A DNA stretch of 64,000 nt from Rhodopirellula europaea 6C (GTDB lineage Bacteria; Planctomycetota; Planctomycetia; Pirellulales; Pirellulaceae), in the NCBI RefSeq assembly GCF_000338295.1, contig NZ_ANMO01000097.1, positions 62,001 through 126,000 on the forward strand, read 5' to 3'. Of this stretch, positions 1 to 64,000 are shown in pieces. The notes under the pieces are model-generated. The model had not been told where the DNA came from, made no database searches, and saw nothing but the letters and a program-made list of their open reading frames with translations. A program made the translations under genes and the position numbers. Position 1 is the first letter of the stretch. Each line of letters begins with the position of its first letter.

Positions 1-3
1 GCC

Positions 4-170
4 TTGAGAACCTCGCCCGCGCAGCGGGAGGGGTCGGAAAACGAGCGTTCAGCGAATTTTTTGGGGGAGAGCAATCCGTGCCGCTTCCCATTCTCGGCCC
101 CCTCCCTCACGCACGCTTGAACGGCGTCGCTCGGCCTCCCCCAAAACTTCGTTTCGGGAGAGGTTCTCAA
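4..170. mobile_element. MITE-like element with terminal inverted repeats
   Basis: A 167-bp non-coding element. Its two ends are inverted repeats: bases 4-19 (TTGAGAACCTCGCCCG) match the reverse complement of 155-170 at 15 of 16 positions, the outer 11 perfectly. A second, internal perfect inverted repeat of 11 bp pairs 59-69 with 136-146, so the whole element could fold into a long hairpin. It holds no convincing ORF. Bases 84-162 recur without gaps at 35776-35854, about 63 of 79 bases identical by hand count, so this is a dispersed family. Short size, terminal inverted repeats and absence of coding capacity are MITE traits. No target-site duplication is evident. Confidence 0.6.
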
Positions 171-441
171 ATGCTGAACCCCGCTGAAACGCGTCCTCGA
201 TAAACTGAACGACCTCCAAGTCGACGACTCTGGCCGAATTAACGGTCTTCGCCGGGCTTCGAAGACCGACCGACCCGAGAGTTCGCGGAATCCCTGGCGT
301 CGCAGGCTGGGTGATCCACTAGATTTCATGTTCGCCGGTCGTCCAATCGAATCCAGATTGCCAATTTTGCTTCGGACTGCGAAACTGGCGTCCAGCGTCC
401 CGCCGCCTGGAGGTGGTGGCTTTCGAAACTCGCACCGGCAA
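171..441. other. Non-coding stretch upstream of murB-like gene
   Basis: About 270 bases without a convincing gene. The only structure I see is a perfect 9-bp inverted repeat, CGGTCTTCG at 243-251 and its complement at 260-268, with an 8-nt loop. An open frame continues from the murB-like gene back to an ATG at 328, but the peptide it would add is proline/glycine/arginine-rich and unlike MurB, so I treat it as untranslated. Confidence 0.4.
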
Positions 442-1359
442 ATGAACGACGTGTCCTCTGCTCCCTCTGAATCGCTCACCGAATTTTTCCCCGAAGACCT
501 GCTGCACGTGGTTCGTGAAAACCAACCGCTGCGTGAAACGTTGTGGTTGGGCATTGGCGGCCCCGCACGCTTCCTAGCCGAACCGGTCGAAATCGATCAG
601 ATCGAAAAGCTCTACACCGCCGCTCGCGAAAAACAGCTGGCCCTGCGTGTCCTCGGGCAAGGCAGCAACGTGCTGGTTCGTGAAGCCGGTTTCGACGGGT
701 TGGTCATCAAATTGTCCGCTCCCGCAACCAGTGGGCTGGAAATCCAAGGCCAAAAATTGATCGCCGGTGCGGGAGCCAAGCTGACTCACGCGGTGATCAA
801 AACAGTCGGCGAAGGCTTGGGCGGGCTGGAGCACTTGGTCGGTATCCCTGGCAGCATCGGTGCGGCCGTCGTCGGAAACGTCTCAGCGGAAGGTCGCGAC
901 ATCGGATCGGTCGTCGAGTCGATCGAGATCATCGACGAAGAAGGCAAACGCAAAACGCTCACGGGTGAAGAGGCCGGGTTCGCTCACCGTCAATCGACAT
1001 TGATGGGAACCGTGGTTCTGTCGGTAACGTTCAACTTGGAACCCAAGGACGTTTCGGCCCTCACTAAACGCATGCAGAAATTGTGGATCCACCGAGGCCA
1101 GCGTCGTCCATCGGAATCCAATCGCATCGCGATGCCGTTCATCGATCCGGATTCCATTTCGGCGTGCGAGTTGATCAACAGCACCGGACTGGCGGGAATT
1201 CGCGAAGGCGATGTGTCGCTTGATTCGGCGGCACCGCATTACTTGATCGCCCACGAAAACGCGACCAGCGATCAATGCGTGAAACTGATCGGCCGGGTTC
1301 GTGAACAAGTCTTGATGCAAACCGGGATCGACTTGCAGTTGAATCTGCAAATTTGGTAA
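442..1359 (+). CDS. murB: MurB-like FAD protein with replaced catalytic residues
   Basis: A 305-residue homologue of UDP-N-acetylenolpyruvoylglucosamine reductase, the FAD/NADPH enzyme that completes UDP-MurNAc in the cytoplasm. FAD-binding signatures are clear: LGIGGPAR (36-43), GQGSNVL (72-78) and GIPGSIGAA (134-142). The catalytic positions look altered. The usual YR.S tyrosine is His182 (AHRQS), the GS.FKNP serine segment reads AMPFIDP (230-236) with Met231 at the serine, and the C-terminal catalytic Glu of the E-V-R-I-I-G stretch aligns with Asn301 (LNLQIW). Fold assignment is secure, but activity is doubtful. I chose ATG 442 over ATG 328 because the extra 38 residues look non-coding. 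The ftsQ-like gene follows after 10 bp, the order seen in dcw clusters. Confidence 0.8.
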   Translation: MNDVSSAPSESLTEFFPEDLLHVVRENQPLRETLWLGIGGPARFLAEPVEIDQIEKLYTAAREKQLALRVLGQGSNVLVREAGFDGLVIKLSAPATSGLEIQGQKLIAGAGAKLTHAVIKTVGEGLGGLEHLVGIPGSIGAAVVGNVSAEGRDIGSVVESIEIIDEEGKRKTLTGEEAGFAHRQSTLMGTVVLSVTFNLEPKDVSALTKRMQKLWIHRGQRRPSESNRIAMPFIDPDSISACELINSTGLAGIREGDVSLDSAAPHYLIAHENATSDQCVKLIGRVREQVLMQTGIDLQLNLQIW

Positions 1360-1369
1360 CCGTACTCGG

Positions 1370-2254
1370 ATGACCGAGTCGCCCCCATCCGAAAAACGAC
1401 CACGATTGATCCGGCGGAAGCGCGGACTGGAAGTGGAAGAACCGTCAACGATGGTTGGATGGGTCCGCGGGATGATTGCCGCACCGGCGGTCTTGTCGAT
1501 TCTTTGGCCTGCCATCTTGCTGGTCGTCGGCTACGCCGCCTGGCAAACTTGGGGAGCCAATTATGTTGCGGTGAACTATCACGGGATTGATCCACAAAAG
1601 ATCTCCGTGACGTCGCCACCGGAATACGTTCGGACGGACATCGTCGATGTCGTCTACACCGAAACAGCGATGAAGGACATGTCGCTGCTCGACAAACAGG
1701 TTTCCGCGAAAGTGGCTTCTGCGTTTGCGAGTCATCCATGGGTGCAGCGTGTTGTCGGTGTGCGAAAAAAGGCAAACGGCCGACTCGATGTGCGTCTGAA
1801 TTATCGATTGCCCGTCGCAATGGTCTACGTTGACGATCCCAAAACCGGACCTGGTTTCTTGGTGGTCGACGGCGAAGGCACCTTGTTGCCGAGCGACTTT
1901 GCACCATCCGAAACCGATCACTACCTGCACATCATCGTTCCCGGTGCTTATCACACCGGCGGACTTGGATCGCCTTTCGGCGACACGCGAGTTCATTGCG
2001 CGGCGTTGTTGGCGAGATTGCTGGCACCTCATCGCACCGAGTTGGGTTTGAAGAGCATCGGGGTGCATGGAGATTTGCGTCAAAACCCAATCGTTCAGCT
2101 CGAAATCGCGAATGAGGATGGTGAACGTTGGTTCTGGGGCAGTCCTCCTGGCGAAGAGGTTGCGGGCGAAATGCCTGCGGCGATGAAGTTGCAAGCGATG
2201 TTGGCTGGCGTGCCGACTGGATCGGATTTGCGGCAAGTTCAACTTCAGCCGTAG
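1370..2254 (+). CDS. FtsQ/DivIB-like cell division membrane protein
   Basis: A 294-residue protein with a basic cytoplasmic N-terminus (KRPRLIRRKRG, 9-19), one membrane segment at about 37-57 and an extracytoplasmic domain. The domain resembles the POTRA plus beta region of FtsQ/DivIB: HPWVQRVVGVRKK (122-134), LDVRLNYRLPVAMV (139-152), then VVDGEGTLLP (165-174), matching the HPWV..a.V.R.wP..L.V...E..PvA.. and later d..G.vl layout. FtsQ scaffolds FtsB/FtsL and septal synthases. It starts 10 bp after the murB-like gene and is probably co-transcribed. No ftsA or ftsZ follows; the next gene is a sulfatase. The call rests on motif, topology and position, not on a search. Confidence 0.6.
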   Translation: MTESPPSEKRPRLIRRKRGLEVEEPSTMVGWVRGMIAAPAVLSILWPAILLVVGYAAWQTWGANYVAVNYHGIDPQKISVTSPPEYVRTDIVDVVYTETAMKDMSLLDKQVSAKVASAFASHPWVQRVVGVRKKANGRLDVRLNYRLPVAMVYVDDPKTGPGFLVVDGEGTLLPSDFAPSETDHYLHIIVPGAYHTGGLGSPFGDTRVHCAALLARLLAPHRTELGLKSIGVHGDLRQNPIVQLEIANEDGERWFWGSPPGEEVAGEMPAAMKLQAMLAGVPTGSDLRQVQLQP

Positions 2255-2311
2255 CAAGCAAAGCCTCACCGGCTCAGCTAATATCTTTCCTTCGCAGTCA
2301 ATTCACCTCGC

Positions 2312-2317
2312 GGAAGG
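2312..2317 (+). promoter_or_regulatory. Shine-Dalgarno that selects a TTG start
   Basis: GGAAGG lies 9 bases before TTG 2327. No in-frame ATG begins the sulfatase, and the nearby ATG at 2319 is in another frame. This site therefore supports TTG as the start codon, which also gives a clean signal peptide. Confidence 0.5.
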
Positions 2318-2326
2318 AATGTTCAC

Positions 2327-3958
2327 TTGGTCCGGATTCATCTCGCTTTGTTGTTTGCCCTCACGCTTTCGTGCGTGAACCTTTTCGCGGCTGATCGTTC
2401 CAACGTGTTGGTGGCGATTTCGGACGACCAGTCGTTTCCGCACACATCGGCGTACGGATACCAAGCGATCCATACGCCAGCGTTTGATCGTGTTGCGCGG
2501 ACGGGAGTCCTGTTCAACAACGCGTTCACGCCCTCGCCAGGATGCAGCCCGATGCGAGCCGCGTTCTTGACTGGACGCAATATCTGGGAGATTGAACACG
2601 CCGGCACGCATGCCAGTTCGTTTGCGACCAAGTACGAGGTCTATCAGGACCGGCTGGAGAAAGCGGGCTACTTCGTTGGGTACACCGGCAAAGGTTGGGG
2701 GCCGGGGAATTGGAAGATCAGCGATCGCTCTCGGAATCCTGCGGGGCCATCGTTTGCCACCAAGAAGTCGAAATCGCCTGGCGGAATCAGCGGCAACGAC
2801 TACGCCGCCAACTTTGACGAGTTTTTGGAAGGCCGACCAGAAGACCAGCCTTTCAGCTTTTGGTTTGGTTGTCATGAACCTCACCGTTCGTTTGAGAAAG
2901 GCATTGGGCTGAAGAATGGAATGGATCCGTCCGAGGTGGTTGTGCCTGAGTTCTTGCCCGACACACCCGAAATTCGCAGCGACATCTTGGACTACTGTTT
3001 TGAGATCCAGTGGTTCGATCAGCATTTGGGGCGGATGATCGATTCGCTAGAGAAGGCCGGAGAGCTCGACAACACGATCGTGATCGTCACCAGCGACAAC
3101 GGCATGGCGTTTCCGCGGGCCAAGGCAAACGTTTACGAGTATGGCATCCACATGCCGTTGGCAATCAGTTGGCCGAACGGTGCGAAGGGCGGACGCGTGG
3201 TCGATGATCTGGTGAATTTGATCGATGTGACGGCGACCATCTATGACGCGACCGAGGTTCAACCGCCTGAGAAGACTCCGTTGAGCGGTCGAAGTCTGGT
3301 GGGTCTGCTTCGGTCTGACAAAGACGGAATCGTAGATGCGACTCGCGATGCTATTTTCTCGGGCCGCGAAAGGCACTCGTCGGTGCGGTACGAATCGCTC
3401 GGGTATCCACAACGCTGCATCCGAACCGACCAATACCTTTACATCCGAAACTTTCGTCCGGAACGTTGGCCGGCTGGCGCACCTCAGAAATTCGGTGCGG
3501 GGAGCTATCCGAAAAACAACATCATCTTGGCCAAAGAGTTGGGCCCGATGCACGAAGGGTATCACGACATCGATGGTTCGCCTTCGTTGTCTTTTTTGGT
3601 CGAGAACCATGACGATGCGGAGCTCGCCAAGTACTTGCAGTGGGCCGTTGCTAAGCGACCTTCCGAAGAGCTTTATGACATCCAATCGGACCCCGCCTGT
3701 TTGAACGATCTGGCGTCGAAGCCAGATTTCGCGGATGTCAAAGCCGGCTTGAGCAAGCGTCTGAACGATTACTTGACCAAGACCAACGATCCGCGAGTGT
3801 CAGGTCCGGATGGCGGTGACATTTGGGAAACCTACCCGCGATACAGCGGTTTGCGTTGGTTCCCCGAACCTGAATGGGCAACGGAATCACCCGAGCGCGT
3901 TCCCAAGATGGAATGGTTGGATCAGCGTCGGCCTAAGAAACAGGTGAACAACAAGTGA
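2327..3958 (+). CDS. Exported type I sulfatase
   Basis: A 543-residue formylglycine-dependent sulfatase. A signal peptide (about 1-21, ending NLFAAD) points to export. The alkaline-phosphatase-type metal ligands appear as ISDDQ (31-35), and the modification motif is C-S-P-M-R at 73-77 followed by LTGR, so Cys73 is the predicted formylglycine after action of a formylglycine-generating enzyme (none in this window). TSDNG near residue 254 completes the metal site. The substrate cannot be read from sequence; heparan-type and algal sulfated glycans are both possible. It starts with TTG. The gene converges on the flippase gene, and a short GC-rich hairpin lies in the gap. Confidence 0.9.
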   Translation: MVRIHLALLFALTLSCVNLFAADRSNVLVAISDDQSFPHTSAYGYQAIHTPAFDRVARTGVLFNNAFTPSPGCSPMRAAFLTGRNIWEIEHAGTHASSFATKYEVYQDRLEKAGYFVGYTGKGWGPGNWKISDRSRNPAGPSFATKKSKSPGGISGNDYAANFDEFLEGRPEDQPFSFWFGCHEPHRSFEKGIGLKNGMDPSEVVVPEFLPDTPEIRSDILDYCFEIQWFDQHLGRMIDSLEKAGELDNTIVIVTSDNGMAFPRAKANVYEYGIHMPLAISWPNGAKGGRVVDDLVNLIDVTATIYDATEVQPPEKTPLSGRSLVGLLRSDKDGIVDATRDAIFSGRERHSSVRYESLGYPQRCIRTDQYLYIRNFRPERWPAGAPQKFGAGSYPKNNIILAKELGPMHEGYHDIDGSPSLSFLVENHDDAELAKYLQWAVAKRPSEELYDIQSDPACLNDLASKPDFADVKAGLSKRLNDYLTKTNDPRVSGPDGGDIWETYPRYSGLRWFPEPEWATESPERVPKMEWLDQRRPKKQVNNK

Positions 3959-3996
3959 TGTAGCGAAAGGACGCGAGCCTTCTGGTTCCTCGCCGG

Positions 3997-4010
3997 GCGG
4001 CTTGCGCCGC
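3997..4010. terminator. Hairpin between convergent genes
   Basis: GCGGC, loop TTGC, GCCGC sits between the convergent ends of the sulfatase and the flippase gene. The arms are only 5 bp and no T-run follows, so it may be part of a dispersed GC-rich repeat rather than a working terminator. Confidence 0.3.
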
Positions 4011-4099
4011 ACCGCTAACATCGTCATTTATTGTCACGCCTTCCAAAGCAAGGAATCATTCAATCGAGGCGGAACTCGATTTGTGCATCCTGCGTTGAA

Positions 4100-5608
4100 C
4101 TATTCGGCCACCGCGTTCTGTTCGCGAACGTCGGCGTAGACGATCGCAGACAGCCACACGAGGCAGATGACTTGTCCGACCAAAGCCGCCACGGCGATTG
4201 CGATTGCGCCGTAGGACCCGACGAACGCGGCGGTCAGTCCCAGCATGACGACGGAAGCAACGATTCGGCATCGGATCGGTGCGAGTGGTTTGCCTCGGCC
4301 TTTGACGTAGCTGTCCAGCCCTTGCAGGATGCCTTTGATCGCGGACACCGGAGCGAGCCACCAGGCGAACACAATGGCGGGGGCGAACTCTTCGCCGTAA
4401 ACGAGCTTCACCAACGGCCCGATTAAGATGATGAAGACGATGGTGGAAACGGTTTGAATCGCGATCGAACCACCGAGGATTCGGTGCACATCTGATGTCC
4501 GCAGTCGCTTGCTGCGATCCGCTGCGGTGTTGAACAGGTAAATGCCAAGCGTGTTGGGAATCACCGTCAGCGGATAGACGACCGGAACCATCGCGGCGTA
4601 AAACCCTTGCGTCAACAAGGGAACCAACCACATCACGAGCAGCAAATCCAATCGCTCGAAAAGGTCCGTCGCCAACATGGAAACGCCGTATGGTCGGCTC
4701 TCTTTCAACAGACGCTTGACCGGCGGTTCACTTTCTCCCGTGGCCAGTTTGGGAAGTCCGAATACACATGCGGCCATGGATATTGCCGATGCGATGACGA
4801 ACAACACGCACGCCAAATTCAGCGTCACGTCAGTCACAAGGGCAGCGACCAGCAACAAAGCGGGAAACGCCGCGGCTGAAACGAAACGACGCACGTTGTA
4901 CTTCGAAAAGTCACCCGCCCCGCGATCGACCGCGGTCATGATCAGCATCACGTGCTGGCCGATGACGCTGAACGCACAGAGGCAACCCAGCGACATCAGA
5001 TAGGCTTTTTCGTCGGGTAACGCGATCACATTGCAGAGCACAACCAATCCGGTCGTGACGACTCCGGTGGTCAGGCCCAACCACATCGCCGCTCGTCGAA
5101 GTTTGATCGTCTCAACCGTTCGGTCGGCGGCGTAACGGCAGATGACTTCCACGCCGCCGAACAAGCCGATGTAGAGCAGCATTTGCACGTACAAAACGGT
5201 TGTTGCGTATTCGCCTCGGCCGACCGGTCCGAGCAATCGGGCCAGCAAAATGCCTTGGCCCATCTGCAACGCCACAATCCCAAATGCGAATCCGACTGTT
5301 TGAGCAAACGAAAACGCCTTGGCAAACTTGCTCGGGGCAGCGGAGGCGCCAGCTTCTTCCGCGGATGACGACTGATAGGCGTTTGCCGGACCGGGAACGG
5401 CCTCGCCAGCGACGGCCAATCCAGCGTCCGCGCTTGCTTGGGACGCGGAGCAATCGGCTCCGGTTGGTTCGCCACAATTGGGCGGGCACTCGCTGGTTCC
5501 ATCAGTGCCAACAGTTGCAACACGTTCGTCCGAAGAATCAGACCGATCGCCCAGAATGCTGGAGTCACCTGGTGCAGATGAGTCGGTAGAGGTTCGGTCA
5601 GATGGCAT
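4100..5608 (-). CDS. MOP-superfamily polysaccharide flippase
   Basis: A 502-residue multi-pass membrane protein of the Wzx/MurJ-like MOP exporter superfamily, expected to flip lipid-linked glycans. The first membrane region contains QMGQGILLARLLGPVGRGEY, the usual start of polysaccharide-biosynthesis flippases, and about twelve further hydrophobic segments follow. An acidic, Ser/Gly/Ala-rich tail of roughly 90 residues precedes the membrane domain and looks disordered. I place the start at ATG 5608 (MPSDRTSTDSS), because the longer frame to 5698 would overlap the FHA gene. It is the last gene of a kinase, FHA protein, flippase run on one strand. The Ser/Thr-rich tail could be a phosphorylation target, which is inference. 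Confidence 0.75.
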   Translation of the reverse strand: MPSDRTSTDSSAPGDSSILGDRSDSSDERVATVGTDGTSECPPNCGEPTGADCSASQASADAGLAVAGEAVPGPANAYQSSSAEEAGASAAPSKFAKAFSFAQTVGFAFGIVALQMGQGILLARLLGPVGRGEYATTVLYVQMLLYIGLFGGVEVICRYAADRTVETIKLRRAAMWLGLTTGVVTTGLVVLCNVIALPDEKAYLMSLGCLCAFSVIGQHVMLIMTAVDRGAGDFSKYNVRRFVSAAAFPALLLVAALVTDVTLNLACVLFVIASAISMAACVFGLPKLATGESEPPVKRLLKESRPYGVSMLATDLFERLDLLLVMWLVPLLTQGFYAAMVPVVYPLTVIPNTLGIYLFNTAADRSKRLRTSDVHRILGGSIAIQTVSTIVFIILIGPLVKLVYGEEFAPAIVFAWWLAPVSAIKGILQGLDSYVKGRGKPLAPIRCRIVASVVMLGLTAAFVGSYGAIAIAVAALVGQVICLVWLSAIVYADVREQNAVAE

Positions 5609-5655
5609 GTTGCGGAGCAGTATAGTTGCGATCAGTGCATCCGCTTCAGGCCTCG

Positions 5656-6654
5656 TCAGTCGATTCCGTCTACGATTCGGACTTCCGGACCCTGCCAAAA
5701 CTGCATCACTTGGTAGCCGCCGAAGACGAAAACAGCGATCGTCATCGCGAAGGCGGCGTAGATTTTTACCTTGTCCCAGTCGACTCGGTTGAGAACGCTC
5801 GTTTTGGCTGCACCTTTTACTTTTGCAGAGGGGGGCGATCCCGAGCCGCGTTTGTTTGTGGCGGCGCCTCTGTCTGATGGCGTTTGATCGGGCGATTCCG
5901 CCGCATCGTCGTCGATAAATTCTTCGTCCTGATCGAAGATTTCTGAATCCGATTGCGACGAATCAGGATTGGAGGTTTTGGCGCGAATATCGTCGTAGCG
6001 TGCTTCGCGAGCGACCGTGTCTTCGGCTTCCAAAAACGACGCGATGTCGACTTCCTGCCACGCTTCGCCTTGAAGTAACGACACCGTGGGGGACTCGGCG
6101 ACCGCCGCCCGAGGCGAATTGGATTGGCTGGGTTGCCCGGCGGCATCGCTGTCCTCAAAGCCCGACGCAGTGTCAAATCCGCGTTCGTTCACCACCGTGT
6201 CTTCGCGTGGATCGATGGCGGGAGCTTGTTTACGAGCCGCTTCTTCAGCGGACTCGATCGCCAGCCCGAAAGCGATTTTGCCGCATCTCAGTTCGGCACC
6301 ATCGACCAGTTCGATCCAGGTCCGAGTCGGAATGCGGGTCCCGTTGACTCGCGTTCCTGCAGAACTGTCGAGATCGAAAACTCGGAACCGCGGCTCGGAA
6401 TCATCCGGCGTTTCCCAGTGCAGCAGGCAGTGTTTTCGACTCACCGAACGGCTCTTCGGACGGATCTGGCAAACGCGATCGCGACCGATCATGTAATACC
6501 CAGACCGAATTTCCGCGACCATGCCGGCCCGGCTGCCGGTTGCCAAGATCAGTTGTGCGGAGCTATCGGTCACCGGATTCTGTCGGTTGTGCATCGGAGG
6601 GAAGGATCCGGTCCGACCACTCTTGGGCCGCCCCGCTACTGCGGTTGTGATCAT
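5656..6654 (-). CDS. FHA-domain protein with C-terminal membrane anchor
   Basis: A 332-residue protein. Residues about 34-120 form a forkhead-associated domain, which binds phosphothreonine peptides: YYMIGRD (53-59), SRKHC (72-76), SSAGTRVNG (97-105). A long acidic low-complexity linker follows, then one membrane helix at about 298-318 with a short tail, so the FHA domain should face the cytoplasm. It begins 29 bp after the kinase stop and is probably in the same operon, which makes kinase-dependent phosphopeptide recognition its likely job. ATG 6594 is a possible alternative start. The client is unknown; the downstream flippase is a candidate. Confidence 0.85.
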   Translation of the reverse strand: MITTAVAGRPKSGRTGSFPPMHNRQNPVTDSSAQLILATGSRAGMVAEIRSGYYMIGRDRVCQIRPKSRSVSRKHCLLHWETPDDSEPRFRVFDLDSSAGTRVNGTRIPTRTWIELVDGAELRCGKIAFGLAIESAEEAARKQAPAIDPREDTVVNERGFDTASGFEDSDAAGQPSQSNSPRAAVAESPTVSLLQGEAWQEVDIASFLEAEDTVAREARYDDIRAKTSNPDSSQSDSEIFDQDEEFIDDDAAESPDQTPSDRGAATNKRGSGSPPSAKVKGAAKTSVLNRVDWDKVKIYAAFAMTIAVFVFGGYQVMQFWQGPEVRIVDGID

Positions 6655-6683
6655 AACAAAAACGATTCAATTTTGCCGGGGTT

Positions 6684-8192
6684 TCAGCCACCGTTGATGA
6701 TGACGATCTCTTTGCCGCTCTCGGTGGCTTTGATCTTCGGTGCCGGCGGATTATCAGGTTTCGCGATCGTGTAAGCCGCCATCCCGAGCACTGTCATCAG
6801 GGCGATGACGGCGATCGCCAGTCCCATGCCCAGCATCAGCGTTTGGCTTTGATTGGATCCGGACGATGACTGTTTGTTTGATGCCGAGCCCGCACGAGGC
6901 GGCGGTGGGGTCGCCAGTCCAGCCGTTGATGTAGGGAAGGCACTCGGTGTGGTCGCGACGCCGATGTCGGGCAGGGTGCTGAAATCAAACTCGCCCGCAT
7001 CCTGCAAAGTTTCGTCGGCATCCGATCCGTTGAAGACCGACTGGTCGTCCATCGTCGCTTGATAAAGTTGACTTTCATCGGTCGTGTCCGAGTTCGATGC
7101 GATCGCGGCGAGCGGCTGATGATTTTTCTGTTTCAGTCCGGCTGAGCGGCGGATGCGATCGAATTGGCCGATCAAGTCCACTGCGGACGGCGGACGATCC
7201 GCAGGCTTCTTCGCCATCATGCGAGTCAGCAGACTGGCCAGCGGTGCGGGGCAATCGGGCCGCAGTTTGCGAACGTCGGGGATGGGGGCGGTTTGATGTT
7301 TGGCCAACCGTTGTGCGACGGTGTCGCCTTTATATGGCGGACGACCAGTCAGCAAAAAGAACAACGTGCATCCGAGCGAATAGATGTCCGCTCTCGCATC
7401 GACGCTGTGACTGTTGAGAGCCTGTTCCGGTGCGACGAAGTCGGCTGTTCCCGTCAACCGACGTTTACTGGTATCGCCCGATCCTTCCGACCATCCGATG
7501 CGAGCCAGTCCCATGTCGCTGACCTTCACCACACCGTCGGACCGCAACATCAGGTTGGACGGTTTGATGTCGCGGTGAATGATTCCGCGTTCGTGAGCGT
7601 GAGCCAATCCGCCGGTGGCTTGATACATCGCATCGATTGCCGCGGCGATGGACATCACACCATCGCGAGCGACGACCTGATGCAGGTCAATCCCGTCGAT
7701 GTACTCCATCACGATATAGAGTTTGCCGTTGGACTGATTGAAGTCGTAGGCGCGAACGATGTTTGGATGATCTAGTTGTGCCGACGCTCGAGCCTCTTCT
7801 TGAAAACGCTGGATCCGGCGTTCATCGCGGCTGGCATTCGAGTTCAAAATCTTGAGCGCCATCTGACGCTTCATGACGTTGTGTTCACCCAGGTAAACCA
7901 TCCCCATGCCGCCTTTGCCGAGCGGACGAAGCAGTTTGTAGGCCCCCAGAAAGAAGCCTTTGCTCTTTCCCGCGAGCAGCTTGCTGGCCTGCCACCGCGT
8001 CAACAAACCTGCGTTCTGCATCCCATCGGACAAACGTTGCGGGGTGAACCGGGTGTCGTCGGTCATCAAAGAAGCGACGACCGTTTTGATCTCGTCCAAT
8101 GTCACCACACCGGCAGCGATGGATCGCCGCACGAGTGCACGGGACTCTTCATCTAGGATGGGCGCAGAGGCGGGAGGGCTCTCGGCAGACAT
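6684..8192 (-). CDS. Hanks-type Ser/Thr protein kinase
   Basis: A 502-residue eukaryotic-like kinase. A planctomycete-type N-terminal region (1-80) precedes the catalytic domain (about 85-350): glycine loop LGKGGMGMVYLG (91-102), Lys114 in MALKIL, catalytic loop HRDIKPSN (206-213) with Asp208, and SDMGLA (225-230) replacing DFG by DMG, as in many bacterial homologues. A Ser/Gly-rich linker leads to one membrane helix near 452-476 and a short outside tail, so there is no large sensor domain. First gene of the kinase, FHA, flippase run. Confidence 0.92.
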   Translation of the reverse strand: MSAESPPASAPILDEESRALVRRSIAAGVVTLDEIKTVVASLMTDDTRFTPQRLSDGMQNAGLLTRWQASKLLAGKSKGFFLGAYKLLRPLGKGGMGMVYLGEHNVMKRQMALKILNSNASRDERRIQRFQEEARASAQLDHPNIVRAYDFNQSNGKLYIVMEYIDGIDLHQVVARDGVMSIAAAIDAMYQATGGLAHAHERGIIHRDIKPSNLMLRSDGVVKVSDMGLARIGWSEGSGDTSKRRLTGTADFVAPEQALNSHSVDARADIYSLGCTLFFLLTGRPPYKGDTVAQRLAKHQTAPIPDVRKLRPDCPAPLASLLTRMMAKKPADRPPSAVDLIGQFDRIRRSAGLKQKNHQPLAAIASNSDTTDESQLYQATMDDQSVFNGSDADETLQDAGEFDFSTLPDIGVATTPSAFPTSTAGLATPPPPRAGSASNKQSSSGSNQSQTLMLGMGLAIAVIALMTVLGMAAYTIAKPDNPPAPKIKATESGKEIVIINGG

Positions 8193-8351
8193 AAAGACAT
8201 CGCATCAATGAGAGGTGAACCGGTCGTGTCAGTTTACCAATCGACACCCGGTTTTGCGAAGGAACACTCTCTCTCGTTTCGACCGTAAATCCCGCGGTTT
8301 ATCGCCAATGACGATGAAGTTTTGATGAACATTGTTTCGATTGGGCGCCGG

Positions 8352-9182
8352 TCATTCGGCCACGTCGGGTTCTTCCAACTGAAACACTTCGTCGGGGTAG
8401 TCGACCCGGCAAAGGAACAACCCCTGCGGTGGCGCGGTCGGGCCGGCCAGTTTCCGGTCGCCGCTGGCCAAAACATCATCGATCCATTCGAGCGGCCTTT
8501 TCCCGCGACCAACCTCCAACATCGTGCCGATGAGATTGCGGACCATGTTGTAAAGGAAACCTTCTCCATCGATTTCAAAGCACCAGTGCTCGCCCTCCAG
8601 TTCCGCTCCGGTTGGTCCGGTGGCGACGCGAGGGATCCAGCGAGCCGAGTGAATGGTTCGGACAGTGGACGGTCGTTCGGCGCCGGTTCCTTGAAACGCT
8701 TTGAAGTCATGACGTCCGACAAATTTGGCCGCCGCTGATTGCATCGCCGAGTGATCGATCGGACCACCAACTCGATTGACGAATCGATTGGCAAATGGAT
8801 CGCGACTGCCACCCACTTGAACCAAATACTGATACTGCTTCCCCGTGGCATCGGCGATCGGATGAAATCGCTCGCGAGTCTCTCGGACGGCTTTGACACG
8901 AATGTCGTTGGGCAGCTTGCTATTGATTGCTCGTTGAAGTGCGACCGTGTCGGCCTTCCAAACCGGCAAGACACAACGAGCGACTTGGCCAATCGCATGA
9001 ACTCCCGCGTCGGTACGACCACTGCCCAGCACACGCACCGGACGACCGGCCAACGGTCGGATGACGCGTTCCAATTCGGACTGGATCGACCGCTGTTCAG
9101 GTTGGACTTGCCAGCCACAATATTCGGTGCCGTCGTAAGCGACCGTCAGGTGAAACGTGCGAGGGCGATCGTTGGCTTGCAA
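8352..9182 (-). CDS. truA: tRNA pseudouridine synthase A
   Basis: A 276-residue TruA, which isomerises uridines 38-40 in the tRNA anticodon arm. The catalytic motif [10 protein letters not shown] (54-63) carries Asp58. [10 protein letters not shown] (16-25) and the C-terminal [11 protein letters not shown] segment are also typical. The frame opens with TTG at 9182 and no in-frame ATG lies nearby, so TTG is the likely start. It is divergent from the small hypothetical gene at 9210, leaving a 27-bp shared control region. Confidence 0.95.
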
Positions 9183-9209
9183 TTCAATTCTCTTTGGAAC
9201 CGGTTCTCA

Positions 9210-9671
9210 ATGACTCACCGCATTCGATTGCGACGCCCCTGGACCCGCGAAACTTTTTGCGATGGCTTGTCGGTGCATCGAGCAGAACGCGTCGACGTTC
9301 CGGACGCGTCGGGTGCATCCGAGATTCCGACTGGCGGCGATGTGCCCGGCCAGGCAACACGGTCGGAGTATCATGCCATCTATCGTCGGCATTTCAATTG
9401 CCCGACCGGATTGGAAGCGAAGGATCGGCTATCAATCGAGATGGCGCCGGCACCGGATCAGCGTTTCGTGGTGCGATTGAATGATCAAGAGATCGGCTCG
9501 AGCGACAGCCTGGATCTCGAAGAAGAAGAAGGCCGCGAAGCAATCCTGTTGCCAGTCGCGACGCCGCTCGAGGGACAGAACCTTATCGAGATCGAGCTGC
9601 GATCCGAGGTGGCATCAGACTTCCCACGTTGCGTCGCGGAAGTCGCCCTGCGAATCGACGCCGCGGTTTGA
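9210..9671 (+). CDS. Hypothetical protein, 153 aa
   Basis: I do not recognise a family. The 153-residue product has no signal peptide or membrane segment. It is rich in short hydrophobic/charged alternations (FVVRLND, IEIELRSEV, CVAEVALRIDAAV) that suggest a beta-sandwich, with an acidic patch LDLEEEEGRE in the middle. The start is ATG 9210 (MTHRIRLRRPW), inside a longer frame whose earlier part is antisense to truA. It is divergent from truA by 27 bp. Confidence 0.6.
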   Translation: MTHRIRLRRPWTRETFCDGLSVHRAERVDVPDASGASEIPTGGDVPGQATRSEYHAIYRRHFNCPTGLEAKDRLSIEMAPAPDQRFVVRLNDQEIGSSDSLDLEEEEGREAILLPVATPLEGQNLIEIELRSEVASDFPRCVAEVALRIDAAV

Positions 9672-9751
9672 AAAGTCGCATAAGCTTCCCAACACGCGTT
9701 TGCACCGGGTAATTTCGGTTCCTTCAACGGCTGGAAGCCTGTCCCAGACTT

Positions 9752-11218
9752 CTACAGGTGTTGTTCGATCAACCGGATCATCGATTGAGAAGACTCGACC
9801 GCACCGACGGTGGTTGTCTTTGGGAACAGCAACTTAGGAATCGTTCCAGCACCCGCACGCTGGTAAAGCTGAACGTGCTTTTGAATGTACTCGGTCGGAG
9901 TCGGGCCGCTCAGCGTCGATTTCAGCTTTGTTTCGTCAACCATTTTTGACGCGTGAGACAACGCCTGCGAATAGTTTGGCTTGGACTCAAACATATACGA
10001 ATGGAAGTCAGCAAACTTCTCTCGGTCAACCATCCAAACGGCGACGGCCAACTTCGCCAAATCGCAAGCTTCGCGATGTGACGCGTGAGTGCTCTTGATC
10101 TCAGGATTGCATTGTCCATCTAGAGGGACGGGCAACATGATGACGGCCAATCGGTCACCGAAGTGCTCTTCGGCGGCCTTGAGTGATTCGTGAGTTCGTT
10201 GGCAATGCGGGCAGGTGTAATCGAACATTTCGACAAACACCATCTCTGCGTCAGGCTTTCCAACAAGAGGCCAATCCTTCGTCGTCAGTCGAACACCGCC
10301 CAAGATTTCCGCGGTCTTGGGAGCGTCCGTCGCAGCATCCACCTCAGCTGACAACAACGCCGCTGGGTTCACGATTGCCATCGCGAAACGAGCAGGATCG
10401 AAACTGGTGATTTGGTTGATCACTCGAGTTGCTTCGTTGTTGATGCTGACCGACTCCGGTGGAGCGAACAGGCCATCGATCGCTTCGCCTTTTGCTGACG
10501 CGTCGCCCGACGGTGCTTCGAAAACGCCAGGGGCAGCGAATGTCTCGGAACTTTCTCCTGCGCCCGGGGCGCTGAAGGTCGCCGGTTCTGCGCTGTGTTC
10601 GATTACTTCAAAGGTCTCTGGTGGTTCCGTGGCGACTTGCAAAGTGATCAGCACTGCCAAGCCCGCTGCGGCGGCGGTACCGATGTAGCGAAGCGATGGA
10701 GCGTGAATCGGACGGCTGTACAGATACGTGCCCGCCAGCACCAAACCGGCGATGTGAGCGACCATGCAGTAGGGACAAAGGTGCCCCAAGGCAAATACTT
10801 GAAGTCCAAGGAACCACAATGCCGCACCACCCGCGGTCAGGGCTGCAACGCCCAAGGCACCCGAGCGAACGCGTCGCCATGTCAAGCTGATCGGACGAAA
10901 CAGAAGCAACGCGATGACGGATATGTGAGTCAGAATCGCTGGGACACTGACGGGGACGGTCGCAACTTTGGACCAACGACTGTGCAGCACATGCCCGCAA
11001 TCAAACACGCTGCCACCGGAGCATCCGGCGACCGGCGATGACGTGAACGAAGAGTACGCCAGGTAGCTGCTTGTTCCCAAAGCGATGACGCTGCAGGCCA
11101 ACATTGTCCACCACGCAGTCACTCGAATGCGGGGCACCGACCCGCTCGTCGGCATCCTCCAACGGAGGGACGATTGTGGGTAGCGGTTGACCGAGGAGTG
11201 CAAATCGACAGTGGCCAT
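9752..11218 (-). CDS. VKOR-DsbA fusion, disulfide bond formation
   Basis: A 488-residue fusion of a vitamin K epoxide reductase domain and a periplasmic thioredoxin-fold domain. The VKOR part (about 30-190, several membrane helices) has C-S-G-G-S-V-F-D-C (Cys66, Cys74), the following Ser, and the redox pair CPYC (148-151). An acidic, Pro/Ala-rich linker leads to a DsbA-like domain with CPHC at 336-339 and a cis-proline region GTIPKLLF. The VKOR half should re-oxidise the DsbA half using quinone, giving oxidative folding without DsbB. Start ATG 11218 (MATVDLHSS) is preferred over the frame start at 11317, whose extra residues look random. A menaquinone cluster lies elsewhere in the window. Confidence 0.88.
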   Translation of the reverse strand: MATVDLHSSVNRYPQSSLRWRMPTSGSVPRIRVTAWWTMLACSVIALGTSSYLAYSSFTSSPVAGCSGGSVFDCGHVLHSRWSKVATVPVSVPAILTHISVIALLLFRPISLTWRRVRSGALGVAALTAGGAALWFLGLQVFALGHLCPYCMVAHIAGLVLAGTYLYSRPIHAPSLRYIGTAAAAGLAVLITLQVATEPPETFEVIEHSAEPATFSAPGAGESSETFAAPGVFEAPSGDASAKGEAIDGLFAPPESVSINNEATRVINQITSFDPARFAMAIVNPAALLSAEVDAATDAPKTAEILGGVRLTTKDWPLVGKPDAEMVFVEMFDYTCPHCQRTHESLKAAEEHFGDRLAVIMLPVPLDGQCNPEIKSTHASHREACDLAKLAVAVWMVDREKFADFHSYMFESKPNYSQALSHASKMVDETKLKSTLSGPTPTEYIQKHVQLYQRAGAGTIPKLLFPKTTTVGAVESSQSMIRLIEQHL

Positions 11219-11539
11219 GGTGGATCCAACGAAAAGTCTGGTGGGGGAATCTTGTTGCGGTGGATGACCGGAATTGCAGGTTGTGTGCCAATGCGAGGTG
11301 CCAACTTTCGAAATCACGCGAATCCGCGGAATTGCCCAGATTGCGTCGCCGTTGGGGGCCGAGACGACCTTTGACCGACCAATTTGAAAGCAAATGAACC
11401 ATCCCGCGTTGCTCTCGGGAGGTCGGTTTCAGGTCGAATCGATTCCGCCTGCAATGACTGTTGTCAAAAGTGTCGCATTTCTTGCTCGCCAACGTCTCAA
11501 TTTGGGAGGGTTTGGCAGGCTGGGCGGAATCGTCAGCGT

Positions 11540-12304
11540 TCAGCCGAGCGGGCTGTAGGTGCGACGGTACTCTGTCGGAGTGATCCCGGTCGACGCTTTG
11601 AATTGCCGGGTCAGATGGCTCTGATCGTAAAACCCGGTGGAGGCAGCGATGTTGCCGATTGCTTCTTGGGTCGACTCGAGCAAGTGTCGGGCGACGCCGA
11701 CACGGACCTCGCGGATGTAATGGTTCGGCGTGATCCCAAACAACCGAATGAATTCGCGGTGGAGCTGGCTTGGCGACAGGTTGGCTTCCCGTGCCAAGTC
11801 CGCGACCGCAATCTGCTCGCCATAGTTTTGCGTCACAAATTGAACCACGTTGAGCAGCCGCAAATGACCGCTTTCTGGGGCCTCCGAGTCATGGTAAGGC
11901 CGCTTCACACCGGCCAATGCAACGACATCGCCGGCTTCGTTGAGCAGCGGGATCTTGTTGCAGGAATAGATTTGAGGGACGCCCCGGCTGTCTGGGACCA
12001 ACCAGATTTGGTCCGTCAACGTCTCGCCTGAGGCGACCACGCGACGATCTTCTTCGACGTACTGGGTCGCTGTCGCCGGAGGAAAGAAGTCGAAATCGGT
12101 TTTGCCAATGATCGACGATTCATCTTCCACGCCGACAACGCGGCAGACCACGCGGTTTGCCCGTAGATATCGCCCGTCAGCCGCTTTGACGTACATGTAG
12201 ACCTGCGGCAAAAAGTCGAACAGCTCCAAACAGGCCATCGGGTTGGCGATGCTGTCGAATGCGTCGGTTCGCCAACGGTCGATATCGGGATTTGCTGCTG
12301 CCAT
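11540..12304 (-). CDS. PAS-AraC family transcriptional regulator
   Basis: A 254-residue regulator. Residues about 25-135 form a PAS domain (FLPQVYMYVKAADGRYLRAN, then GKTDFDFFP and a closing VALAGVKRPY), a likely small-ligand sensor. Residues about 150-254 form an AraC double helix-turn-helix: VADLAREANLSPSQLHREFI and IGNIAASTGFYDQSHLTRQF, ending GITPTEYRR. It is divergent from the first DUF1549/DUF1553 gene across about 216 bp, so control of that cluster is a reasonable guess from position only. Confidence 0.88.
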   Translation of the reverse strand: MAAANPDIDRWRTDAFDSIANPMACLELFDFLPQVYMYVKAADGRYLRANRVVCRVVGVEDESSIIGKTDFDFFPPATATQYVEEDRRVVASGETLTDQIWLVPDSRGVPQIYSCNKIPLLNEAGDVVALAGVKRPYHDSEAPESGHLRLLNVVQFVTQNYGEQIAVADLAREANLSPSQLHREFIRLFGITPNHYIREVRVGVARHLLESTQEAIGNIAASTGFYDQSHLTRQFKASTGITPTEYRRTYSPLG

Positions 12305-12520
12305 GCGAGGATTTTACAAATCAATGCAACGAATCGGCAAGACACGATCGTGTTCGTCGACAATAATGAACGGCACAGAGCGGCGCCTTCGACGGCATCT
12401 ATTACCAATGAGCCCACGTTGCCGCGTATTCTTGGCCAGTTCCTGCGAACGGGCCATGGAACACTCCACGCGACTTTCCTGCCGTCGCTGACTTTTCTCC
12501 TATCCGGCCAAGCAGATTGC

Positions 12521-15500
12521 ATGAGTGAACTCATCGTCCATGATCTACGAAGTTTGAACGATTCACCGGTTGGCTCCATCGAGCGAACGGGTTCGTCTGA
12601 GGCAACCGGCCTGTCCCGATCACATCCGCGCTCGCCAGCCAAACGTTCGCGACACTTTGGCAAACCGTTCTGCGCCGTCCTTCTCGCATCGCTTGGTTGG
12701 ATTTTCTCCTCGCTCTTCAGCACGAACGCTTTGCAAGCGGATGACGTTTCCTTCTCACGTGATGTCTTGCCGGTTTTGTCGGACCGATGCTTTCATTGCC
12801 ACGGACCTGACGAAGGCAATCGGGAGGCGGACTTGCGGTTGGATGTGGAGTCAGCCGCGAAAGAGGATCGCGGAGGATACGCCGCGGTTCAGCCTGGCGA
12901 TCTAGAAAGCAGCGAGATCTGGTCGCGGATCAATTCCGACGACGAAGACATGTTGATGCCTCCGCCGGACTCGCATCGCAAGCCGTTGACCGAGAAAGAA
13001 CGCGAAGCGATTCGAAAGTGGATTGCGGATGGAGCACCCTGGGGCAAGCACTGGTCCTTTGAAAAGCTGACTCGGCCCGAAGTTCCCGAGTCCGCCGAGG
13101 AGGCAGCCAATCCAAATCCGATCGACGCGTTTGTCGCAGAGAAACTTGCCGACAACGACTTGTCGCTGAGCCAACCTGCCGATCCGATCACGCAACTTCG
13201 TCGTCTTTCGTTTGACTTGACCGGGATGTCGCCGACGCCCGACCAGATTGCTCGGTTGAAAGACGCCACTGACGAGACCCGAGAAGAAGTCTGGACGGAC
13301 CTCATCGAGGAATGCCTCGAATCACCGCATCATGCCGAACGCATGGCCATGTGGTGGCTCGATGCCGCACGGTATTCCGATTCGGATGGTTTCCAGCAAG
13401 ACGGCACTCGCGAAAATTGGCCTTGGCGTGACTGGGTGATCGATCAATTCGCAAACAATCGACCGTTCGACGAGTTCACGATCGAACAGTTCGCAGGCGA
13501 TTTGTTGCCGGACGCGACGGCGGAACAAAAACTGGCGACGTGCTTCCATCGCAATCATATGACCAATGGCGAAGGCGGACGCGATCCCGAAGAATCACGC
13601 ATCGACTATGTCATCGACCGAGTCAACACGACCGGAACGGTTTGGTTGGGGCTGACGCTTGGTTGCGTGCAGTGTCACACGCACAAATTCGATCCGATCA
13701 CGCATCACGATTACTACTCGTTGTCCGCGTTCTTCAACAGCATTGATGAAGACGGCAATGCCGGGATGCGAGCGAAGCCTTATCTCGAATTCGAATCGCC
13801 AAAGGTCGATCCTCAAGCCGAAGAATTCGAAACGTTTGTTGCGGAGTGTGAAAAGGCCGAAGACGCCGAAAAAGTGCGGGCCGTCGAACGCTTTGAAACA
13901 TGGCTGGCTGAGTTCCGAAGCGACCCGCCGTCAGAACATTCTGTGTGGCACACGCCTTCGCCAAAGTTGAACAGCAGCGAAGGAACCGAGTTTACCGTCG
14001 AGGACGATCGCATCGTTCAAACGCACGGACCCACGCCGGTACAAGATGACTACCGCGTGGTCATGCAAATCCCCGATGATATGCCACGGGTTACCGGCGT
14101 TCGCATCGAAGTCTTCCCACACGAGTCACATGTTGACGGACGTTTTTCTCGGGATGGAAACGGCGAGTTCGCGCTGACCAGCGTTCTGGCGATGGGCCGG
14201 CGAGAAGGCAGTCCATCGGAAAGCCAATTGGAGTTTGTTCGTGCCAAAGCTGATTTTGAATCGGACGAAGAGCGTAAGACGGAGTGGGATAAACGCTATG
14301 CGAAAATCAACAAGACGCTGAACGATGACGCGCGAGATGGATGGACAACCGAAGGTGCGGAAAAGATCGAGCCTCACGTCGGTGTGTATGAGCTTTCCGA
14401 ACCATGGGATGTGCAGCCCGGCGATCGATTCGTCGTTTTGATGCGGCAACGTTCCACTCACGGCCATGCAAACATCGGACGATTCCGGGTCTCGTTGTGC
14501 TCGGAGTTTGGTGAAACGGTTCGCCGCGTGGACGGTGGCTCGCCGATGGCAGAGTTGGTTCAACGGTTGAATGAACCCAATGCCGAAGAAAGCAAGCCTG
14601 GCGACGAAGAAACAGTCGACAAGCCAGATGCGAAGCAAATTGGTGATGAACTACGCAAACGTTTGCTCGAACAGTTCTTGATCGCGGATCTGGATTACCA
14701 AGCTGCCAATGAACGTTTGAAACGAGCTCAAAAGCAACTCGCCGATCTGAAGAAGCAAGCCAAACCTCGCAAGGTGATGGTGTTGAGCGAACGGGAAGAA
14801 CCTCGCGAAACACATGTGTTGTTGCGTGGCGTTTGGGACGCGAAAGGCGATGTGGTCGAGCCAGCTGTCTTGCCGAGCGTGTTGGATTGGCCCGCCGAAG
14901 AGACTCGCACGCGTTTGGATTTGGCAGAGTGGATTGTTGATCCTGAGAACCCACAGACCGCTCGCGTTATCGCCAATCACATGTGGCAATTGATGTTTGG
15001 TGCCGGTTTGGTTCGAACGCCGGGCGACTTCGGATTGCAAGGTGAACTGCCAACGCATCCAAAGCTGCTCGATTGGTTAGCGGTGGAGTTGATTGAAAAC
15101 GATTGGGATCTACGCCATTTGCTCAGGCTGATCGCGACCAGCAAAACGTATCGCCAGAACAGTGTCATTTCGCCTGAGCTATTGGAACTCGACCCTGAAA
15201 ACCGTTTGCTCGCACGAGCACCCCGTTTCCGTTTGCCGGCCTGGATGATTCGCGACAATGCGTTGCGAGTATCGGGATTGCTCGATCCAACCGTTGGCGG
15301 TCCGCCCGTGTATCCGTATCAACCGCCGGGTGTGTGGGCGGAGATCACGATGGGACGATTTGACTATCAACCCAGCCTCGGGTCTCGGCAGTACCGACGG
15401 ACGATCTACGCGTTTTGGCGTCGCAGCAGCGCACCGACCTTCTTGTTCGATAGTGCCCAACGCCGCGTTTGCGAAGTCGGTGTGCGACGCACGAACACGC

Positions 15501-15856
15501 CACTGCATGCACTGACGTTGATGAACGACGCGACCATGTTGGAAGCCTCCCGAGCATTCGCGGATTCGATTGTGAATCAATCGGAATCGCCTGATGAAGC
15601 CGCTTGGAAAGATCACGCCAATCATCTTTCCAATCAAGTTTTGTCTCGTCCGCTCAGCGACGAAGAACTCGCGGCTTTGCAAAACGTTTGGACGCGAACA
15701 CGTGACTATTACGGCGATCACATCGACGAGGCGACTGAGTTTTGCACCGTCGGCCAGATGGAATCGCCTGCTTCCAACGAAGCTGCGGAAACCGCGGCTT
15801 GGATGACGACCGCGAGTTTGATTCTGAACCTGGACGAAGCCATGACGCGTGAATGA
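12521..15856 (+). CDS. Planctomycete DUF1549/DUF1553 cytochrome-like protein
   Basis: A 1111-residue exported protein of the PSCyt1-DUF1549-DUF1553 type abundant in planctomycetes. A basic N-terminus and hydrophobic segment (about 48-70) act as signal or anchor. The first haem-binding motif is CFHCH at 90-94 in a cytochrome-c-like domain with MPPPDSH as a possible Met ligand region. DUF1549 follows, and carries a second CVQCH at 382-386. DUF1553 forms the C-terminal third. Function is not established; electron transfer or glycan-linked oxidation at the cell surface is an inference. ATG 12521 is preferred over GTG 12350. The DUF1501 gene follows after 60 bp, the standard pairing. Confidence 0.85.
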   Translation: MSELIVHDLRSLNDSPVGSIERTGSSEATGLSRSHPRSPAKRSRHFGKPFCAVLLASLGWIFSSLFSTNALQADDVSFSRDVLPVLSDRCFHCHGPDEGNREADLRLDVESAAKEDRGGYAAVQPGDLESSEIWSRINSDDEDMLMPPPDSHRKPLTEKEREAIRKWIADGAPWGKHWSFEKLTRPEVPESAEEAANPNPIDAFVAEKLADNDLSLSQPADPITQLRRLSFDLTGMSPTPDQIARLKDATDETREEVWTDLIEECLESPHHAERMAMWWLDAARYSDSDGFQQDGTRENWPWRDWVIDQFANNRPFDEFTIEQFAGDLLPDATAEQKLATCFHRNHMTNGEGGRDPEESRIDYVIDRVNTTGTVWLGLTLGCVQCHTHKFDPITHHDYYSLSAFFNSIDEDGNAGMRAKPYLEFESPKVDPQAEEFETFVAECEKAEDAEKVRAVERFETWLAEFRSDPPSEHSVWHTPSPKLNSSEGTEFTVEDDRIVQTHGPTPVQDDYRVVMQIPDDMPRVTGVRIEVFPHESHVDGRFSRDGNGEFALTSVLAMGRREGSPSESQLEFVRAKADFESDEERKTEWDKRYAKINKTLNDDARDGWTTEGAEKIEPHVGVYELSEPWDVQPGDRFVVLMRQRSTHGHANIGRFRVSLCSEFGETVRRVDGGSPMAELVQRLNEPNAEESKPGDEETVDKPDAKQIGDELRKRLLEQFLIADLDYQAANERLKRAQKQLADLKKQAKPRKVMVLSEREEPRETHVLLRGVWDAKGDVVEPAVLPSVLDWPAEETRTRLDLAEWIVDPENPQTARVIANHMWQLMFGAGLVRTPGDFGLQGELPTHPKLLDWLAVELIENDWDLRHLLRLIATSKTYRQNSVISPELLELDPENRLLARAPRFRLPAWMIRDNALRVSGLLDPTVGGPPVYPYQPPGVWAEITMGRFDYQPSLGSRQYRRTIYAFWRRSSAPTFLFDSAQRRVCEVGVRRTNTPLHALTLMNDATMLEASRAFADSIVNQSESPDEAAWKDHANHLSNQVLSRPLSDEELAALQNVWTRTRDYYGDHIDEATEFCTVGQMESPASNEAAETAAWMTTASLILNLDEAMTRE

Positions 15857-15916
15857 GCGTCACCATTCAATTTGCCGCACAGACTTAAACACGCCGCCTT
15901 ACAATTCAAAGATCTC

Positions 15917-17350
15917 ATGTCACATCAAGAAACCCAACTGCAGCTCGGTCGGCGTAGCTTCCTGTCGCAAGCCGGCTTCAACTTTGGCGCCCTCGCCGCG
16001 GGAGCGATGCTGGGCGATGAGTTGGCCGCCAGCGAGTTGAAGTCCAGCTTGCCGCATTTTGCTCCCAAGGCCAAACGCGTGATCTTCTTGACCCAGTCCG
16101 GAGGTCCGTCGCAGATTGAGTTGTTTGATCATAAACCGGAACTTCCCAAGCTGGCTGGCACGGAACTGCCCGACAGTGTCCGTCAGGGGCAGCGGCTGAC
16201 CGGAATGACCAAAAATCAAAAGCAATTGATTTTGCCGGCGATCACCAAGTTCAACCGTCACGGCGAATGCGGACGATTGGTCGGCGAGTGGTTGCCGCAC
16301 ATCGGTTCGATTTCCGACGATCTGTGCTTTGTGAAATCAATGGTCACCGATGAGATCAATCATGCCCCCGCGATGACGAAATTCTTGACCGGTCATCAGC
16401 TTCCCGGCCGACCCAGCTTTGGTGCTTGGGCGAGCTACGGTTTGGGCAGCATGAATAGCAATTTGCCAGATTACGTTGTGCTGATTTCAAAAATGAAACG
16501 GCCCAGCGATCAGCCTCTTTACGATCATTATTGGGGCAGCGGCTTCCTTCCGTCCAAACATCAGGGCGTCAAGCTGCGTAGTGCTAAAGATCCGGTCCTG
16601 TATTTGAACGACCCCGATGGTTTTCCCCGGGAATTGCGTCGCGAAATGCTGGACGGGTTGGCGGGCATGAACCGTCTGCACCACACGGAAACTTTGGATC
16701 CCGAAATCGAGACCCGCATCGCTCAGTATGAGATGGCGTTTCGGATGCAAACCAGCATTCCGGATCTGACCGATTTGAGTGATGAGTCCGACGAAACATT
16801 TGAAATGTACGGACCCGATTCACGTCGGCCCGGCAGTTACGCCGCCAACTGCATTTTGGCTCGCCGTTTGGCCGAGCGTGATGTGCGGTTCATTCAACTG
16901 TTTCATCCCGATTGGGATCACCATTCGCGGCTGAGTTCCTGGTGCGTTTCGCGATGCGTTGATACCGACCAACCCAGTGCCGCGTTGGTCAAAGATTTGA
17001 AGCAACGTGGTTTACTCGACGACACGTTGATCATTTGGGGCGGCGAATTTGGACGCGGAGTCGCTGGGCAAGGCAAATGGGATTCACCCGAAGCCGGCCG
17101 CGATCACCACCCTCGCTGCTTCACGATTTGGATGGCTGGGGCCGGTATCAAGCCCGGAACGTCGTACGGCCAAACGGACGACTTCAGTTACAACGTCGTT
17201 GAAAATCCGGTTCATGTACGTGACTTGCATGCCACAGCATTGCACGTGTTGGGAATCGATCACGAGCGATTCACTCATCGCTACCAAGGACTCGATTTCA
17301 AACTGACCGGGGTGGAACCATCCAAGGTCGTTGACGACATCTTGGCATAA
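15917..17350 (+). CDS. Tat-exported DUF1501 protein
   Basis: A 477-residue DUF1501 protein, related to the alkaline phosphatase/sulfatase fold. The N-terminus has a twin-arginine-like signal GRRSFLSQAGFNFGALAAG (13-31), suggesting export after folding. Conserved segments include VIFLTQSGGPSQIELFDHKP near the start of the mature part, WGGEFGR in the C-terminal half, and a closing DFKLTGVEPSKVVDDILA. The start is ATG 15917, 15 codons inside the open frame, because it places the Tat motif correctly. It forms the usual pair with the upstream cytochrome-like gene. Catalytic role unknown. Confidence 0.85.
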   Translation: MSHQETQLQLGRRSFLSQAGFNFGALAAGAMLGDELAASELKSSLPHFAPKAKRVIFLTQSGGPSQIELFDHKPELPKLAGTELPDSVRQGQRLTGMTKNQKQLILPAITKFNRHGECGRLVGEWLPHIGSISDDLCFVKSMVTDEINHAPAMTKFLTGHQLPGRPSFGAWASYGLGSMNSNLPDYVVLISKMKRPSDQPLYDHYWGSGFLPSKHQGVKLRSAKDPVLYLNDPDGFPRELRREMLDGLAGMNRLHHTETLDPEIETRIAQYEMAFRMQTSIPDLTDLSDESDETFEMYGPDSRRPGSYAANCILARRLAERDVRFIQLFHPDWDHHSRLSSWCVSRCVDTDQPSAALVKDLKQRGLLDDTLIIWGGEFGRGVAGQGKWDSPEAGRDHHPRCFTIWMAGAGIKPGTSYGQTDDFSYNVVENPVHVRDLHATALHVLGIDHERFTHRYQGLDFKLTGVEPSKVVDDILA

Positions 17351-17419
17351 CTTTCGCAGCTTCACATGGATGATTTTCGTTTGACTGTTTTTCCTTCTTA
17401 CCGTTCCTTCGATGCTTTC

Positions 17420-20335
17420 ATGATTCCTTGGATCAAAACAATTGGCTTGCTCTGCGTGCTGAGTGGATTTAGCGTGGTCGCTCAAGGTGAGGAGGGCGAA
17501 CATTCCGGTCATGACGAAGCTCACGGCAGTGCTGAAGCGCTGCCCGAGACAATCGATTTCAACGAACACATTCGTCCGATCTTCAACTCGCACTGCGTGG
17601 CGTGCCACGGCGGAGTGAAGCAGGCCGGTGATCTGTCATTCGTCTATCGTGACAAGGTTCTGCCTCCCGATGGTTGGGTGGTTGAACCAGGAGAGCCTGA
17701 TGATTCGATCGTGATGGAACGAATCACGACTGATGACGAATCGGTGGTGATGCCTCCCGCCGAACACGGTCCGCCGCTTCCAGAGCACGAGGTGCAACTG
17801 ATTCGGCGTTGGATCGAACAGGGTGCGAAATGGGGTGAGCACTGGGCGTACGAAAAACCTCAACGGCCGTCAGTTCCTGACGTCGCCGATGTGGATTGGT
17901 GTCGCCAAGCGATAGACCGTTTTATCTTGGCAAAGTTGGAAGAAGAGGGCATCGCACCCGCCGAAGATGAGGTCCCGACGCGTTGGTTGCGTCGAGTGTC
18001 ATTGGACTTGATCGGTTTGCCACCCACGCCATCCGAAGTGGCAGCGTTTGAATCGGCAATCGAAACGCAGCAAGAGCATGCCTACGAAGAAGCCGTCGAC
18101 CGGTTATTGAATCGTCCCGAGTTTGGCGAGCGTTGGGCCAGCGTTTGGTTGGACCAAATCCGCTACGCCGATTCAAAAGGTCTCGGACTCGACGCTCCTC
18201 GAAAGGCATGGAAATACCGTGACTGGGTAATCGATGCGTTCAATCGAGACATGCCATACGACGAATTCACGGTTCGTCAAATCGCGGGCGACTTGCTGCC
18301 AAATCCCACCATCGAAGACTACATCGCGACCGCCGCTCAACGGCTCACGCAATCCAACGAAGAAGGCGGGACCGACGACGAAGAATTCCGAATTGAAGCG
18401 ATTCTCGATCGCGTCAACACGACCTGGCAGGTTTGGCAGGGAGTCACGTTTGGATGCGTGCAGTGTCACAGCCATCCGTATGATCCGTTCGAGCACGACG
18501 AGTACTACAAATTCGCGGCGTTCTTTAACAACACCGCTGACTCGGATCTGGATGAAGATTGGCCGGTGCTGAAGGTGCCGGTTGATTCGGCTCACTATGA
18601 TCAAGCCGCCAAGCTTGATTCGCAGATCCGCCCGTTGCAACGGAACATTTGGTCTCAGGAATACGAACTGCTCTCCGATGAGACTCGTTGGAAGCCGTTG
18701 ACCGATTTGGAGGCCTCGACCAATAAGGCGACCAGGGTCGATGTTGAAACGGTCGGTGATCACGATGAATTTCACACCGTCGGGACGGTTGCTCGTAATA
18801 CCGACATCACGCTTCGGTCGCCGTTGCCAGATTCGATCGACTCGCTAACCGCGATTCGTTTCACCGGTATGCCTTTGGACCCCGAAAAGGCCATCTCCGA
18901 TTCGGAATGGGGATTCGTGCTTTCGCATGTGGACGCCAAGCTGATTCCTGCCGATGGCGGTGAACCGACATCGATCGAATTTGCCGACGTGATCTCTGAC
19001 GAGCCTGATCCGTTTCATGATCCCAACGGCAGTCTCAACGAGAAATCGAACCACGGATTCGCCGCGTACACTCGCATTCACTACCCACGCTCCGCAGCGT
19101 TCTTGCTAAAAGAGCCTTTGGACGTCAGCGAGGGATCGCAGATCGAATTCACGATCAAACACCGCGTCTACATGTTGTCCGCGTTCTCCTTGGTCACTCG
19201 TCGAGGGTATTTGGCAGTGTCGAGCGATCCGGAGTTCCATGGTTTGTTGAACGATGAATCGTTGCAGGTTCAACGAAAAGAGCTCGCCGAACTGAAGTCT
19301 CGACGCAACAAGATCGAAAGCACAACGGTGCCAATTTTGGCCGAACGGGAGTCGCACCTGGCTCGCCCCAGCCACGTATTCATTCGCGGTTTGTTTTTGA
19401 CGAAGGACAAGCAGGTTCAACCGGACACGCCTCAATCGTTTCCGCCTTTGTCAGCCGGCGATCAACCTCCACGTTTGGCTCTCGCACGTTGGTTGGTCAG
19501 CGATGAAAACCCGCTGACCGCCCGAGTTGCCGTGAACCGGGTTTGGGCACAGCTCTTTGGAATCGGTTTGGTTGCAACGGAAGAAGACTTTGGTTCTTCC
19601 GGCGAAGCACCATCGCATCCGCAGTTGCTCGATGATTTGGCGTTGCGTTTCAAAGACACTCACCAATGGAAGTTCAAGCCACTGATTCGCGAATTGGTGC
19701 TCTCGCGGACATATCGACAATCCAGCGTTGTTCGAGATGATCTGATGGACGTCGATCCGGCCAATCGTTTGTTTGCACGCGGTCCTCGACACCGTTTGGA
19801 TGCCGAGACCGTTCGCGATCAAGCTCTCGCGATTTCTGGATTGCTGAGCGACGAGATGCACGGACCGCCGGTTCACCCACCGATTCCCGATGGCGTTTGG
19901 ACTCCGTTCGCGGCCTGGGACAAATGGAATACCGCGAAAGTCGATGATGGTGATCGTTATCGGCGTTCGCTTTACACCTACACCAAACGCAGTATCCCAT
20001 TCCCCATGTTCGCGGCCTTTGATGCTCCTTCGCGAGAATTCTGTACGCCTCGAAGGTTGCGGTCGAACACTCCGGTCCAAGCCTTGATGACGCTCAACGA
20101 CCAAACATTCGCGGAGTGCGCCAGTGCTTTCGCTGCTCACATGAGAACGTTGGCCGACGAGCCGTCGGAACAGATCCGGTTGGGCTTTGTGCGTGCAACT
20201 TGCCGAGAACCTTCCGCCGACGAGCTGGATGAATTGGTGGGATTGCATCAACAACTCGGCGAACTCGAGACCGGCGATCCCTTGTCGATGGTTGCCAATG
20301 TGCTTTTGAACCTCGATGAGGTCTTGATGAAATGA
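17420..20335 (+). CDS. Second DUF1549/DUF1553 cytochrome-like protein
   Basis: A 971-residue paralogue of the 12.5-kb gene. From ATG 17420 the protein has a clean signal peptide ([19 protein letters not shown]); ATG 17366 would add 18 residues. His-rich linker, then CVACHGG (59-65), MPPAEHG, the DUF1549 domain with a second CVQCH (346-350) and DUF1553. The sequence differs widely from the first copy outside the conserved blocks, so this is an old duplication or separate acquisition rather than a recent tandem copy. Its stop overlaps the start of the following DUF1501 gene by 4 bases, which implies translational coupling. Confidence 0.85.
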
Positions 20336-21858
20336 TTGACTTTCAAACCATGCATTCCATGAAAAACGCTTCGCGAAATTCACTTGCGTCCGAGCTGTAC
20401 GCCAACTCGTTGCAACATTCCACACGCCGACACTTTCTGCGTGACTCCACGTTGGGGCTTGGTGCGATTTGGATGGCGATGCAGCAGAACCAGGCGGCGG
20501 CGCGGAACGTGGTGGCGCCTCAGCATTCGCCAACGAACCCGCTCAGCCCGATCGATCCGCCGCTGCCTGCGAAAGTCAAACGGGTCATCTTCTTGCACAT
20601 GATCGGGGCTCCCAGCCAACTGGAGTTGTTCGATTACAAACCGGAATTGAAACGGCTGGATGGCAAAGATTGCCCGCAATCATTCTTGGAGGGCAAGCGT
20701 TTCGCTTTCATCCAAGGCACGCCTAAAATGCTTGGGCCGCAGTACCCGTTTGAGCAACACGGTGACTCGGGGGCATGGGTATCCGATCGGATGCCGCACT
20801 TGGCGAAACAGGTCGATGACATCTGTTTCATCAAATCGATGCAGACGGATCAGTTCAACCATGGACCCGCTCAACTGATGGTCCACACCGGCCAAACTAG
20901 GATGGGCAACCCATCGATCGGATCTTGGGTCACATGGGGACTGGGCAGCGAGAACGAAGATCTTCCCGGCTACATGGTTTTGTTGTCGGGCGGCCGATTG
21001 CCCCGTGTGGGCAAGGCTTTGTGGAGCTCTGGTTTTCTTCCTTCGGTTTACCAAGGCGTCCAGTGTCGATCCAAAGGCGATCCGGTGTTGAACATTTCCG
21101 ACCCGCAGGGCACGACTCGGGAAGCTCGGCGAGCGATGTTGGATTCGCTCAATCGGCTCAATCAAACCTCCCATGAGACGTTTGGCGATCCCGAAACCAT
21201 CACTCGGATTGCCCAATATGAGATGGCGTTTCGGATGCAGTCGGCCGTGCCTGACGCGATGGATATTTCGAAGGAGCCGCAACATGTTCTGGACAGCTAT
21301 GGTGCCGAGCCTGGTAAGGAATCGTTTGCTAACAATTGTTTGCTCGCCCGACGTTTGGCTCAGCAAGGTGTGCGATTCATCCAGCTCTACGATTGGGGCT
21401 GGGACTCCCACGGAGCCGGCAAAAACGAAGCGTTGAACGAGGGCTTCAAAGACAAGTGCAAACAAGTCGACCAGCCCACCGCCGCGTTGCTTGCCGATTT
21501 GAAAGCCAACGGGATGCTGGAGGACACGCTCGTGATTTGGAGCGGCGAGTTTGGTCGCACGCCGATGCGTGAGAATCGCGGCGGCACCGAAATGACCTTT
21601 GTGGGTCGAGACCACAGCCCGTCGGCGTTCACGTTGTGGATGGCTGGTGGCGGTGTCAAAAAGGGAACGACGTACGGTGAATCAGACGAAGTGGGTTACA
21701 CCGCGGCGGTGAATCCAGTCCACCTGCGTGACTTCCACGCGACGCTGTTGCACTTGCTCGGGTTTGACCATCAGAACCTTGTTTATCCGTTCCAAGGTCT
21801 GGATCAAAAGCTAACCGGCGTCAAACCAGCCCAAGTGATCGATGGCATTCTCGCGTGA
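20332..21858 (+). CDS. Second Tat-exported DUF1501 protein
   Basis: A 508-residue DUF1501 protein, partner of the preceding cytochrome-like protein and overlapping it by 4 bases. The Tat-like signal is [18 protein letters not shown] (30-47). Conserved segments match the 15.9-kb gene: [40 protein letters not shown], and a closing [25 protein letters not shown] 20350 or 20359 are also possible starts. The two DUF1501 proteins are clearly homologous throughout, which supports duplication of the whole gene pair. Confidence 0.85.
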
Positions 21859-21928
21859 CGAAGTGAGCCTGATTGATTGGGTAGGTGGCTGTTTTGGCCA
21901 GTCGTTCCGAGTCTGGCTATTTGCGATC

Positions 21929-21945
21929 GCCAGGTGGGACCTGGC
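21929..21945. repeat. Short hairpin between convergent genes
   Basis: GCCAGGT, loop GGG, ACCTGGC: a perfect 7-bp inverted repeat in the gap between the convergent DUF1501 and sulfatase genes. It resembles in design the hairpins near 44.2 kb. No T-run follows on either strand, so termination is only possible, not shown. Confidence 0.4.
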
Positions 21946-22005
21946 CTACGACTATTTGCGATTGGAAATTTGCACTTTGCAATCACCCCGTTCCTAGATG
22001 ATGCC

Positions 22006-23499
22006 TCATCGAGGCCCTGCCAGTTTCTCTTCCATCTTCCGCAGCTTTGCGTCCAGTTTTTTGATCACCGCTTGCGAGCTCGGATCCCGGATCAGATTCA
22101 CCGTTTCATCTGGATCGGACGTTAGGTCATAGAACTCGTCGCAGCCTTCGTTGTGTCGATCGCGGATCAGTTTGTATTTCGGTGTTCGATAACCGCGGAG
22201 CGACGCCACGGCGTAGTTGATCATGTCGTATTCGAAGTACTGGGTTTGGTCCCAGTCCTCACGAGTTTTGCCCCTTAGCAGTGGCGATAGATCCCGGCCG
22301 GGCAAATCTTTTGCCGATGAGCCTTCTCCTGCGATCGCACACAGCGTTGGAAACCAATCCAAATGCGATGCGGTGGCTTCGATCACAGTGGAAGGTTGGA
22401 CGACGCCCGGCCATCGAACGATTGCGGGGACTCTCAGTGAATGGTCATAGAGGTTCGGTCGGTACTTGTTCGAAATGACACGAGTGCCCTGGTGAAGTTC
22501 GCCGGGTGGCTTTTGCTTGGTTGCCCAGATGCCGTTGCCTTTGTGCCAGATCCCGTGATGGCCCATGTTGAAACCGTGATCCGATGTGAAGATCACAACG
22601 GTGTTGAACGTCAGATTTTGGTCATCGAGCGTTTGCAGCAACCGTCCCAGATTGCGATCAACCCCGGACGTGCTCGCCAAGTACTCCTTCATCTTCTTGC
22701 GAACCCAGTTGTTGTCCAAGTTCGGGTATTGGGGGATCGTTGGATCCATTTCTTCGTATGGCTGCCAGTCTTCTGGTGCGACCGGCAACCAACGGCCGTG
22801 AGGTGCTCGAGTGGACAGGCATAAAAAGAAAGGCTGGTCAGCGTTTTGTTCCACGAAATCGATCGCATGATCGGTCAAGATATCCGTGGTCAATCCTTCG
22901 AACTGTTGAACCTTGCCGTTCAGTTCCAGTTCCGGATTGTTCGGCGTCGTTCCGCCTCCCGTCAGGCCCATGAACGAATCAAATCCGTGCTGCGTCGGAT
23001 GCTTTCCCGAATCGCCGCTGGCGGTCCAATCACCGAGGTGCCATTTTCCGACCAAACCGGTTTTGTATCCCTGTTGCTGCAAGACTTCCGCGAAAGTCAC
23101 GGTATTGTCAGGATCCAAGTAGACCGGTGAATCGGGATCGTAGAGTTTGTGCCCGGGTTGTGGGATGAAGTCCTTGATGCCCAGTTCGCTGGCGTAGCGA
23201 CCCGTCATCAATGTCGCGCGGGCGGGGCTGCACACCGGAGTGGTGCAAAAGAAGTTTCGAAAGACGGCACCTTCGGCTGCCAAACGATCCATGTTCGGAG
23301 TCGAGGGAATTGGCACATCGTCGAACTGCCCCGAACGAACCGCTTCCGCAAACGCCCAGGGTGCTTGGTCGTCGGTCAGGACCATCACCACGTTGGGTTT
23401 CGCGGCAGTGGTCGATCTGGGTGATGTGATGCCCACGAAACAGACACACCCCAACAAGACCACAGACAAGGCATCCCGGGGAATCAAGTCAATCATCAT
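22006..23499 (-). CDS. Exported type I sulfatase
   Basis: A 497-residue sulfatase with a hydrophobic export signal (ALSVVLLGCVCFVGITS, about 10-26), metal-site VLTDDQ (40-45) and modification motif C-S-P-A-R at 90-94 followed by ATLMTGR, so Cys90 should become formylglycine. FTSDHGFNMGHHGIWHKG in the middle supplies further metal and active-site residues. The start is uncertain: ATG 23499 fits the signal peptide, and 23535 or 23598 are longer alternatives. It lies divergent from the GH16 gene, so the two may share control and act on the same sulfated glycan. Confidence 0.88.
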   Translation of the reverse strand: MMIDLIPRDALSVVLLGCVCFVGITSPRSTTAAKPNVVMVLTDDQAPWAFAEAVRSGQFDDVPIPSTPNMDRLAAEGAVFRNFFCTTPVCSPARATLMTGRYASELGIKDFIPQPGHKLYDPDSPVYLDPDNTVTFAEVLQQQGYKTGLVGKWHLGDWTASGDSGKHPTQHGFDSFMGLTGGGTTPNNPELELNGKVQQFEGLTTDILTDHAIDFVEQNADQPFFLCLSTRAPHGRWLPVAPEDWQPYEEMDPTIPQYPNLDNNWVRKKMKEYLASTSGVDRNLGRLLQTLDDQNLTFNTVVIFTSDHGFNMGHHGIWHKGNGIWATKQKPPGELHQGTRVISNKYRPNLYDHSLRVPAIVRWPGVVQPSTVIEATASHLDWFPTLCAIAGEGSSAKDLPGRDLSPLLRGKTREDWDQTQYFEYDMINYAVASLRGYRTPKYKLIRDRHNEGCDEFYDLTSDPDETVNLIRDPSSQAVIKKLDAKLRKMEEKLAGPR

Positions 23500-23644
23500 G
23501 AGCAGAGCGACATTCAAACAGTGAGGGTGAGTCATTTGGGAGAGCGGAACATCATATCCACTCATGTCATCCATTGCGCTCGATCGGCAAGAGAGCATCG
23601 TCCGACCGATTGTTGTCGCCTGCGTCTCCAGATTTCATTGGGAG

Positions 23645-23662
23645 ACTCGCTCTACAGCGAGT
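23645..23662. repeat. Short perfect hairpin in divergent control region
   Basis: ACTCGCT, loop CTAC, AGCGAGT: a perfect 7-bp inverted repeat in the roughly 300-bp gap between the divergent sulfatase and GH16 genes. It could be an operator or a member of a dispersed repeat family. The sequence does not decide between these. Confidence 0.35.
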
Positions 23663-23724
23663 TTGTGGTCACGCGACAGCGGCGCTTCCGTATGACAAAC
23701 GACTGACTATTTCAGGACGTTCCC

Positions 23725-23733
23725 TGGTATGAT
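23725..23733 (+). promoter_or_regulatory. Possible extended -10 promoter of GH16 gene
   Basis: TGGTATGAT matches an extended -10 (TG, one base, TATGAT; 5 of 6 to TATAAT), 67 bp before the GH16 ATG. No good -35 lies 17 bp upstream, which is tolerated for extended -10 promoters. Prediction by eye only. Confidence 0.3.
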
Positions 23734-23800
23734 TCGGATCGTTCAAGCTTTCCGGCTTGCTTTCGTTTTTGATCTCTCATGATGCAATTGTCGGTCTAAA

Positions 23801-24724
23801 ATGTTTCGTGTTCTCACTCTGCTACTTACCTTGCTCGGCACGCCATCCCTGGCACGGTCTCAGTCTGGTGACAATGCAAAGCCTTTGACGGCGAAACCGG
23901 GAGAGAAGTGGACGATCAAATGGAATCGGTCGGACGACTTCGACGGCGACTTGGTTGATTGGAAGAAGTGGAACAAGAATCCCGAGAACTTTGGTGCCTG
24001 GACCTGGAACAACGAGAACAATGCAAATGCCGCAAACGGAGTTCTCACCTTAACGGTCCGACGATTGAATCAGGACGACGCCAAGGCAACTCGGCGGGAT
24101 CAAAGCGGGAACCCGACACCGTTCACTTCTGGGATGCTGAAGTCATATGCGACGGGAACGTATGGGTATTACGAGGCGAGAATCAAAGGCTCGCCGGTGT
24201 TTCCCGGCGTTTGTCCTTCGTTTTGGTTGTACAGCAAAATCGACGACACCATCGTTGAAAAGGATGCGGTTCGCTACAGCGAAATTGATATTGTTGAGAT
24301 GTCTCAGCGAGGAGACCGTATCGAGGGGAACGAACGGATCATGGATCACAATCTCCACGCGATCTTGTCCAATGGAATTGGTGGTATCGCGGGCAGAAGT
24401 TGGCAACGCCCCAACGACTTGCGCTTTAGAGCAACCCAAGCGATCGAGTATCACGCTCCGTTCAATCCGGGTGATGACTTCCACACGTATGGGTGCAACG
24501 TGGGACGAGACCAGATCATTTGGTACGTCGATGGAATCGAGGTTGGGCGGCAAAAGAACAAGTATTGGCATCGGGACATGAACGTCGCACTTTCGTTGGG
24601 TTTGCGGGAGCCATACGCCGTGTTTGGGAACAACCGACTGCGTGCCAACGAGTCACACCCCGCGACCGAATTCCCGACCAACATGCAAGTCGACTATGTC
24701 CGGGTTTGGGAACTGGATGAGTGA
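23801..24724 (+). CDS. Exported GH16 family glycanase
   Basis: A 307-residue glycoside hydrolase family 16 enzyme, an endo-glycanase of beta-1,3/1,4 glucans or galactans. The signal peptide is FRVLTLLLTLLGTPSLARS. The catalytic signature is EIDIVE, giving nucleophile Glu161, Asp163 and acid/base Glu166 in the E.D..E form. A conserved GTYGYYEARIKG precedes it and FHTYGCNVGRDQIIWYVDG follows. The C-terminal NMQVDYVRVWEL strand closes the jelly roll. Subfamily (agarase, carrageenase, laminarinase) cannot be fixed by eye. Neighbouring sulfatases suggest a sulfated galactan or similar marine polysaccharide. Confidence 0.88.
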   Translation: MFRVLTLLLTLLGTPSLARSQSGDNAKPLTAKPGEKWTIKWNRSDDFDGDLVDWKKWNKNPENFGAWTWNNENNANAANGVLTLTVRRLNQDDAKATRRDQSGNPTPFTSGMLKSYATGTYGYYEARIKGSPVFPGVCPSFWLYSKIDDTIVEKDAVRYSEIDIVEMSQRGDRIEGNERIMDHNLHAILSNGIGGIAGRSWQRPNDLRFRATQAIEYHAPFNPGDDFHTYGCNVGRDQIIWYVDGIEVGRQKNKYWHRDMNVALSLGLREPYAVFGNNRLRANESHPATEFPTNMQVDYVRVWELDE

Positions 24725-24864
24725 ACGCGATTTGTAGGTTGCGTCCGGGTTTCCAGCGTTGAGGTTGCTCGTGCGTGGCAATCGTTGCCTTTGGATTGCA
24801 ATGCGAACTGCTGAGGCAACTGGTATTATCTGTTACTTCCAACATTCAATTGCAGGCAATGCTC

Positions 24865-25200
24865 ATGAACGATCCAAGTCCGTATCAGTCGTCTGAAATG
24901 ACGCCTCAAAGCCATCTCAGGCCTACCGGCGGTGGGGAGGCAATCGGCGAAGGCCAGATCGCTTTGGCGTGGTTTCTGTTTGTCGTTGTGGCGACCATTG
25001 GCGGGGCAGTTGCTGGTGCGATTGGAGGTATGGTCATCGGAGCCGTTCTCGGCGGCGCTGGGCAATCGATGCAAACGATTCAAGTCGCCAGTGCGTTCGC
25101 AGGATTCTTTGCGGGATTGCCGGTCTCGTGGCTCACATTTCGGTGGCAAGTTCGACGGCTGCTGGCAAAGGCTTCCGCTTTATCCGTTCAACAACTCTAG
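24865..25200 (+). CDS. Small membrane protein with NPYQSP-like start
   Basis: A 111-residue protein of unknown function. It starts MNDPSPYQSSEMTP, a variant of the NPYQSP motif also present in the gene 1 kb downstream. A polar stretch is followed by two glycine-rich membrane segments: IALAWFLFVVVATIGGAVAG and, after GGMVIGAVLGGAG, VASAFAGFFAGLPVSWLTF, then a basic tail. ATG 24865 is chosen because it puts the motif at the N-terminus, with GCAGG about 8 bases upstream. The open frame runs back to 24775. Confidence 0.6.
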   Translation: MNDPSPYQSSEMTPQSHLRPTGGGEAIGEGQIALAWFLFVVVATIGGAVAGAIGGMVIGAVLGGAGQSMQTIQVASAFAGFFAGLPVSWLTFRWQVRRLLAKASALSVQQL

Positions 25201-25337
25201 CAACGGAGGCATCTTATTTTTTCAAAACCGTTGTCATCGACGACCGCAATACTCTTCACGCGGTCACCTGAGCCAGAACGGTTCACTGCTTGTGTCGAAC
25301 TTGGATTGACTTGTTGAACGCGAATTCGGGAGCTGAG

Positions 25338-25787
25338 ATGAGTCTTGACTATGAGAGACGCGGCCAGTTCGCTCTGGTACTCGCAACTGTGAGGCGGACG
25401 CAATCTCTTCCTGGCGGTGAAATCCGCGGTCTGCCCAACGGACGTGTTGTCGGCGGGTTGAAAGGGTTTCATTTGTTTGCATGTCAACTCGCGGAAGCGG
25501 AAAAGGACGACCAGCACGGGCGGACACACAAAGCGTTGGATCAGGTGCATCAACTGAGAAACGAGTTCAACGTGATCGCGAGTCGTTGGCAGTCGTCGGT
25601 AGCCGGATTGTTGCAAGGCATCCGGTCAGGCCAGGACGTGAAGAACCTGGAGCGTCTCAAGCGAATGAAAGCAGCTCAGCTCGAGATTGGACGATTGATC
25701 GACGCCGCTCAAAAGGCATTCAAGGATTTGATTGCGAATCTGAATACGGCCGAGTCCGAAGCCGGGAAGAACACTGGCGATGAATAG
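25338..25787 (+). CDS. Hypothetical helical protein, 149 aa
   Basis: I do not recognise a family. The 149-residue product is soluble and largely helical after residue 45: repeated heptad-like stretches (AEAEKDDQHGRTHKALDQVH, then RLKRMKAAQLEIGRLIDAAQ) suggest coiled-coil pairing. The N-terminal 45 residues contain LPGGEIRGLPNGRVVGGLKG, which looks like a beta turn-rich segment. It sits between two NPYQSP-type membrane protein genes on the same strand and overlaps the next one by 8 bases, so the three may be co-expressed. Confidence 0.5.
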   Translation: MSLDYERRGQFALVLATVRRTQSLPGGEIRGLPNGRVVGGLKGFHLFACQLAEAEKDDQHGRTHKALDQVHQLRNEFNVIASRWQSSVAGLLQGIRSGQDVKNLERLKRMKAAQLEIGRLIDAAQKAFKDLIANLNTAESEAGKNTGDE

Positions 25788-26280
25788 TAGAGTGTCGCCA
25801 AGCGTGACGAACCAACGGATGAAAGCGATTGAATGCGCGGCAAGTGACAGCGTTTTGAATCCGTATCAAAGCCCGCCTGAGTGCGCGGAGGTCGTTGAAA
25901 GCGATCCAGAGCAGAGCATGTTTGGGCGTGAGCGTAGCTCTGCGGTGCCGCTCCTGATCTTGTCGACGGTTGCTCTGTTCATCAGTCTTGCCGGGACGCC
26001 AACGGCGGCTTTCCTTCGTTCCCATCCCGTGAGATTGAATGGGTATCTCGCTTACGTTTTGGCGATCATGGTGCATTTGATTCAGTGGTTCGGTGCACGC
26101 TGCATGTTCGCGGGGCGGAAAAGGGAGTTGTCCTATTTCGCCGCCATTCTGTGCTCCATTCCGATGCTGTCGCCGCTTGTTGTTCTTGGGGTCCCCTTCG
26201 GCTTGATGGCAATCGTGGCATTGATCCTTGGCGATGTTGGTGTCAAAGGAAAACGAATTCCCGCCACTTTGGATTCATAG
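25780..26280 (+). CDS. NPYQSP-motif membrane protein
   Basis: A 166-residue membrane protein of unknown function. NPYQSPPE stands at 27-34, followed by an acidic linker and four likely membrane segments (PLLILSTVALFISLAGTPT, GYLAYVLAIMVHLIQWFG, YFAAILCSIPMLSPLVVLGV, GLMAIVALILGDVG). The N-terminal motif is shared with the gene at 24865. Translation may start at ATG 25780, overlapping the previous gene, or at ATG 25819, which places the motif nearer the N-terminus. Confidence 0.55.
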   Translation: MNSRVSPSVTNQRMKAIECAASDSVLNPYQSPPECAEVVESDPEQSMFGRERSSAVPLLILSTVALFISLAGTPTAAFLRSHPVRLNGYLAYVLAIMVHLIQWFGARCMFAGRKRELSYFAAILCSIPMLSPLVVLGVPFGLMAIVALILGDVGVKGKRIPATLDS

Positions 26281-26379
26281 AATCAAGTTGTTTATTTTGA
26301 GGTCGGTCTGTGTTCCAGCGATCCAGGGAACTCGCGTCGTTTGATTGCGGACAGCCTGGTGAGCGATTTTGACGTTTGC

Positions 26380-26404
26380 CACGGTTGTTCATGGAAACCG
26401 TGGC
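26380..26404. terminator. Hairpin between convergent genes
   Basis: CCACGGTT, a 9-nt loop, AACCGTGG: perfect 8-bp stem between the convergent ends of the NPYQSP gene and the sulfatase. It is placed to serve both strands. No T-run is present, so it may instead belong to an interspersed repeat family. Confidence 0.4.
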
Positions 26405-26467
26405 TAACGCCATACGGCTGATATGTCGAGCGCTAATAAGCGGTAATGTTGGTGATGGACATTCGGT

Positions 26468-28000
26468 TTAGAAATCAGTATCCGACGAAGGAATGTTTTC
26501 TGAAAGGTTGAAGTGTTTGACCAGCCTTTGCGAGTGTTGCTGGACAACGTCCGGGAATTGTTCAGCTACGTTTCGGCTCTCGTTTGAGTCGGAACGGTGA
26601 TCGTAGAGTTCTTCGGCGATGAGTTGGTCGTCTTGGATGGATCTCCACTGGGTGTATCGCCAGTTGGCAGTTCGGACGGAGTAACCCCAAGCGACCCACT
26701 TTTCGCGTGGAGCATAGAAAGGATGTTGGTGCTGGGTGAACGCAGCGGTCTTGAGCGTTTGAACGGGGTTTGTCAGCAGCAACGAGAGGTTGTTTCCCTC
26801 AAGATTTTCGGGCAGGTCGTTTGCGATGCCGGCGAGGGCGGCGAGCGTGGGGTAGAGATCAACCAATTCGGTCAAGCAATCGGTGCTTGGCTGCGTTCGT
26901 TCGGTACGTGGATCGGCGATGATGAGTGGGACTCGCGCGTCGAGTTCGAAGTTGCTGGTTTTGCCCCACAACGTTTTCTCGCCGATGTGGAATCCGTGGT
27001 CCGAAACAAATGCGACAATCGTGTCGTCTTGATGGCCGCTTGCATCCAGAGCTTCCAAGATCAATCCGACTTGAGCGTCGAGAAAGCTGATCGAGGCGTA
27101 GTAGCCGTGGCGAAGATGCCGTTTCAATTCCGGCGACAATTCGGCTTCCTTGGGAACTCCATCGTAACTGTGCAATTCACGCGAAATGTGCATTGCAATC
27201 TCGGGGACATCGGCGGGGATCGTTTCCAACGCCGGTGCTGAGATTTCATCGGGATCGTAGAGGTCCCAGTACTTCTTTGGTGCAACGAATGGCAAATGGG
27301 GACGCCAGAAGCCGACGCCTAGAAAGAATGGGGCCGCGTTGTCGGGATAGTCTCGGATGACTGAAGCGGCCAAACGAGCGATTTGACCATCACGGTAGGC
27401 GGTGTCGGGAACGTTGAGCGACTCGGTCGAGGGCGCCTTCTTTACCTTGCGAGCACGGAGGACAACGGGAGTGTTGGAATGCACTGTGTCGGCAGCGTGC
27501 GTTCCTGCATGCAGGACTTCATCCATGGACCAAGACTGCCGGTCTTGCGTGTCGCCCATGTTGTGAAAGATTTTGCCAATGTCTTGGCAGTAGTAGCCAT
27601 GGTTTTTGAAGTGCTGGGGCAACGTGACCAGCGACGCGCCGTTCGGAGCGGTCTCGCGAAAACCTTTGCGGAGATCGTCGACACCCACTGTGTTTGGACG
27701 CAGTCCGGTCAAGAATGAGGACCGCGAGGGATTGCAGACCGCTTGTTGGCAGTAGGCTCGGTCGAACACCAAGCCGCGTTCAGCGAGAGCGTCCAGGTTC
27801 GGCGTGATCGCGTTGGGATCGCCGTAGGGTCCGATGGCACAATTCAAATCATCGGCGACGATCAGAAGCACGTTGGGGGAGTCTTCACCGATGACTGGGC
27901 GGACCAGCATCAACGCGAGTGCGAACACGCCAAACAGTTTGGCTGGTTTGGTGGCGTGATTAAGAACGAGCTTCTTTGGAACCAAAAGCAAACTGGTCAC
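26468..28000 (-). CDS. Iduronate-2-sulfatase-like exported sulfatase
   Basis: A 510-residue sulfatase. After a long basic N-terminus and a hydrophobic segment (FGVFALALMLVRPVIG, 23-38), the metal site LLIVADDLN (45-53) and the motif C-N-P-S-R at 89-93 followed by SSFLTGLRP identify the family. C-N-P-S-R plus YCQQAV, GKIFH and DHGFHIGEKTLWGK resemble iduronate-2-sulfatase relatives. The frame opens with GTG 28000 and I see no better ATG. Substrate not determined; an iduronate-like or ulvan-type sulfate ester is possible from similarity only. Confidence 0.88.
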   Translation of the reverse strand: MTSLLLVPKKLVLNHATKPAKLFGVFALALMLVRPVIGEDSPNVLLIVADDLNCAIGPYGDPNAITPNLDALAERGLVFDRAYCQQAVCNPSRSSFLTGLRPNTVGVDDLRKGFRETAPNGASLVTLPQHFKNHGYYCQDIGKIFHNMGDTQDRQSWSMDEVLHAGTHAADTVHSNTPVVLRARKVKKAPSTESLNVPDTAYRDGQIARLAASVIRDYPDNAAPFFLGVGFWRPHLPFVAPKKYWDLYDPDEISAPALETIPADVPEIAMHISRELHSYDGVPKEAELSPELKRHLRHGYYASISFLDAQVGLILEALDASGHQDDTIVAFVSDHGFHIGEKTLWGKTSNFELDARVPLIIADPRTERTQPSTDCLTELVDLYPTLAALAGIANDLPENLEGNNLSLLLTNPVQTLKTAAFTQHQHPFYAPREKWVAWGYSVRTANWRYTQWRSIQDDQLIAEELYDHRSDSNESRNVAEQFPDVVQQHSQRLVKHFNLSENIPSSDTDF

Positions 28001-28087
28001 CTTGAGTCAGCCGGGGAATAAACATGTGTTGGACGCATGGTCCCAAGCTTAACTCGTTTTCAGGTCGAGTTTGACCTCGACCGATGT

Positions 28088-29077
28088 TCAGATGGTTTTG
28101 GGTGCTAGGGCCGCAATGGCCATTCCTGCAACAAGGCCACCCACGTGAGCGCCATTGGCAATTCCTTGGATCAGTGGCGTCATACATGCGACTGTAAATC
28201 CAAGTATCAAATAGACGTTAAAGGGAGGTATGCCAACTGGATAGGTTGGTTGGAATCGGGGACGGATCCATATGAACCCAAATATTCCCAATGCAGCTCC
28301 TGATGCTCCGATCGCCATGGGACTTTCCAGCCAGTCAGGGAGAACAATTTGCACGATCATCCCGGAGACGTGTGTGATCGTCATCAGGAAGACAAGAAAC
28401 CATGATCCGTGCAAACGCTCGATTACACCTCCGAGCATATACACCCACATCATGTTGAACACCAAGTGCATTGGCGAACCGTGAAGAACCGCTGGTGTGA
28501 TTATCCGCCAGACTTCGCCCTTTTTGATCGATACCCAAGGGTCATTTGATTTCTGGTACTCGATGGGGTCGGCGAGGGCCAACGCAGAGAAAAGTTTTTG
28601 CTCCGTCGAGAGATAGTCTCCTCGCTCCAATTGTTCGAGCGTGATCACCTCGGGCAGATCGCGGCGAGGCTGGGGATCAGCGAAATTGGTGGCGTATCCG
28701 ATGATTCCGCAGATGGCGATCATGCCAATGACGACCGGAATATTGCCGGTTCTTGCCGAACGTCCACTGAAAGCTCCTGAACCACTTCGCAGCTTCTTCT
28801 GAGCCTTGTTCTGCAGGGCTAGCTTGCGTTTCTTTTCCGCTTCCTCTTCCTTTCGCAGGCGAGCGGCTTCGGCGGAGACGTCAAACTTGGCCGCATTGGG
28901 CGATTGTTTGAACTCATCCATGGCTTCTCGAGCCGTCGCGACATCTTTCTCGTCGCGAATCCAGATATCATGGGAGTTTTCGTCGTGGTCGACTTTTGCA
29001 GGGATCTTCAGGGTCTGCAGGTAGTCGTTGAATTGGTCCGCCAGTTTGGGATCGGAAAAATTGCCGATTCGCCGCAT
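28088..29077 (-). CDS. GlpG-like rhomboid intramembrane protease
   Basis: A 329-residue rhomboid serine protease that cleaves membrane helices. The N-terminal 65 residues (RRIGNFSDPKLADQFNDYLQ onward, with IWIRDEKDV) resemble the cytosolic GlpG N-domain. A basic linker (about 80-105) follows, then the rhomboid core: HLVFNMMWVYMLGG, the GASG motif with Ser259 as nucleophile, and His311 in ANGAHVGG. ATG 29077 is chosen; the longer frame to 29278 overlaps the divergent gene and reads as antisense. It shares a very short control region with the large haem protein. Confidence 0.88.
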   Translation of the reverse strand: MRRIGNFSDPKLADQFNDYLQTLKIPAKVDHDENSHDIWIRDEKDVATAREAMDEFKQSPNAAKFDVSAEAARLRKEEEAEKKRKLALQNKAQKKLRSGSGAFSGRSARTGNIPVVIGMIAICGIIGYATNFADPQPRRDLPEVITLEQLERGDYLSTEQKLFSALALADPIEYQKSNDPWVSIKKGEVWRIITPAVLHGSPMHLVFNMMWVYMLGGVIERLHGSWFLVFLMTITHVSGMIVQIVLPDWLESPMAIGASGAALGIFGFIWIRPRFQPTYPVGIPPFNVYLILGFTVACMTPLIQGIANGAHVGGLVAGMAIAALAPKTI

Positions 29078-29103
29078 ATCAATCTTTCTTGTTCGAAACG
29101 AAA

Positions 29104-32100
29104 ATGACATCCATGTTCTACGTTGATCACGCCAAAATTGCACGGGTGGGGACACAGCACGACGAAGCCCGGCAAACGCCGAAATCCCGCCAAACGCGTG
29201 AGCGGACCTGGATGAGCTGTCTGCTCGCAATCGTTGTGCTGGGTTCGCCAGCGGCGGCAGATGATTTCCCCACGCCAATCAACACAGAACCTCTCGCAGA
29301 ATTAAACGCCGACGGCAAGCTCGCCGGACCCCCGCTGTTGTCTCCGCAGGAAGCGGCCGATTCGCTCGAGATGCCCGAAGGGTTCACCGCCACGGTTTTT
29401 GCCAGTGAGCCTGAGGTGCAAAACCCGATCGATTTGGCCTGGGACCGGAAGGGGCAACTTTGGGTCGCGGAGAACTACACGTATGGCCAGCGGGGCGTTT
29501 CATGGCGAGACGACCAGCGCGATCGAGTGCTGGTGTTCAAGGACGAGAATCTGGATGGAGTCTCCGAGTCGCGGACCGTGTTCTTGGACTCCGTGCAGCA
29601 CCTGACCAGTGTCGAAGTTGGTCGAGGCGGTGTGTGGTTGATGTGTCCGCCGCAATTGTTGTTTGTGCCCGACGCTGATGGGGACGCGGTCCCCGATGGT
29701 CCTCCACAAGTCATCTTGGACGGGTTCACGATCGCCAAGCAGAACTATCACAACTTGGCCAACGGATTGCGATTTGGACCCGACGGTTGGTTGTACGGAC
29801 GTTGCGGTGGTTCGTGTCCTGGAGTGATTGGTTTGCCCGGAACACCCGAGGACGAACGCACGGCAATCGAAGGGGGAATTTGGCGATACAACGTGGACAC
29901 GCATCACGTCGAAGTGCTGTGTCATGGAACGACCAACCCGTGGGGACATGACTTTGATCGCAACGGCGAGTTGTTCTTTATCAACACGGTCAATGGTCAC
30001 TTGTGGCACGGCATCCACGGTGCTCACTTGCACCGGCCATTTACCTTGGACCCGAATCCGAATGCTTACGAGTTGATCGACCAGCACGCCGATCATTACC
30101 ACTTTGACACGTCGGGCAAATGGCAAGATTCACGCGATGGAGCAGCGAACGATTACGGCGGCGGACACGCTCACGTTGGCATGATGATCTATCAAGAGTC
30201 GACTTGGCCGACCGAATACCAAGACGATCTGTACACGTTGAACTTTCACGGCCGCCGAGCCAATCGCGAACGGTTGGAGCCTCACGGAACCGGCTATGTC
30301 GGGAAGCACGAGAAGGACTTTTTCCTCAGCGGCGACGTGTGGTTCCGCGGGATGGAAATGTCAGCCGGTCCCGATGGCAACGTGGTCGTATTGGATTGGG
30401 CGGATTTGGGCGAATGCCATGAGCACTCGGGAGTCCACCGGTCCAGCGGTCGTATTTTTCAGATTCGCTACGAAGCCGGTACGCCAGACAACGCTGCCGA
30501 ACGTTTGGCAAAGTTGAATCAACCCGGAATCAATGTCGAGCAAACGGTCGCGTTTCAATTGGCGGGCGATCGTTGGTTTTCGCATCAGTCTCGATTGCAA
30601 ATCGCGGAAGCCGTCGCCGGAGGTGCCGACGCCAGTGAACTGAACGCTGAATTGTTGAAGCAGTTCAAAGATGTCGAGGGAACCAATCCGCAGCAACGAT
30701 TGCGGATGCTATGGACGCTGAACGTTTCCGGCGGTTTGTCTCGCAAGGTTTTGCTCGAAGGTGTCGCCGATCCGTCGCCGCACGTTCGTTCGTGGTGCTT
30801 TCGATTGATGACGCAACATTGGCCGATCGACGATGTGTTTGGGCCGACTTCGGCGAGTGTGGCTGCCAAGGAGAAGGTGTACGACGAGTACCGTGCTTAT
30901 TCGAGCGATTTCCTGACGCACGCGGAGGCCGATGTTGCTTCGGTGCGATTGACGCTCGCGTCGATTCTGCAGCGATTGCCGTTGGGTTTGCGTGGTGAGT
31001 TGGCGGATTTCTTGACAGAGTTGCGTTCTGGCATCGAGGACGCTGATGACCACAACCAGGGATTGATGATTTGGTACGGGTTGATGGCGTGCGCGGACGA
31101 GCACCCCGATGAGTTGCTCTTTGGCGGCGAACAGTGCCAGATCCCAACGACCACACGACTGATCTCACGAGCACTGGCCGAACGAGTCGATCAGCACCCG
31201 AAGGAGTTTGCGCGTTTGGTGACATCGGTGACACGACGCCTGCGCGGGGATAGCGACTTGGGCGGCAAAGCCAACGTGGCGTGCGCGGACGCGTTCTTGG
31301 AAGGCGTGTCTGCCGGAATCGTGGGAGTCCGAAAGGCCGAGCGACCGGAGGATTGGGCTGATTTCCAAACCGTGTTGTCGGCTCACGAAGATCTACAAAC
31401 CAAGCACGCTGAGACCCTTCGGAAGTTGAACACGTTGTTCGGCGAAGGCCAGAGTGTCGGTGAGATGGCGGCGGTCGCTGGCGACGGGGACGCAGATGTC
31501 TTGGAGCGGTTGGCCGCCGTCCGCGGGTTGATTGAAACGCGAGGGGCTGACGATGCCGTTCCCGATTCAATCATCGTTCGGTTGGCAATGCCTTTGATCA
31601 AGGACCCACGCGTCAATGCGAAGTTGGCCCCGGCGTTGTCGACAATCGAGTTGCCTGAAGTGGGGAGTTTGTTGCTCGACAACCTGAATCGCTTTCGTGC
31701 GCCACGGCGATCGGGCGTTGTGGGCCTGTTGTGTTCGCGAGCGGTATTCGCGGATGTTTTGCTAACATCGATTGAGCAAAAGAAACAACCCAAAGATGTG
31801 CTGGCCGCGTCGCACGTTCGAACGATTTTGTCGCTGGAGGACAAAGGTTTGACCGAGCGTATCGAAAATGTTTGGGGGCGAATTAGGGACACGCCGGACG
31901 ATCGCAAACGTGAGATCGAGCATTGGTCGCAAGCCTTGACGCGTGATCAATTGGCCAAAGCAGATGCTTCGGCCGGACGAGGCTTGTTTCAGTCCGCGTG
32001 TGCGAATTGTCACAAGTTGTTCGGAACCGGAGGCAAGGTCGGACCGGATTTGACGGGGGCTCAGCGGAGCGACCTGGGGTATCTGTTGCACAACATCATC

Positions 32101-32394
32101 GACCCCGACTCGGTGGTGGGAGCGGATTATCGGGCGACCAAAATTGTCACCGTCGATGGTAGATTGCTGGTTGGTTTGGTAACCCAGCGAACACGTCAAA
32201 CGACCACGATCGTCGCCGCGGACCAGACGTGGGTGTTGCCCAACGATGACATCGAACTGGAGTCGGTCACCGAGCAATCACCGATGCCAAGCGGTTTGTT
32301 GCAACCGATGACGGAGCAGCAAGTGGTTGATCTAATCGGATACTTGCAAAGCCCAACCCAAGTGTCTCTGCCATCTGAGAAGGCTGCCAACTGA
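29104..32394 (+). CDS. PVC-type propeller/cytochrome dehydrogenase-like protein
   Basis: A 1096-residue exported protein of the Pirellula/Verrucomicrobium membrane-bound dehydrogenase type. After a signal segment (MSCLLAIVVLGSPAAADD) comes a six-bladed propeller of the soluble sugar dehydrogenase sort, starting MPEGFTATVFASEPEVQNP and NPIDLAWDRKGQLWVAEN. A helical repeat region (about 480-900) follows. The C-terminus is a cytochrome c-like domain with CANCHKLFGTGGKVGPDLTG, haem Cys966. It should oxidise a sugar or alcohol and pass electrons to its haem; substrate unknown. The start is uncertain: ATG 29104, 29113 and 29212 are in frame, and 29212 would lose the basic n-region. Confidence 0.85.
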   Translation: MTSMFYVDHAKIARVGTQHDEARQTPKSRQTRERTWMSCLLAIVVLGSPAAADDFPTPINTEPLAELNADGKLAGPPLLSPQEAADSLEMPEGFTATVFASEPEVQNPIDLAWDRKGQLWVAENYTYGQRGVSWRDDQRDRVLVFKDENLDGVSESRTVFLDSVQHLTSVEVGRGGVWLMCPPQLLFVPDADGDAVPDGPPQVILDGFTIAKQNYHNLANGLRFGPDGWLYGRCGGSCPGVIGLPGTPEDERTAIEGGIWRYNVDTHHVEVLCHGTTNPWGHDFDRNGELFFINTVNGHLWHGIHGAHLHRPFTLDPNPNAYELIDQHADHYHFDTSGKWQDSRDGAANDYGGGHAHVGMMIYQESTWPTEYQDDLYTLNFHGRRANRERLEPHGTGYVGKHEKDFFLSGDVWFRGMEMSAGPDGNVVVLDWADLGECHEHSGVHRSSGRIFQIRYEAGTPDNAAERLAKLNQPGINVEQTVAFQLAGDRWFSHQSRLQIAEAVAGGADASELNAELLKQFKDVEGTNPQQRLRMLWTLNVSGGLSRKVLLEGVADPSPHVRSWCFRLMTQHWPIDDVFGPTSASVAAKEKVYDEYRAYSSDFLTHAEADVASVRLTLASILQRLPLGLRGELADFLTELRSGIEDADDHNQGLMIWYGLMACADEHPDELLFGGEQCQIPTTTRLISRALAERVDQHPKEFARLVTSVTRRLRGDSDLGGKANVACADAFLEGVSAGIVGVRKAERPEDWADFQTVLSAHEDLQTKHAETLRKLNTLFGEGQSVGEMAAVAGDGDADVLERLAAVRGLIETRGADDAVPDSIIVRLAMPLIKDPRVNAKLAPALSTIELPEVGSLLLDNLNRFRAPRRSGVVGLLCSRAVFADVLLTSIEQKKQPKDVLAASHVRTILSLEDKGLTERIENVWGRIRDTPDDRKREIEHWSQALTRDQLAKADASAGRGLFQSACANCHKLFGTGGKVGPDLTGAQRSDLGYLLHNIIDPDSVVGADYRATKIVTVDGRLLVGLVTQRTRQTTTIVAADQTWVLPNDDIELESVTEQSPMPSGLLQPMTEQQVVDLIGYLQSPTQVSLPSEKAAN

Positions 32395-32619
32395 GAAGCA
32401 AGTGAGCATCAGAAGTAGGATAAGCTTCCAGCTTGTCATTGCACATGAAATCAAAACGCCGGTTATGGATGTGCTGGTAATTCGTTGAGAACGCTAATCA
32501 TCGCTAATCGCGCACTGCTCAGATCGGTCGGCGGCGGCTTTTAGGGTCGCACGCAATTAGAGGCGATTAGTGTTCCTCGTATTCGCACGCCGATTCGCAG
32601 AGCCAAAAGTGGGTTCGAG

Positions 32620-33486
32620 TTAGTTATCAAACTCGGTGTCGCTGAGTTCAAAGACGACCTGCACGGAGGCTGAGATTGTCATCATTCCGGCTTCGATCGA
32701 GCCGCCGTCTGACTCGCTTCCAAACAATTGCATGCTGTTGCCGAATGGATCTGAACCGCGATGCGATTCCTGGACGCTCAGCACGCGTTTGACCTTCGCA
32801 TCGAGAGCCCCGGCCATGTCACTGGCTTTTTCGTAGGCGGCGGCGACTGCTTTCATTCGAGCCGCGCGGCGATGTTGGATTTGATCCGAGTTCATCCACT
32901 GAATCCCAGCGATGGAGTTCACTCCGCGTTCCAGGATCCCTGTGTAGATCGCTTCAAATTGTTTGATGTCTCGGACCATGATTGTTAGTTGACGACTGGC
33001 CGAATATCCGATGGGTTGGTTCTGCTGTAGTTGATCGCGAACGGTCGGTTGCGGAGCTTCGGTTTGAGTTGCCTGTATCTGTGGCTCATCGCTGAAGAGG
33101 TCGCCGAATCCTTGCGATGCCTGGTTTGAATACCCTTGCTTCGCGTATTGCCCCTTTTGACCACTCGGGTAGATGGGCGAAAGCACAACCGATTCCGTTC
33201 GGATGTCTCTTGCTTCAATCCCCCGGTCCTTCAAAAACTGGACCACGCGAGTGACTTGCTCGGATGTCTTCCGTGCGGCGTCGGTGACCTTTTCCTCACG
33301 AGATTCGATTGCGAAACGCAACGTCACGCTGTCGGGTGCGACTTTTGTGTCGGCAGTTGCACTCACGGTCAACTTGGACCGAGTGTCGATGCCGTCTTCC
33401 GCGAGGCAACGCGTCGCGGGAAGGACTGTGGTCGCGGTGATCGCCGCAATGATCAAGCGTGACTTCCAAATGCTGCGAATTGACAT
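32620..33486 (-). CDS. Exported SIMPL-domain (DUF541) protein
   Basis: A 288-residue periplasmic protein with a signal peptide (LIIAAITATTVLPATRCLAED) and a SIMPL/DUF541 domain: LTVSATADTKVAPDSVTLRF (39-58), then FLKDRGIEARDIRTESVVLS and the closing ASVQVVFELSD. The family forms oligomeric envelope proteins linked to stress, with no agreed enzymatic role. A Gln/Ala-rich insert lies in the middle. It stands alone, downstream of the PTPMT1-like gene with hairpins between them. Confidence 0.85.
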   Translation of the reverse strand: MSIRSIWKSRLIIAAITATTVLPATRCLAEDGIDTRSKLTVSATADTKVAPDSVTLRFAIESREEKVTDAARKTSEQVTRVVQFLKDRGIEARDIRTESVVLSPIYPSGQKGQYAKQGYSNQASQGFGDLFSDEPQIQATQTEAPQPTVRDQLQQNQPIGYSASRQLTIMVRDIKQFEAIYTGILERGVNSIAGIQWMNSDQIQHRRAARMKAVAAAYEKASDMAGALDAKVKRVLSVQESHRGSDPFGNSMQLFGSESDGGSIEAGMMTISASVQVVFELSDTEFDN

Positions 33487-33542
33487 GTGAGGGATCCTTG
33501 GATTGGGGTGAACCAGTGGGGCCCTCAGTCTAATGCATTCGC

Positions 33543-33583
33543 CATCGACGGACTTTCGACATAGAAAGCATTCAAGTCCGATG
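33543..33583. repeat. Imperfect inverted repeat
   Basis: CATCGACGGACT at 33543-33554 pairs, with two extra bases, to AGTCCGATG at 33575-33583. It lies downstream of the phosphatase gene and recalls the ATGGACTT/AAGTCC theme of the perfect repeat at 42.5 kb, so it may be a decayed relative of that family. Confidence 0.3.
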
Positions 33584-33598
33584 AGAGACGCTAAGGCA

Positions 33599-33618
33599 GA
33601 CGAACATGCAAGTTCGTC
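33599..33618 (-). terminator. Hairpin just after the phosphatase gene
   Basis: GACGAAC, a 6-nt loop, GTTCGTC: perfect 7-bp stem ending 6 bases from the phosphatase stop codon at 33625. The position suggests a transcript end or 3' stabiliser. No T-run is present. Confidence 0.4.
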
Positions 33619-33624
33619 CAGTAA

Positions 33625-34182
33625 TCATCCAACCGACGATTGAAATTCGCGAACAAATTGTTGGACGACCGGACGATGCGTCAGGCGTGGGTTGATATGC
33701 GGACGTTTTTCCAGCAACCAAGCCTGAGCTTGTTCGGGCGTCATTTCTTTGTGAGCGATCAACCAGCAAATCGCGATGGTGGCACTGCGAGCCCTGCCGG
33801 CTTTGCAGTGAATGTAGACCGCTTTGCCGGATTCGACGTTTCGTTGAATAAAGGCGACTCCCGTGATCACGTCTTGCAGGCTGGGGTGCGTGAAGTCGGT
33901 GATCGGCAGATGCAGTTGCTCGATGTCGTGCTTGGAATACTCATCGACCGGGCCGACGTACTCTTCGCAAGTGTTGACGACGCCGCCGACATTGAGCTCC
34001 GCCATTTGCGGAACATCTCGAGCGAACGGGCGAGCGCCGACAATGACCAGTGGATCGATCCAGTCAAACCAATTGCGGACTTTGAGAACGCGTCCCAACA
34101 ACATGTTCCACCACAACGTTGGTAAGAACACAACGCGGGCGTACAACCGCCTCAGCCAACCGGTTTGAATGGGACCGCTCAC
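33625..34182 (-). CDS. PTPMT1-like dual-specificity phosphatase
   Basis: A 185-residue cysteine phosphatase. The signature HCKAGRARS (125-133) gives nucleophile Cys126 and Arg132; Asp96 in LPITDF is the probable acid. WIDPLVIVGARPF (41-53), NTCEEYVGP and KRPHINPR match PTPMT1, the mitochondrial phosphatidylglycerophosphate phosphatase, better than protein phosphatases, so a role in phosphatidylglycerol/cardiolipin synthesis is likely. I recall a report of a mammalian-type PGP phosphatase in Rhodopirellula baltica, which this could match. A hydrophobic stretch (VVFLPTLWWNMLLG) may hold it to the membrane. Start GTG 34182 overlaps the lpd stop by 4 bases; the upstream open frame is antisense-like shadow of lpd. 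Confidence 0.8.
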   Translation of the reverse strand: MSGPIQTGWLRRLYARVVFLPTLWWNMLLGRVLKVRNWFDWIDPLVIVGARPFARDVPQMAELNVGGVVNTCEEYVGPVDEYSKHDIEQLHLPITDFTHPSLQDVITGVAFIQRNVESGKAVYIHCKAGRARSATIAICWLIAHKEMTPEQAQAWLLEKRPHINPRLTHRPVVQQFVREFQSSVG

Positions 34183-35603
34183 GCCGTGTGAATCGCTCGG
34201 TCGTCGATGGCCAGAGCGGCTTCGTGCACCGCTTCGGACAGGGTCGGGTGAGCGTGGCATGTGCGGGCGATGTCTTCGCTGCTGGCACCAAATTCCATTG
34301 CCGCGGCGGCTTCCGCGATCATGTCGCCGGCACGCGGGCCGATGATGTGGACGCCAAGCACTCGATCGGATGCGGCGTCGGCGAGAATTTTGACTCGGCC
34401 ATCGATGTCGCCCAACGTGCGGGCTCGCCCGTTGGCACCCAGAGGACACACGCCCTTGTTGTATTCGATGCCGGCTTCTTTGAGTTCTTCTTCCGTTTTG
34501 CCAACCATCGCGATTTCCGGATGGGTAAAGACGATCGCAGGGATCACTTCGTAATTCATTTCCGAAGCGATGCCGGCCATTTGCTCGACACAGACGATGC
34601 CTTCTTCCATGGCTTTGTGAGCCAACATGGCACCACCGATGCAATCACCGATTGCGTAAATTCCCGTCACCGATGTTTCGAATTGGTGATTGACCTGAAT
34701 GAAGCCTCGCTCGTCAAGCTTCACGCCGGCTTCCTCGAGTCCCATGCTTTTTGTCGCGGGAGCACGACCGGTGGCTAGTAGCACGCGGTCGCATCGAATC
34801 GTTTCGCCGTCTTTGATTTCAATCACGCATGGCTTCTTGTCACCTGGCTTCGGATCCACTTTGGCGGATGCCACGAACGTTCCAGTTCGAATGTCCATGC
34901 CTTGCTTTTTAAAGCTGCGATGAGCCAACGTGGCCATCTCTTTATCGAGCCCCGGCATGATGCGATCGAAGGCTTCCAGGACAATGACTTTGCTGCCGAG
35001 CCGATTCCAGACGCTACCAAGTTCCAATCCAATGTATCCGCCGCCGATGACAACCAAGACTTCAGGAACTTCGGGGAAGGACAACGCGGTGGTGCTGTTT
35101 CCGATTCGATCGCCGTCTTCTTCGACGAATGGCAGTTGTGCAGGAACACTGCCCGGGCACAGCATGATCTGGTCGGCCGTCACCAAGGTCGGCTGATCGT
35201 CGGTCGCACCTTCGCTGGCGGTGATTTCGATGCTGTCCACATCGCGAAGGCGGCCGCGGCCGTGATAGGCGGTCACACCTCGGCGATCGAACAGCATGTC
35301 GATTCCGCCGGTCAACGATTCGACGATTTTCTCTTTGCGTTTCATCATCACGTCGAGATCGACTTCGACGTTGCTGACGTTCAGCCCGTGATCGGCAAAT
35401 TTATGCTGGGCTTCTTCGTACAGGTGGCTGGATTCCAACAAGGCTTTGCTGGGGATGCAGCCGACGCGAACGCACGTCCCGCCAAAGCGAGGGTTGTCGT
35501 CGATGCAGGCAACGTCGATGCCAAGTTGTGCTGCGCGAATCGCGGCGACATATCCGGCTGGGCCACCGCCCAAAATGACGAGTTCGTGACGAGCCGTTTT
35601 CAT
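34179..35603 (-). CDS. lpd: Dihydrolipoamide dehydrogenase
   Basis: A 474-residue E3 flavoenzyme of 2-oxoacid dehydrogenase complexes, re-oxidising dihydrolipoyl groups with NAD+. FAD site LGGGPAGYVAAI (11-22), redox disulfide GGTCVRVGCIPSK (41-53; Cys44 and Cys49), NAD site VVIGGGYIGLE, FAD contact YAIGDC, and C-terminal active-site base in HAHPTLSEAVHEAA. No E1 or E2 gene is nearby, so it likely serves complexes encoded elsewhere. Its stop overlaps the phosphatase start, implying coupled translation of two functionally unrelated genes. Confidence 0.95.
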   Translation of the reverse strand: MKTARHELVILGGGPAGYVAAIRAAQLGIDVACIDDNPRFGGTCVRVGCIPSKALLESSHLYEEAQHKFADHGLNVSNVEVDLDVMMKRKEKIVESLTGGIDMLFDRRGVTAYHGRGRLRDVDSIEITASEGATDDQPTLVTADQIMLCPGSVPAQLPFVEEDGDRIGNSTTALSFPEVPEVLVVIGGGYIGLELGSVWNRLGSKVIVLEAFDRIMPGLDKEMATLAHRSFKKQGMDIRTGTFVASAKVDPKPGDKKPCVIEIKDGETIRCDRVLLATGRAPATKSMGLEEAGVKLDERGFIQVNHQFETSVTGIYAIGDCIGGAMLAHKAMEEGIVCVEQMAGIASEMNYEVIPAIVFTHPEIAMVGKTEEELKEAGIEYNKGVCPLGANGRARTLGDIDGRVKILADAASDRVLGVHIIGPRAGDMIAEAAAAMEFGASSEDIARTCHAHPTLSEAVHEAALAIDDRAIHTA

Positions 35604-36021
35604 AGCAATTGAGTTGGAGTGCGTGGCGAGAATCGTTGCAAACAGGATGAATTGTCAGATACGCGAAGCGGTTTGTCGACCGGAGCGCAGTTGCTTTGCT
35701 GAGGCAGAAATTTCGCAAGGTGAAGTACTGCGACACCAGTTGGCCATAAAAGTGCGGCCGGAGGGCTGCTGACCACTTCCCATGCTCGGCCCTCGCCCTC
35801 ACGTATGCCTGGACGGATTCGCTCGAGCTCTTCCCAAACTTCATTTCAGGAGAGAGAAACCATGTGGAAATCTGCCGAAAACCGGTAGCAGATATCTGCA
35901 CGACTTCCGAGACGGAGGGTCTCTCCAGCACGGTCGCGCGGGTGTTTGTGCGGCGTCCGACGCGGAACAAGAATCTGCTCACGCAATCAGACACGGGGAG
36001 CGTCGAAAACGTTCGCCCAGC
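35604..36021. other. Non-coding gap with decayed repeat
   Basis: About 420 bases between two minus-strand genes without a convincing ORF. Its recognisable content is the partial repeat at 35776-35854. The remainder shows nothing I can name. Confidence 0.4.
35776..35854. repeat. Partial copy of the left-edge MITE-like element
   Basis: Gap-free match to bases 84-162, about 63 of 79 identical. The left half and left terminal repeat of the element are not recognisable here, and the right terminal repeat is degraded (GGAGAGAGAAAC in place of GGAGAGGTTCTC). It looks like an old, decaying copy. Confidence 0.55.
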
Positions 36022-36687
36022 TCACTGGCTGGCGATTGCCCCGTCCATCGCGATCGTGTCGGCGAAGTCGTAGGGGTGGAACACTCGGCCGATGCGTTCG
36101 GCGAGCATTTGCAGATAAAGCTTGCGGAATTTCGACTCGGTCGTCTCGCTGGTGTATTGCCCCGCCGTCGAGGGAAACATGAATTCGTCGATCTCTTTGC
36201 GAAAGATGACGGATTCGGTTTCGACGTCGAGGACGGTCAAGGTCACGGCCGCGGATCCGCGATAAAGCGTCGCACCTTCGCGGAGCTTCATGCCGGTCAG
36301 TTCGATTGCCAAGACCTTCTCTGCTTCGACCCCTTTGCCGATGTCTAGGAAGTCCGTGTTTTCCCAACCGTGGGTGTCGCGGAACTCTTGGATTTGATCT
36401 TCGCGAACCAGGCTGATGTCTTTGATTTTGTTGAGCAGGATGTCGCTGACTTTTCGCGACAGAGTCCGTGCGGCGATGTCTTCGCTGTATTGGCTGCGGT
36501 CGGTGAAGGTCACAACCGCGACCTTGGAATCCTTGAGTTCTTCGCATTCCGCGGGAACTTGATCGGCACCAACGGCGTGCATCAAGTTGGACATCAAACC
36601 CAGGCAACCGGTTTGAGTGGTCAAGAGGAAGCAGGAAATCAGCAACGACGAAACGGTGCAAATGAGAGCGGTGGATCGAGCTGGCAT
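36022..36687 (-). CDS. Probable lipoprotein, TolB/LpoB-like fold possible
   Basis: A 221-residue exported protein. The N-terminus has a hydrophobic segment ending TQTGC, so Cys28 could be lipidated, though Gln at -3 is unusual for a lipobox. The mature part (SKVAVVTFTDRSQYSEDIAA, then VSDILLNKIKDISLVREDQI and GVEAEKVLAIELTG) resembles the alpha/beta domain of LpoB/CsgG-type envelope lipoproteins, an inference by pattern only. ATG 36687 gives a normal signal; ATG 36753 would add 22 residues. Confidence 0.6.
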   Translation of the reverse strand: MPARSTALICTVSSLLISCFLLTTQTGCLGLMSNLMHAVGADQVPAECEELKDSKVAVVTFTDRSQYSEDIAARTLSRKVSDILLNKIKDISLVREDQIQEFRDTHGWENTDFLDIGKGVEAEKVLAIELTGMKLREGATLYRGSAAVTLTVLDVETESVIFRKEIDEFMFPSTAGQYTSETTESKFRKLYLQMLAERIGRVFHPYDFADTIAMDGAIASQ

Positions 36688-36838
36688 GATGAACGTCAGA
36701 GGGCAAGCGGCGGGGAATACAACCGGAAACTTGGTCGTAAGCACTGCCAGCAATTCGACGCCACCCCAATCCGATGTTGTTCGCGAAATGCGAACGGAAT
36801 TCAGACTGAAAAGCTTTTTGCGATGAGTTCCACGCCCG

Positions 36839-37639
36839 CTAAAGAACGACCGGCGCGACGATCAATTCGCGTTCAATTTGGAACAGCGTCACATGCCAAT
36901 CGGATTCGTCTTCGCTGCGAGACGGATTCCATTGCAGTTCGATTTGAATCACGTTGTCGAATTGCCCGGTCGGATCTCGCCAGTACGTGTCGACCTTTTC
37001 ACGGCCGTACTTCTGGAAGACGCGAGGTCGACGGTCGAGTTCCCACTGGATTTCTGGGCCGAGCCGTTTGACATCCGAATAAGCACCCGCACGAAACGTC
37101 TCGAGCTGTTCCTGAGCGGATTGATCCAACTCGTAAGCCGCGTCCAACTTCATCGTCGAAACTTGACGGTTGGGAGCCGACTTTTGCAACTCGAGTGCCA
37201 GGGCTTCTTCACCGTTGGCAGCCAGTTCGAGGTACTGCTGTGCGAAGTAGGTCGCTTGGTCGCCGAGCGTTCGGTACTTCAGGTAGTGCACAAAGAACCC
37301 GGTCGAACCGAACAGGCAAGCTAGCACCAGGCCGATTCTGGCGACCGTGGTGCCAACGGGTTTGGCACTTCCACTGTGCTTTCGCAGCGCAAACAAGCAG
37401 ATCGCAATCGCCAAAGCTGGCAGCACCAGCATTGGTTTGGCAACCGCGGCGGTGAAGCTGGCAAGCGAGATCAGGAAACCGATGAAGGCGCTGATGCGAA
37501 CCGGTGCGACGTCATCAACCACGACCGCTTCGTAGCCCGATTCGGCTCCCATTCTGGGAACATCCTTTTCGCGATTGGCGGCGGTGGCTTTCGCGGCACC
37601 GCCCAAAAACAACGACTTGGACGATTCAGGCTGGTTCAT
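36839..37639 (-). CDS. Hypothetical membrane protein, 266 aa
   Basis: I do not recognise the family. A polar N-terminus of about 48 residues is followed by three hydrophobic segments (ISAFIGFLISLASFTAAV, PMLVLPALAIAICLFAL, ARIGLVLACLFGSTGFFVHYL) and a soluble C-terminal domain of about 140 residues, probably outside the cytoplasm. That domain has helical stretches (QATYFAQQYLELAANGEEAL) and a closing beta part (VIQIELQWNP, DWHVTLFQIERELIVAPVVL). It begins 50 bp after lpxB on the same strand. Confidence 0.65.
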   Translation of the reverse strand: MNQPESSKSLFLGGAAKATAANREKDVPRMGAESGYEAVVVDDVAPVRISAFIGFLISLASFTAAVAKPMLVLPALAIAICLFALRKHSGSAKPVGTTVARIGLVLACLFGSTGFFVHYLKYRTLGDQATYFAQQYLELAANGEEALALELQKSAPNRQVSTMKLDAAYELDQSAQEQLETFRAGAYSDVKRLGPEIQWELDRRPRVFQKYGREKVDTYWRDPTGQFDNVIQIELQWNPSRSEDESDWHVTLFQIERELIVAPVVL

Positions 37640-37689
37640 TTCGGCGAGGTTACGAAAAGAGGACCACGGGGGAAGTTGGACCCGGGCTG

Positions 37690-38943
37690 TTACGCAGCGT
37701 TTCGCATTTGGGTTTGCATACCCAGAGAATTCTTTTCTGGGAGCGTTTCGAGTTCGCCGAACAGCTTGGAACGCAGTAGTTCCGCGGCTCTTTGAGACGC
37801 CCCGGGACTGGCGTGTTCATTTCGCAGGTTCTGGAGGTCTCGCCGGATTTTGGCGTAGTAAAAGCTGTCCTGCAGCATCGCTCGCATGGTTTCGGTCAGA
37901 AAATCGACCGCGGGTTCCGGGTCACCAACCGAGATGAACTCGGGGAAGAGTTTGCGTCCGGCCATCAGGTTCGGGAGCGTGACGCTGTCGATCTTCAAAA
38001 CGCGTTTTCCGACCGCGTGCAAGACTCGTCCGACACGGTAAATCACCGCGGCGGGAGTTTCGCGGGCCAGCAATTCCAGGCTGACGCTGCCGCTGACCAT
38101 CATCGCACAGTGGGCGGCTTCGATGATTTCGGACGTGCAATCGACGTAGAAATCGATCGGCAAGTTTTTGTCTTCTTCGGACAGTTGTTCTCGGCACCAA
38201 AGGCATTGCTTGTCGCGGTAGGCAGCGACGGCAAAACGCACGTTTTCACCGGACTCGCTCATTTCGCGGTCCAATCGGCGGATGGTTTCCAATTGAATGG
38301 GGAAGTTCGACCGGACTTCGTGGTCACGTGATCCTGGCAGAACCGCAACGATTCGTTCGCCGGAATTTTGTTGGCTTTGGAAGCGACGCATGACCGCCGT
38401 GTCGAGTTTTTGTTCGGCAACGGCGTCAAAGAACGGGTGCCCGACCAGGCTGACTGGGATTTGATGTTGCTTGAAGAACGTTTGCTCGACCGGCAATACA
38501 GCGACCACGTGATCGACGCTGCGTTTCATCTTGCGAACTCGCCATGCACCCCAAGCCCACAACTGTGGCGGGCAATAGTAGTGAACCGGAATACCGTACT
38601 TCTTAGCTCGTTTCGCGATGTGCCAATTGAATCCGGGAAAGTCGACCAGGACGACCGAGTCCACCGATCCGGACCGGAAGATGTCTTCGGCTTGGTCGGC
38701 AAAGCGAAAAAATTCGCGGAGTTTTGGTAGGACTTCCACAATTCCGACGACGGCGTGGCGTGTCAGGTCCAAGTCAACGCGGCAACCGGCCGCCAGCATC
38801 GAAGGGCCGCCAAAACCGCGGCAAATGATTCGCTGGTCGTTTCGCATCGCCAAGCCGCCGGGATTCGCCAATTGACGAATCAATCGAGCGGCGTGTTGGT
38901 CACCGCTGGGTTCCCCGACGGAAAAAAAGATGGTCTTGGTCAC
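37690..38943 (-). CDS. lpxB: Lipid-A-disaccharide synthase
   Basis: A 417-residue GT19 glycosyltransferase that joins UDP-2,3-diacylglucosamine and lipid X to form the lipid A disaccharide. FFSVGEPSGDQHAARLI (6-22) is the family N-terminal signature; VLPGSRDHEV and the later MVSGSVSLELLARETPAAVIYR match the donor-binding half. GTG 38943 with CGGGGA upstream is preferred to ATG 38973, since the extra ten residues add nothing familiar. Its presence implies an outer membrane with lipid A. It is divergent from the histidine kinase gene. Confidence 0.92.
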   Translation of the reverse strand: MTKTIFFSVGEPSGDQHAARLIRQLANPGGLAMRNDQRIICRGFGGPSMLAAGCRVDLDLTRHAVVGIVEVLPKLREFFRFADQAEDIFRSGSVDSVVLVDFPGFNWHIAKRAKKYGIPVHYYCPPQLWAWGAWRVRKMKRSVDHVVAVLPVEQTFFKQHQIPVSLVGHPFFDAVAEQKLDTAVMRRFQSQQNSGERIVAVLPGSRDHEVRSNFPIQLETIRRLDREMSESGENVRFAVAAYRDKQCLWCREQLSEEDKNLPIDFYVDCTSEIIEAAHCAMMVSGSVSLELLARETPAAVIYRVGRVLHAVGKRVLKIDSVTLPNLMAGRKLFPEFISVGDPEPAVDFLTETMRAMLQDSFYYAKIRRDLQNLRNEHASPGASQRAAELLRSKLFGELETLPEKNSLGMQTQMRNAA

Positions 38944-39112
38944 GTGTGACGGTCCCCGGCGATCGTGGAGCAAAGTTCAACGTGGGGATATAGGAAATCA
39001 CGCTTTGGGAACGCAAGTTCGATCCGCTCTTGCCACTCCGCCAAGCCAACGATACGCTTCGAAATGTTGAACAGGATGTTTCACACCGTGATGGTCAGGG
39101 AGGCCGATTCGG

Positions 39113-41116
39113 ATGCGAAAAAATGGACCCCATGAGGCGGGCAGCCTCTCTGCAACGCATCCCACGGCGTCGCTATTTGGCTCCGGTTCGGATGAGTCAT
39201 CTGCTGACGACGCGACGATTTCGATGTCCAACCGTGACGCGGTCCCGGACTCGGTCGCCGAACCTCTTTTTGCAGCGCCGAAGTCTCCTGCCGAGGCAAA
39301 TCCTACGTCAGGCGAGGATGCCGCTGCTGAAAAGTCGGCAACCAATTGGTCTCGGCGAATCCCACGTTTGCGAACCGATTCAAGAGTCTGGCGTTTGGCT
39401 CCGCGAGGCAAGTTCCCGAAGATTGGCTCGATTCAAGTCAAGCTGCTGACCGGGACGCTGGTTTTGGTCGCCTTAGTGATCACGCTCGGCGGTGTCGGGA
39501 TCATCGGGTTGTACCAATACCGAAACTTGGCCGACGCGATCAGTTCGCGAGCCAAGGAGTTGCCGATGGCAACGCAGATCGCTCAAGCCGCCGCGAAGGC
39601 ACGCGACAGCAACACGCGTTTGTGCCAGATGCGCGCTCAGGCAACCATGATCGATCCCTTTGGAATGCCGCACTCGAATCTTCAAATGGAGAGTGAAAAG
39701 TTTCACAACACCATCAATGAGTTGGGTTCGGCACTCGATCGCTATTTCACCATGGTGACGGTCAAGATTGAACAGCCCAAAGATGTGGAGGCTGGTTCGA
39801 CGCTAATCAATCCTGAAACGCAACGTGATTCGTTGAAAACGATCCGTTCAATATTGTCTGAGATTGAGCAGAATCAAAACAACTTGGACTATTTGGTCAT
39901 CGATCGTCGTTCCAGTCGCAACAAGATGGGAGAGACCCTCGATGATTTGGTCGAAAAGACGCGTGCTCACCTTGTTTTGATACACGGACAAATGGCGGCG
40001 TTCAGTGATCATGTCAAAGGCCGCTATCGACTTGGGATCGGCATCGCTTGGGTCGCGTTTGCCGCATCGATGATTATCGCCGCATTGATGGTGTGGATCT
40101 TTCAAACCAGCGTCTTGGCGCCGTTCAACAATCTCGTCATTGGTGCCCGTTTAGTATCACGTGGCCAGTTTGGGCACCGGATCGATTTGGGCACGGGTGA
40201 CGAACTTGGCGAGTTGGCCGTCATTCTCAATGAGATGACCGATCGCTTCCAAAACAGCATGGCTCACATCGAAAAGATGTGCGACGAATTGGATCAAGAA
40301 GTGAAGGTGCGTTCTCAGGAAGTGATTCGCAACGAACAGCTTGCCGGCGTCGGTTTCTTGGCGGCGGGGTTCGCTCATGAGATCAACAATCCGATGGCCG
40401 CGATTGCTTGGAGCGCCGAAGCGATCGAGTCGCGAATGAACGACTTGATGATGCTGCCCGACGACGAGCGATTGCTCGACAGCGAGATGACTGAGAATTG
40501 GCGTGAGAACCTGCAACGCATCGAAGGCGAAGCTTTCCGGTGCAAGTCGATCATCGAAAAGATGTTGTTGTTCAGTCGAATGGGACAGGTCGAGAAGACT
40601 TCGTTTGACATCGTGCCGTTGGTCAACGACGTGATCGAAATGGTCGGAACACTTGGAAAGTACAAGTGTCAGTCCCTGCGGTTGTTCGGTGACGAAACGG
40701 CGATCGTCTATGCAAACGATCAAGAGATTCGCCAAGTCATTTTAAACTTGGTGACCAATGCACTCGAAAGCGTGGATTGCGACGGCGACGTGAGCATCTA
40801 CATCCAGCAAGGTCCCAAGACGTCAACGGTTCGCGTGAAGGATACCGGTTGCGGGATGTCAGCCGAAGTTCAGGCCCACTTGTTTGAACCCTTTTTCACT
40901 CGGCGCCGCGATGGCACCGGAACCGGATTGGGTCTCAGTATTTCGCACCGAATTGTTTGTCAGCACGGTGGTCAGTTGAGTGCTCGCAGCGAAGGCGAGA
41001 ACCGCGGCAGCGAATTTGAATTGCGATTGCCAATCGCTGCCATCACCGAAGAAGTCACCTCCCCCGCGTATGAAAGTTGGAAGTTCCAAGATGCCCAGCA
41101 AACCCAAGCAGCCTAA
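39113..41116 (+). CDS. Membrane sensor histidine kinase (HAMP)
   Basis: A 667-residue kinase. A long polar, probably cytoplasmic N-terminus (about 100 residues) precedes membrane helix 1 (LTGTLVLVALVITLGGVGII). A helical extracytoplasmic sensor region follows, then helix 2 (GIAWVAFAASMIIAALMVWI), a HAMP domain, and the phosphoacceptor region GFAHEINNPMAAIAW with His422. The ATPase domain has NLVTNALES, VKDTGCGM and GTGLGLSIS. The long N-terminal tail before the first helix is unusual; ATG further in (MSNRDAVPDSV) would shorten it. It overlaps the response regulator by 26 bases, so they form one two-component operon. Confidence 0.92.
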   Translation: MRKNGPHEAGSLSATHPTASLFGSGSDESSADDATISMSNRDAVPDSVAEPLFAAPKSPAEANPTSGEDAAAEKSATNWSRRIPRLRTDSRVWRLAPRGKFPKIGSIQVKLLTGTLVLVALVITLGGVGIIGLYQYRNLADAISSRAKELPMATQIAQAAAKARDSNTRLCQMRAQATMIDPFGMPHSNLQMESEKFHNTINELGSALDRYFTMVTVKIEQPKDVEAGSTLINPETQRDSLKTIRSILSEIEQNQNNLDYLVIDRRSSRNKMGETLDDLVEKTRAHLVLIHGQMAAFSDHVKGRYRLGIGIAWVAFAASMIIAALMVWIFQTSVLAPFNNLVIGARLVSRGQFGHRIDLGTGDELGELAVILNEMTDRFQNSMAHIEKMCDELDQEVKVRSQEVIRNEQLAGVGFLAAGFAHEINNPMAAIAWSAEAIESRMNDLMMLPDDERLLDSEMTENWRENLQRIEGEAFRCKSIIEKMLLFSRMGQVEKTSFDIVPLVNDVIEMVGTLGKYKCQSLRLFGDETAIVYANDQEIRQVILNLVTNALESVDCDGDVSIYIQQGPKTSTVRVKDTGCGMSAEVQAHLFEPFFTRRRDGTGTGLGLSISHRIVCQHGGQLSARSEGENRGSEFELRLPIAAITEEVTSPAYESWKFQDAQQTQAA

Positions 41117-42476
41117 AGCCAACGGTATGCACATTCTTTTCGCGGACGATGAACCTCAGTTGCAAAAGCTGATGGGCACCGAGTTGCCACGAATGGGATA
41201 CCGCGTGACCGTTTGTCCCGACGGGCAAACGGCTGTCGATGTTCTGTCGAAGGAGCCGATTGATTGCCTGTTGGTTGATCTCGATATGCCCGGGATGAGC
41301 GGGATCGAAGTCATCGCTCGTGCTCGCGAAATTCGGCCGGAGATCGAAGCGGTGATTATGACGGGCAAGCCTAGTCAAGAAACCGCGATCGAAGCCCTCC
41401 GCCACGGCACGTTTGACTATCTGATGAAGCCGTGTCGGTTGGCAGAGATTTCTGCGTTGATGGGACGCGTGAGTGAGCGTCGTGAGTGGAACCGTTTGGT
41501 CGCCGCCCTTCGTCATCGCTTGCAGCGAGCGGAAGGCGATTCGGATTTGATCGGTGAGAACCAATCGATGAACGCGGTTCGCAAATTGATCGCCAAGGTT
41601 GCTCCGACTGAATCAACGGTCTTGATCCGTGGCGAAACGGGATGCGGCAAAGAATTGGTCGCTCGTGCGATCGCGGACGAGAGTCTTCGCAGCGATCAGC
41701 CATTCGTCGCAATCAACTGTGGCGCGTTGCCCGAGACGTTGATCGAGAGCGAACTGTTTGGGCACGTCAAAGGTGCGTTCACGGGAGCGGACTCCGGACG
41801 GATGGGATTGTTCGAAGTCGCAAGCGGCGGAACGTTGTTCTTGGACGAAGTCGGTGAGCTGCCGTTGGCTGTTCAAGCAAAGTTGCTTCGCGTGTTGGAA
41901 ACCGGTGACATCCGTCGTCTTGGCGACAACCAAAGTATCAAGGTCGACGTGCGAGTCGTTTGCGCGACTCACCGAGATTTGGAACAAATGGTGACCGAAG
42001 GCACCTTCCGTGAAGACTTGATGTTCCGTATCAACACGTTTGAGCTTCGTCTGCCAGCGCTTCGCGATCGCATTGACGATTTGCCTGCATTGGCGGAGCA
42101 CTTGCTGCGTCGACATCGTGCCGATGGGACGAGCGGTCAGCTTTTCACTGAAGCGGCGATGGCTGAGTTGCAATCGCATCAATGGCCGGGCAACGTTCGC
42201 GAACTTGCCAACGTGATCGAGCATGCTTCCGTGTTGTGCGATGCACTTCCGATCGATGTGGAGCATTTGCCGCAGCACTTCGCCCGCCGTCAGCTTCGTG
42301 CCGATTTGGCCGACACCGCTCCGATGACAATGCGAGAGATCGAACAGCGTGCGATCGAGAGATCGATGACTCGTCACAACGGCAACAAGAAAGCTGTGGC
42401 GGAAGAGCTCGGTATGTCACTGAAAACGCTTTACAACAAGCTGAACGCGGCATCGGAAGCTTCCGAAGCGGCTTAG
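41091..42476 (+). CDS. Sigma-54-dependent response regulator (NtrC type)
   Basis: A 461-residue activator. Receiver domain with acidic pocket ADD (18-20) and phosphoacceptor Asp63 in [12 protein letters not shown]. The AAA+ domain has Walker A GETGCGKE, the sigma-54 contact loop GAFTGA, and [21 protein letters not shown] Fis-type helix-turn-helix closes the protein ([20 protein letters not shown]). ATG 41091 with GGAAG upstream is chosen and lies inside the kinase gene; ATG 41127 is possible. It should activate RpoN promoters on a signal from the adjacent kinase. Confidence 0.93.
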
Positions 42477-42508
42477 CTCGTGCGTCTGCGATCGTTGAAT
42501 CAACATCC

Positions 42509-42572
42509 GTACGATGGACTTCCAAGTCCGTCGAAAGTCTTTGCCCCCGACGGACTTGGAAGTCCATCGTAC
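42509..42572. repeat. Perfect 25-bp inverted repeat
   Basis: Bases 42509-42533 are the exact reverse complement of 42548-42572, with a 14-nt loop. Each arm also contains the near-palindrome GGACTTCCAAGTCC. It lies just after the response regulator gene. On the plus strand it would form a very stable RNA hairpin, but no T-run follows. REP-like element or transcript end are both plausible. Confidence 0.65.
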
Positions 42573-42709
42573 TAGGAATTGAGCGATGGCCGGCTCGTCC
42601 ATTCGTCGGGATTTGGTTGACTCGGGTGTTTGGGGGTAAGATATTTACGCTGCCTCAATTTTGAATTGCTGGCACACACACGCAAGCATCCCCATCCCGC
42701 CCGGATTTC

Positions 42710-44146
42710 ATGAAACTCCTTCTTAGAACCATTGCCACCGTTTTCGCGGTTGCCTTTGTCCCCGTTTTCGCGCACGCAGAGACGAAGTCGCCCAATTTTC
42801 TGATCGTCATGGCAGACGATTGCACGTACAACGATCTGCCGATGTACGGGGGCGAGAATGCGAAAACACCGAACCTGGAAAGGCTCGCCAAAGAAGGGAT
42901 GACATTCGATCGGGCGTTCCTCGCCGAAGCGATTTGCCAGCCTTGTCGTGCCGAGTTGTATTCGGGTTTGTATCCGATGCGAAATGGCTGCAATTGGAAT
43001 CACTCGGCCAGTCGTGGTGACATCGAGAGCATGCCACAGCATCTTTCACGAGTTGGCTATCGCGTCGGGTTGGCCGGCAAGGTTCATGTGTCGCCGGAAT
43101 CTGCTTTCCCATTCGAGATGGTGGATGGTTGCGACAAAAACTGCGTTCGTAATCCGACTCAAGAAATGCAATTGGATTCCATTCGTGAGTTCATGGCTCG
43201 CGATGATGGTCAGCCGTTTTGTTTGGTGGTTGCGTTGGTGGAACCGCACGTGCCGTGGGTGATGGGCGACGCGAGTGCGTACCCGCCTCGTAAACTGAAG
43301 TTGCCACCGAATATTGGTGACACGCCCGAAACTCGATCGGCGTTTGGTCGGTACTTGGCCGAGATCACTTACATGGATGATCAGTTCGGTCAGATCATGA
43401 ATGAGTTGGAAGAGGTCGGTGAATCAAACGATACGATCGTGCTGTTCACGTCTGAACAGGGCTCGCAGTTTCCAGGCAACAAGTGGACGAACTACAACAC
43501 GGGCGTGCACACGGCGTTGATCGCCAAGTGGCCGGGCATGATCGTGCCGGGAACCAGGACAGACGCTCTGGTGCAATACGCCGATGTGTTGCCAACGTTG
43601 ATGGATTTGGCCGGTGCGGAGTATCAACCAGAAGTGTTTGACGGGTCTTCCTTCGCTCATGTGCTAAGACACGAGAAGGATGCCCATCGTGAATATGCTT
43701 ACGGGACGCATAACAATGTTCCTGAAGGTCCGTCCTATCCCATTCGATCTATCACCGATGGGCGGTATCACTACATCCGCAATCTGCAGAACGAGAACCT
43801 GTACATCGAAAAGCACTTGATGGGCATCAAGGGCAACGGCGAGCTGAATAACAAGTACTGGCAGACTTGGGTGTTCCAGAGCTTTGATCAGCCGGAGCTA
43901 CTTCGTCTGATTCACCGTTACCAGTTGCGTCCGAAAGAGGAGCTTTATGATCTGGAACACGATCCCTACGAGATGACCAATTTGATCGAAGACGAAAGTT
44001 TGGCCGAAATTCGCTCGGAGCTGGGCCGAGAGCTGGATCGTTGGATGCGGTCGCAGGGTGACCCGGGAGCGGAGCAAGATACCACGGAGTCTTTGCGGGC
44101 AGCCAAACGCGGTGAGCATCGGTTCGGGCTTGGAACCGAAGGGTAG
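42710..44146 (+). CDS. Exported type I sulfatase with CQPCR motif
   Basis: A 478-residue sulfatase with a clear signal peptide (LLLRTIATVFAVAFVPVFAHA), metal site VMADDCTYND (33-42) and modification motif C-Q-P-C-R at 76-80, Cys76 being the predicted formylglycine. The second cysteine inside the motif (Cys79) is uncommon. FTSEQGSQFPGNKW supplies the second metal site, with Gln in place of the usual His/Asn neighbour. Related proteins act on heparan N-sulfate or similar; substrate unknown here. It follows the two-component operon after about 230 bp containing the inverted repeat, so it probably has its own promoter. Confidence 0.87.
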   Translation: MKLLLRTIATVFAVAFVPVFAHAETKSPNFLIVMADDCTYNDLPMYGGENAKTPNLERLAKEGMTFDRAFLAEAICQPCRAELYSGLYPMRNGCNWNHSASRGDIESMPQHLSRVGYRVGLAGKVHVSPESAFPFEMVDGCDKNCVRNPTQEMQLDSIREFMARDDGQPFCLVVALVEPHVPWVMGDASAYPPRKLKLPPNIGDTPETRSAFGRYLAEITYMDDQFGQIMNELEEVGESNDTIVLFTSEQGSQFPGNKWTNYNTGVHTALIAKWPGMIVPGTRTDALVQYADVLPTLMDLAGAEYQPEVFDGSSFAHVLRHEKDAHREYAYGTHNNVPEGPSYPIRSITDGRYHYIRNLQNENLYIEKHLMGIKGNGELNNKYWQTWVFQSFDQPELLRLIHRYQLRPKEELYDLEHDPYEMTNLIEDESLAEIRSELGRELDRWMRSQGDPGAEQDTTESLRAAKRGEHRFGLGTEG

Positions 44147-44156
44147 AGAGATGTAG

Positions 44157-44177
44157 GCGATCGGGGCCCCCGATCGC
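44157..44177. repeat. Hairpin 1 of the 44.2-kb cluster
   Basis: GCGATCGGGG, one central C, CCCCGATCGC: perfect 10-bp arms, followed by CTTGCGGG-like flank (TTGCGGG). The same flank follows hairpin 3, which links the two as one family with different arms. Confidence 0.6.
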
Positions 44178-44216
44178 TTGCGGGAAGATATGCGATTGCT
44201 AGAAGCGGTATGTGAG

Positions 44217-44240
44217 GTCGACCGAGAGGCCTCGGTCGAC
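44217..44240. repeat. Hairpin 2 of the 44.2-kb cluster
   Basis: GTCGACCGAG, loop AGGC, CTCGGTCGAC: perfect 10-bp arms. The AGGC loop is shared with hairpin 3, while the arms differ in a paired manner (CCGAG/CTCGG against CTGGG/CCCAG). Confidence 0.6.
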
Positions 44241-44285
44241 TACATGGCGCGCGCCTGGGAGTGTCGGTCGACTACATGGTGCGCG
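44232..44285. repeat. Direct repeat of 22 bp
   Basis: TCGGTCGACTACATGGCGCG and two further bases at 44232-44253 recur at 44264-44285 with one mismatch (C/T), 32 bp apart. The first copy includes the right arm of hairpin 2. Confidence 0.55.
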
Positions 44286-44314
44286 ACTATTTGGGCTGGT
44301 CGGTCGCGGGGATA

Positions 44315-44334
44315 CGACTGGGAGGCCCCAGTCG
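44315..44334. repeat. Hairpin 3 of the 44.2-kb cluster
   Basis: CGACTGGG, loop AGGC, CCCAGTCG: perfect 8-bp arms, followed by CTTGCGGGG. It lies about 30 bases past the zwf stop on the minus strand, so it could also end the zwf transcript. Confidence 0.6.
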
Positions 44335-44364
44335 CTTGCGGGGTACGGATGGACTTTGGGCTGC

Positions 44365-45819
44365 CTAGATAACTGGGCACACGTCGAACCATTCTCGTTT
44401 TTGGTCGAACAGCCACTGCGAGCATTCCTCGGGGCCCCACAGACCAGTTGGGTAGGTATGCAGTGGCGGAGCAGCCGGGCTTCGCCATGCTTCGATGATT
44501 GGATCGATGATGCTCCAGGCCAGTTCGACTTCGTCGCCACGGGCAAAGAGGCTGGCGTCGCCCTGAACCGCGTCCAACAGCAATCGCTGATACGCGTCCG
44601 GCATTTCTTCTCCGCCGATGGAATCTTGGAAGTTGAAGTCTAGGTGATTGGTTCGGGTCTTCATTCCAGCGTCGGCGACCTTGGTTTCGAAGTGCAATTG
44701 AATGCCTTCGGCCGGTTGGACTTGAATGACCAATCGGTTACCGAGCTTGTTCTCTTTCTTGGATCCACCGAACAATTGGTGGGGAACGTTCTTGAACTGG
44801 ATCACGATTTGAGTCGTTCGGCATGACATGCCTTTGCCGCTTCGCAAGAAGAACGGCACGCCCTGCCATCGCCAGTTGTCACAGTACAGTTTCAGCGCGG
44901 CGAAGGTTTCTGTTTGGCTGTTCGCCGGAACGCCTTCTTCTTGCAAGTAACCAGCGTACTGGCCGCGAACGGTTTGGGAGGCGAAGTCACCGCCCCTCAT
45001 TTTGCGGACGCTATGAAGAACCTTGACTTTCTCGTCGCGAACCAAAGCCGCGTCGAACTTCGCCGGCGGCTCCATTGCCGTGATCATCATCAGTTGCAAA
45101 ATGTGGTTCTGGAACATGTCGCGGAGGATGCCGCTGTTGTCGTAGTAGCCAGCTCGCCGGCCGATGACGACTTCTTCGGCCACGGTGATTTGCACGTGGT
45201 CGATGTAGTTCCGGTTCCACAGCGGTTCGAAGATGCTGTTGGCAAATCGCAAAGCGAAAATGTTTTGGACCGTTTCTTTGCCGAGGTAGTGATCGATCCG
45301 GTAGATCTGGTCTTCGCGAAAAACGTGGTGGATCGATTCGTTCAGACGCTGGGCCGTTTTTAAATCCGTGCCGAACGGTTTTTCGATGATGACCCGACGC
45401 GGTCCGGTTTTGTCACAGGCCAGTCCCGCTGCACCGAGTTGCTGGATCGCTTCTTCGTACAACTGAGGCATGGTCGATAAGTAGTAGACTCGACCGGTCG
45501 ATTTACCTTCTTCGATTTCATCCAAGAACGCCGCAAGCGATTGGAATGAGTCCGCGTCTTTGATGTCGCCGGGTTGGTAAAAGATGTTGGGTGCAAATGA
45601 TTCCCAAGCTTCATCGCTGAACGACTTGCCGACGAATTTGGCGGTGGTTTCGCGAAGCGATTTTCGCCACTCGGAGTGTTCGTAGGGGCTTCGCGAAACA
45701 CCGACGATGCGAGTCGAGTCAGGCAGACGTCCGCGAGAGAAAAGTCGGAAGAGCGCCGGGACCAATTTGCGGCTGGTCAAGTCGCCACTGGCACCAAAGA
45801 TGACAATTGTATGAGACAT
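44365..45819 (-). CDS. zwf: Glucose-6-phosphate 1-dehydrogenase
   Basis: A 484-residue G6PDH, first enzyme of the oxidative pentose phosphate pathway, making NADPH. Nucleotide-binding FGASGDLTSRKLVPAL (8-23), substrate-binding RIDHYLGKETVQN with the catalytic His region, and EKPFGTDLKTA are all family signatures. ATG 45819 starts the standard N-terminus (MSHTIVIFGASGD). The usual partner genes pgl and gnd are not adjacent. Three hairpins lie just downstream. Confidence 0.95.
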   Translation of the reverse strand: MSHTIVIFGASGDLTSRKLVPALFRLFSRGRLPDSTRIVGVSRSPYEHSEWRKSLRETTAKFVGKSFSDEAWESFAPNIFYQPGDIKDADSFQSLAAFLDEIEEGKSTGRVYYLSTMPQLYEEAIQQLGAAGLACDKTGPRRVIIEKPFGTDLKTAQRLNESIHHVFREDQIYRIDHYLGKETVQNIFALRFANSIFEPLWNRNYIDHVQITVAEEVVIGRRAGYYDNSGILRDMFQNHILQLMMITAMEPPAKFDAALVRDEKVKVLHSVRKMRGGDFASQTVRGQYAGYLQEEGVPANSQTETFAALKLYCDNWRWQGVPFFLRSGKGMSCRTTQIVIQFKNVPHQLFGGSKKENKLGNRLVIQVQPAEGIQLHFETKVADAGMKTRTNHLDFNFQDSIGGEEMPDAYQRLLLDAVQGDASLFARGDEVELAWSIIDPIIEAWRSPAAPPLHTYPTGLWGPEECSQWLFDQKREWFDVCPVI

Positions 45820-45959
45820 GGTCTGCGTTTCAGGTCAGAAGGAAATCGCGATCAAACGGAAACGGAATGGAGGTGTGCGTTGATTGGCTGGAACCGAAGT
45901 TTGTCGCAGAGTGCTTCGCCGTGAACTTGCCGTGAGGACGTGCAGTGCAAGGCCGAGAC

Positions 45960-47069
45960 TCAGTCGTCTTCATCGTCCGGTTTGTCAGGATCAAAGGGTT
46001 CTGGGTCGAGGTACTCTGTGCCACTGGGATCGAACTCGCTGGAGCCAAACTCGTGGTCGTCCAGAAAGGCTTCGTCGACATCGTCATCGAGGGAGGTGAA
46101 GTCTTCTTCAATCGTGCCGGGGTCCAGCAGGTGTTCGGGGATGTTCCGGCCGTCTTCGGGAATCCAGCGGATGGTTGGGCGAGGCGGATCAGAGAGTGAT
46201 TGGTCGCACTCCATCGCCAGCCACGTTTGGCCTCCAGGACCATCGGCGGTGTCACCCGTCGTGACTTCTTCATCGCCCGCCAGTAAGTACAGCGACGCAT
46301 GTCGAAGGAAGCGTTCCACGTCTTCGGCAACGTATTCGGAGAGCGGGAATACCGCCTCCATGTCCGGCAAATCGAACTGGCCGTTTCCAACCGTGTCCAT
46401 GATGGCGAAACGGTTGTCGTCGACATACACCCGGACATTGGTCCACATGTCGAGCGGAGGCAATTCCAAGTTCCAGGCGTGGTTGAGTCCTTGGCGAAGA
46501 ACGTTCTCGTCGCAGAGAACTTCCCCGCCGGGATTGAAGTAGCAGATCGCTTCGGGAGCTTCGAGAACCACGGCGACGGCTTTGGTTAGGAAGTGTAGTT
46601 CGTCGATCGCCTCGTAATCATCAGGGACGAGCGGCAAGTCGTCCTCGTCTTCGTCGTCTTCCTCTTCGGTCCCCAGGACGTAGCTGATCAGGAACCGGAT
46701 GTGACAGGTGTGCTCGGATTGAATGTCCGGCATGTCATCCCAGTGCCGCGTCTGATCGCAGGCTCGTGACAAACAACCGGGGAATGCGAGCGGACCGAAT
46801 TGGCCCAGCGACCAAGCGACAAATCGTTCGGGCGATTCGTCTGGGTCACCCATGTCATCGGGCCAGGGGATCGACGACGGTGTGACGAGCAGATGGCCGC
46901 CGACTTCCGGACGAAAATCATAGATCAGCGTCTCGGGTGAGTCCTCGTCATCGAGTGATTCTTGGCGACCAGCCAATTGAAATTGGTTCAACCGCGATTG
47001 GATTTCGTCCAGCTCGAGCGGACGGCGCAATAGCACGCACATGCCCTGGGTGAACAATCCTTTCGCCAT
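45960..47069 (-). CDS. Acidic DUF4261-like protein
   Basis: A 369-residue soluble acidic protein. The order of features (VLLRRPLELDEIQSRL near the N-terminus, AWSLGQFGPLAFPGCLSRAC in the middle, HTCHIRFLISYVLG, LTKAVAVVLEAPEAICYFNP) recalls DUF4261 proteins of unknown function, a pattern-based call. The last 45 residues are nearly all Asp/Glu/Pro/Ser and probably disordered. ATG 47069 has TAGGA 6 bases upstream and is preferred over 47102. It lies 140 bp before zwf on the same strand. Confidence 0.6.
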   Translation of the reverse strand: MAKGLFTQGMCVLLRRPLELDEIQSRLNQFQLAGRQESLDDEDSPETLIYDFRPEVGGHLLVTPSSIPWPDDMGDPDESPERFVAWSLGQFGPLAFPGCLSRACDQTRHWDDMPDIQSEHTCHIRFLISYVLGTEEEDDEDEDDLPLVPDDYEAIDELHFLTKAVAVVLEAPEAICYFNPGGEVLCDENVLRQGLNHAWNLELPPLDMWTNVRVYVDDNRFAIMDTVGNGQFDLPDMEAVFPLSEYVAEDVERFLRHASLYLLAGDEEVTTGDTADGPGGQTWLAMECDQSLSDPPRPTIRWIPEDGRNIPEHLLDPGTIEEDFTSLDDDVDEAFLDDHEFGSSEFDPSGTEYLDPEPFDPDKPDDEDD

Positions 47070-48193
47070 CAATCCTATTCTCCGTGTCCGGTTTGGTTTC
47101 AAACCGCGGAGTTTACCCGTATTGCATCCGTCTCACGACCCCCGCACGCACGGTGCGAAATCGCACGAATCGGGAGAATTCGCCGATACGTCCCACCGGC
47201 CAGCCGTGATCTGAGCTCGCGAGTTTCGGAGACGTGACCGGCAACTGCGTGCGAACGCGTTGTAACGGCGTCGAAAATTCCTTTGCGGATACCCGCGGAG
47301 GCTGCAAATAGCGGCGGTAGAAGAAGGCACTTTTGTGCTGGAAGCTCTCAAGGCGGTTTCAGTTGTAACTATGTGTTGCTCAGCCTGATGCCGTGACCAT
47401 GTTTAGATGACGGCAGGAACGACCTGTTTCACGAGTAAGTTATATTGTCAGCGTGCGCAATGTTAAGTTTCTACTTTTAATTGGTCTGGCACAGGAGCAT
47501 TTCGTAAACTTTGCGGCCTTGTCAGTCGATATGATTTGCGCATCTTTTGCGCATCGACTTACAACCAACGGCGATGCCGGTCATCGCCCAATCGGGGTTA
47601 AATGGCGTGCAGTGCGGGCCGAAGTGATCCAATCGGGGAAGCCCGTCGTATAGAGATGCATTGATGGTCCATCCGGGGTGGAGGGGAGAGTTCTCCTTTG
47701 ATCGGCGGATGGGAATTCAGCAAAGACATTGTTGAGTTATCAAAATTTTTGGAACCTTTTCCGAAAAAAATACGTTTACCAGTCGTGTGACAAAATCGGA
47801 TTAAAAACACCCTCACAGTGATGCGGGTTGAACCACTGCAGGGGGATAAAATTGAGCGTCGCTTGTTTTACCAACTGTCTCGCTCGCTGGAGGGGATTGG
47901 CGGAAACCCCCCGTTTTTGCTTGCAATGAGTGCTTTTAAGGCAGTTTGGCACCGGAGGTGCTACTAGGGCATCGCCCGAATGACCGGATCGTCGCTGGCC
48001 TCCTGGCTACCATGAGCTAAGATTTAGCGTGCAAAGGATCGTGCGGTGCGATGTCGATGGTCAGATGCGTCACATGTCAACTAAACCGGTTTGCGTTATT
48101 AGTTGATTGAGTTACAACCCGCTTTTACCCCTCGATTGCCCAGCAGCCCACCACGGCTCCCGCTCATACCTCTTCTCTGAATGGAAAAAACTG
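47070..48193. other. AT-richer gene-poor stretch
   Basis: Over 1.1 kb without a convincing gene. From about 47340 to 47940 it is visibly richer in A/T than its surroundings, with runs such as CAAAATTTTTGG and CCGAAAAAAATACG. TGCGCATCTTTTGCGCA near 47536 contains two TGCGCA palindromes. A small frame (47453-47653, GTG start) encodes 66 residues with a hydrophobic start but no recognisable family. The stretch could hold a small RNA, a decayed gene or an extended control region for the LuxR-type regulator. Confidence 0.4.
47946..47962 (+). promoter_or_regulatory. Possible sigma-54 promoter
   Basis: TTGGCACCGGAGGTGCT matches the RpoN -24/-12 form (TTGGCAC, GG and GC separated by exactly 10 bases), about 230 bp before the LuxR-type regulator. 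The same bases form a GCACC/GGTGC inverted repeat, so the match could be accidental. Confidence 0.35.
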
Positions 48194-48826
48194 ATGTCAA
48201 AACGCCTACTGATCGTCGACGATCACGAAGTTTCCCGTTTGGGAACTTTGGCCGCCCTTGAGGGAACCGGCATTGATGTGGTCGCGCAGGCAGACAAAGC
48301 TGCCGACGCGTTGGAGATCGTATCGAACACCCCTCTCGACGCTGTATTGCTCGATATTCGGATGGAAGGCGGCGACGGTCTGAACACGCTTGGTCGGATC
48401 AAGCTTGATCACCCGGATCTGCCGATCCTGTTGTTTTCCGGATACGACAACCCAACCTATGTCGCTCGCGCGGTTGCACTAGGTGCATGCGGGTACATCC
48501 TAAAGACGGCGCCCGTTTCGCGTCTAATCGAAGCTTTGAATCTGGCTTTCGATGGTCAACAGTCCTGGACTCGCGAAGAACTTCGTCGCGTCACCGGTGC
48601 CTTGGCGACTCCTCGGATGAACCAAGACATCGACGTGCCGTTGACTCAGCGCGAAAGCGAAGTCTTGCGTCAAATGGCGTTGGGACTGACCAACAAAGAG
48701 ATCGCTAAGATGCTCGGCATCAGCTACGAAACGGTCAAAGAGCACGTGCAGCACATCCTGCGTAAGCTCGGCGTTTCGGATCGTACCCAAGCCGCTGTTT
48801 GGGCCGTTCGCAAGAACTTGGTCTAA
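48194..48826 (+). CDS. LuxR/NarL-family response regulator
   Basis: A 210-residue two-component regulator. Receiver domain with VDDHE (8-12), phosphoacceptor Asp54 in VLLDIRMEGGDG and Lys in GYILKTAP. The C-terminal LuxR helix-turn-helix is complete: LTQRESEVLRQMALGLTNKE, IAKMLGISYETVKEHVQHIL, then RKLGVSDRTQAAVWAVRK. ATG 48194 is chosen because it opens the standard MSKRLLIVDDHE start; the frame extends to 48107. No histidine kinase is adjacent, so it is an orphan here. The long upstream gap suggests elaborate control. Confidence 0.9.
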   Translation: MSKRLLIVDDHEVSRLGTLAALEGTGIDVVAQADKAADALEIVSNTPLDAVLLDIRMEGGDGLNTLGRIKLDHPDLPILLFSGYDNPTYVARAVALGACGYILKTAPVSRLIEALNLAFDGQQSWTREELRRVTGALATPRMNQDIDVPLTQRESEVLRQMALGLTNKEIAKMLGISYETVKEHVQHILRKLGVSDRTQAAVWAVRKNLV

Positions 48827-49318
48827 TTCCGCTTGGATTGATCTCTCACGAATTCTCAGACACTGGTCGTCGGTTCCACGCGGATTTGGCGACCTGGGAA
48901 TTCAACAGACGTTTCGCACTTCGGCAACGCAATGGTGCTTCTGCCGAACTTCTTTTTTGCGGACGTGTCTGAGTTTGGGCGAGTCGAATGTTTCCTCGTC
49001 CCGCGGACTGACTCTGCGTCCAGTTTTGTGTTCGCATGTCAATTTCGGCTTTCGCTTGCCATCGACTGGTCGCTAACGCTCATTCTCGCACGAGGTCTGC
49101 TCGTCGCGTTTGAAGATCATTCGCGATCGGAACCGTCGATTGAATGCGTTTGGGCGGTCGCTGCCGATTGCGGCAGCGATAGGACGGCGTGAACCGAGAC
49201 CGATCGCTCAGACTGTTCGTTTCGGCCGCATTTTGGCCCGTGAAATGTTTTGAGAAAACGTTAAACTGCTCGCTTGTTCCATGACCCTGTTTTTTGACTT
49301 TTGTTCCGGACGTGCTTG
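48827..49318. other. Non-coding gap with one strong hairpin
   Basis: About 490 bases between the regulator and dapA with no convincing gene. The notable element is the hairpin at 49158-49179. The last 60 bases are AT-richer and presumably carry the dapA promoter, but I cannot fix its boxes. Confidence 0.4.
49158..49179. repeat. Perfect 9-bp hairpin
   Basis: TCGCTGCCG, loop ATTG, CGGCAGCGA: perfect 9-bp stem with a 4-nt loop, 140 bp upstream of dapA. No T-run follows. Could be a leader structure, operator or dispersed repeat. Confidence 0.4.
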
Positions 49319-50245
49319 ATGTCTCCCAGAAAAGGCAGCGATTTCGCTGGTTTGTCCACCGCCATTGTGACTCCCTTTCGTGATGGACAAGTCGACGAGA
49401 AACGTTTGGCTGAACAGATCGATTTTCAAATCGACGCGGGCGTGACGTGCATCGTGCCATGCGGAACGACGGGCGAGTCACCGACGCTGACGCATGACGA
49501 GCACGAACGTGTGATCTCGTTGACGATTCAACACGTCGCCGGCCGCGTCAAGGTCATGGCGGGCACGGGCAGCAACAGCACAGCAGAAGCGTTGCGATTG
49601 ACTCGTCGAGCCGCCGATGAAGGTGCGGATGCGACGTTGCAAGTCGCTCCGTACTACAACAAGCCAACTCAGGAAGGCATGTATCAACACTTCCGCGCCG
49701 TCGCGGAAGCCGTCGACATCCCGGTCTGTGTCTACAACATTCCCGGTCGTTCGGCGAAGAACATCGAAGTCGACACGATCGTGCGTTTGGCGGAATTGTC
49801 GAACATCACGATGGTGAAAGAAGCGACTGGGTCACTGGATCAATGCACTGCGGTCTTGGGTGCGACCGACCTGACCGTTCTGTCGGGCGATGATTCGTTG
49901 ACATTGCCGATGATGAGCGTCGGAGCCGAAGGCGTGATCTCCGTGGCGGCCAATTTGGTTCCAGCGGTGTTGCTAGAAATGGTTCAAACAGCAGCGGCGG
50001 GCGATTACACGAAGGCAGCCGAACTGCATCATCGTTTGTATTCCCTGTGCAGCAAAATGCTGGGGCTGGCGACGAATCCGATCCCGGTCAAAGCTGCGAT
50101 GCAGATGGTCGGACGTGACACCGGCGAAATGCGTTTGCCGATGGTCCCACTGGACGATGCCGACCGAGCGATCTTGCAAGAGACGCTGATGAAGTTTGGC
50201 ATGGAATCGGCCATCGCTGGGCAATTGCAAACCAGCGGCGCGTGA
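49319..50245 (+). CDS. dapA: 4-hydroxy-tetrahydrodipicolinate synthase
   Basis: A 308-residue DapA, condensing pyruvate with aspartate semialdehyde for lysine and diaminopimelate. Pyruvate-binding GTTGES (49-54), catalytic Tyr139 in YNIPGRS, and Schiff-base Lys167 in MVKEATGS are in place. ATG 49319 gives the normal N-terminus; the frame start at 49301 would add six residues. DapA-family paralogues (NAL, KDG aldolase) share these motifs, but [10 protein letters not shown] favours true DapA. A strong terminator follows. Diaminopimelate supply fits a peptidoglycan-making cell. Confidence 0.9.
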
Positions 50246-50274
50246 TCGAAAGACGTCTTCCAATTGAAAACAAT

Positions 50275-50310
50275 AACGCGGCAGCCTCAATGGTTGCCGC
50301 GTTTTTTTTT
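50275..50310 (+). terminator. Rho-independent terminator of dapA
   Basis: AACGCGGCAGCC, loop TCAAT, GGTTGCCGCGTT: a 12-bp stem with one G-T wobble, running into nine T residues, 30 bases after the dapA stop. A textbook intrinsic terminator. Confidence 0.9.
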
Positions 50311-50323
50311 GCGCGAATTGGTA

Positions 50324-50381
50324 GCCTTGCTTACGCTGCGGGTGTGAAACGTGGGCTGTGTGCCTTGCTTACGCCGCGGGT
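50324..50381. repeat. Direct repeat of 20 bp
   Basis: GCCTTGCTTACGCTGCGGGT at 50324-50343 recurs at 50362-50381 with one mismatch (T/C), 18 bp between copies, in the gap between dapA and mqnE. Looks like a short dispersed repeat unit in tandem. Confidence 0.55.
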
Positions 50382-50412
50382 TATGACAGATGGCACCTAT
50401 CTCCCGCGTTTC

Positions 50413-51576
50413 TTAGGCTCCAGCCAGCTGAGCGTCGGCATCGACGCTTTCGCCTGATTGCCAGACCGTGAAGTCGTTTTCGTCGCGAATCACGCGGTTG
50501 TAAGTCGTGTCACGCTCGATCGGGTCCCGGCCCGCTTCGCGAATCAGGTCTTTTATCTGGTCCACGGACATGAACTCGGGCGTCTTCGCACCGGCGTCGT
50601 GGTAGATCAATTCGTGCCGGACGGTTCCGTCAATGTCATCGGCTCCGTAGGCCAATGCCGTCTGAGCCGTCTCGATGCCCAGCATGATCCAGTAAGCCTT
50701 AATGTGCTGGATGTTGTCCAGCATCAAGCGGCTGATCGCCATCGTTCGCAAATCCATCAGCCCCGAGGGCTTTTTCAGATCCGACAGCTTCGTGTTGTCG
50801 GGGTGGAAGGCGAGCGGGATGAAGACTTGGAATCCGTTGGTTTTGTCCTGCAATTCACGCAGGCGCATCAGGTGGTCGATTCGGTGGTAGGCCTTTTCGA
50901 CGTGGCCGTACAGCATCGTGCAGTTCGTTTTCAAACCAATTTGGTGCGCGGTGCGGTGGATTTCTAACCAAGCCGGCGTGTTGGCTTTGTGTTCGCAAAG
51001 TTGATCACGAACTTCGGGGTGGAAGATTTCGGCTCCGCCACCCGGCATGCTTCCCAGTCCCGCGGAACGCATGTCGTCCAGCACCCACTCAAACGACTTC
51101 TTGGTTTGAAATCGGAACCAGTCGATTTCGACGGCGGTCCAGGCTTTCAGGTGAATCTTCGGGTAGTTCTCTTTCAGCATCGAGATGATGTCGCGATACC
51201 ACTCGTACTTTCTTTGGTGGTGCAAACCGCCGACGATGTGCATTTCGGTGCACCCGTTGGCCGTTGCCTCCGCACCGCGATGTAGGATTTGCTCATCCGT
51301 CATCGCGTATCCATTTTCGTCCCGCAGATCTTTGCGGAACGCACAAAATCGGCATCGGTAAACGCAAACGTTGGTCGGGTTGAGGTGCGTGTTGATGTTG
51401 TAGTAGCCAACGTTGCCGTTCTTTCGTTCGCGAACGTAGTTGGCCAGTTCGCCGACCTGTTGGATCGAAACTTCGGGTTCGTAAAGAAACAAACCGTCTT
51501 CCATCGACAGGCGTTGTTCAGATTCGACCTTGTCACGAATTTCGCGAAAGCGGGCGTCTCGTTCGTTGGCTTGCAT
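50413..51576 (-). CDS. mqnE: Aminofutalosine synthase (radical SAM)
   Basis: A 387-residue radical SAM enzyme of the futalosine route to menaquinone; MqnE joins chorismate-derived 3-enolpyruvylbenzoate to S-adenosylmethionine. The cluster-binding motif is C-V-Y-R-C-R-F-C (Cys71, 75, 78). MHIVGGLHHQRKYEWYRDI, SMPGGGAEIFHPEVR and TMLYGHVE fit the MqnE/MqnC/CofH group, and neighbours favour MqnE. ATG 51576 is the only sensible start. It lies 77 bp after the prenyltransferase in a menaquinone run. Confidence 0.88.
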   Translation of the reverse strand: MQANERDARFREIRDKVESEQRLSMEDGLFLYEPEVSIQQVGELANYVRERKNGNVGYYNINTHLNPTNVCVYRCRFCAFRKDLRDENGYAMTDEQILHRGAEATANGCTEMHIVGGLHHQRKYEWYRDIISMLKENYPKIHLKAWTAVEIDWFRFQTKKSFEWVLDDMRSAGLGSMPGGGAEIFHPEVRDQLCEHKANTPAWLEIHRTAHQIGLKTNCTMLYGHVEKAYHRIDHLMRLRELQDKTNGFQVFIPLAFHPDNTKLSDLKKPSGLMDLRTMAISRLMLDNIQHIKAYWIMLGIETAQTALAYGADDIDGTVRHELIYHDAGAKTPEFMSVDQIKDLIREAGRDPIERDTTYNRVIRDENDFTVWQSGESVDADAQLAGA

Positions 51577-51653
51577 GGTGATGATTCGAAGGGAAAGGCA
51601 ATGCGAAAAGGACGATTGGTCGGCGTGTTGCGAACCGCACAGGAAATCAACCG

Positions 51654-52571
51654 CTAAACAAAGCAGTCGATCACGCCGGCGGTCATCAGAATCAGGCTGA
51701 CGATCGCGTTGGTATGAAAAAAGGCTTGGTTGACGCGAGACAGGTCGCTCGGCGAAACCAATTGATGTTGGTAAATGACCAAAGCGGCAGTTAGCATGAC
51801 GGCGATGAGGAAGACCAGCCCCAGACCGGAGGATCCTCCCGTCCAGGCCAGCAAACCCAACGCTAAAATCATCGCAACATGTGAGACCGCCGCAACCCGC
51901 AGGGCGCCCGAAACGCCGCGGCGAGACGGAACGCTGTGCAGTCCTTCGGCGGCGTCGAACTCGGCGTCCTGGCACGAATAGATGATGTCAAACCCTGCCA
52001 CCCAAAACGCGACCGCGACGGCCAGCCATCCGGGGACCCAGAAATCGCTGGGGTGCTGAAGCACGACTTCACCGCGAATTGCGGCCCAGACACAGATCGG
52101 CGACAGGCTGAGTGCGATGCCCAGCCACAGGTGTGCGGAGGAGGTGAAACGCTTGGCGAGCGAATAACCGCAGAGAAACAACAGCACCGGAACGGATGCA
52201 AAAAGCGGTAATCGATTGGGCAGAAACAGCAGCGTCGAGGCGATGAATCCGACTCCGCAAAGTACCGTGAACGCGAGCACGGACGGAGCGGATAGCTTTC
52301 CGGCGGGAATGTGGCGAGTAGCGGTACGAGGATTCGCGGCGTCGATTCGTCGATCGACCCAGCGGTTGAATGCCATCGCTGCGCTGCGGGCCAAGACCAT
52401 GCACAGCAGGATGCCGACGATATCCTGAGCCCTAATCTGCGGGTAGGCTACCGGCGAGGTCTCGGGCAACGGAGTCGCCCAAGCGAGGAAAGCCGCCAGA
52501 ATCGCGAATGGGAGTGCGAAAATGGTGTGCGAAAAGCGGATCAGGCCGAGCCAGTCATTCAGTTTTGCCAT
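51654..52571 (-). CDS. mqnP: UbiA-type prenyltransferase of menaquinone pathway
   Basis: A 305-residue integral membrane prenyltransferase with about eight or nine helices. First Asp-rich motif NRWVDRRIDAANPRT (69-83; Asp73, Asp77), second DAEFDAAEGLHSVPSRRG. These bind the prenyl diphosphate via Mg2+. Family members include UbiA and the futalosine-route MqnP; linkage to mqnE, ubiX and menG supports MqnP, attaching the isoprenoid tail to the naphthoate. It begins 13 bp after ubiX. Confidence 0.82.
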   Translation of the reverse strand: MAKLNDWLGLIRFSHTIFALPFAILAAFLAWATPLPETSPVAYPQIRAQDIVGILLCMVLARSAAMAFNRWVDRRIDAANPRTATRHIPAGKLSAPSVLAFTVLCGVGFIASTLLFLPNRLPLFASVPVLLFLCGYSLAKRFTSSAHLWLGIALSLSPICVWAAIRGEVVLQHPSDFWVPGWLAVAVAFWVAGFDIIYSCQDAEFDAAEGLHSVPSRRGVSGALRVAAVSHVAMILALGLLAWTGGSSGLGLVFLIAVMLTAALVIYQHQLVSPSDLSRVNQAFFHTNAIVSLILMTAGVIDCFV

Positions 52572-52584
52572 CGTTGTTCCCGCT

Positions 52585-53253
52585 TCATGCGTCCTTCCAT
52601 CGTTGGATCAATCCGTTGTCCAAACCGATTTGATCGAGAATCCTTGCGACGACAAAGTCGACCAGGTCTTCGATTCGTTTGACATCGTGATACCAACCCG
52701 GCATCGCGGGAAGCAGTACGGCACCGGCAGCAGCCAGACGGTGCATGTTCTCGATTTGCAAAACGCTCATGGGCGTTTCGCGAGGCACGACGACCAGTTT
52801 GCGATGTTCCTTCAAATGCACTTCGGCGGCACGTTGGACCAAGTTCGACGCGGCCGAACGAGCGACGCCTGACAGGGTGCTGCCGCTGCAAGGGCACAGC
52901 ACCATCGCGTCGGTGAGAAACGACCCACTGGCGATCGGTGTCATGTAGTCATCGTGCTGGTGGTAATGCAATCGCTCATCGCCGGTCGGTCCGATCTCGT
53001 CGAACTTCGGCGCTGGTTCGCTGGCCCACTGCGGCACGCACGCCAGCAACGCGTTTAGATCCGGCGATCGCAAATTCAGTTGCAGCCCCATTTCCTGTTG
53101 CAGAACGGCCGCTCCGCTGGGGCTGATCGTCAGGTGAACCTCCACGTCTGGATCGCGCCGCATGACTTGCAGCAAACGAACCGCGATCGGTGCCCCGGAG
53201 GCACCCGTCATCGCCAGCACGATTCGGCGGCGACGTTTGGTTCCGTCGCTCAT
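52585..53253 (-). CDS. ubiX: UbiX-like flavin prenyltransferase
   Basis: A 222-residue UbiX/Pad1-type protein that makes prenylated FMN, cofactor of UbiD decarboxylases. [15 protein letters not shown] (15-29) is the flavin-binding start; [19 protein letters not shown] and [18 protein letters not shown] are conserved. In futalosine-type gene sets a UbiX/UbiD pair decarboxylates the prenylated naphthoate; no ubiD is in this window. It overlaps menG by 4 bases (ATGA), indicating coupling. Confidence 0.88.
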
Positions 53254-54125
53254 GTCGCCACCAAGGCTTCGCGTTCGCGGTGAGCCGCCATCTCAGCGTG
53301 ATCCGTCTTGCCGCCTGGTTTTTCGCCCACATAGATCGTTGCGACACCGAGCGTTAGCGGGCGGAAGGTCACGTGCTGCAATCCGACGTCCCGCATCCGG
53401 CCAGCCAAAGCATCACCGCAAGGGAACTTGCCAACCGATTCTGGAAGGTACTCGTAGGCGGACTTGTCGTTGCGAGCCATCCACTGGCCGATGCGAGGCA
53501 ACACGTGTCGGAAATAGAAGTTGTAGGCTTGTTTCAAAACCGGCAGCGTCGGCTGAGAAAATTCGAGCACCAGGACCTGTCCGCCTGGTTTGCAGACGCG
53601 AGCCATCTCGGAGAGGCCTTGATCGGTGTTGGCGATGTTTCGCAACCCGAACGCGACGGTCACGCATTGGAAGGAGTCGTCGTCGAAGGGCATCGCCATC
53701 GAGTCCGCTTCCAAGAACGGGATCGTGTGTCGGCCTGATCCGCCCGCTGTGTCGCGAGTCCGTTTGGCTTCTTTGACGCGAGCGATCTCCAGCATCGCGT
53801 GGCAGAAATCGCTGCCGATGACTTGGACGTCCGCGCCGGCGGCATCAGCGATCGCGATCGCCAGGTCTCCGGTCCCGCAGCAGAGATCCAAAATCGGATC
53901 GTCGCCTTGAATCTTCAGCGTCTGCACCGCTTTGCGTCGCCACCATTTGTCGATGTTCAGTGACAGCAGGTGGTTCATCACGTCGTATCGCGGTGCGATC
54001 TGCCGAAACATTTCGCGAACTCGCTCGCCACTTTTGTCCAAGCCCTCGGTCGCTGGCGACGGACGTGTTGCCTCTTTCGCCGAAGCATTGGGCTGGTGGG
54101 ACGGGTCAACGTTTGGGACACTCAT
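53250..54125 (-). CDS. menG: Demethylmenaquinone methyltransferase
   Basis: A 291-residue SAM-dependent methyltransferase (UbiE/MenG) performing the last step of menaquinone synthesis. [20 protein letters not shown] is the SAM-binding motif; [20 protein letters not shown] and the [21 protein letters not shown] start are family signatures. The N-terminal 35 residues are a Ser/Pro-rich extension. ATG 54125 is chosen; the longer frame overlaps the divergent HAD gene. First gene of the menaquinone run, with 44 bp to the divergent start. Confidence 0.93.
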
Positions 54126-54169
54126 GCGACAACTTAGGAAGACAACAAGAGGGAAGGGGCAGCGGTTAC

Positions 54170-54859
54170 GTGCGAGTGTTGCTATTTGACATCGACGGGA
54201 CGCTTTTGACGACCGCCGGTGGCGGGAATCGAGCGCTTCGGCAAGCGATTGGAGAGGAATTCGCGGTCGAAAATCCCGATACTGAGATCTCGTTTTCAGG
54301 CAGGACTGATCGCAGCCTGATGGTGGAGTTGTTGCAGCGAAACCGGGTTTCGCCGACGGAAAACAATTGTGGCCGATTGCGACGTCGATACGGAGCCCTG
54401 TTTGGAGCCGAATTGCGACGAACGGGAGGCACATTGTTGCCCGGCATCGTGCCGTTGTTGCAGGCATTGAACGCAATTCCCAGCCTCGACATTGCTGTAA
54501 TGACCGGGAATTTTCCGGAGACGGCAACTCAGAAACTGGAACATTTCGAGATCCGTCGGTGGGTTCGCTGGATCATCGGCGGCGATTTGGATGCGCATCG
54601 CGACGACATGGCGCGGCGGGCGGCGATGATGGTGGCACGCCGGCACGGCGACGCTCATCAAGAAACGATCGTGATCGGCGACACTCCCGCCGACGTGCTG
54701 TGCGGCCGAGCGATCGGTGCAAAAACGCTGGCCGTCTCGACTGGCGAGTTCTCCCGCGAACAATTGGCCCCGGCCGAGCCGACGTTGTTGCTGGATGATT
54801 TGTCAGACACGGAACGAGTGATGCGTTTTTTAGTCGATGATGAGCTTTTGGCGGACTGA
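54170..54859 (+). CDS. HAD-family phosphatase
   Basis: A 229-residue haloacid dehalogenase-type hydrolase. Motif [11 protein letters not shown] gives Asp7 and Asp9, motif II is VMTGNF, motif [15 protein letters not shown] helical cap between about 20 and 90 and the overall layout resemble phosphoglycolate phosphatase (Gph), but the substrate is not determined. GTG 54170 is the start, with AAGGGG about 12 bases upstream; the open frame reaches 53960 antisense to menG. Confidence 0.82.
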
Positions 54860-55005
54860 GGTTCCCGTCGTTGCGTTTCGGGCTGATGTTGCGTTGCTGG
54901 CTGATTTCGAGATTTGGCGATTCTTGAGTGAATCCGCTCGATTTTTTGAAAGTCGTTTCGAATCGGTGTTGTGATTGGTTGGTTTCGTTTCGTAACGTCC
55001 GTGCC

Positions 55006-55854
55006 ATGAACGTTCTACGTCAACGCTCCGATATGCCTTTCCTCGCGGTCGCACTTTTGTGGACCTGCGTCGCAACGGGCTGCTCGCAAAACCCGTACTT
55101 GGCGGGCGGCGGTACTTCCGTGTGGCAACCGCCACCTAGCACCACCGCGGTCAACGGCATCCAGGCCCAGGTGGCCGAGCTGAACCGTCGAGTTCAATTG
55201 CTGGACGACAACAATCGCCAGCTCACCACGCAACTCGCACAAAGCGAACAGCAGTCTCAGGTTTATCGCGACGAGTTGAACCTGGTCCGCAAGCAATTGT
55301 CGGACACGACTCAGCAATACGAGTCGGCTCGCATCGCGGCCCATGACGCTCAGACTCAAGCACGAAGTTTTCGAGCCTCCGCTCAAATGCGTGGCGGTGC
55401 GACGATTCGTGCGAACACGAACTTGAACCAAATGGCCGGCCGTTTGAACTTGGGCGGTTTGAAAGTCGAACAAGACGGCGAAGTTCTGCGGGTCGTGTTG
55501 CCAAGCGATCAACTGTTCGCTCAAGGAACCGGCCAACTGCAGCCTTCAGCGGGTGCGATCCTCGATCCGACCGCGGCACAGCTTCGTTCAGTTTTCCCAC
55601 GTCAACGAATCGGCATCGAAGGCTACACCGACAACGCTCCCATGTATGGCGGAGCCGCCGGCAGTGCTCATCAACTCACATCGGCTCAAACGGGTGCGGT
55701 GCTGGATTGGTTGACACGACGAAGCGGCATGCCCGAACAGCAATTGTTTACGGTCGCTCAAGGATCAAACAATCCACGGCAAGACAACACGACGCCCGCC
55801 GGTCGCGCCGCGAATCGCCGCATCGAGTTGGTGATCTATCCCGAATCGTTCTGA
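55006..55854 (+). CDS. OmpA-like envelope lipoprotein
   Basis: A 282-residue lipoprotein. The signal ends in VATGC, so Cys26 is the likely lipid-bearing residue. A coiled coil (about 48-125, VAELNRRVQLLDDNNRQL onward) leads to a C-terminal OmpA-like domain (about 165-282) with IGIEGYTDNAP and the closing NRRIELVIYP. The NPYLAGG after the cysteine recurs in other planctomycete lipoproteins as far as I recall. OmpA-like domains bind diaminopimelate-containing peptidoglycan, which fits dapA and the envelope genes here. ATG 55006 is chosen over 54928. Confidence 0.85.
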   Translation: MNVLRQRSDMPFLAVALLWTCVATGCSQNPYLAGGGTSVWQPPPSTTAVNGIQAQVAELNRRVQLLDDNNRQLTTQLAQSEQQSQVYRDELNLVRKQLSDTTQQYESARIAAHDAQTQARSFRASAQMRGGATIRANTNLNQMAGRLNLGGLKVEQDGEVLRVVLPSDQLFAQGTGQLQPSAGAILDPTAAQLRSVFPRQRIGIEGYTDNAPMYGGAAGSAHQLTSAQTGAVLDWLTRRSGMPEQQLFTVAQGSNNPRQDNTTPAGRAANRRIELVIYPESF

Positions 55855-55913
55855 TTTGTGATGAGATTTGGCGGACGACCAAACCGGTGGTCTTTCAGAC
55901 TGCGGTTGCCCGC

Positions 55914-57350
55914 CTAGCTCAAGTCGACCTTGCCGTCGCTGGTTCCGAATTGTTCCGCGTCGATTCCCATCGCGTTGAACATTGAGACGTACAAGTTGCA
56001 CAGCCTGGACTTTTCGGGTGCAACCAGCCGGCGTCCTGTGCGAACGACGCCGCCTCCTCGACCGGCCAGCAACAGTGGCAGATTTTCGATGTCGTGTTTG
56101 TTGCCGTCTCGGATGGTCGAGCCGAACATAACCATCGAGTTATCTAGAAGCGTCGAGTCGCCTTCTTTCAATGATCGCATGCGATCAATCAGATAAGCGT
56201 ACTGCTCGACATGCCAGGTGCCGATGCGCTCGTATTCTGCGATCCGGTCGGGTTCGTTTCGGTGGTGAGAGATCCCATGGAAGGAACTGTTCACGCCATC
56301 GATGAACGAGAAGTTTCGGCCGGTTTGAGCGTTGCCCATCATGAAGGTCGCAACGCGAGTTGAGTCGGTCCAAAACGCGAGGACCATGATGTCCATCATC
56401 AGTCGAACGTGTTCAATGTGCTGTTCAGGAAGTCCGGGGCCCGGACGCGGCACGTCGATTTTGCCTTCGTTGATCCAGCGTCGTTGGGGCTTCATCGATG
56501 CTTCGATGCGCTGCTCCACGCTTCGGACGCTTTGCAGGTACTCGTCCAGTTTCGCGCGGTCTTCGCTGCCGAGTTGCCGAGACAATCCGCGAGCGTCTTC
56601 GAGCACAATGTCGAGGACGCTGGTTGTGTCTCGTTGCAGCGATTTCGCGACCTTCGGATCGTGCAGGTTCAATCCCGAGACGGGCGGAGACGCGGCACCG
56701 CCACGGAACAGTCGATCAAAGGCGAGCTGCGGAACGATTTCATTGGGCAGCGGCGTGTTTCGGTCTCGCCAAGCGATGTGAGAACCATAGATGCGAGTGA
56801 ATCCGCCACCCACATTGTCGACGCCGGTGTAAGCCGAGTCGACGCCGAGTTCCAAACTTGGCAGCGGCGTTTGCGAACCGATCTTCGATGCGATGAATTG
56901 GTCGGCCGACATGCTGCCGGTGTCCATGTCTCGGCCTGATGTGCGAAGCACGAAACCGCCGGACAAGAACGCGGGCACTTTCGGCCAGTGCCCGTTTCGC
57001 ATGTTCAGGTTGGGGTGATGCAAGTTTTCCAGCAACACGATTTCGTCGCGAACGTCGGCCAGAGGTTTCAGCATCGGCGTCAGTTCGAATTGGTCGCTGT
57101 TTTCGATTTCCGGCGGCGTCCAATTGGTTGGGTTGACTCCATTGGGCATGAACAAAAATGCCGTGCGAACGGGCGGTCGATCGAGCGGTTTGACTTTGCC
57201 GTTTGCATCCACGTCCGGTGGCGAATTGTCAGGTGACTCGCCGGCCATCGCATGCAGCCAAGGAAGGCTCAGTCCCACCGCGGAGCCTTGCGATAGTCCA
57301 CGGAGCAACCGACGTCGTGACAAACTCGCACGTTTGGTTCGAAACAGCAT
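55914..57350 (-). CDS. Tat-exported DUF1552 protein
   Basis: A 478-residue DUF1552 protein with a twin-arginine signal SRRRLLRGLSQGSAVGLSLP (11-30). Conserved segments include FLFMPNGVNPTNWTP, the middle SVRSVEQRIEA helix, and SMVMFGSTIRDGNKHDIENL. Function unknown; it parallels DUF1501 as the exported partner of a multi-domain cytochrome-like protein. It starts 3 bp after the DUF1592-type gene, so the two are certainly co-transcribed. Confidence 0.87.
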   Translation of the reverse strand: MLFRTKRASLSRRRLLRGLSQGSAVGLSLPWLHAMAGESPDNSPPDVDANGKVKPLDRPPVRTAFLFMPNGVNPTNWTPPEIENSDQFELTPMLKPLADVRDEIVLLENLHHPNLNMRNGHWPKVPAFLSGGFVLRTSGRDMDTGSMSADQFIASKIGSQTPLPSLELGVDSAYTGVDNVGGGFTRIYGSHIAWRDRNTPLPNEIVPQLAFDRLFRGGAASPPVSGLNLHDPKVAKSLQRDTTSVLDIVLEDARGLSRQLGSEDRAKLDEYLQSVRSVEQRIEASMKPQRRWINEGKIDVPRPGPGLPEQHIEHVRLMMDIMVLAFWTDSTRVATFMMGNAQTGRNFSFIDGVNSSFHGISHHRNEPDRIAEYERIGTWHVEQYAYLIDRMRSLKEGDSTLLDNSMVMFGSTIRDGNKHDIENLPLLLAGRGGGVVRTGRRLVAPEKSRLCNLYVSMFNAMGIDAEQFGTSDGKVDLS

Positions 57351-57353
57351 CGT

Positions 57354-59873
57354 TTAGCCTCGGTTCAGAAATGGAGTGCTTTGAATGATCGCGTGAATCA
57401 ACTCGCGAGTCCGCAGATCGTTATCCAACATGTGATTTCGAATGGAATCGATCGTGCACGCGTCGGCTTCTTCTAGGCTTCTCGCCAAGGCGAACCCAAG
57501 CATGCGCCGGATGTACTCGTCCAGGAAAGCGTCTTGCCGAGCCATCAGGACAGCCCGCAATTCGTCAACGCCGTCGAACGTTTCTCCGCTGGGCAACCGT
57601 CCCGAACTGTCGATCATCGGAAGCTTCGCGATTGTTTCGGGAGCTTTTTCAATCTTCTTCTGCCAATCCTCTTCGCTGGCGGGACCGCGTTCATGATCAC
57701 GCCATCGACCGATCACGTCAAAGTTTTCGAGTGCGAAACCAATAGGATCGATCAAGTCGTGGCAGGCGGCACAGGTTGGGTTTTCTCGGTGCTGTTCCAG
57801 TCGTTGGCGAACCGTCTTTTTGCCGTTCTCTTTTTCACCGCCCGGCAGCGACGGGACATCCGGCGGCGGTGCCGGGACTCGAGTTCCAAAGATTGTCTCG
57901 AGCACCCACGCCCCTCGAAGCACGGGACTGGTTCGCCGCGAATAACTGGTCAGCATGTGAACGGCACCCAAGCCCAAAGCTCCGGTGCGACGCGACGCTT
58001 CGGAATCGTCTGCGATGCGAACGGCAACGAATCGATCTTTGTCGTCTTTCAGTTTCTTCGCAGTGGTTTCCATTCCGTAGTGTTTGGCCAACCGATGGTT
58101 GATGACGACCGTGTTGGAATCGATCCAATCCGTCACCGGTCGATTTTCGCGAATCATCCAGGCCATCGTTTGGCCGACTTGTTCGCGAAGATCGATCACG
58201 AGCTTGTCGGAGTATGCCGGTTTGAAAAAGTTGGTGTCAGGGATGACCGTGTTTCCAACCGCGGCGGTTCCGAGCCACTGGCTGGCAAACGCATCGGCGA
58301 AGCGTTTCGAGCGTGGATCGGCGAGCATCCGGTCGACTTCTTCGCGAAGCGTCTCAGGCTGGCTGAGCTCACCACGCTCGGCAAGTTTCAGCAGTTGCTC
58401 GTCGGGGATCGAGTACCAAAGGAAAAACGAAAGCCGCGTCGCGAGTTCCAAATCCGTGATGCGATGAAGGTTTGAGTCATCGGAGTCGGATTCGCTGATG
58501 TACAGAAAGTTGGGCGACGTCAGGATCGCTTGCAGGCCCAGTTGCAACGCGGCACGAGAGGTTTCGCCTCGAGCAACCACATGATCGAACAGCACCATCC
58601 AGCGAGCGGTCGTGGATTGGTCGATTGGTCGCCGCCAAGCACGTCGAGCGAAGCGAGCCAAGATTACCTCAGCATCTTCGCGAGAAACCGGATGAGTCAG
58701 CGCGTCATCATCGGATGCGAGCCCCAGGATCTTCGTGGTCGCGACCAAGCGTTTTTTCAACGAGTCACGACCGTATTCTTCGAACCCGCGATGGAACTTT
58801 GGCCTGAGTTGGTCGATTGGGGCTTCCGAGTTCTTCCAAGCGAACTCGCGAACAACGTCGGACATCTTTTGTCGGTCGCGTTCGATCTGTTGCCCTTTGC
58901 GGTATTCAATTCGAGGCAATTGAAACAGCCGAGCATGAGTGATTGTTGGCAAGTCTTGATCGGCTGAATCGCTTGCAGTGGAATCGAATTGGACCGCAAT
59001 GTGGTGCTGTCCTTTCGGGAGCGACAACGTCATCCAGTGATGATCGTTCTCTCGGTGGTTCTCTTTCAACGTCGCCGCGACGATGCCGTCCACACGCACT
59101 TGGACTCGTGAGTTGTCCGGGACGTTTCGCGGCAGCCGAATGGAAAGGCCGTATGTTTCATCGGTGCTGCAAAGCATCGTGTGCGTTGCGATGGGTGCTT
59201 CGCCGTCCGGTTGAAACTCAATCAGCCGCGGCGTGAGTACGATCGCCTCGTCGATGACTTGGGACGCGACTTCTAGATAGCGTTCCATTAACAAAGGCGG
59301 CATGAACAAGGTTTCACCGTTGTTGTTGAATCCTTCGCCGCCTCCACCATCGGCAGGAAACGTTTCGACGAAATCAAAGTTCAGTCCGGTCAGGTCATTG
59401 ATCGCATGTGTGTATTGATCGCGATTGAATCGTCGTGGCACGGGGCGTCCTGCGAACTCGCCACCGTCGCAGGCGGTGGCCTTCAAGTGGTCTTCAATCC
59501 ATTGGCTGAGCCGCAATCGTTCCGTTTCAGTTGGCTGGTCCGCATCCGCGGGAGGCATCGTGCGGTTATGCAATTGCTCCGCCGCGCTCGACCAAACTTC
59601 GCGGCGTAGTTGAATCTCATCCATCGTCATGGATTTGAGAAAACCGACTGGATCCTCGTCGTCATCTGGCGAATGGCAATCGCCACAGTACTCGACCAGC
59701 ATCGGGCGGATGTCATCTTCAAAGAACGACATCGACTCCGGCTTTGGGATCTTGGCGGTGTCAGTTTTGTCTGGTTCCTCGCCATGGCACGCGGCTTGTT
59801 CTGCAAGCGGGGCAAGCAAGAGCGATGACGCGAGGAGAACTGCGTGCAACGAGATGGGGAGCCTGGTTGGCAT
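57354..59873 (-). CDS. DUF1592/DUF1588-type cytochrome-like protein
   Basis: An 839-residue exported protein of the DUF1587-DUF1592-DUF1588-DUF1585 architecture. Signal peptide (LPISLHAVLLASSLLLAPLAEQAA), then a cytochrome-like domain with CGDCH at 63-67 and MPPADADQP as possible Met ligand region. A second CAACHDLIDPIGFALENFD at 701 onward lies in DUF1588. RFNRDQYTHAINDLTGLNFD and FLWYSIPDEQLLKLAERGEL mark DUF1587 and DUF1592. Function unknown; surface redox role inferred. It precedes its DUF1552 partner directly. Confidence 0.88.
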   Translation of the reverse strand: MPTRLPISLHAVLLASSLLLAPLAEQAACHGEEPDKTDTAKIPKPESMSFFEDDIRPMLVEYCGDCHSPDDDEDPVGFLKSMTMDEIQLRREVWSSAAEQLHNRTMPPADADQPTETERLRLSQWIEDHLKATACDGGEFAGRPVPRRFNRDQYTHAINDLTGLNFDFVETFPADGGGGEGFNNNGETLFMPPLLMERYLEVASQVIDEAIVLTPRLIEFQPDGEAPIATHTMLCSTDETYGLSIRLPRNVPDNSRVQVRVDGIVAATLKENHRENDHHWMTLSLPKGQHHIAVQFDSTASDSADQDLPTITHARLFQLPRIEYRKGQQIERDRQKMSDVVREFAWKNSEAPIDQLRPKFHRGFEEYGRDSLKKRLVATTKILGLASDDDALTHPVSREDAEVILARFARRAWRRPIDQSTTARWMVLFDHVVARGETSRAALQLGLQAILTSPNFLYISESDSDDSNLHRITDLELATRLSFFLWYSIPDEQLLKLAERGELSQPETLREEVDRMLADPRSKRFADAFASQWLGTAAVGNTVIPDTNFFKPAYSDKLVIDLREQVGQTMAWMIRENRPVTDWIDSNTVVINHRLAKHYGMETTAKKLKDDKDRFVAVRIADDSEASRRTGALGLGAVHMLTSYSRRTSPVLRGAWVLETIFGTRVPAPPPDVPSLPGGEKENGKKTVRQRLEQHRENPTCAACHDLIDPIGFALENFDVIGRWRDHERGPASEEDWQKKIEKAPETIAKLPMIDSSGRLPSGETFDGVDELRAVLMARQDAFLDEYIRRMLGFALARSLEEADACTIDSIRNHMLDNDLRTRELIHAIIQSTPFLNRG

Positions 59874-60013
59874 GATCGCTCGGCGGGGAAAGCAATCGCG
59901 AGCGATTCGCGGGTGCTTTCAAAGGTGGGGCGAGATGGGCGGGGAAGCCTGCGGTGGGGATCTGATTGTCGCCGCTGGGGAATGCCGATGCAAGTTTTGC
60001 AAGATCGGGAGGA

Positions 60014-61255
60014 CTAAGGCGACGTTTCGACTCGCAGCATGCTGAGGCTTTTCTGTGCGGCATCGATTTCGAATTTAAATTCACCGAGATAGCTCATCCC
60101 AAGCATCGGATCGGCTCGCGTGGCGATGGGCTCCAGGACCGCACACGAGACGTCTTTGGCTTCGAACTGGCCGACTCGAACGGAATCCAGTTCCACTCGT
60201 TTGGCAGAGATTTCATCACCGTTGGCCATCACCAAACGCAGAAGCGGTGCGTCGGTCGGTATTTCGACTTTGAGTTCCTTGGCTGCTTCGGCGGTCAATG
60301 TCACCAGCGTCGCACCGCTGTCGACGATCATGCGAATGGGTTGGTTGTTGACGCTGGCGGTCACATAAAGCGAACCGTTGCGTTCGATTTCCAACGGGAT
60401 CGATTCAGAGAAAACTTCTTGCTCGATTTTTGCAAGCCGTAGTTCGATCGTCTGCAAAATGTCTTCGGCGGAGATGGATGCGGGAACGCTCTGGTTCGCG
60501 TTCATGACTTGGACCGCGATTTTGACTTTGGGATCTTCCAGCGTTTTCGCGAGCACCGTCCGCAACGCGTCCAGGTCTTGGCGGATTTGGAAAACGGATT
60601 CCGCATAGTCTGCTTGTTTGGAATTGAGCGAGGATCGTTGCTCGTTGGCGCGTTCTTGTGTCTTGGTTCGTTGCGATCGAAGTTGGCTGACGCGAGTTCG
60701 GTTGGCGTTGATCAACGCGACGATTCGATTGTTTGACCCAACGTCGTTTCCCGCGACGCGTGCCAATTGCAGATTCAGTTCAGCGTCTTGGTTTTCCGAG
60801 GCTCGGATTTGGTCGTTGATCTGCTGGACCTGGCCCAGCACCGCGTCGAATTCTTTTTGTTGCAGAACCAATTCGCGTCGCTGTTTGATCAAAGCGGTCA
60901 TCGCCCGAGCGATCTCGGCCGATTCATTCGCGATCAATGACTTGCCGCTGCGGCGCAGCCCGGCTTCGTTCAGGATTTTTTCCGCCTTGGCTTCGACACT
61001 GGCCGAGTAACGAGTTACTCGCGGCGTGTCGGCGGTTTGGTCTTCGGTCTCGTTGGCTTCCTGGCTAGGAGTTTCCTGACTCGGTGCTTCCTGGGCCGGC
61101 GATGGGGCTGTGCCGAGCATCGCTAGAAAAACGGCACAGGCCAATGTCGCCCATGCCGACGGTTGGCCATGCCAAATCTCAATTGAGTTCAACGCATGTG
61201 CCGATTGGCGGGGGCGGTTGCTCGTTTGGAGGCGGCGATGGCATTCGGATTGCAT
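60014..61255 (-). CDS. Exported retropepsin-like aspartic protease
   Basis: A 413-residue protein. A signal or anchor segment (ATLACAVFLAMLGTAPSPAQE) is followed by Glu/Thr-rich linker repeats (APSQETPSQEA). A long coiled coil (about 90-230) follows and then a retropepsin domain with RMIVDSGATLVTLT (Asp312) and a conserved DPMLGMSYLGEFKFEID flap/dimer region. Retropepsin domains act as dimers, and the coiled coil could supply dimerisation. ATG 61255 is chosen; the open frame extends to a TTG at 61354. Substrate unknown. Confidence 0.78.
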   Translation of the reverse strand: MQSECHRRLQTSNRPRQSAHALNSIEIWHGQPSAWATLACAVFLAMLGTAPSPAQEAPSQETPSQEANETEDQTADTPRVTRYSASVEAKAEKILNEAGLRRSGKSLIANESAEIARAMTALIKQRRELVLQQKEFDAVLGQVQQINDQIRASENQDAELNLQLARVAGNDVGSNNRIVALINANRTRVSQLRSQRTKTQERANEQRSSLNSKQADYAESVFQIRQDLDALRTVLAKTLEDPKVKIAVQVMNANQSVPASISAEDILQTIELRLAKIEQEVFSESIPLEIERNGSLYVTASVNNQPIRMIVDSGATLVTLTAEAAKELKVEIPTDAPLLRLVMANGDEISAKRVELDSVRVGQFEAKDVSCAVLEPIATRADPMLGMSYLGEFKFEIDAAQKSLSMLRVETSP

Positions 61256-61411
61256 CGGGCGAGCTTGACGAAAGGACGTGGGAAAGCCAGTTTGATTGAC
61301 AGCGGCGTTGCGGGCGAACGATTGACTCGATCGAATCCTGTCTGCAGCAAACAAGTGCAGCGAAATTCGCGTGTCAAAGTCTCGATCGCATGCGACCAGG
61401 ACGATTGTAGC

Positions 61412-61438
61412 AAGCCCTCCTGCGGGAGGAGGCTTTTT
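61412..61438 (+). terminator. Leader terminator upstream of yacG
   Basis: AAGCC(C)TCCT, loop GCGGG, AGGAGGCTT then TTT: an 8-9-bp stem with one bulge and a T-run on the plus strand, 73 bp before yacG. No plus-strand gene lies upstream (the protease is on the minus strand), so it reads as a leader attenuator or the end of a short leader RNA rather than a gene terminator. The stem contains CCTCCT/GGAGG, complementary to Shine-Dalgarno sequences. Confidence 0.55.
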
Positions 61439-61510
61439 CCACCGCGAGATTACTGAGTGCGTCGCAGAAATGGCGCTGCTTGACCAACTGAACCGACCGA
61501 GGAGCCTTGC

Positions 61511-61759
61511 ATGGAACCGCCCGTCAAAATCAATTGCCCAACATGCGGCCGCCGTTTTCTATCGGATGAGACGCCGGCGATGCCGTTTTGTTCCAAGCGA
61601 TGTCAGTTGGTCGATCTGGGACGCTGGATGAATGAGGAGATTGGATTGCCGCATGAAGGTGACCCTGGTGATGCGCCGGTCGAGTACTTGGATGATCGTG
61701 ATCTGACGCAGCCAAGTCCCGAGCGACAGAATGAGAGCTTTCATCGATTCAGCGACTAG
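61511..61759 (+). CDS. yacG: DNA gyrase inhibitor YacG-like zinc protein
   Basis: An 82-residue YacG, a small zinc-finger protein that in Escherichia coli binds GyrB and inhibits gyrase. NCPTCGRRF (8-16) and PFCSKRCQLVDLGRW (25-39) supply the four cysteines. An acidic C-terminal tail (PGDAPVEYLDDRDL) follows, as in other family members. Shine-Dalgarno GAGGAG at 61499-61504 is 6 bases before ATG. A T-run hairpin lies in its leader. Confidence 0.9.
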   Translation: MEPPVKINCPTCGRRFLSDETPAMPFCSKRCQLVDLGRWMNEEIGLPHEGDPGDAPVEYLDDRDLTQPSPERQNESFHRFSD

Positions 61760-61950
61760 CGGTAAGAAAGTGGCTTGCGGTCGGTGGCTTGGTTTGCGAC
61801 CGGTGCGGATCGCCCCGGCGGATCGTTGCTTTTGAATCGATTGAAATGAATGTTTGGTCGGCTTTGGAACGGAGCCCACCATCGCCGGTCGATTCGGTCC
61901 TGGGACTGGACTTTTCAATCTGACTGGTCGACAATTGCGGTTTGCGAACG

Positions 61951-61981
61951 AACCTTTCCCTCGGGGAAGGTTTCTTTTTTT
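61951..61981 (+). terminator. Terminator 35 bp before greA
   Basis: AACCTTTCC paired with GGGGAAGGTT across a small loop (one G-T pair), running into TTTCTTTTTTT. It lies about 190 bp after the yacG stop and only 35 bp before greA. It either ends the yacG transcript or works as a greA leader attenuator. Confidence 0.75.
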
Positions 61982-62015
61982 ATGTCTCCAGCCAAACACA
62001 TGTAGGATCGCGACA

Positions 62016-62495
62016 ATGGTTGAATCGGTACCAATGACCCGAGAGGGCTACAACAAGATCAAGGCCGAGATCAATCGCATGGAAAACGAAGAGATGCCCA
62101 TGATCGTCCAAAAGATCGCGGAAGCTCGTGAAGAAGGTGACTTGAAAGAGAACGCGGAATATCACGCTCAGCGTGAGAACCAAGGCATGTTGATGGCGAA
62201 GATCAACGAGCTGCGCGACAAGATCGCTCGTGCGTCGATCATCGATGTGTCGTCGTTGCCCAAGGATGAAGTTGTGTTTGGCTGCACGGTGACGGTGGAA
62301 GACGTTGCCTATGGCGACGAAGAACAATTCACTTTGGTTGGCGCCGGCGATGAAGATTACGACAGCGGCAAGATTCTAGTCACCAGTCCGTTTGGTCAGG
62401 GCTTGGTTGGCAAGAAAGTCGGCGAGACGGCTGAAGTCGACGTGCCAGCAGGTAAGTTGAAGTTCAAAATCCTGAAGATCGAATTCAATCTGTGA
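62016..62495 (+). CDS. greA: Transcription elongation factor GreA
   Basis: A 159-residue GreA, which enters the RNA polymerase secondary channel and stimulates transcript cleavage in backtracked complexes. The N-terminal coiled coil carries the acidic tip [19 protein letters not shown] with the key Asp/Glu pair; the C-terminal FKBP-like domain ends [18 protein letters not shown] 62016 with AGGA 8 bases upstream; the frame extends back to 61854 without likely coding. A terminator hairpin stands in the leader. The next gene overlaps its stop by 4 bases. Confidence 0.95.
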
Positions 62496-63250
62496 GCTCG
62501 GCCAACGATGAAAACGAACCAGCACCGGAGTTGACCGGAGCTGGTGCCGATCCCGATTCGACGTCCGCCGGCGACTCGAAACCAGAGAGTAGCACTCCGG
62601 AGCAACAAGAGCCTGGGTGCATGCCCATCGTGGTTGCTTGCACGTTGCTCATGGGAATCGTGTCATTTGTGTTTTGTGGCGTCACCACGTGGGTGTTGTT
62701 TCAAAAACGCACGGAAGTCGCGATCCGTACGTTGGTTGGCTACGTCGACGTGATTGAACAGAGCCTCTTGCCACCGGACGAGAAGAAGTCGGTCATCGCT
62801 CAGTTGGAATCGACGATCAAGGAAATGCGAGCGGATGACTACCCGCAGGAAAAAGCGTCGGCGGTGATGCAGCGTTTGGTGCGTTTACCAATCCCGCAGT
62901 ACGGCGAGCTGGACGTGATCGACTCGTTCGTCAAAGAAAATTTTGATGACGAAGAACGCGACGATGCGCTGAAACAGATTTCTAGGTTGCGGCGTGCGAT
63001 TGAGCTTGGCAAGGCAACGGTGATCGACGTCAACGACGTGTTGTTGCCAACGACGCAAGTCGATACCACTCATCCGCTCGGCCGTGTGCTGAAGCAACCG
63101 CTTGCGGCCGAAAATATTCGCGAAGTGGTCCAGCGAGCCAAGTTGATCGGTGATCGTGAGAAGCTGGCTGACCAGACGTTCCAACGCAAGCCAATTGATG
63201 AGATCTTGAAACGAGAGCTCACCGCCGCGGTGGATCAGGGCGGCTTCTGA
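62492..63250 (+). CDS. Hypothetical single-pass membrane protein
   Basis: I do not recognise the family. The 252-residue product has an acidic, Ser/Pro-rich N-terminus (about 45 residues), one membrane helix ([20 protein letters not shown]) and a helical C-terminal domain of about 180 residues ([20 protein letters not shown] onward). The start is GTG 62492, overlapping the greA stop by 4 bases (GTGA), so translation is probably coupled. Link to GreA function is not evident. Confidence 0.65.
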
Positions 63251-63812
63251 GCCCTCTCGTTCGCTGTGAGATTCCATCGCGATTCACGTTCAAATCGGAA
63301 GTAGGGCTGCCGACGCTCGCTTCGCGATTTGCTCTCGCTCGACACTCTGCCTGCCTGAGCATCGTCGCGATGTCTAATTTTCCGCGACGCAGGCAATAGT
63401 AGCCATTGACGATCCGCCAAAATGTCCAGCTCGAGATTGCTTGCAAACAAGATCGACAAATGGCGATTTCCTGTCGTTTTCCGCCATCAATCTTCGTTCA
63501 AACACCACAGTTTCTGCGCCGCTTTGTTGTTGCCGTAGCAGTCGTTTTGAGAACGCCTCGCATTTGGGGGGCAGTGGATCTCCGGCGATTTGTTGACCGA
63601 TTGCCGTTCGATCTGCCAGAAAGGCACTCACGTCACCTGCGTACGACCGTAAACTTCCGCCAGTCCGCACGAGATGGTGCATTAATCCCCCACTCGAGCG
63701 ATGGGAAGGGGGTTCTGAGTTGCAATTCCCGTCGTGGCTTGGAATAATGGTGTCGCTAGCGATCGAACAGACCGGCGACTGCCGGATCGCGTCGTCTCTT
63801 ATCTCTTCGCCT
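63251..63812. other. Non-coding gap before prepilin gene
   Basis: About 560 bases without a convincing gene. A 113-residue plus-strand frame (63406-63747) has random-looking, Arg-rich content. The only specific signal is the promoter candidate at 63720-63748. Confidence 0.4.
63720..63748 (+). promoter_or_regulatory. Possible sigma-70 promoter of prepilin-like gene
   Basis: TTGCAA, 17 bases, AATAAT: 4 of 6 and 5 of 6 matches with ideal spacing, placing the transcript start about 60 bp before the prepilin-like start codon. Prediction by eye. Confidence 0.4.
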
Positions 63813-64000
63813 ATGGACACCGCCATGAAAACCAAACCATCCGGTTTCACTCTCGTTGAATTGCTGGTGGTGATCACCATCATCGGCATTCTGATGGGCC
63901 TGCTAATCCCCGCTGTAAACTCAGCCCGCGAAACAGCCCGTCGCAACCAATGCAGCACACAGATCAAAAACCTGTCCTTGGCGGCGATCCAGTACGAAAA
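63813..64000 (+). CDS. DUF1559-type prepilin-like protein (partial)
   Basis: Start of a type II secretion/type IV pilin-like protein, cut by the window edge. From ATG 63825 it reads [20 protein letters not shown], with the prepilin peptidase site after the Gly of SGFTLVE and the methylated Phe, then a helix and [20 protein letters not shown], the pattern of planctomycete DUF1559 proteins. ATG 63813 adds four residues (MDTA). DUF1559 proteins are numerous in planctomycetes; their role is unknown. Confidence 0.88.

Follow-up and report, generated by a model that had tools for sequence, protein, structure and literature searches.

A MurB homologue with replaced catalytic residues beside an FtsQ-like gene in Rhodopirellula europaea: a candidate pseudoenzyme

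Introduction

The presence of peptidoglycan in Rhodopirellula and its relatives, which divide without FtsZ, has long been disputed. Surveys count murB among the small number of wall genes retained throughout, and the available parts of their text do not explain why. Henriques et al. 2025 (PMC12283558, available text) name three dcw genes, murB, mraW and ftsK, that alone are conserved across the PVC bacteria, and find murA, C, D, F, G, murJ and ftsW lost from Pirellulales, Isosphaerales and Gemmatales. Rivas-Marin et al. 2023 (PMC10632474, likewise in the available text) report that murB is very conserved in Planctomycetia and not essential. One such gene lies in the window analysed here, a stretch of 64,000 nucleotides from Rhodopirellula europaea 6C. 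Its product, P0001, was flagged by a sequence-only reading as a MurB homologue in which the FAD-binding motifs are kept and three catalytic positions are changed together. What, then, is a MurB kept for if it lacks the residues of its own reaction?

A MurB fold below the curated cut-offs

The features of the gene, all on the plus strand of the window, are as follows.

442..1359, plus strand: P0001, a 305-aa MurB homologue whose catalytic positions are changed (open reading frame, Pfam, NCBIfam, phmmer, model)
511..981, plus strand: FAD-binding half, residues 24-180, with motifs G39-G40-P-A42, G72-x-G74-S75-N76, G134-I-P-G137 and N146
985..987, plus strand: His182, in place of Tyr158 of E. coli MurB
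1066..1089, plus strand: the stretch K209-R-M-Q-K-L-W-I216 on a helix, invariant across the 33 rows of alignment A1
1132..1134, plus strand: Met231, at the general-acid position (Ser229 in E. coli, mostly Cys in other planctomycetes)
1342..1344, plus strand: Asn301, in place of the catalytic Glu (Glu325 in E. coli)

Both Pfam domains of a MurB, FAD_binding_4 (E 7.7e-17) and MurB_C (E 4.3e-17), are found in P0001 above their gathering scores. The protein falls below the curated NCBIfam cut-offs, narrowly for TIGR00179 (143.0 against 144.5 bits) and clearly for NF010480 (207.4 against 259). In the published division of MurB, domains I and II form the FAD module and domain III the substrate module, and Ser229 is contacted by inhibitors (PMC10058398, available text). 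Over 295 residues the AlphaFold model of P0001 (pLDDT 89.9) superposes on MurB 4pyt at rmsd 2.2 (TM 0.86, Z 34.7), and Z is 34.4 with Staphylococcus aureus MurB 1hsk; as modelled, P0001 is a MurB fold at nearly full length. The K209-I216 stretch lies inside helix 204-219 of the same model. The nearest relatives are in genomes of the same genus (91-99% identity), and the nearest named records, at 73-75%, are from Rhodopirellula, Neorhodopirellula and Aporhodopirellula species.

Three catalytic positions changed together

Tyr158, Ser229 and Glu325 of the E. coli enzyme are active-site residues of MurB, the last two acting in proton transfer. Aligned with E. coli MurB (reference sequence, locus L127), residues Y158, R159, S229, N233 and E325 correspond to H182, R183, M231, D235 and N301 of P0001, so that Arg159 is kept as Arg183 and the three replacements proposed from the sequence alone fall where they had been placed. 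Among the five phmmer alignments shown to solved MurB chains, four place Met231 opposite Ser and the fifth, to the Thermus chain 2gqt, opposite Cys, and Asn301 stands opposite Glu in all three that extend that far. The earlier account is corrected on one point, as the acid position of planctomycetes is mostly Cys and not Ser: 12 Cys and 2 Ser in 14 planctomycete genomes with peptidoglycan genes. Of the 30 MurBs that score best in the phylum sample, 24 have Cys, 6 have Ser and all 30 have the Glu. Could other residues have taken over? In the sequence alignments, from which this residue-level check was made as structural superposition gave no residue pairs, P0001 has no Ser, Cys or Glu at the acid or Glu position; that other Ser/Cys and Glu residues occupy these positions, which had been named as one way the claim could fail, is not what the alignments give. 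The closest Ser or Glu residues to Met231 are Ser224, Glu225 and Ser226, 5-7 residues upstream.

The changes are a property of the group, a pattern out of reach of the sequence-only reading. In 30 Rhodopirellula-like copies (at least 60% identity; E. coli numbering, positions 229 and 325 being 231 and 301 of P0001), position 158 is His in 28 and Tyr in 2, Arg159 is present in 30, Asp233 in 28, position 229 is Met in 26, Thr in 3 and Val in 1, and Asn325 is found in all 30. A sequencing error, chance and decay in a single genome are ruled out by these counts (Asn301 in 30/30, His182 in 28/30, Ser or Cys at 231 in 0/30).

Loss of the pathway around MurB

The source genome has 7.19 Mb in 273 contigs and a completeness of 99.93%. 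P0001 is its sole match to the TIGR00179 profile at E 0.001, so the second, canonical MurB for which the sequence-only reading had advised a search is rejected. No MurA exceeds the cut-off (best TIGR01072 match 26.2 against 392.7 bits), nor does any MraY (best 72 against 192 bits), and the search for a PBP transpeptidase gave nothing. Mur_ligase_M has two weak matches, which belong to FolC (318 bits) and PgsB (561 bits), and this disposes of a Mur-ligase remnant. The searched enzymes upstream and downstream of the MurB step are absent from this genome. The PgsB gene lies on contig 165 (L304 1750-3075), and similar open reading frames were seen by eye in L185 and L186.

Some Mur ligases persist elsewhere in the family. 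A MurE homologue is retained in many Pirellulaceae genomes and absent from the source genome; against TIGR01085 (cut-off 257), of the five scanned (L158, L161, L171, L175 and L181) two distant genomes score 340-343 bits and the three closer to Rhodopirellula 132-184 bits, their other Mur_ligase_M matches being mostly unclassified. MurE looks like a second orphan in parallel decay. In another member of the family, L173, the matched ligase is a cyanophycin synthetase (1134-1291 bits), and frames of similar length matching Mur_ligase_M occur in several others.

With its catalytic residues and MurA missing, P0001 very probably makes no UDP-MurNAc, as far as sequence can tell, and the earlier suggestion of a flavoprotein derived from MurB and incapable of its reaction gains support from a genome in which MurA, MraY, PBP and Mur ligase are all missing. 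The opposite reading is that MurB still works, making UDP-MurNAc by an altered mechanism in bacteria that do make peptidoglycan. MurNAc and DAP have been reported in R. baltica by Jeske et al. 2015, who state in the available text that essential peptidoglycan genes are present in every species they analysed (PMC4432640). This claim about genes conflicts with the present searches, because the relative genome G130, whose MurB is 99% identical to P0001 with the same catalytic changes, lacks a PBP and has neither MurA nor MraY over the cut-off. A working enzyme would also fit the MurB fold and the Thr, a possible proton donor, at the acid position of 3 of the 30 Rhodopirellula-like copies. Against it stand the joint absence of the acid and the Glu from P0001, the gaps in the source genome just described, and the lipid II gene losses described for these orders in the available text of PMC12283558; we consider it very improbable.

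Distribution of site loss and pathway loss

MurB homologues are close to universal in these bacteria. One is found in 189 of 199 genomes of the family and in 143 of the 144 more complete ones; the sampled genomes of the class have a match in 119/119 cases (111 over the cut-off), and the phylum sample in 144/148 (137 over the cut-off). Two loci, L081 (2224-3093) and L123 (6001-6909), hold MurB homologues with an in-frame stop inside the matched span, which may be a draft error or genuine decay.

Peptidoglycan genes, scored as MurA and PBP, were searched for in three sets of genomes. In the first (n=46) both are absent from 36/36 Pirellulales and present in 10/10 planctomycete controls of other orders, and MraY agrees in all 46; in the second (n=21) two genomes have both, one has PBP only and 18 have neither; in the third (n=40) five have both and 35 neither. 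In total 18 of the 107 genomes tested have peptidoglycan genes and 89 do not, with G344 scored as bearing them by its PBP, no MurA having been found there, and with some of those scored as lacking them incomplete (G034 72%, G110 81%, G085 82%). Ten genomes, four with and six without peptidoglycan genes, gave no MurB sequence, which leaves 97 for comparison of the site. Ser/Cys229 and Glu325 are both intact in 14/14 genomes with peptidoglycan genes and in 7/83 without, so that seven genomes retain both catalytic residues in the absence of the pathway genes. The 164 Pirellulaceae-type loci reduce to 141 proteins distinct across their last 250 residues; these keep Ser/Cys in 19 cases, Glu in 13 and both in 7, and three of the seven (L110, L120 and L125, counted among the 141) are from genomes with peptidoglycan genes.

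Does the site decay when the pathway is lost? A Fisher test gives p 4e-12 and treats related genomes as independent, so it is no evidence alone. On a MurB tree of 95 rows, from which two more close relatives were omitted and in which the long rows G263 and G264 join, parsimony has the pathway changing at least seven times and the site ten times, with the well-supported (starred) branches forcing only three of the pathway changes. A tree-paired test finds the expected direction or no difference in all pairings, with three independent pairs on starred branches and a sign test p of 0.25. Corrected for kinship, the link between loss of the pathway and loss of the site is not significant. Two families, f2 (G369/G381/G311) and f56 (G393/G372), contain members with MurA and PBP beside members without either, which suggests recent, separate losses of the pathway.

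Lineage-specific sites under selection

The active site has been changed in three ways in three lineages. Beside the Rhodopirellula-like copies, family f63 (n=11) has Cys229 in 9, Gln325 in 9 and Asp158 in 6, and family f64 (n=14) has Arg or Lys229 in 14, Glu325 in 13, Glu or Asp158 in 12 and His159 in 9. Judging from the orders said to lack the pathway in the available text of PMC12283558, f63 and f64 probably belong to Isosphaerales and Gemmatales.

To see which parts of the protein have been kept, we took 38 other planctomycete MurBs as a reference and used the columns that at least 85% of them conserve; 14 of the 38 come from genomes with confirmed peptidoglycan genes and 24 from the phylum sample at large. 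The 30 Rhodopirellula-like copies keep 25 of 28 such columns on the FAD side and 15 of 30 on the substrate side, where 14 are nearly gone. The retention of FAD motifs proposed from the sequence is borne out in this form, FAD-domain residues being retained and substrate-side residues lost, and P0001 very probably binds flavin. On the substrate side f63 keeps 26/30 columns and f64 18/30. Between close relatives dN/dS (Nei-Gojobori) is 0.018, 0.026, 0.028 and 0.065, and the C-terminal domain (0.004-0.064) is under much the same constraint as the FAD domain; pairs at greater distance range from 0.048 to 0.257, their dS approaching or exceeding saturation. The low dN/dS and the kept FAD-side columns indicate a MurB that is in use, its fold and flavin side constrained. 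One mark of a pseudoenzyme, catalytic residues lost from a protein whose fold and selection are kept, is found in P0001.

Could MurB instead be a functionless relic, persisting by chance beside ftsQ? The other searched lipid II genes are gone from the source genome, as a relic would lead one to expect. Such a gene would not show a dN/dS of 0.018-0.065 between close relatives, which leads us to reject the idea, nor be found in 119/119 genomes of the class; its pairing with ftsQ is kept where three other neighbours are not, and selection acting through ftsQ expression alone would leave the amino acids of MurB unconstrained. Of all the readings this is the least probable.

The main rival to a pseudoenzyme is new chemistry, in which MurB would still be an NAD(P)H-dependent flavoenzyme, acting on another substrate with residues that differ between lineages (His/Met/Asn, Asp/Cys/Gln or Glu/Arg/Glu at 158/229/325). 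The FAD half is retained, the C-terminal domain is under the constraint given above, Arg159 is kept in 130/141 and F231 in 141/141 of the distinct Pirellulaceae-type copies, and the replacements are typical of their lineages. This last point (Arg/Lys229 in 14/14 of f64, Gln325 in 9/11 of f63) counts against a pseudoenzyme and could also mean new chemistry. The rival is weakened because the three lineages have no new active-site set in common, which a single shared reaction would demand, and more substrate-side residues (the columns of E. coli G266, K275 and Q288-L290) have been lost in the Rhodopirellula group. The alternative first offered, pseudoenzyme or new chemistry, may go either way; we hold new chemistry to be a serious possibility, clearly short of an even chance.

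A different use of the kept fold would be as a ligand sensor, binding FAD and perhaps a UDP-sugar without turnover and signalling to FtsQ or another partner. The f63 proteins, with most of their substrate-side columns and Gln for the catalytic Glu in 9/11, fit binding without catalysis, whereas much of that side has been lost in the Rhodopirellula group (15/30 kept) and f64 (18/30). We hold a sensor to be improbable.

R80, L91, G109, M211, W215 and I216 are frequent in the class whether or not the pathway is present, and less so in an outside sample of 24 sequences; the same is true of R210. These class-wide positions hint, at the level of sequence, at a class-specific role of MurB that predates the loss of the pathway. 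A C-terminal Trp considered as a further class-specific mark was dropped, being present in 75% of the outside sample too.

The FtsQ-like neighbour

1370..2254, plus strand: FtsQ-like membrane protein, 294 aa (AlphaFold, Foldseek, Z scores)

The next gene, which the sequence-only reading of murB leaves unmentioned, starts 10 bases past the murB stop codon. Its product has no Pfam or NCBIfam match, and its model (pLDDT 89.3) has the FtsQ arrangement of an N-terminal helix (39-70), a POTRA domain and a beta domain. All eight Foldseek matches at E <= 0.001 are FtsQ, and residues 39-292 of the model superpose on FtsQ chain 8hhf_Q (211 residues aligned, Z 10.0, rmsd 6.1); with E. coli FtsQ 2vh1_A, Z is 9.8. 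Among seven relatives of the protein, POTRA_1 (E 0.019) in one and FtsQ_DivIB_C (E 0.0021) in one are seen below the cut-offs, and five have no match.

The pairing is conserved. An FtsQ-like gene directly follows murB in 112 of the 141 distinct loci, and an open reading frame that would suit is there in 131. In 40 family loci, mostly covering about 4 kb on each side and some shortened by contig ends, the FtsQ-like gene turns up in 34 by HMM or 35 by tblastn. The counts for three other neighbours in the window are 0, 2 and 0; of these, "xylose isomerase" and the third (4100-5698, no Pfam match) were named by eye. Adjacency is seen in 11/11 loci of f63 and 8/14 of f64. Elsewhere in the window (5656-8192, minus strand) an FHA-domain protein is encoded beside a protein kinase gene (Pfam).

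In the 14 genomes with peptidoglycan genes, an FtsQ-like gene is near murB in six and was not found in eight, within flanks of mostly 1.5 kb. Five of the six have it 0.9-1.1 kb downstream, with Ddl in between in G346, G393 and G420 and an unscanned open reading frame of fitting size in G344 and G345. The sixth, G425 (L254), has MurA and PBP and an FtsQ-like gene immediately behind murB. The same adjacency occurs in G273 and G320 (L135 and L147), from another family and scored for MurB only, which is over the cut-off in both. These three genomes indicate that ddl can leave the interval between murB and ftsQ without loss of the pathway.

Is MurB now a partner of FtsQ? The link of MurB to division rests on gene order, and from the conserved adjacency and joint survival of the two genes we put a role with FtsQ in budding or in the envelope at about even. 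Where the pathway is kept, in Planctopirus limnophila, murB and ftsQ are non-essential and deletion of ftsQ makes no difference to shape or growth (PMC10632474, available text). That dispensability may not hold where both genes are remnants.

A proposed history

The reading that we prefer, and to which we give roughly equal odds of being right or wrong, is that P0001 is a pseudoenzyme derived from MurB that binds flavin and probably partners FtsQ in budding independent of a wall. The ancestors of the budding planctomycetes would have lost lipid II synthesis, with ddl and most of the other mur genes gone, and the loss of ddl would have left murB immediately before ftsQ, as gene order and gene content suggest. 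Deletion of ddl would not be strictly tied to loss of the pathway, as a few genomes outside the group show the adjacency too. Without UDP-GlcNAc-enolpyruvate, the residues that hold and protonate the substrate would have been free to change, differently in each lineage, the FAD-binding half and the fold meanwhile remaining under strong purifying selection. The pseudoenzyme would work from the cytoplasm, together with the FtsQ-like membrane protein, as part of an FtsZ-free and wall-independent budding or envelope machinery. The helix motif, frequent in the class whether or not the pathway is present and less so outside it, suggests that MurB had taken on a second role earlier than the loss of the pathway; such a role would explain the retention of murB.

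In its widest form this history would have a former peptidoglycan enzyme as a non-catalytic, FAD-binding part of a division that needs neither FtsZ nor wall, with MurB and FtsQ the minimal unit that survived what appear to be several losses of peptidoglycan in the class, and with the role of MurB older than those losses. Taken whole, we consider this rather unlikely.

Should the retained murB be unable to yield UDP-MurNAc, finding it in a genome would be no evidence of peptidoglycan, the muramic acid reported in R. baltica would need another source, and MurB together with FtsQ would make a short list of testable candidates for parts of the division or envelope machinery. Families f2 and f56, with the pathway kept in some members, amount to a natural experiment on the passage from enzyme to pseudoenzyme.

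Comparison with known systems

That murB outlives the other mur genes is already published, as far as the available texts go, and no report of loss of the MurB active site was found. The literature search, to which subscription papers were mostly closed, returned no report of a changed MurB site; planctomycete MurB with "catalytic residues" gave no match, and MurB with "pseudoenzyme" gave only unrelated work on a reed-beetle symbiont. The orphan murB of PVC bacteria, left by the losses of murA to ftsW listed in the Introduction, is the same gene as that studied here; its presence and essentiality are reported in the available text of PMC12283558 and PMC10632474, the state of its active site is not, and the phrase "active site" is absent from the main text of the former. 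PVC MurBs below the TIGR00179 cut-off, in taxa some of which miss MurC, score 142-144.5 against 143.0 for P0001, and are treated as a detection class without residue analysis in the available text of PMC4803751.

With MurB itself (EC 1.3.1.98), as known from E. coli, S. aureus (1HSK), 4PYT and planctomycetes bearing peptidoglycan genes, P0001 shares the fold and the FAD motifs. It also shares the C-terminal Trp common in planctomycete MurBs and descent from the dcw murB. P0001 differs in that its active-site Tyr, Ser/Cys and Glu are replaced, several substrate-side residues are lost, the curated family scores are missed and the genome has no MurA. Another likeness is to E. coli MurB S229A (PDB 1UXY), which is among the structural matches of P0001 and in which, as in P0001, the general acid is lost and the fold intact. 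S229A is crippled in the second half-reaction. It is an engineered single change, whereas in P0001 three positions have been changed together in nature. To pseudoenzymes in general P0001 is alike in its kept fold and selection and its replaced catalytic residues.
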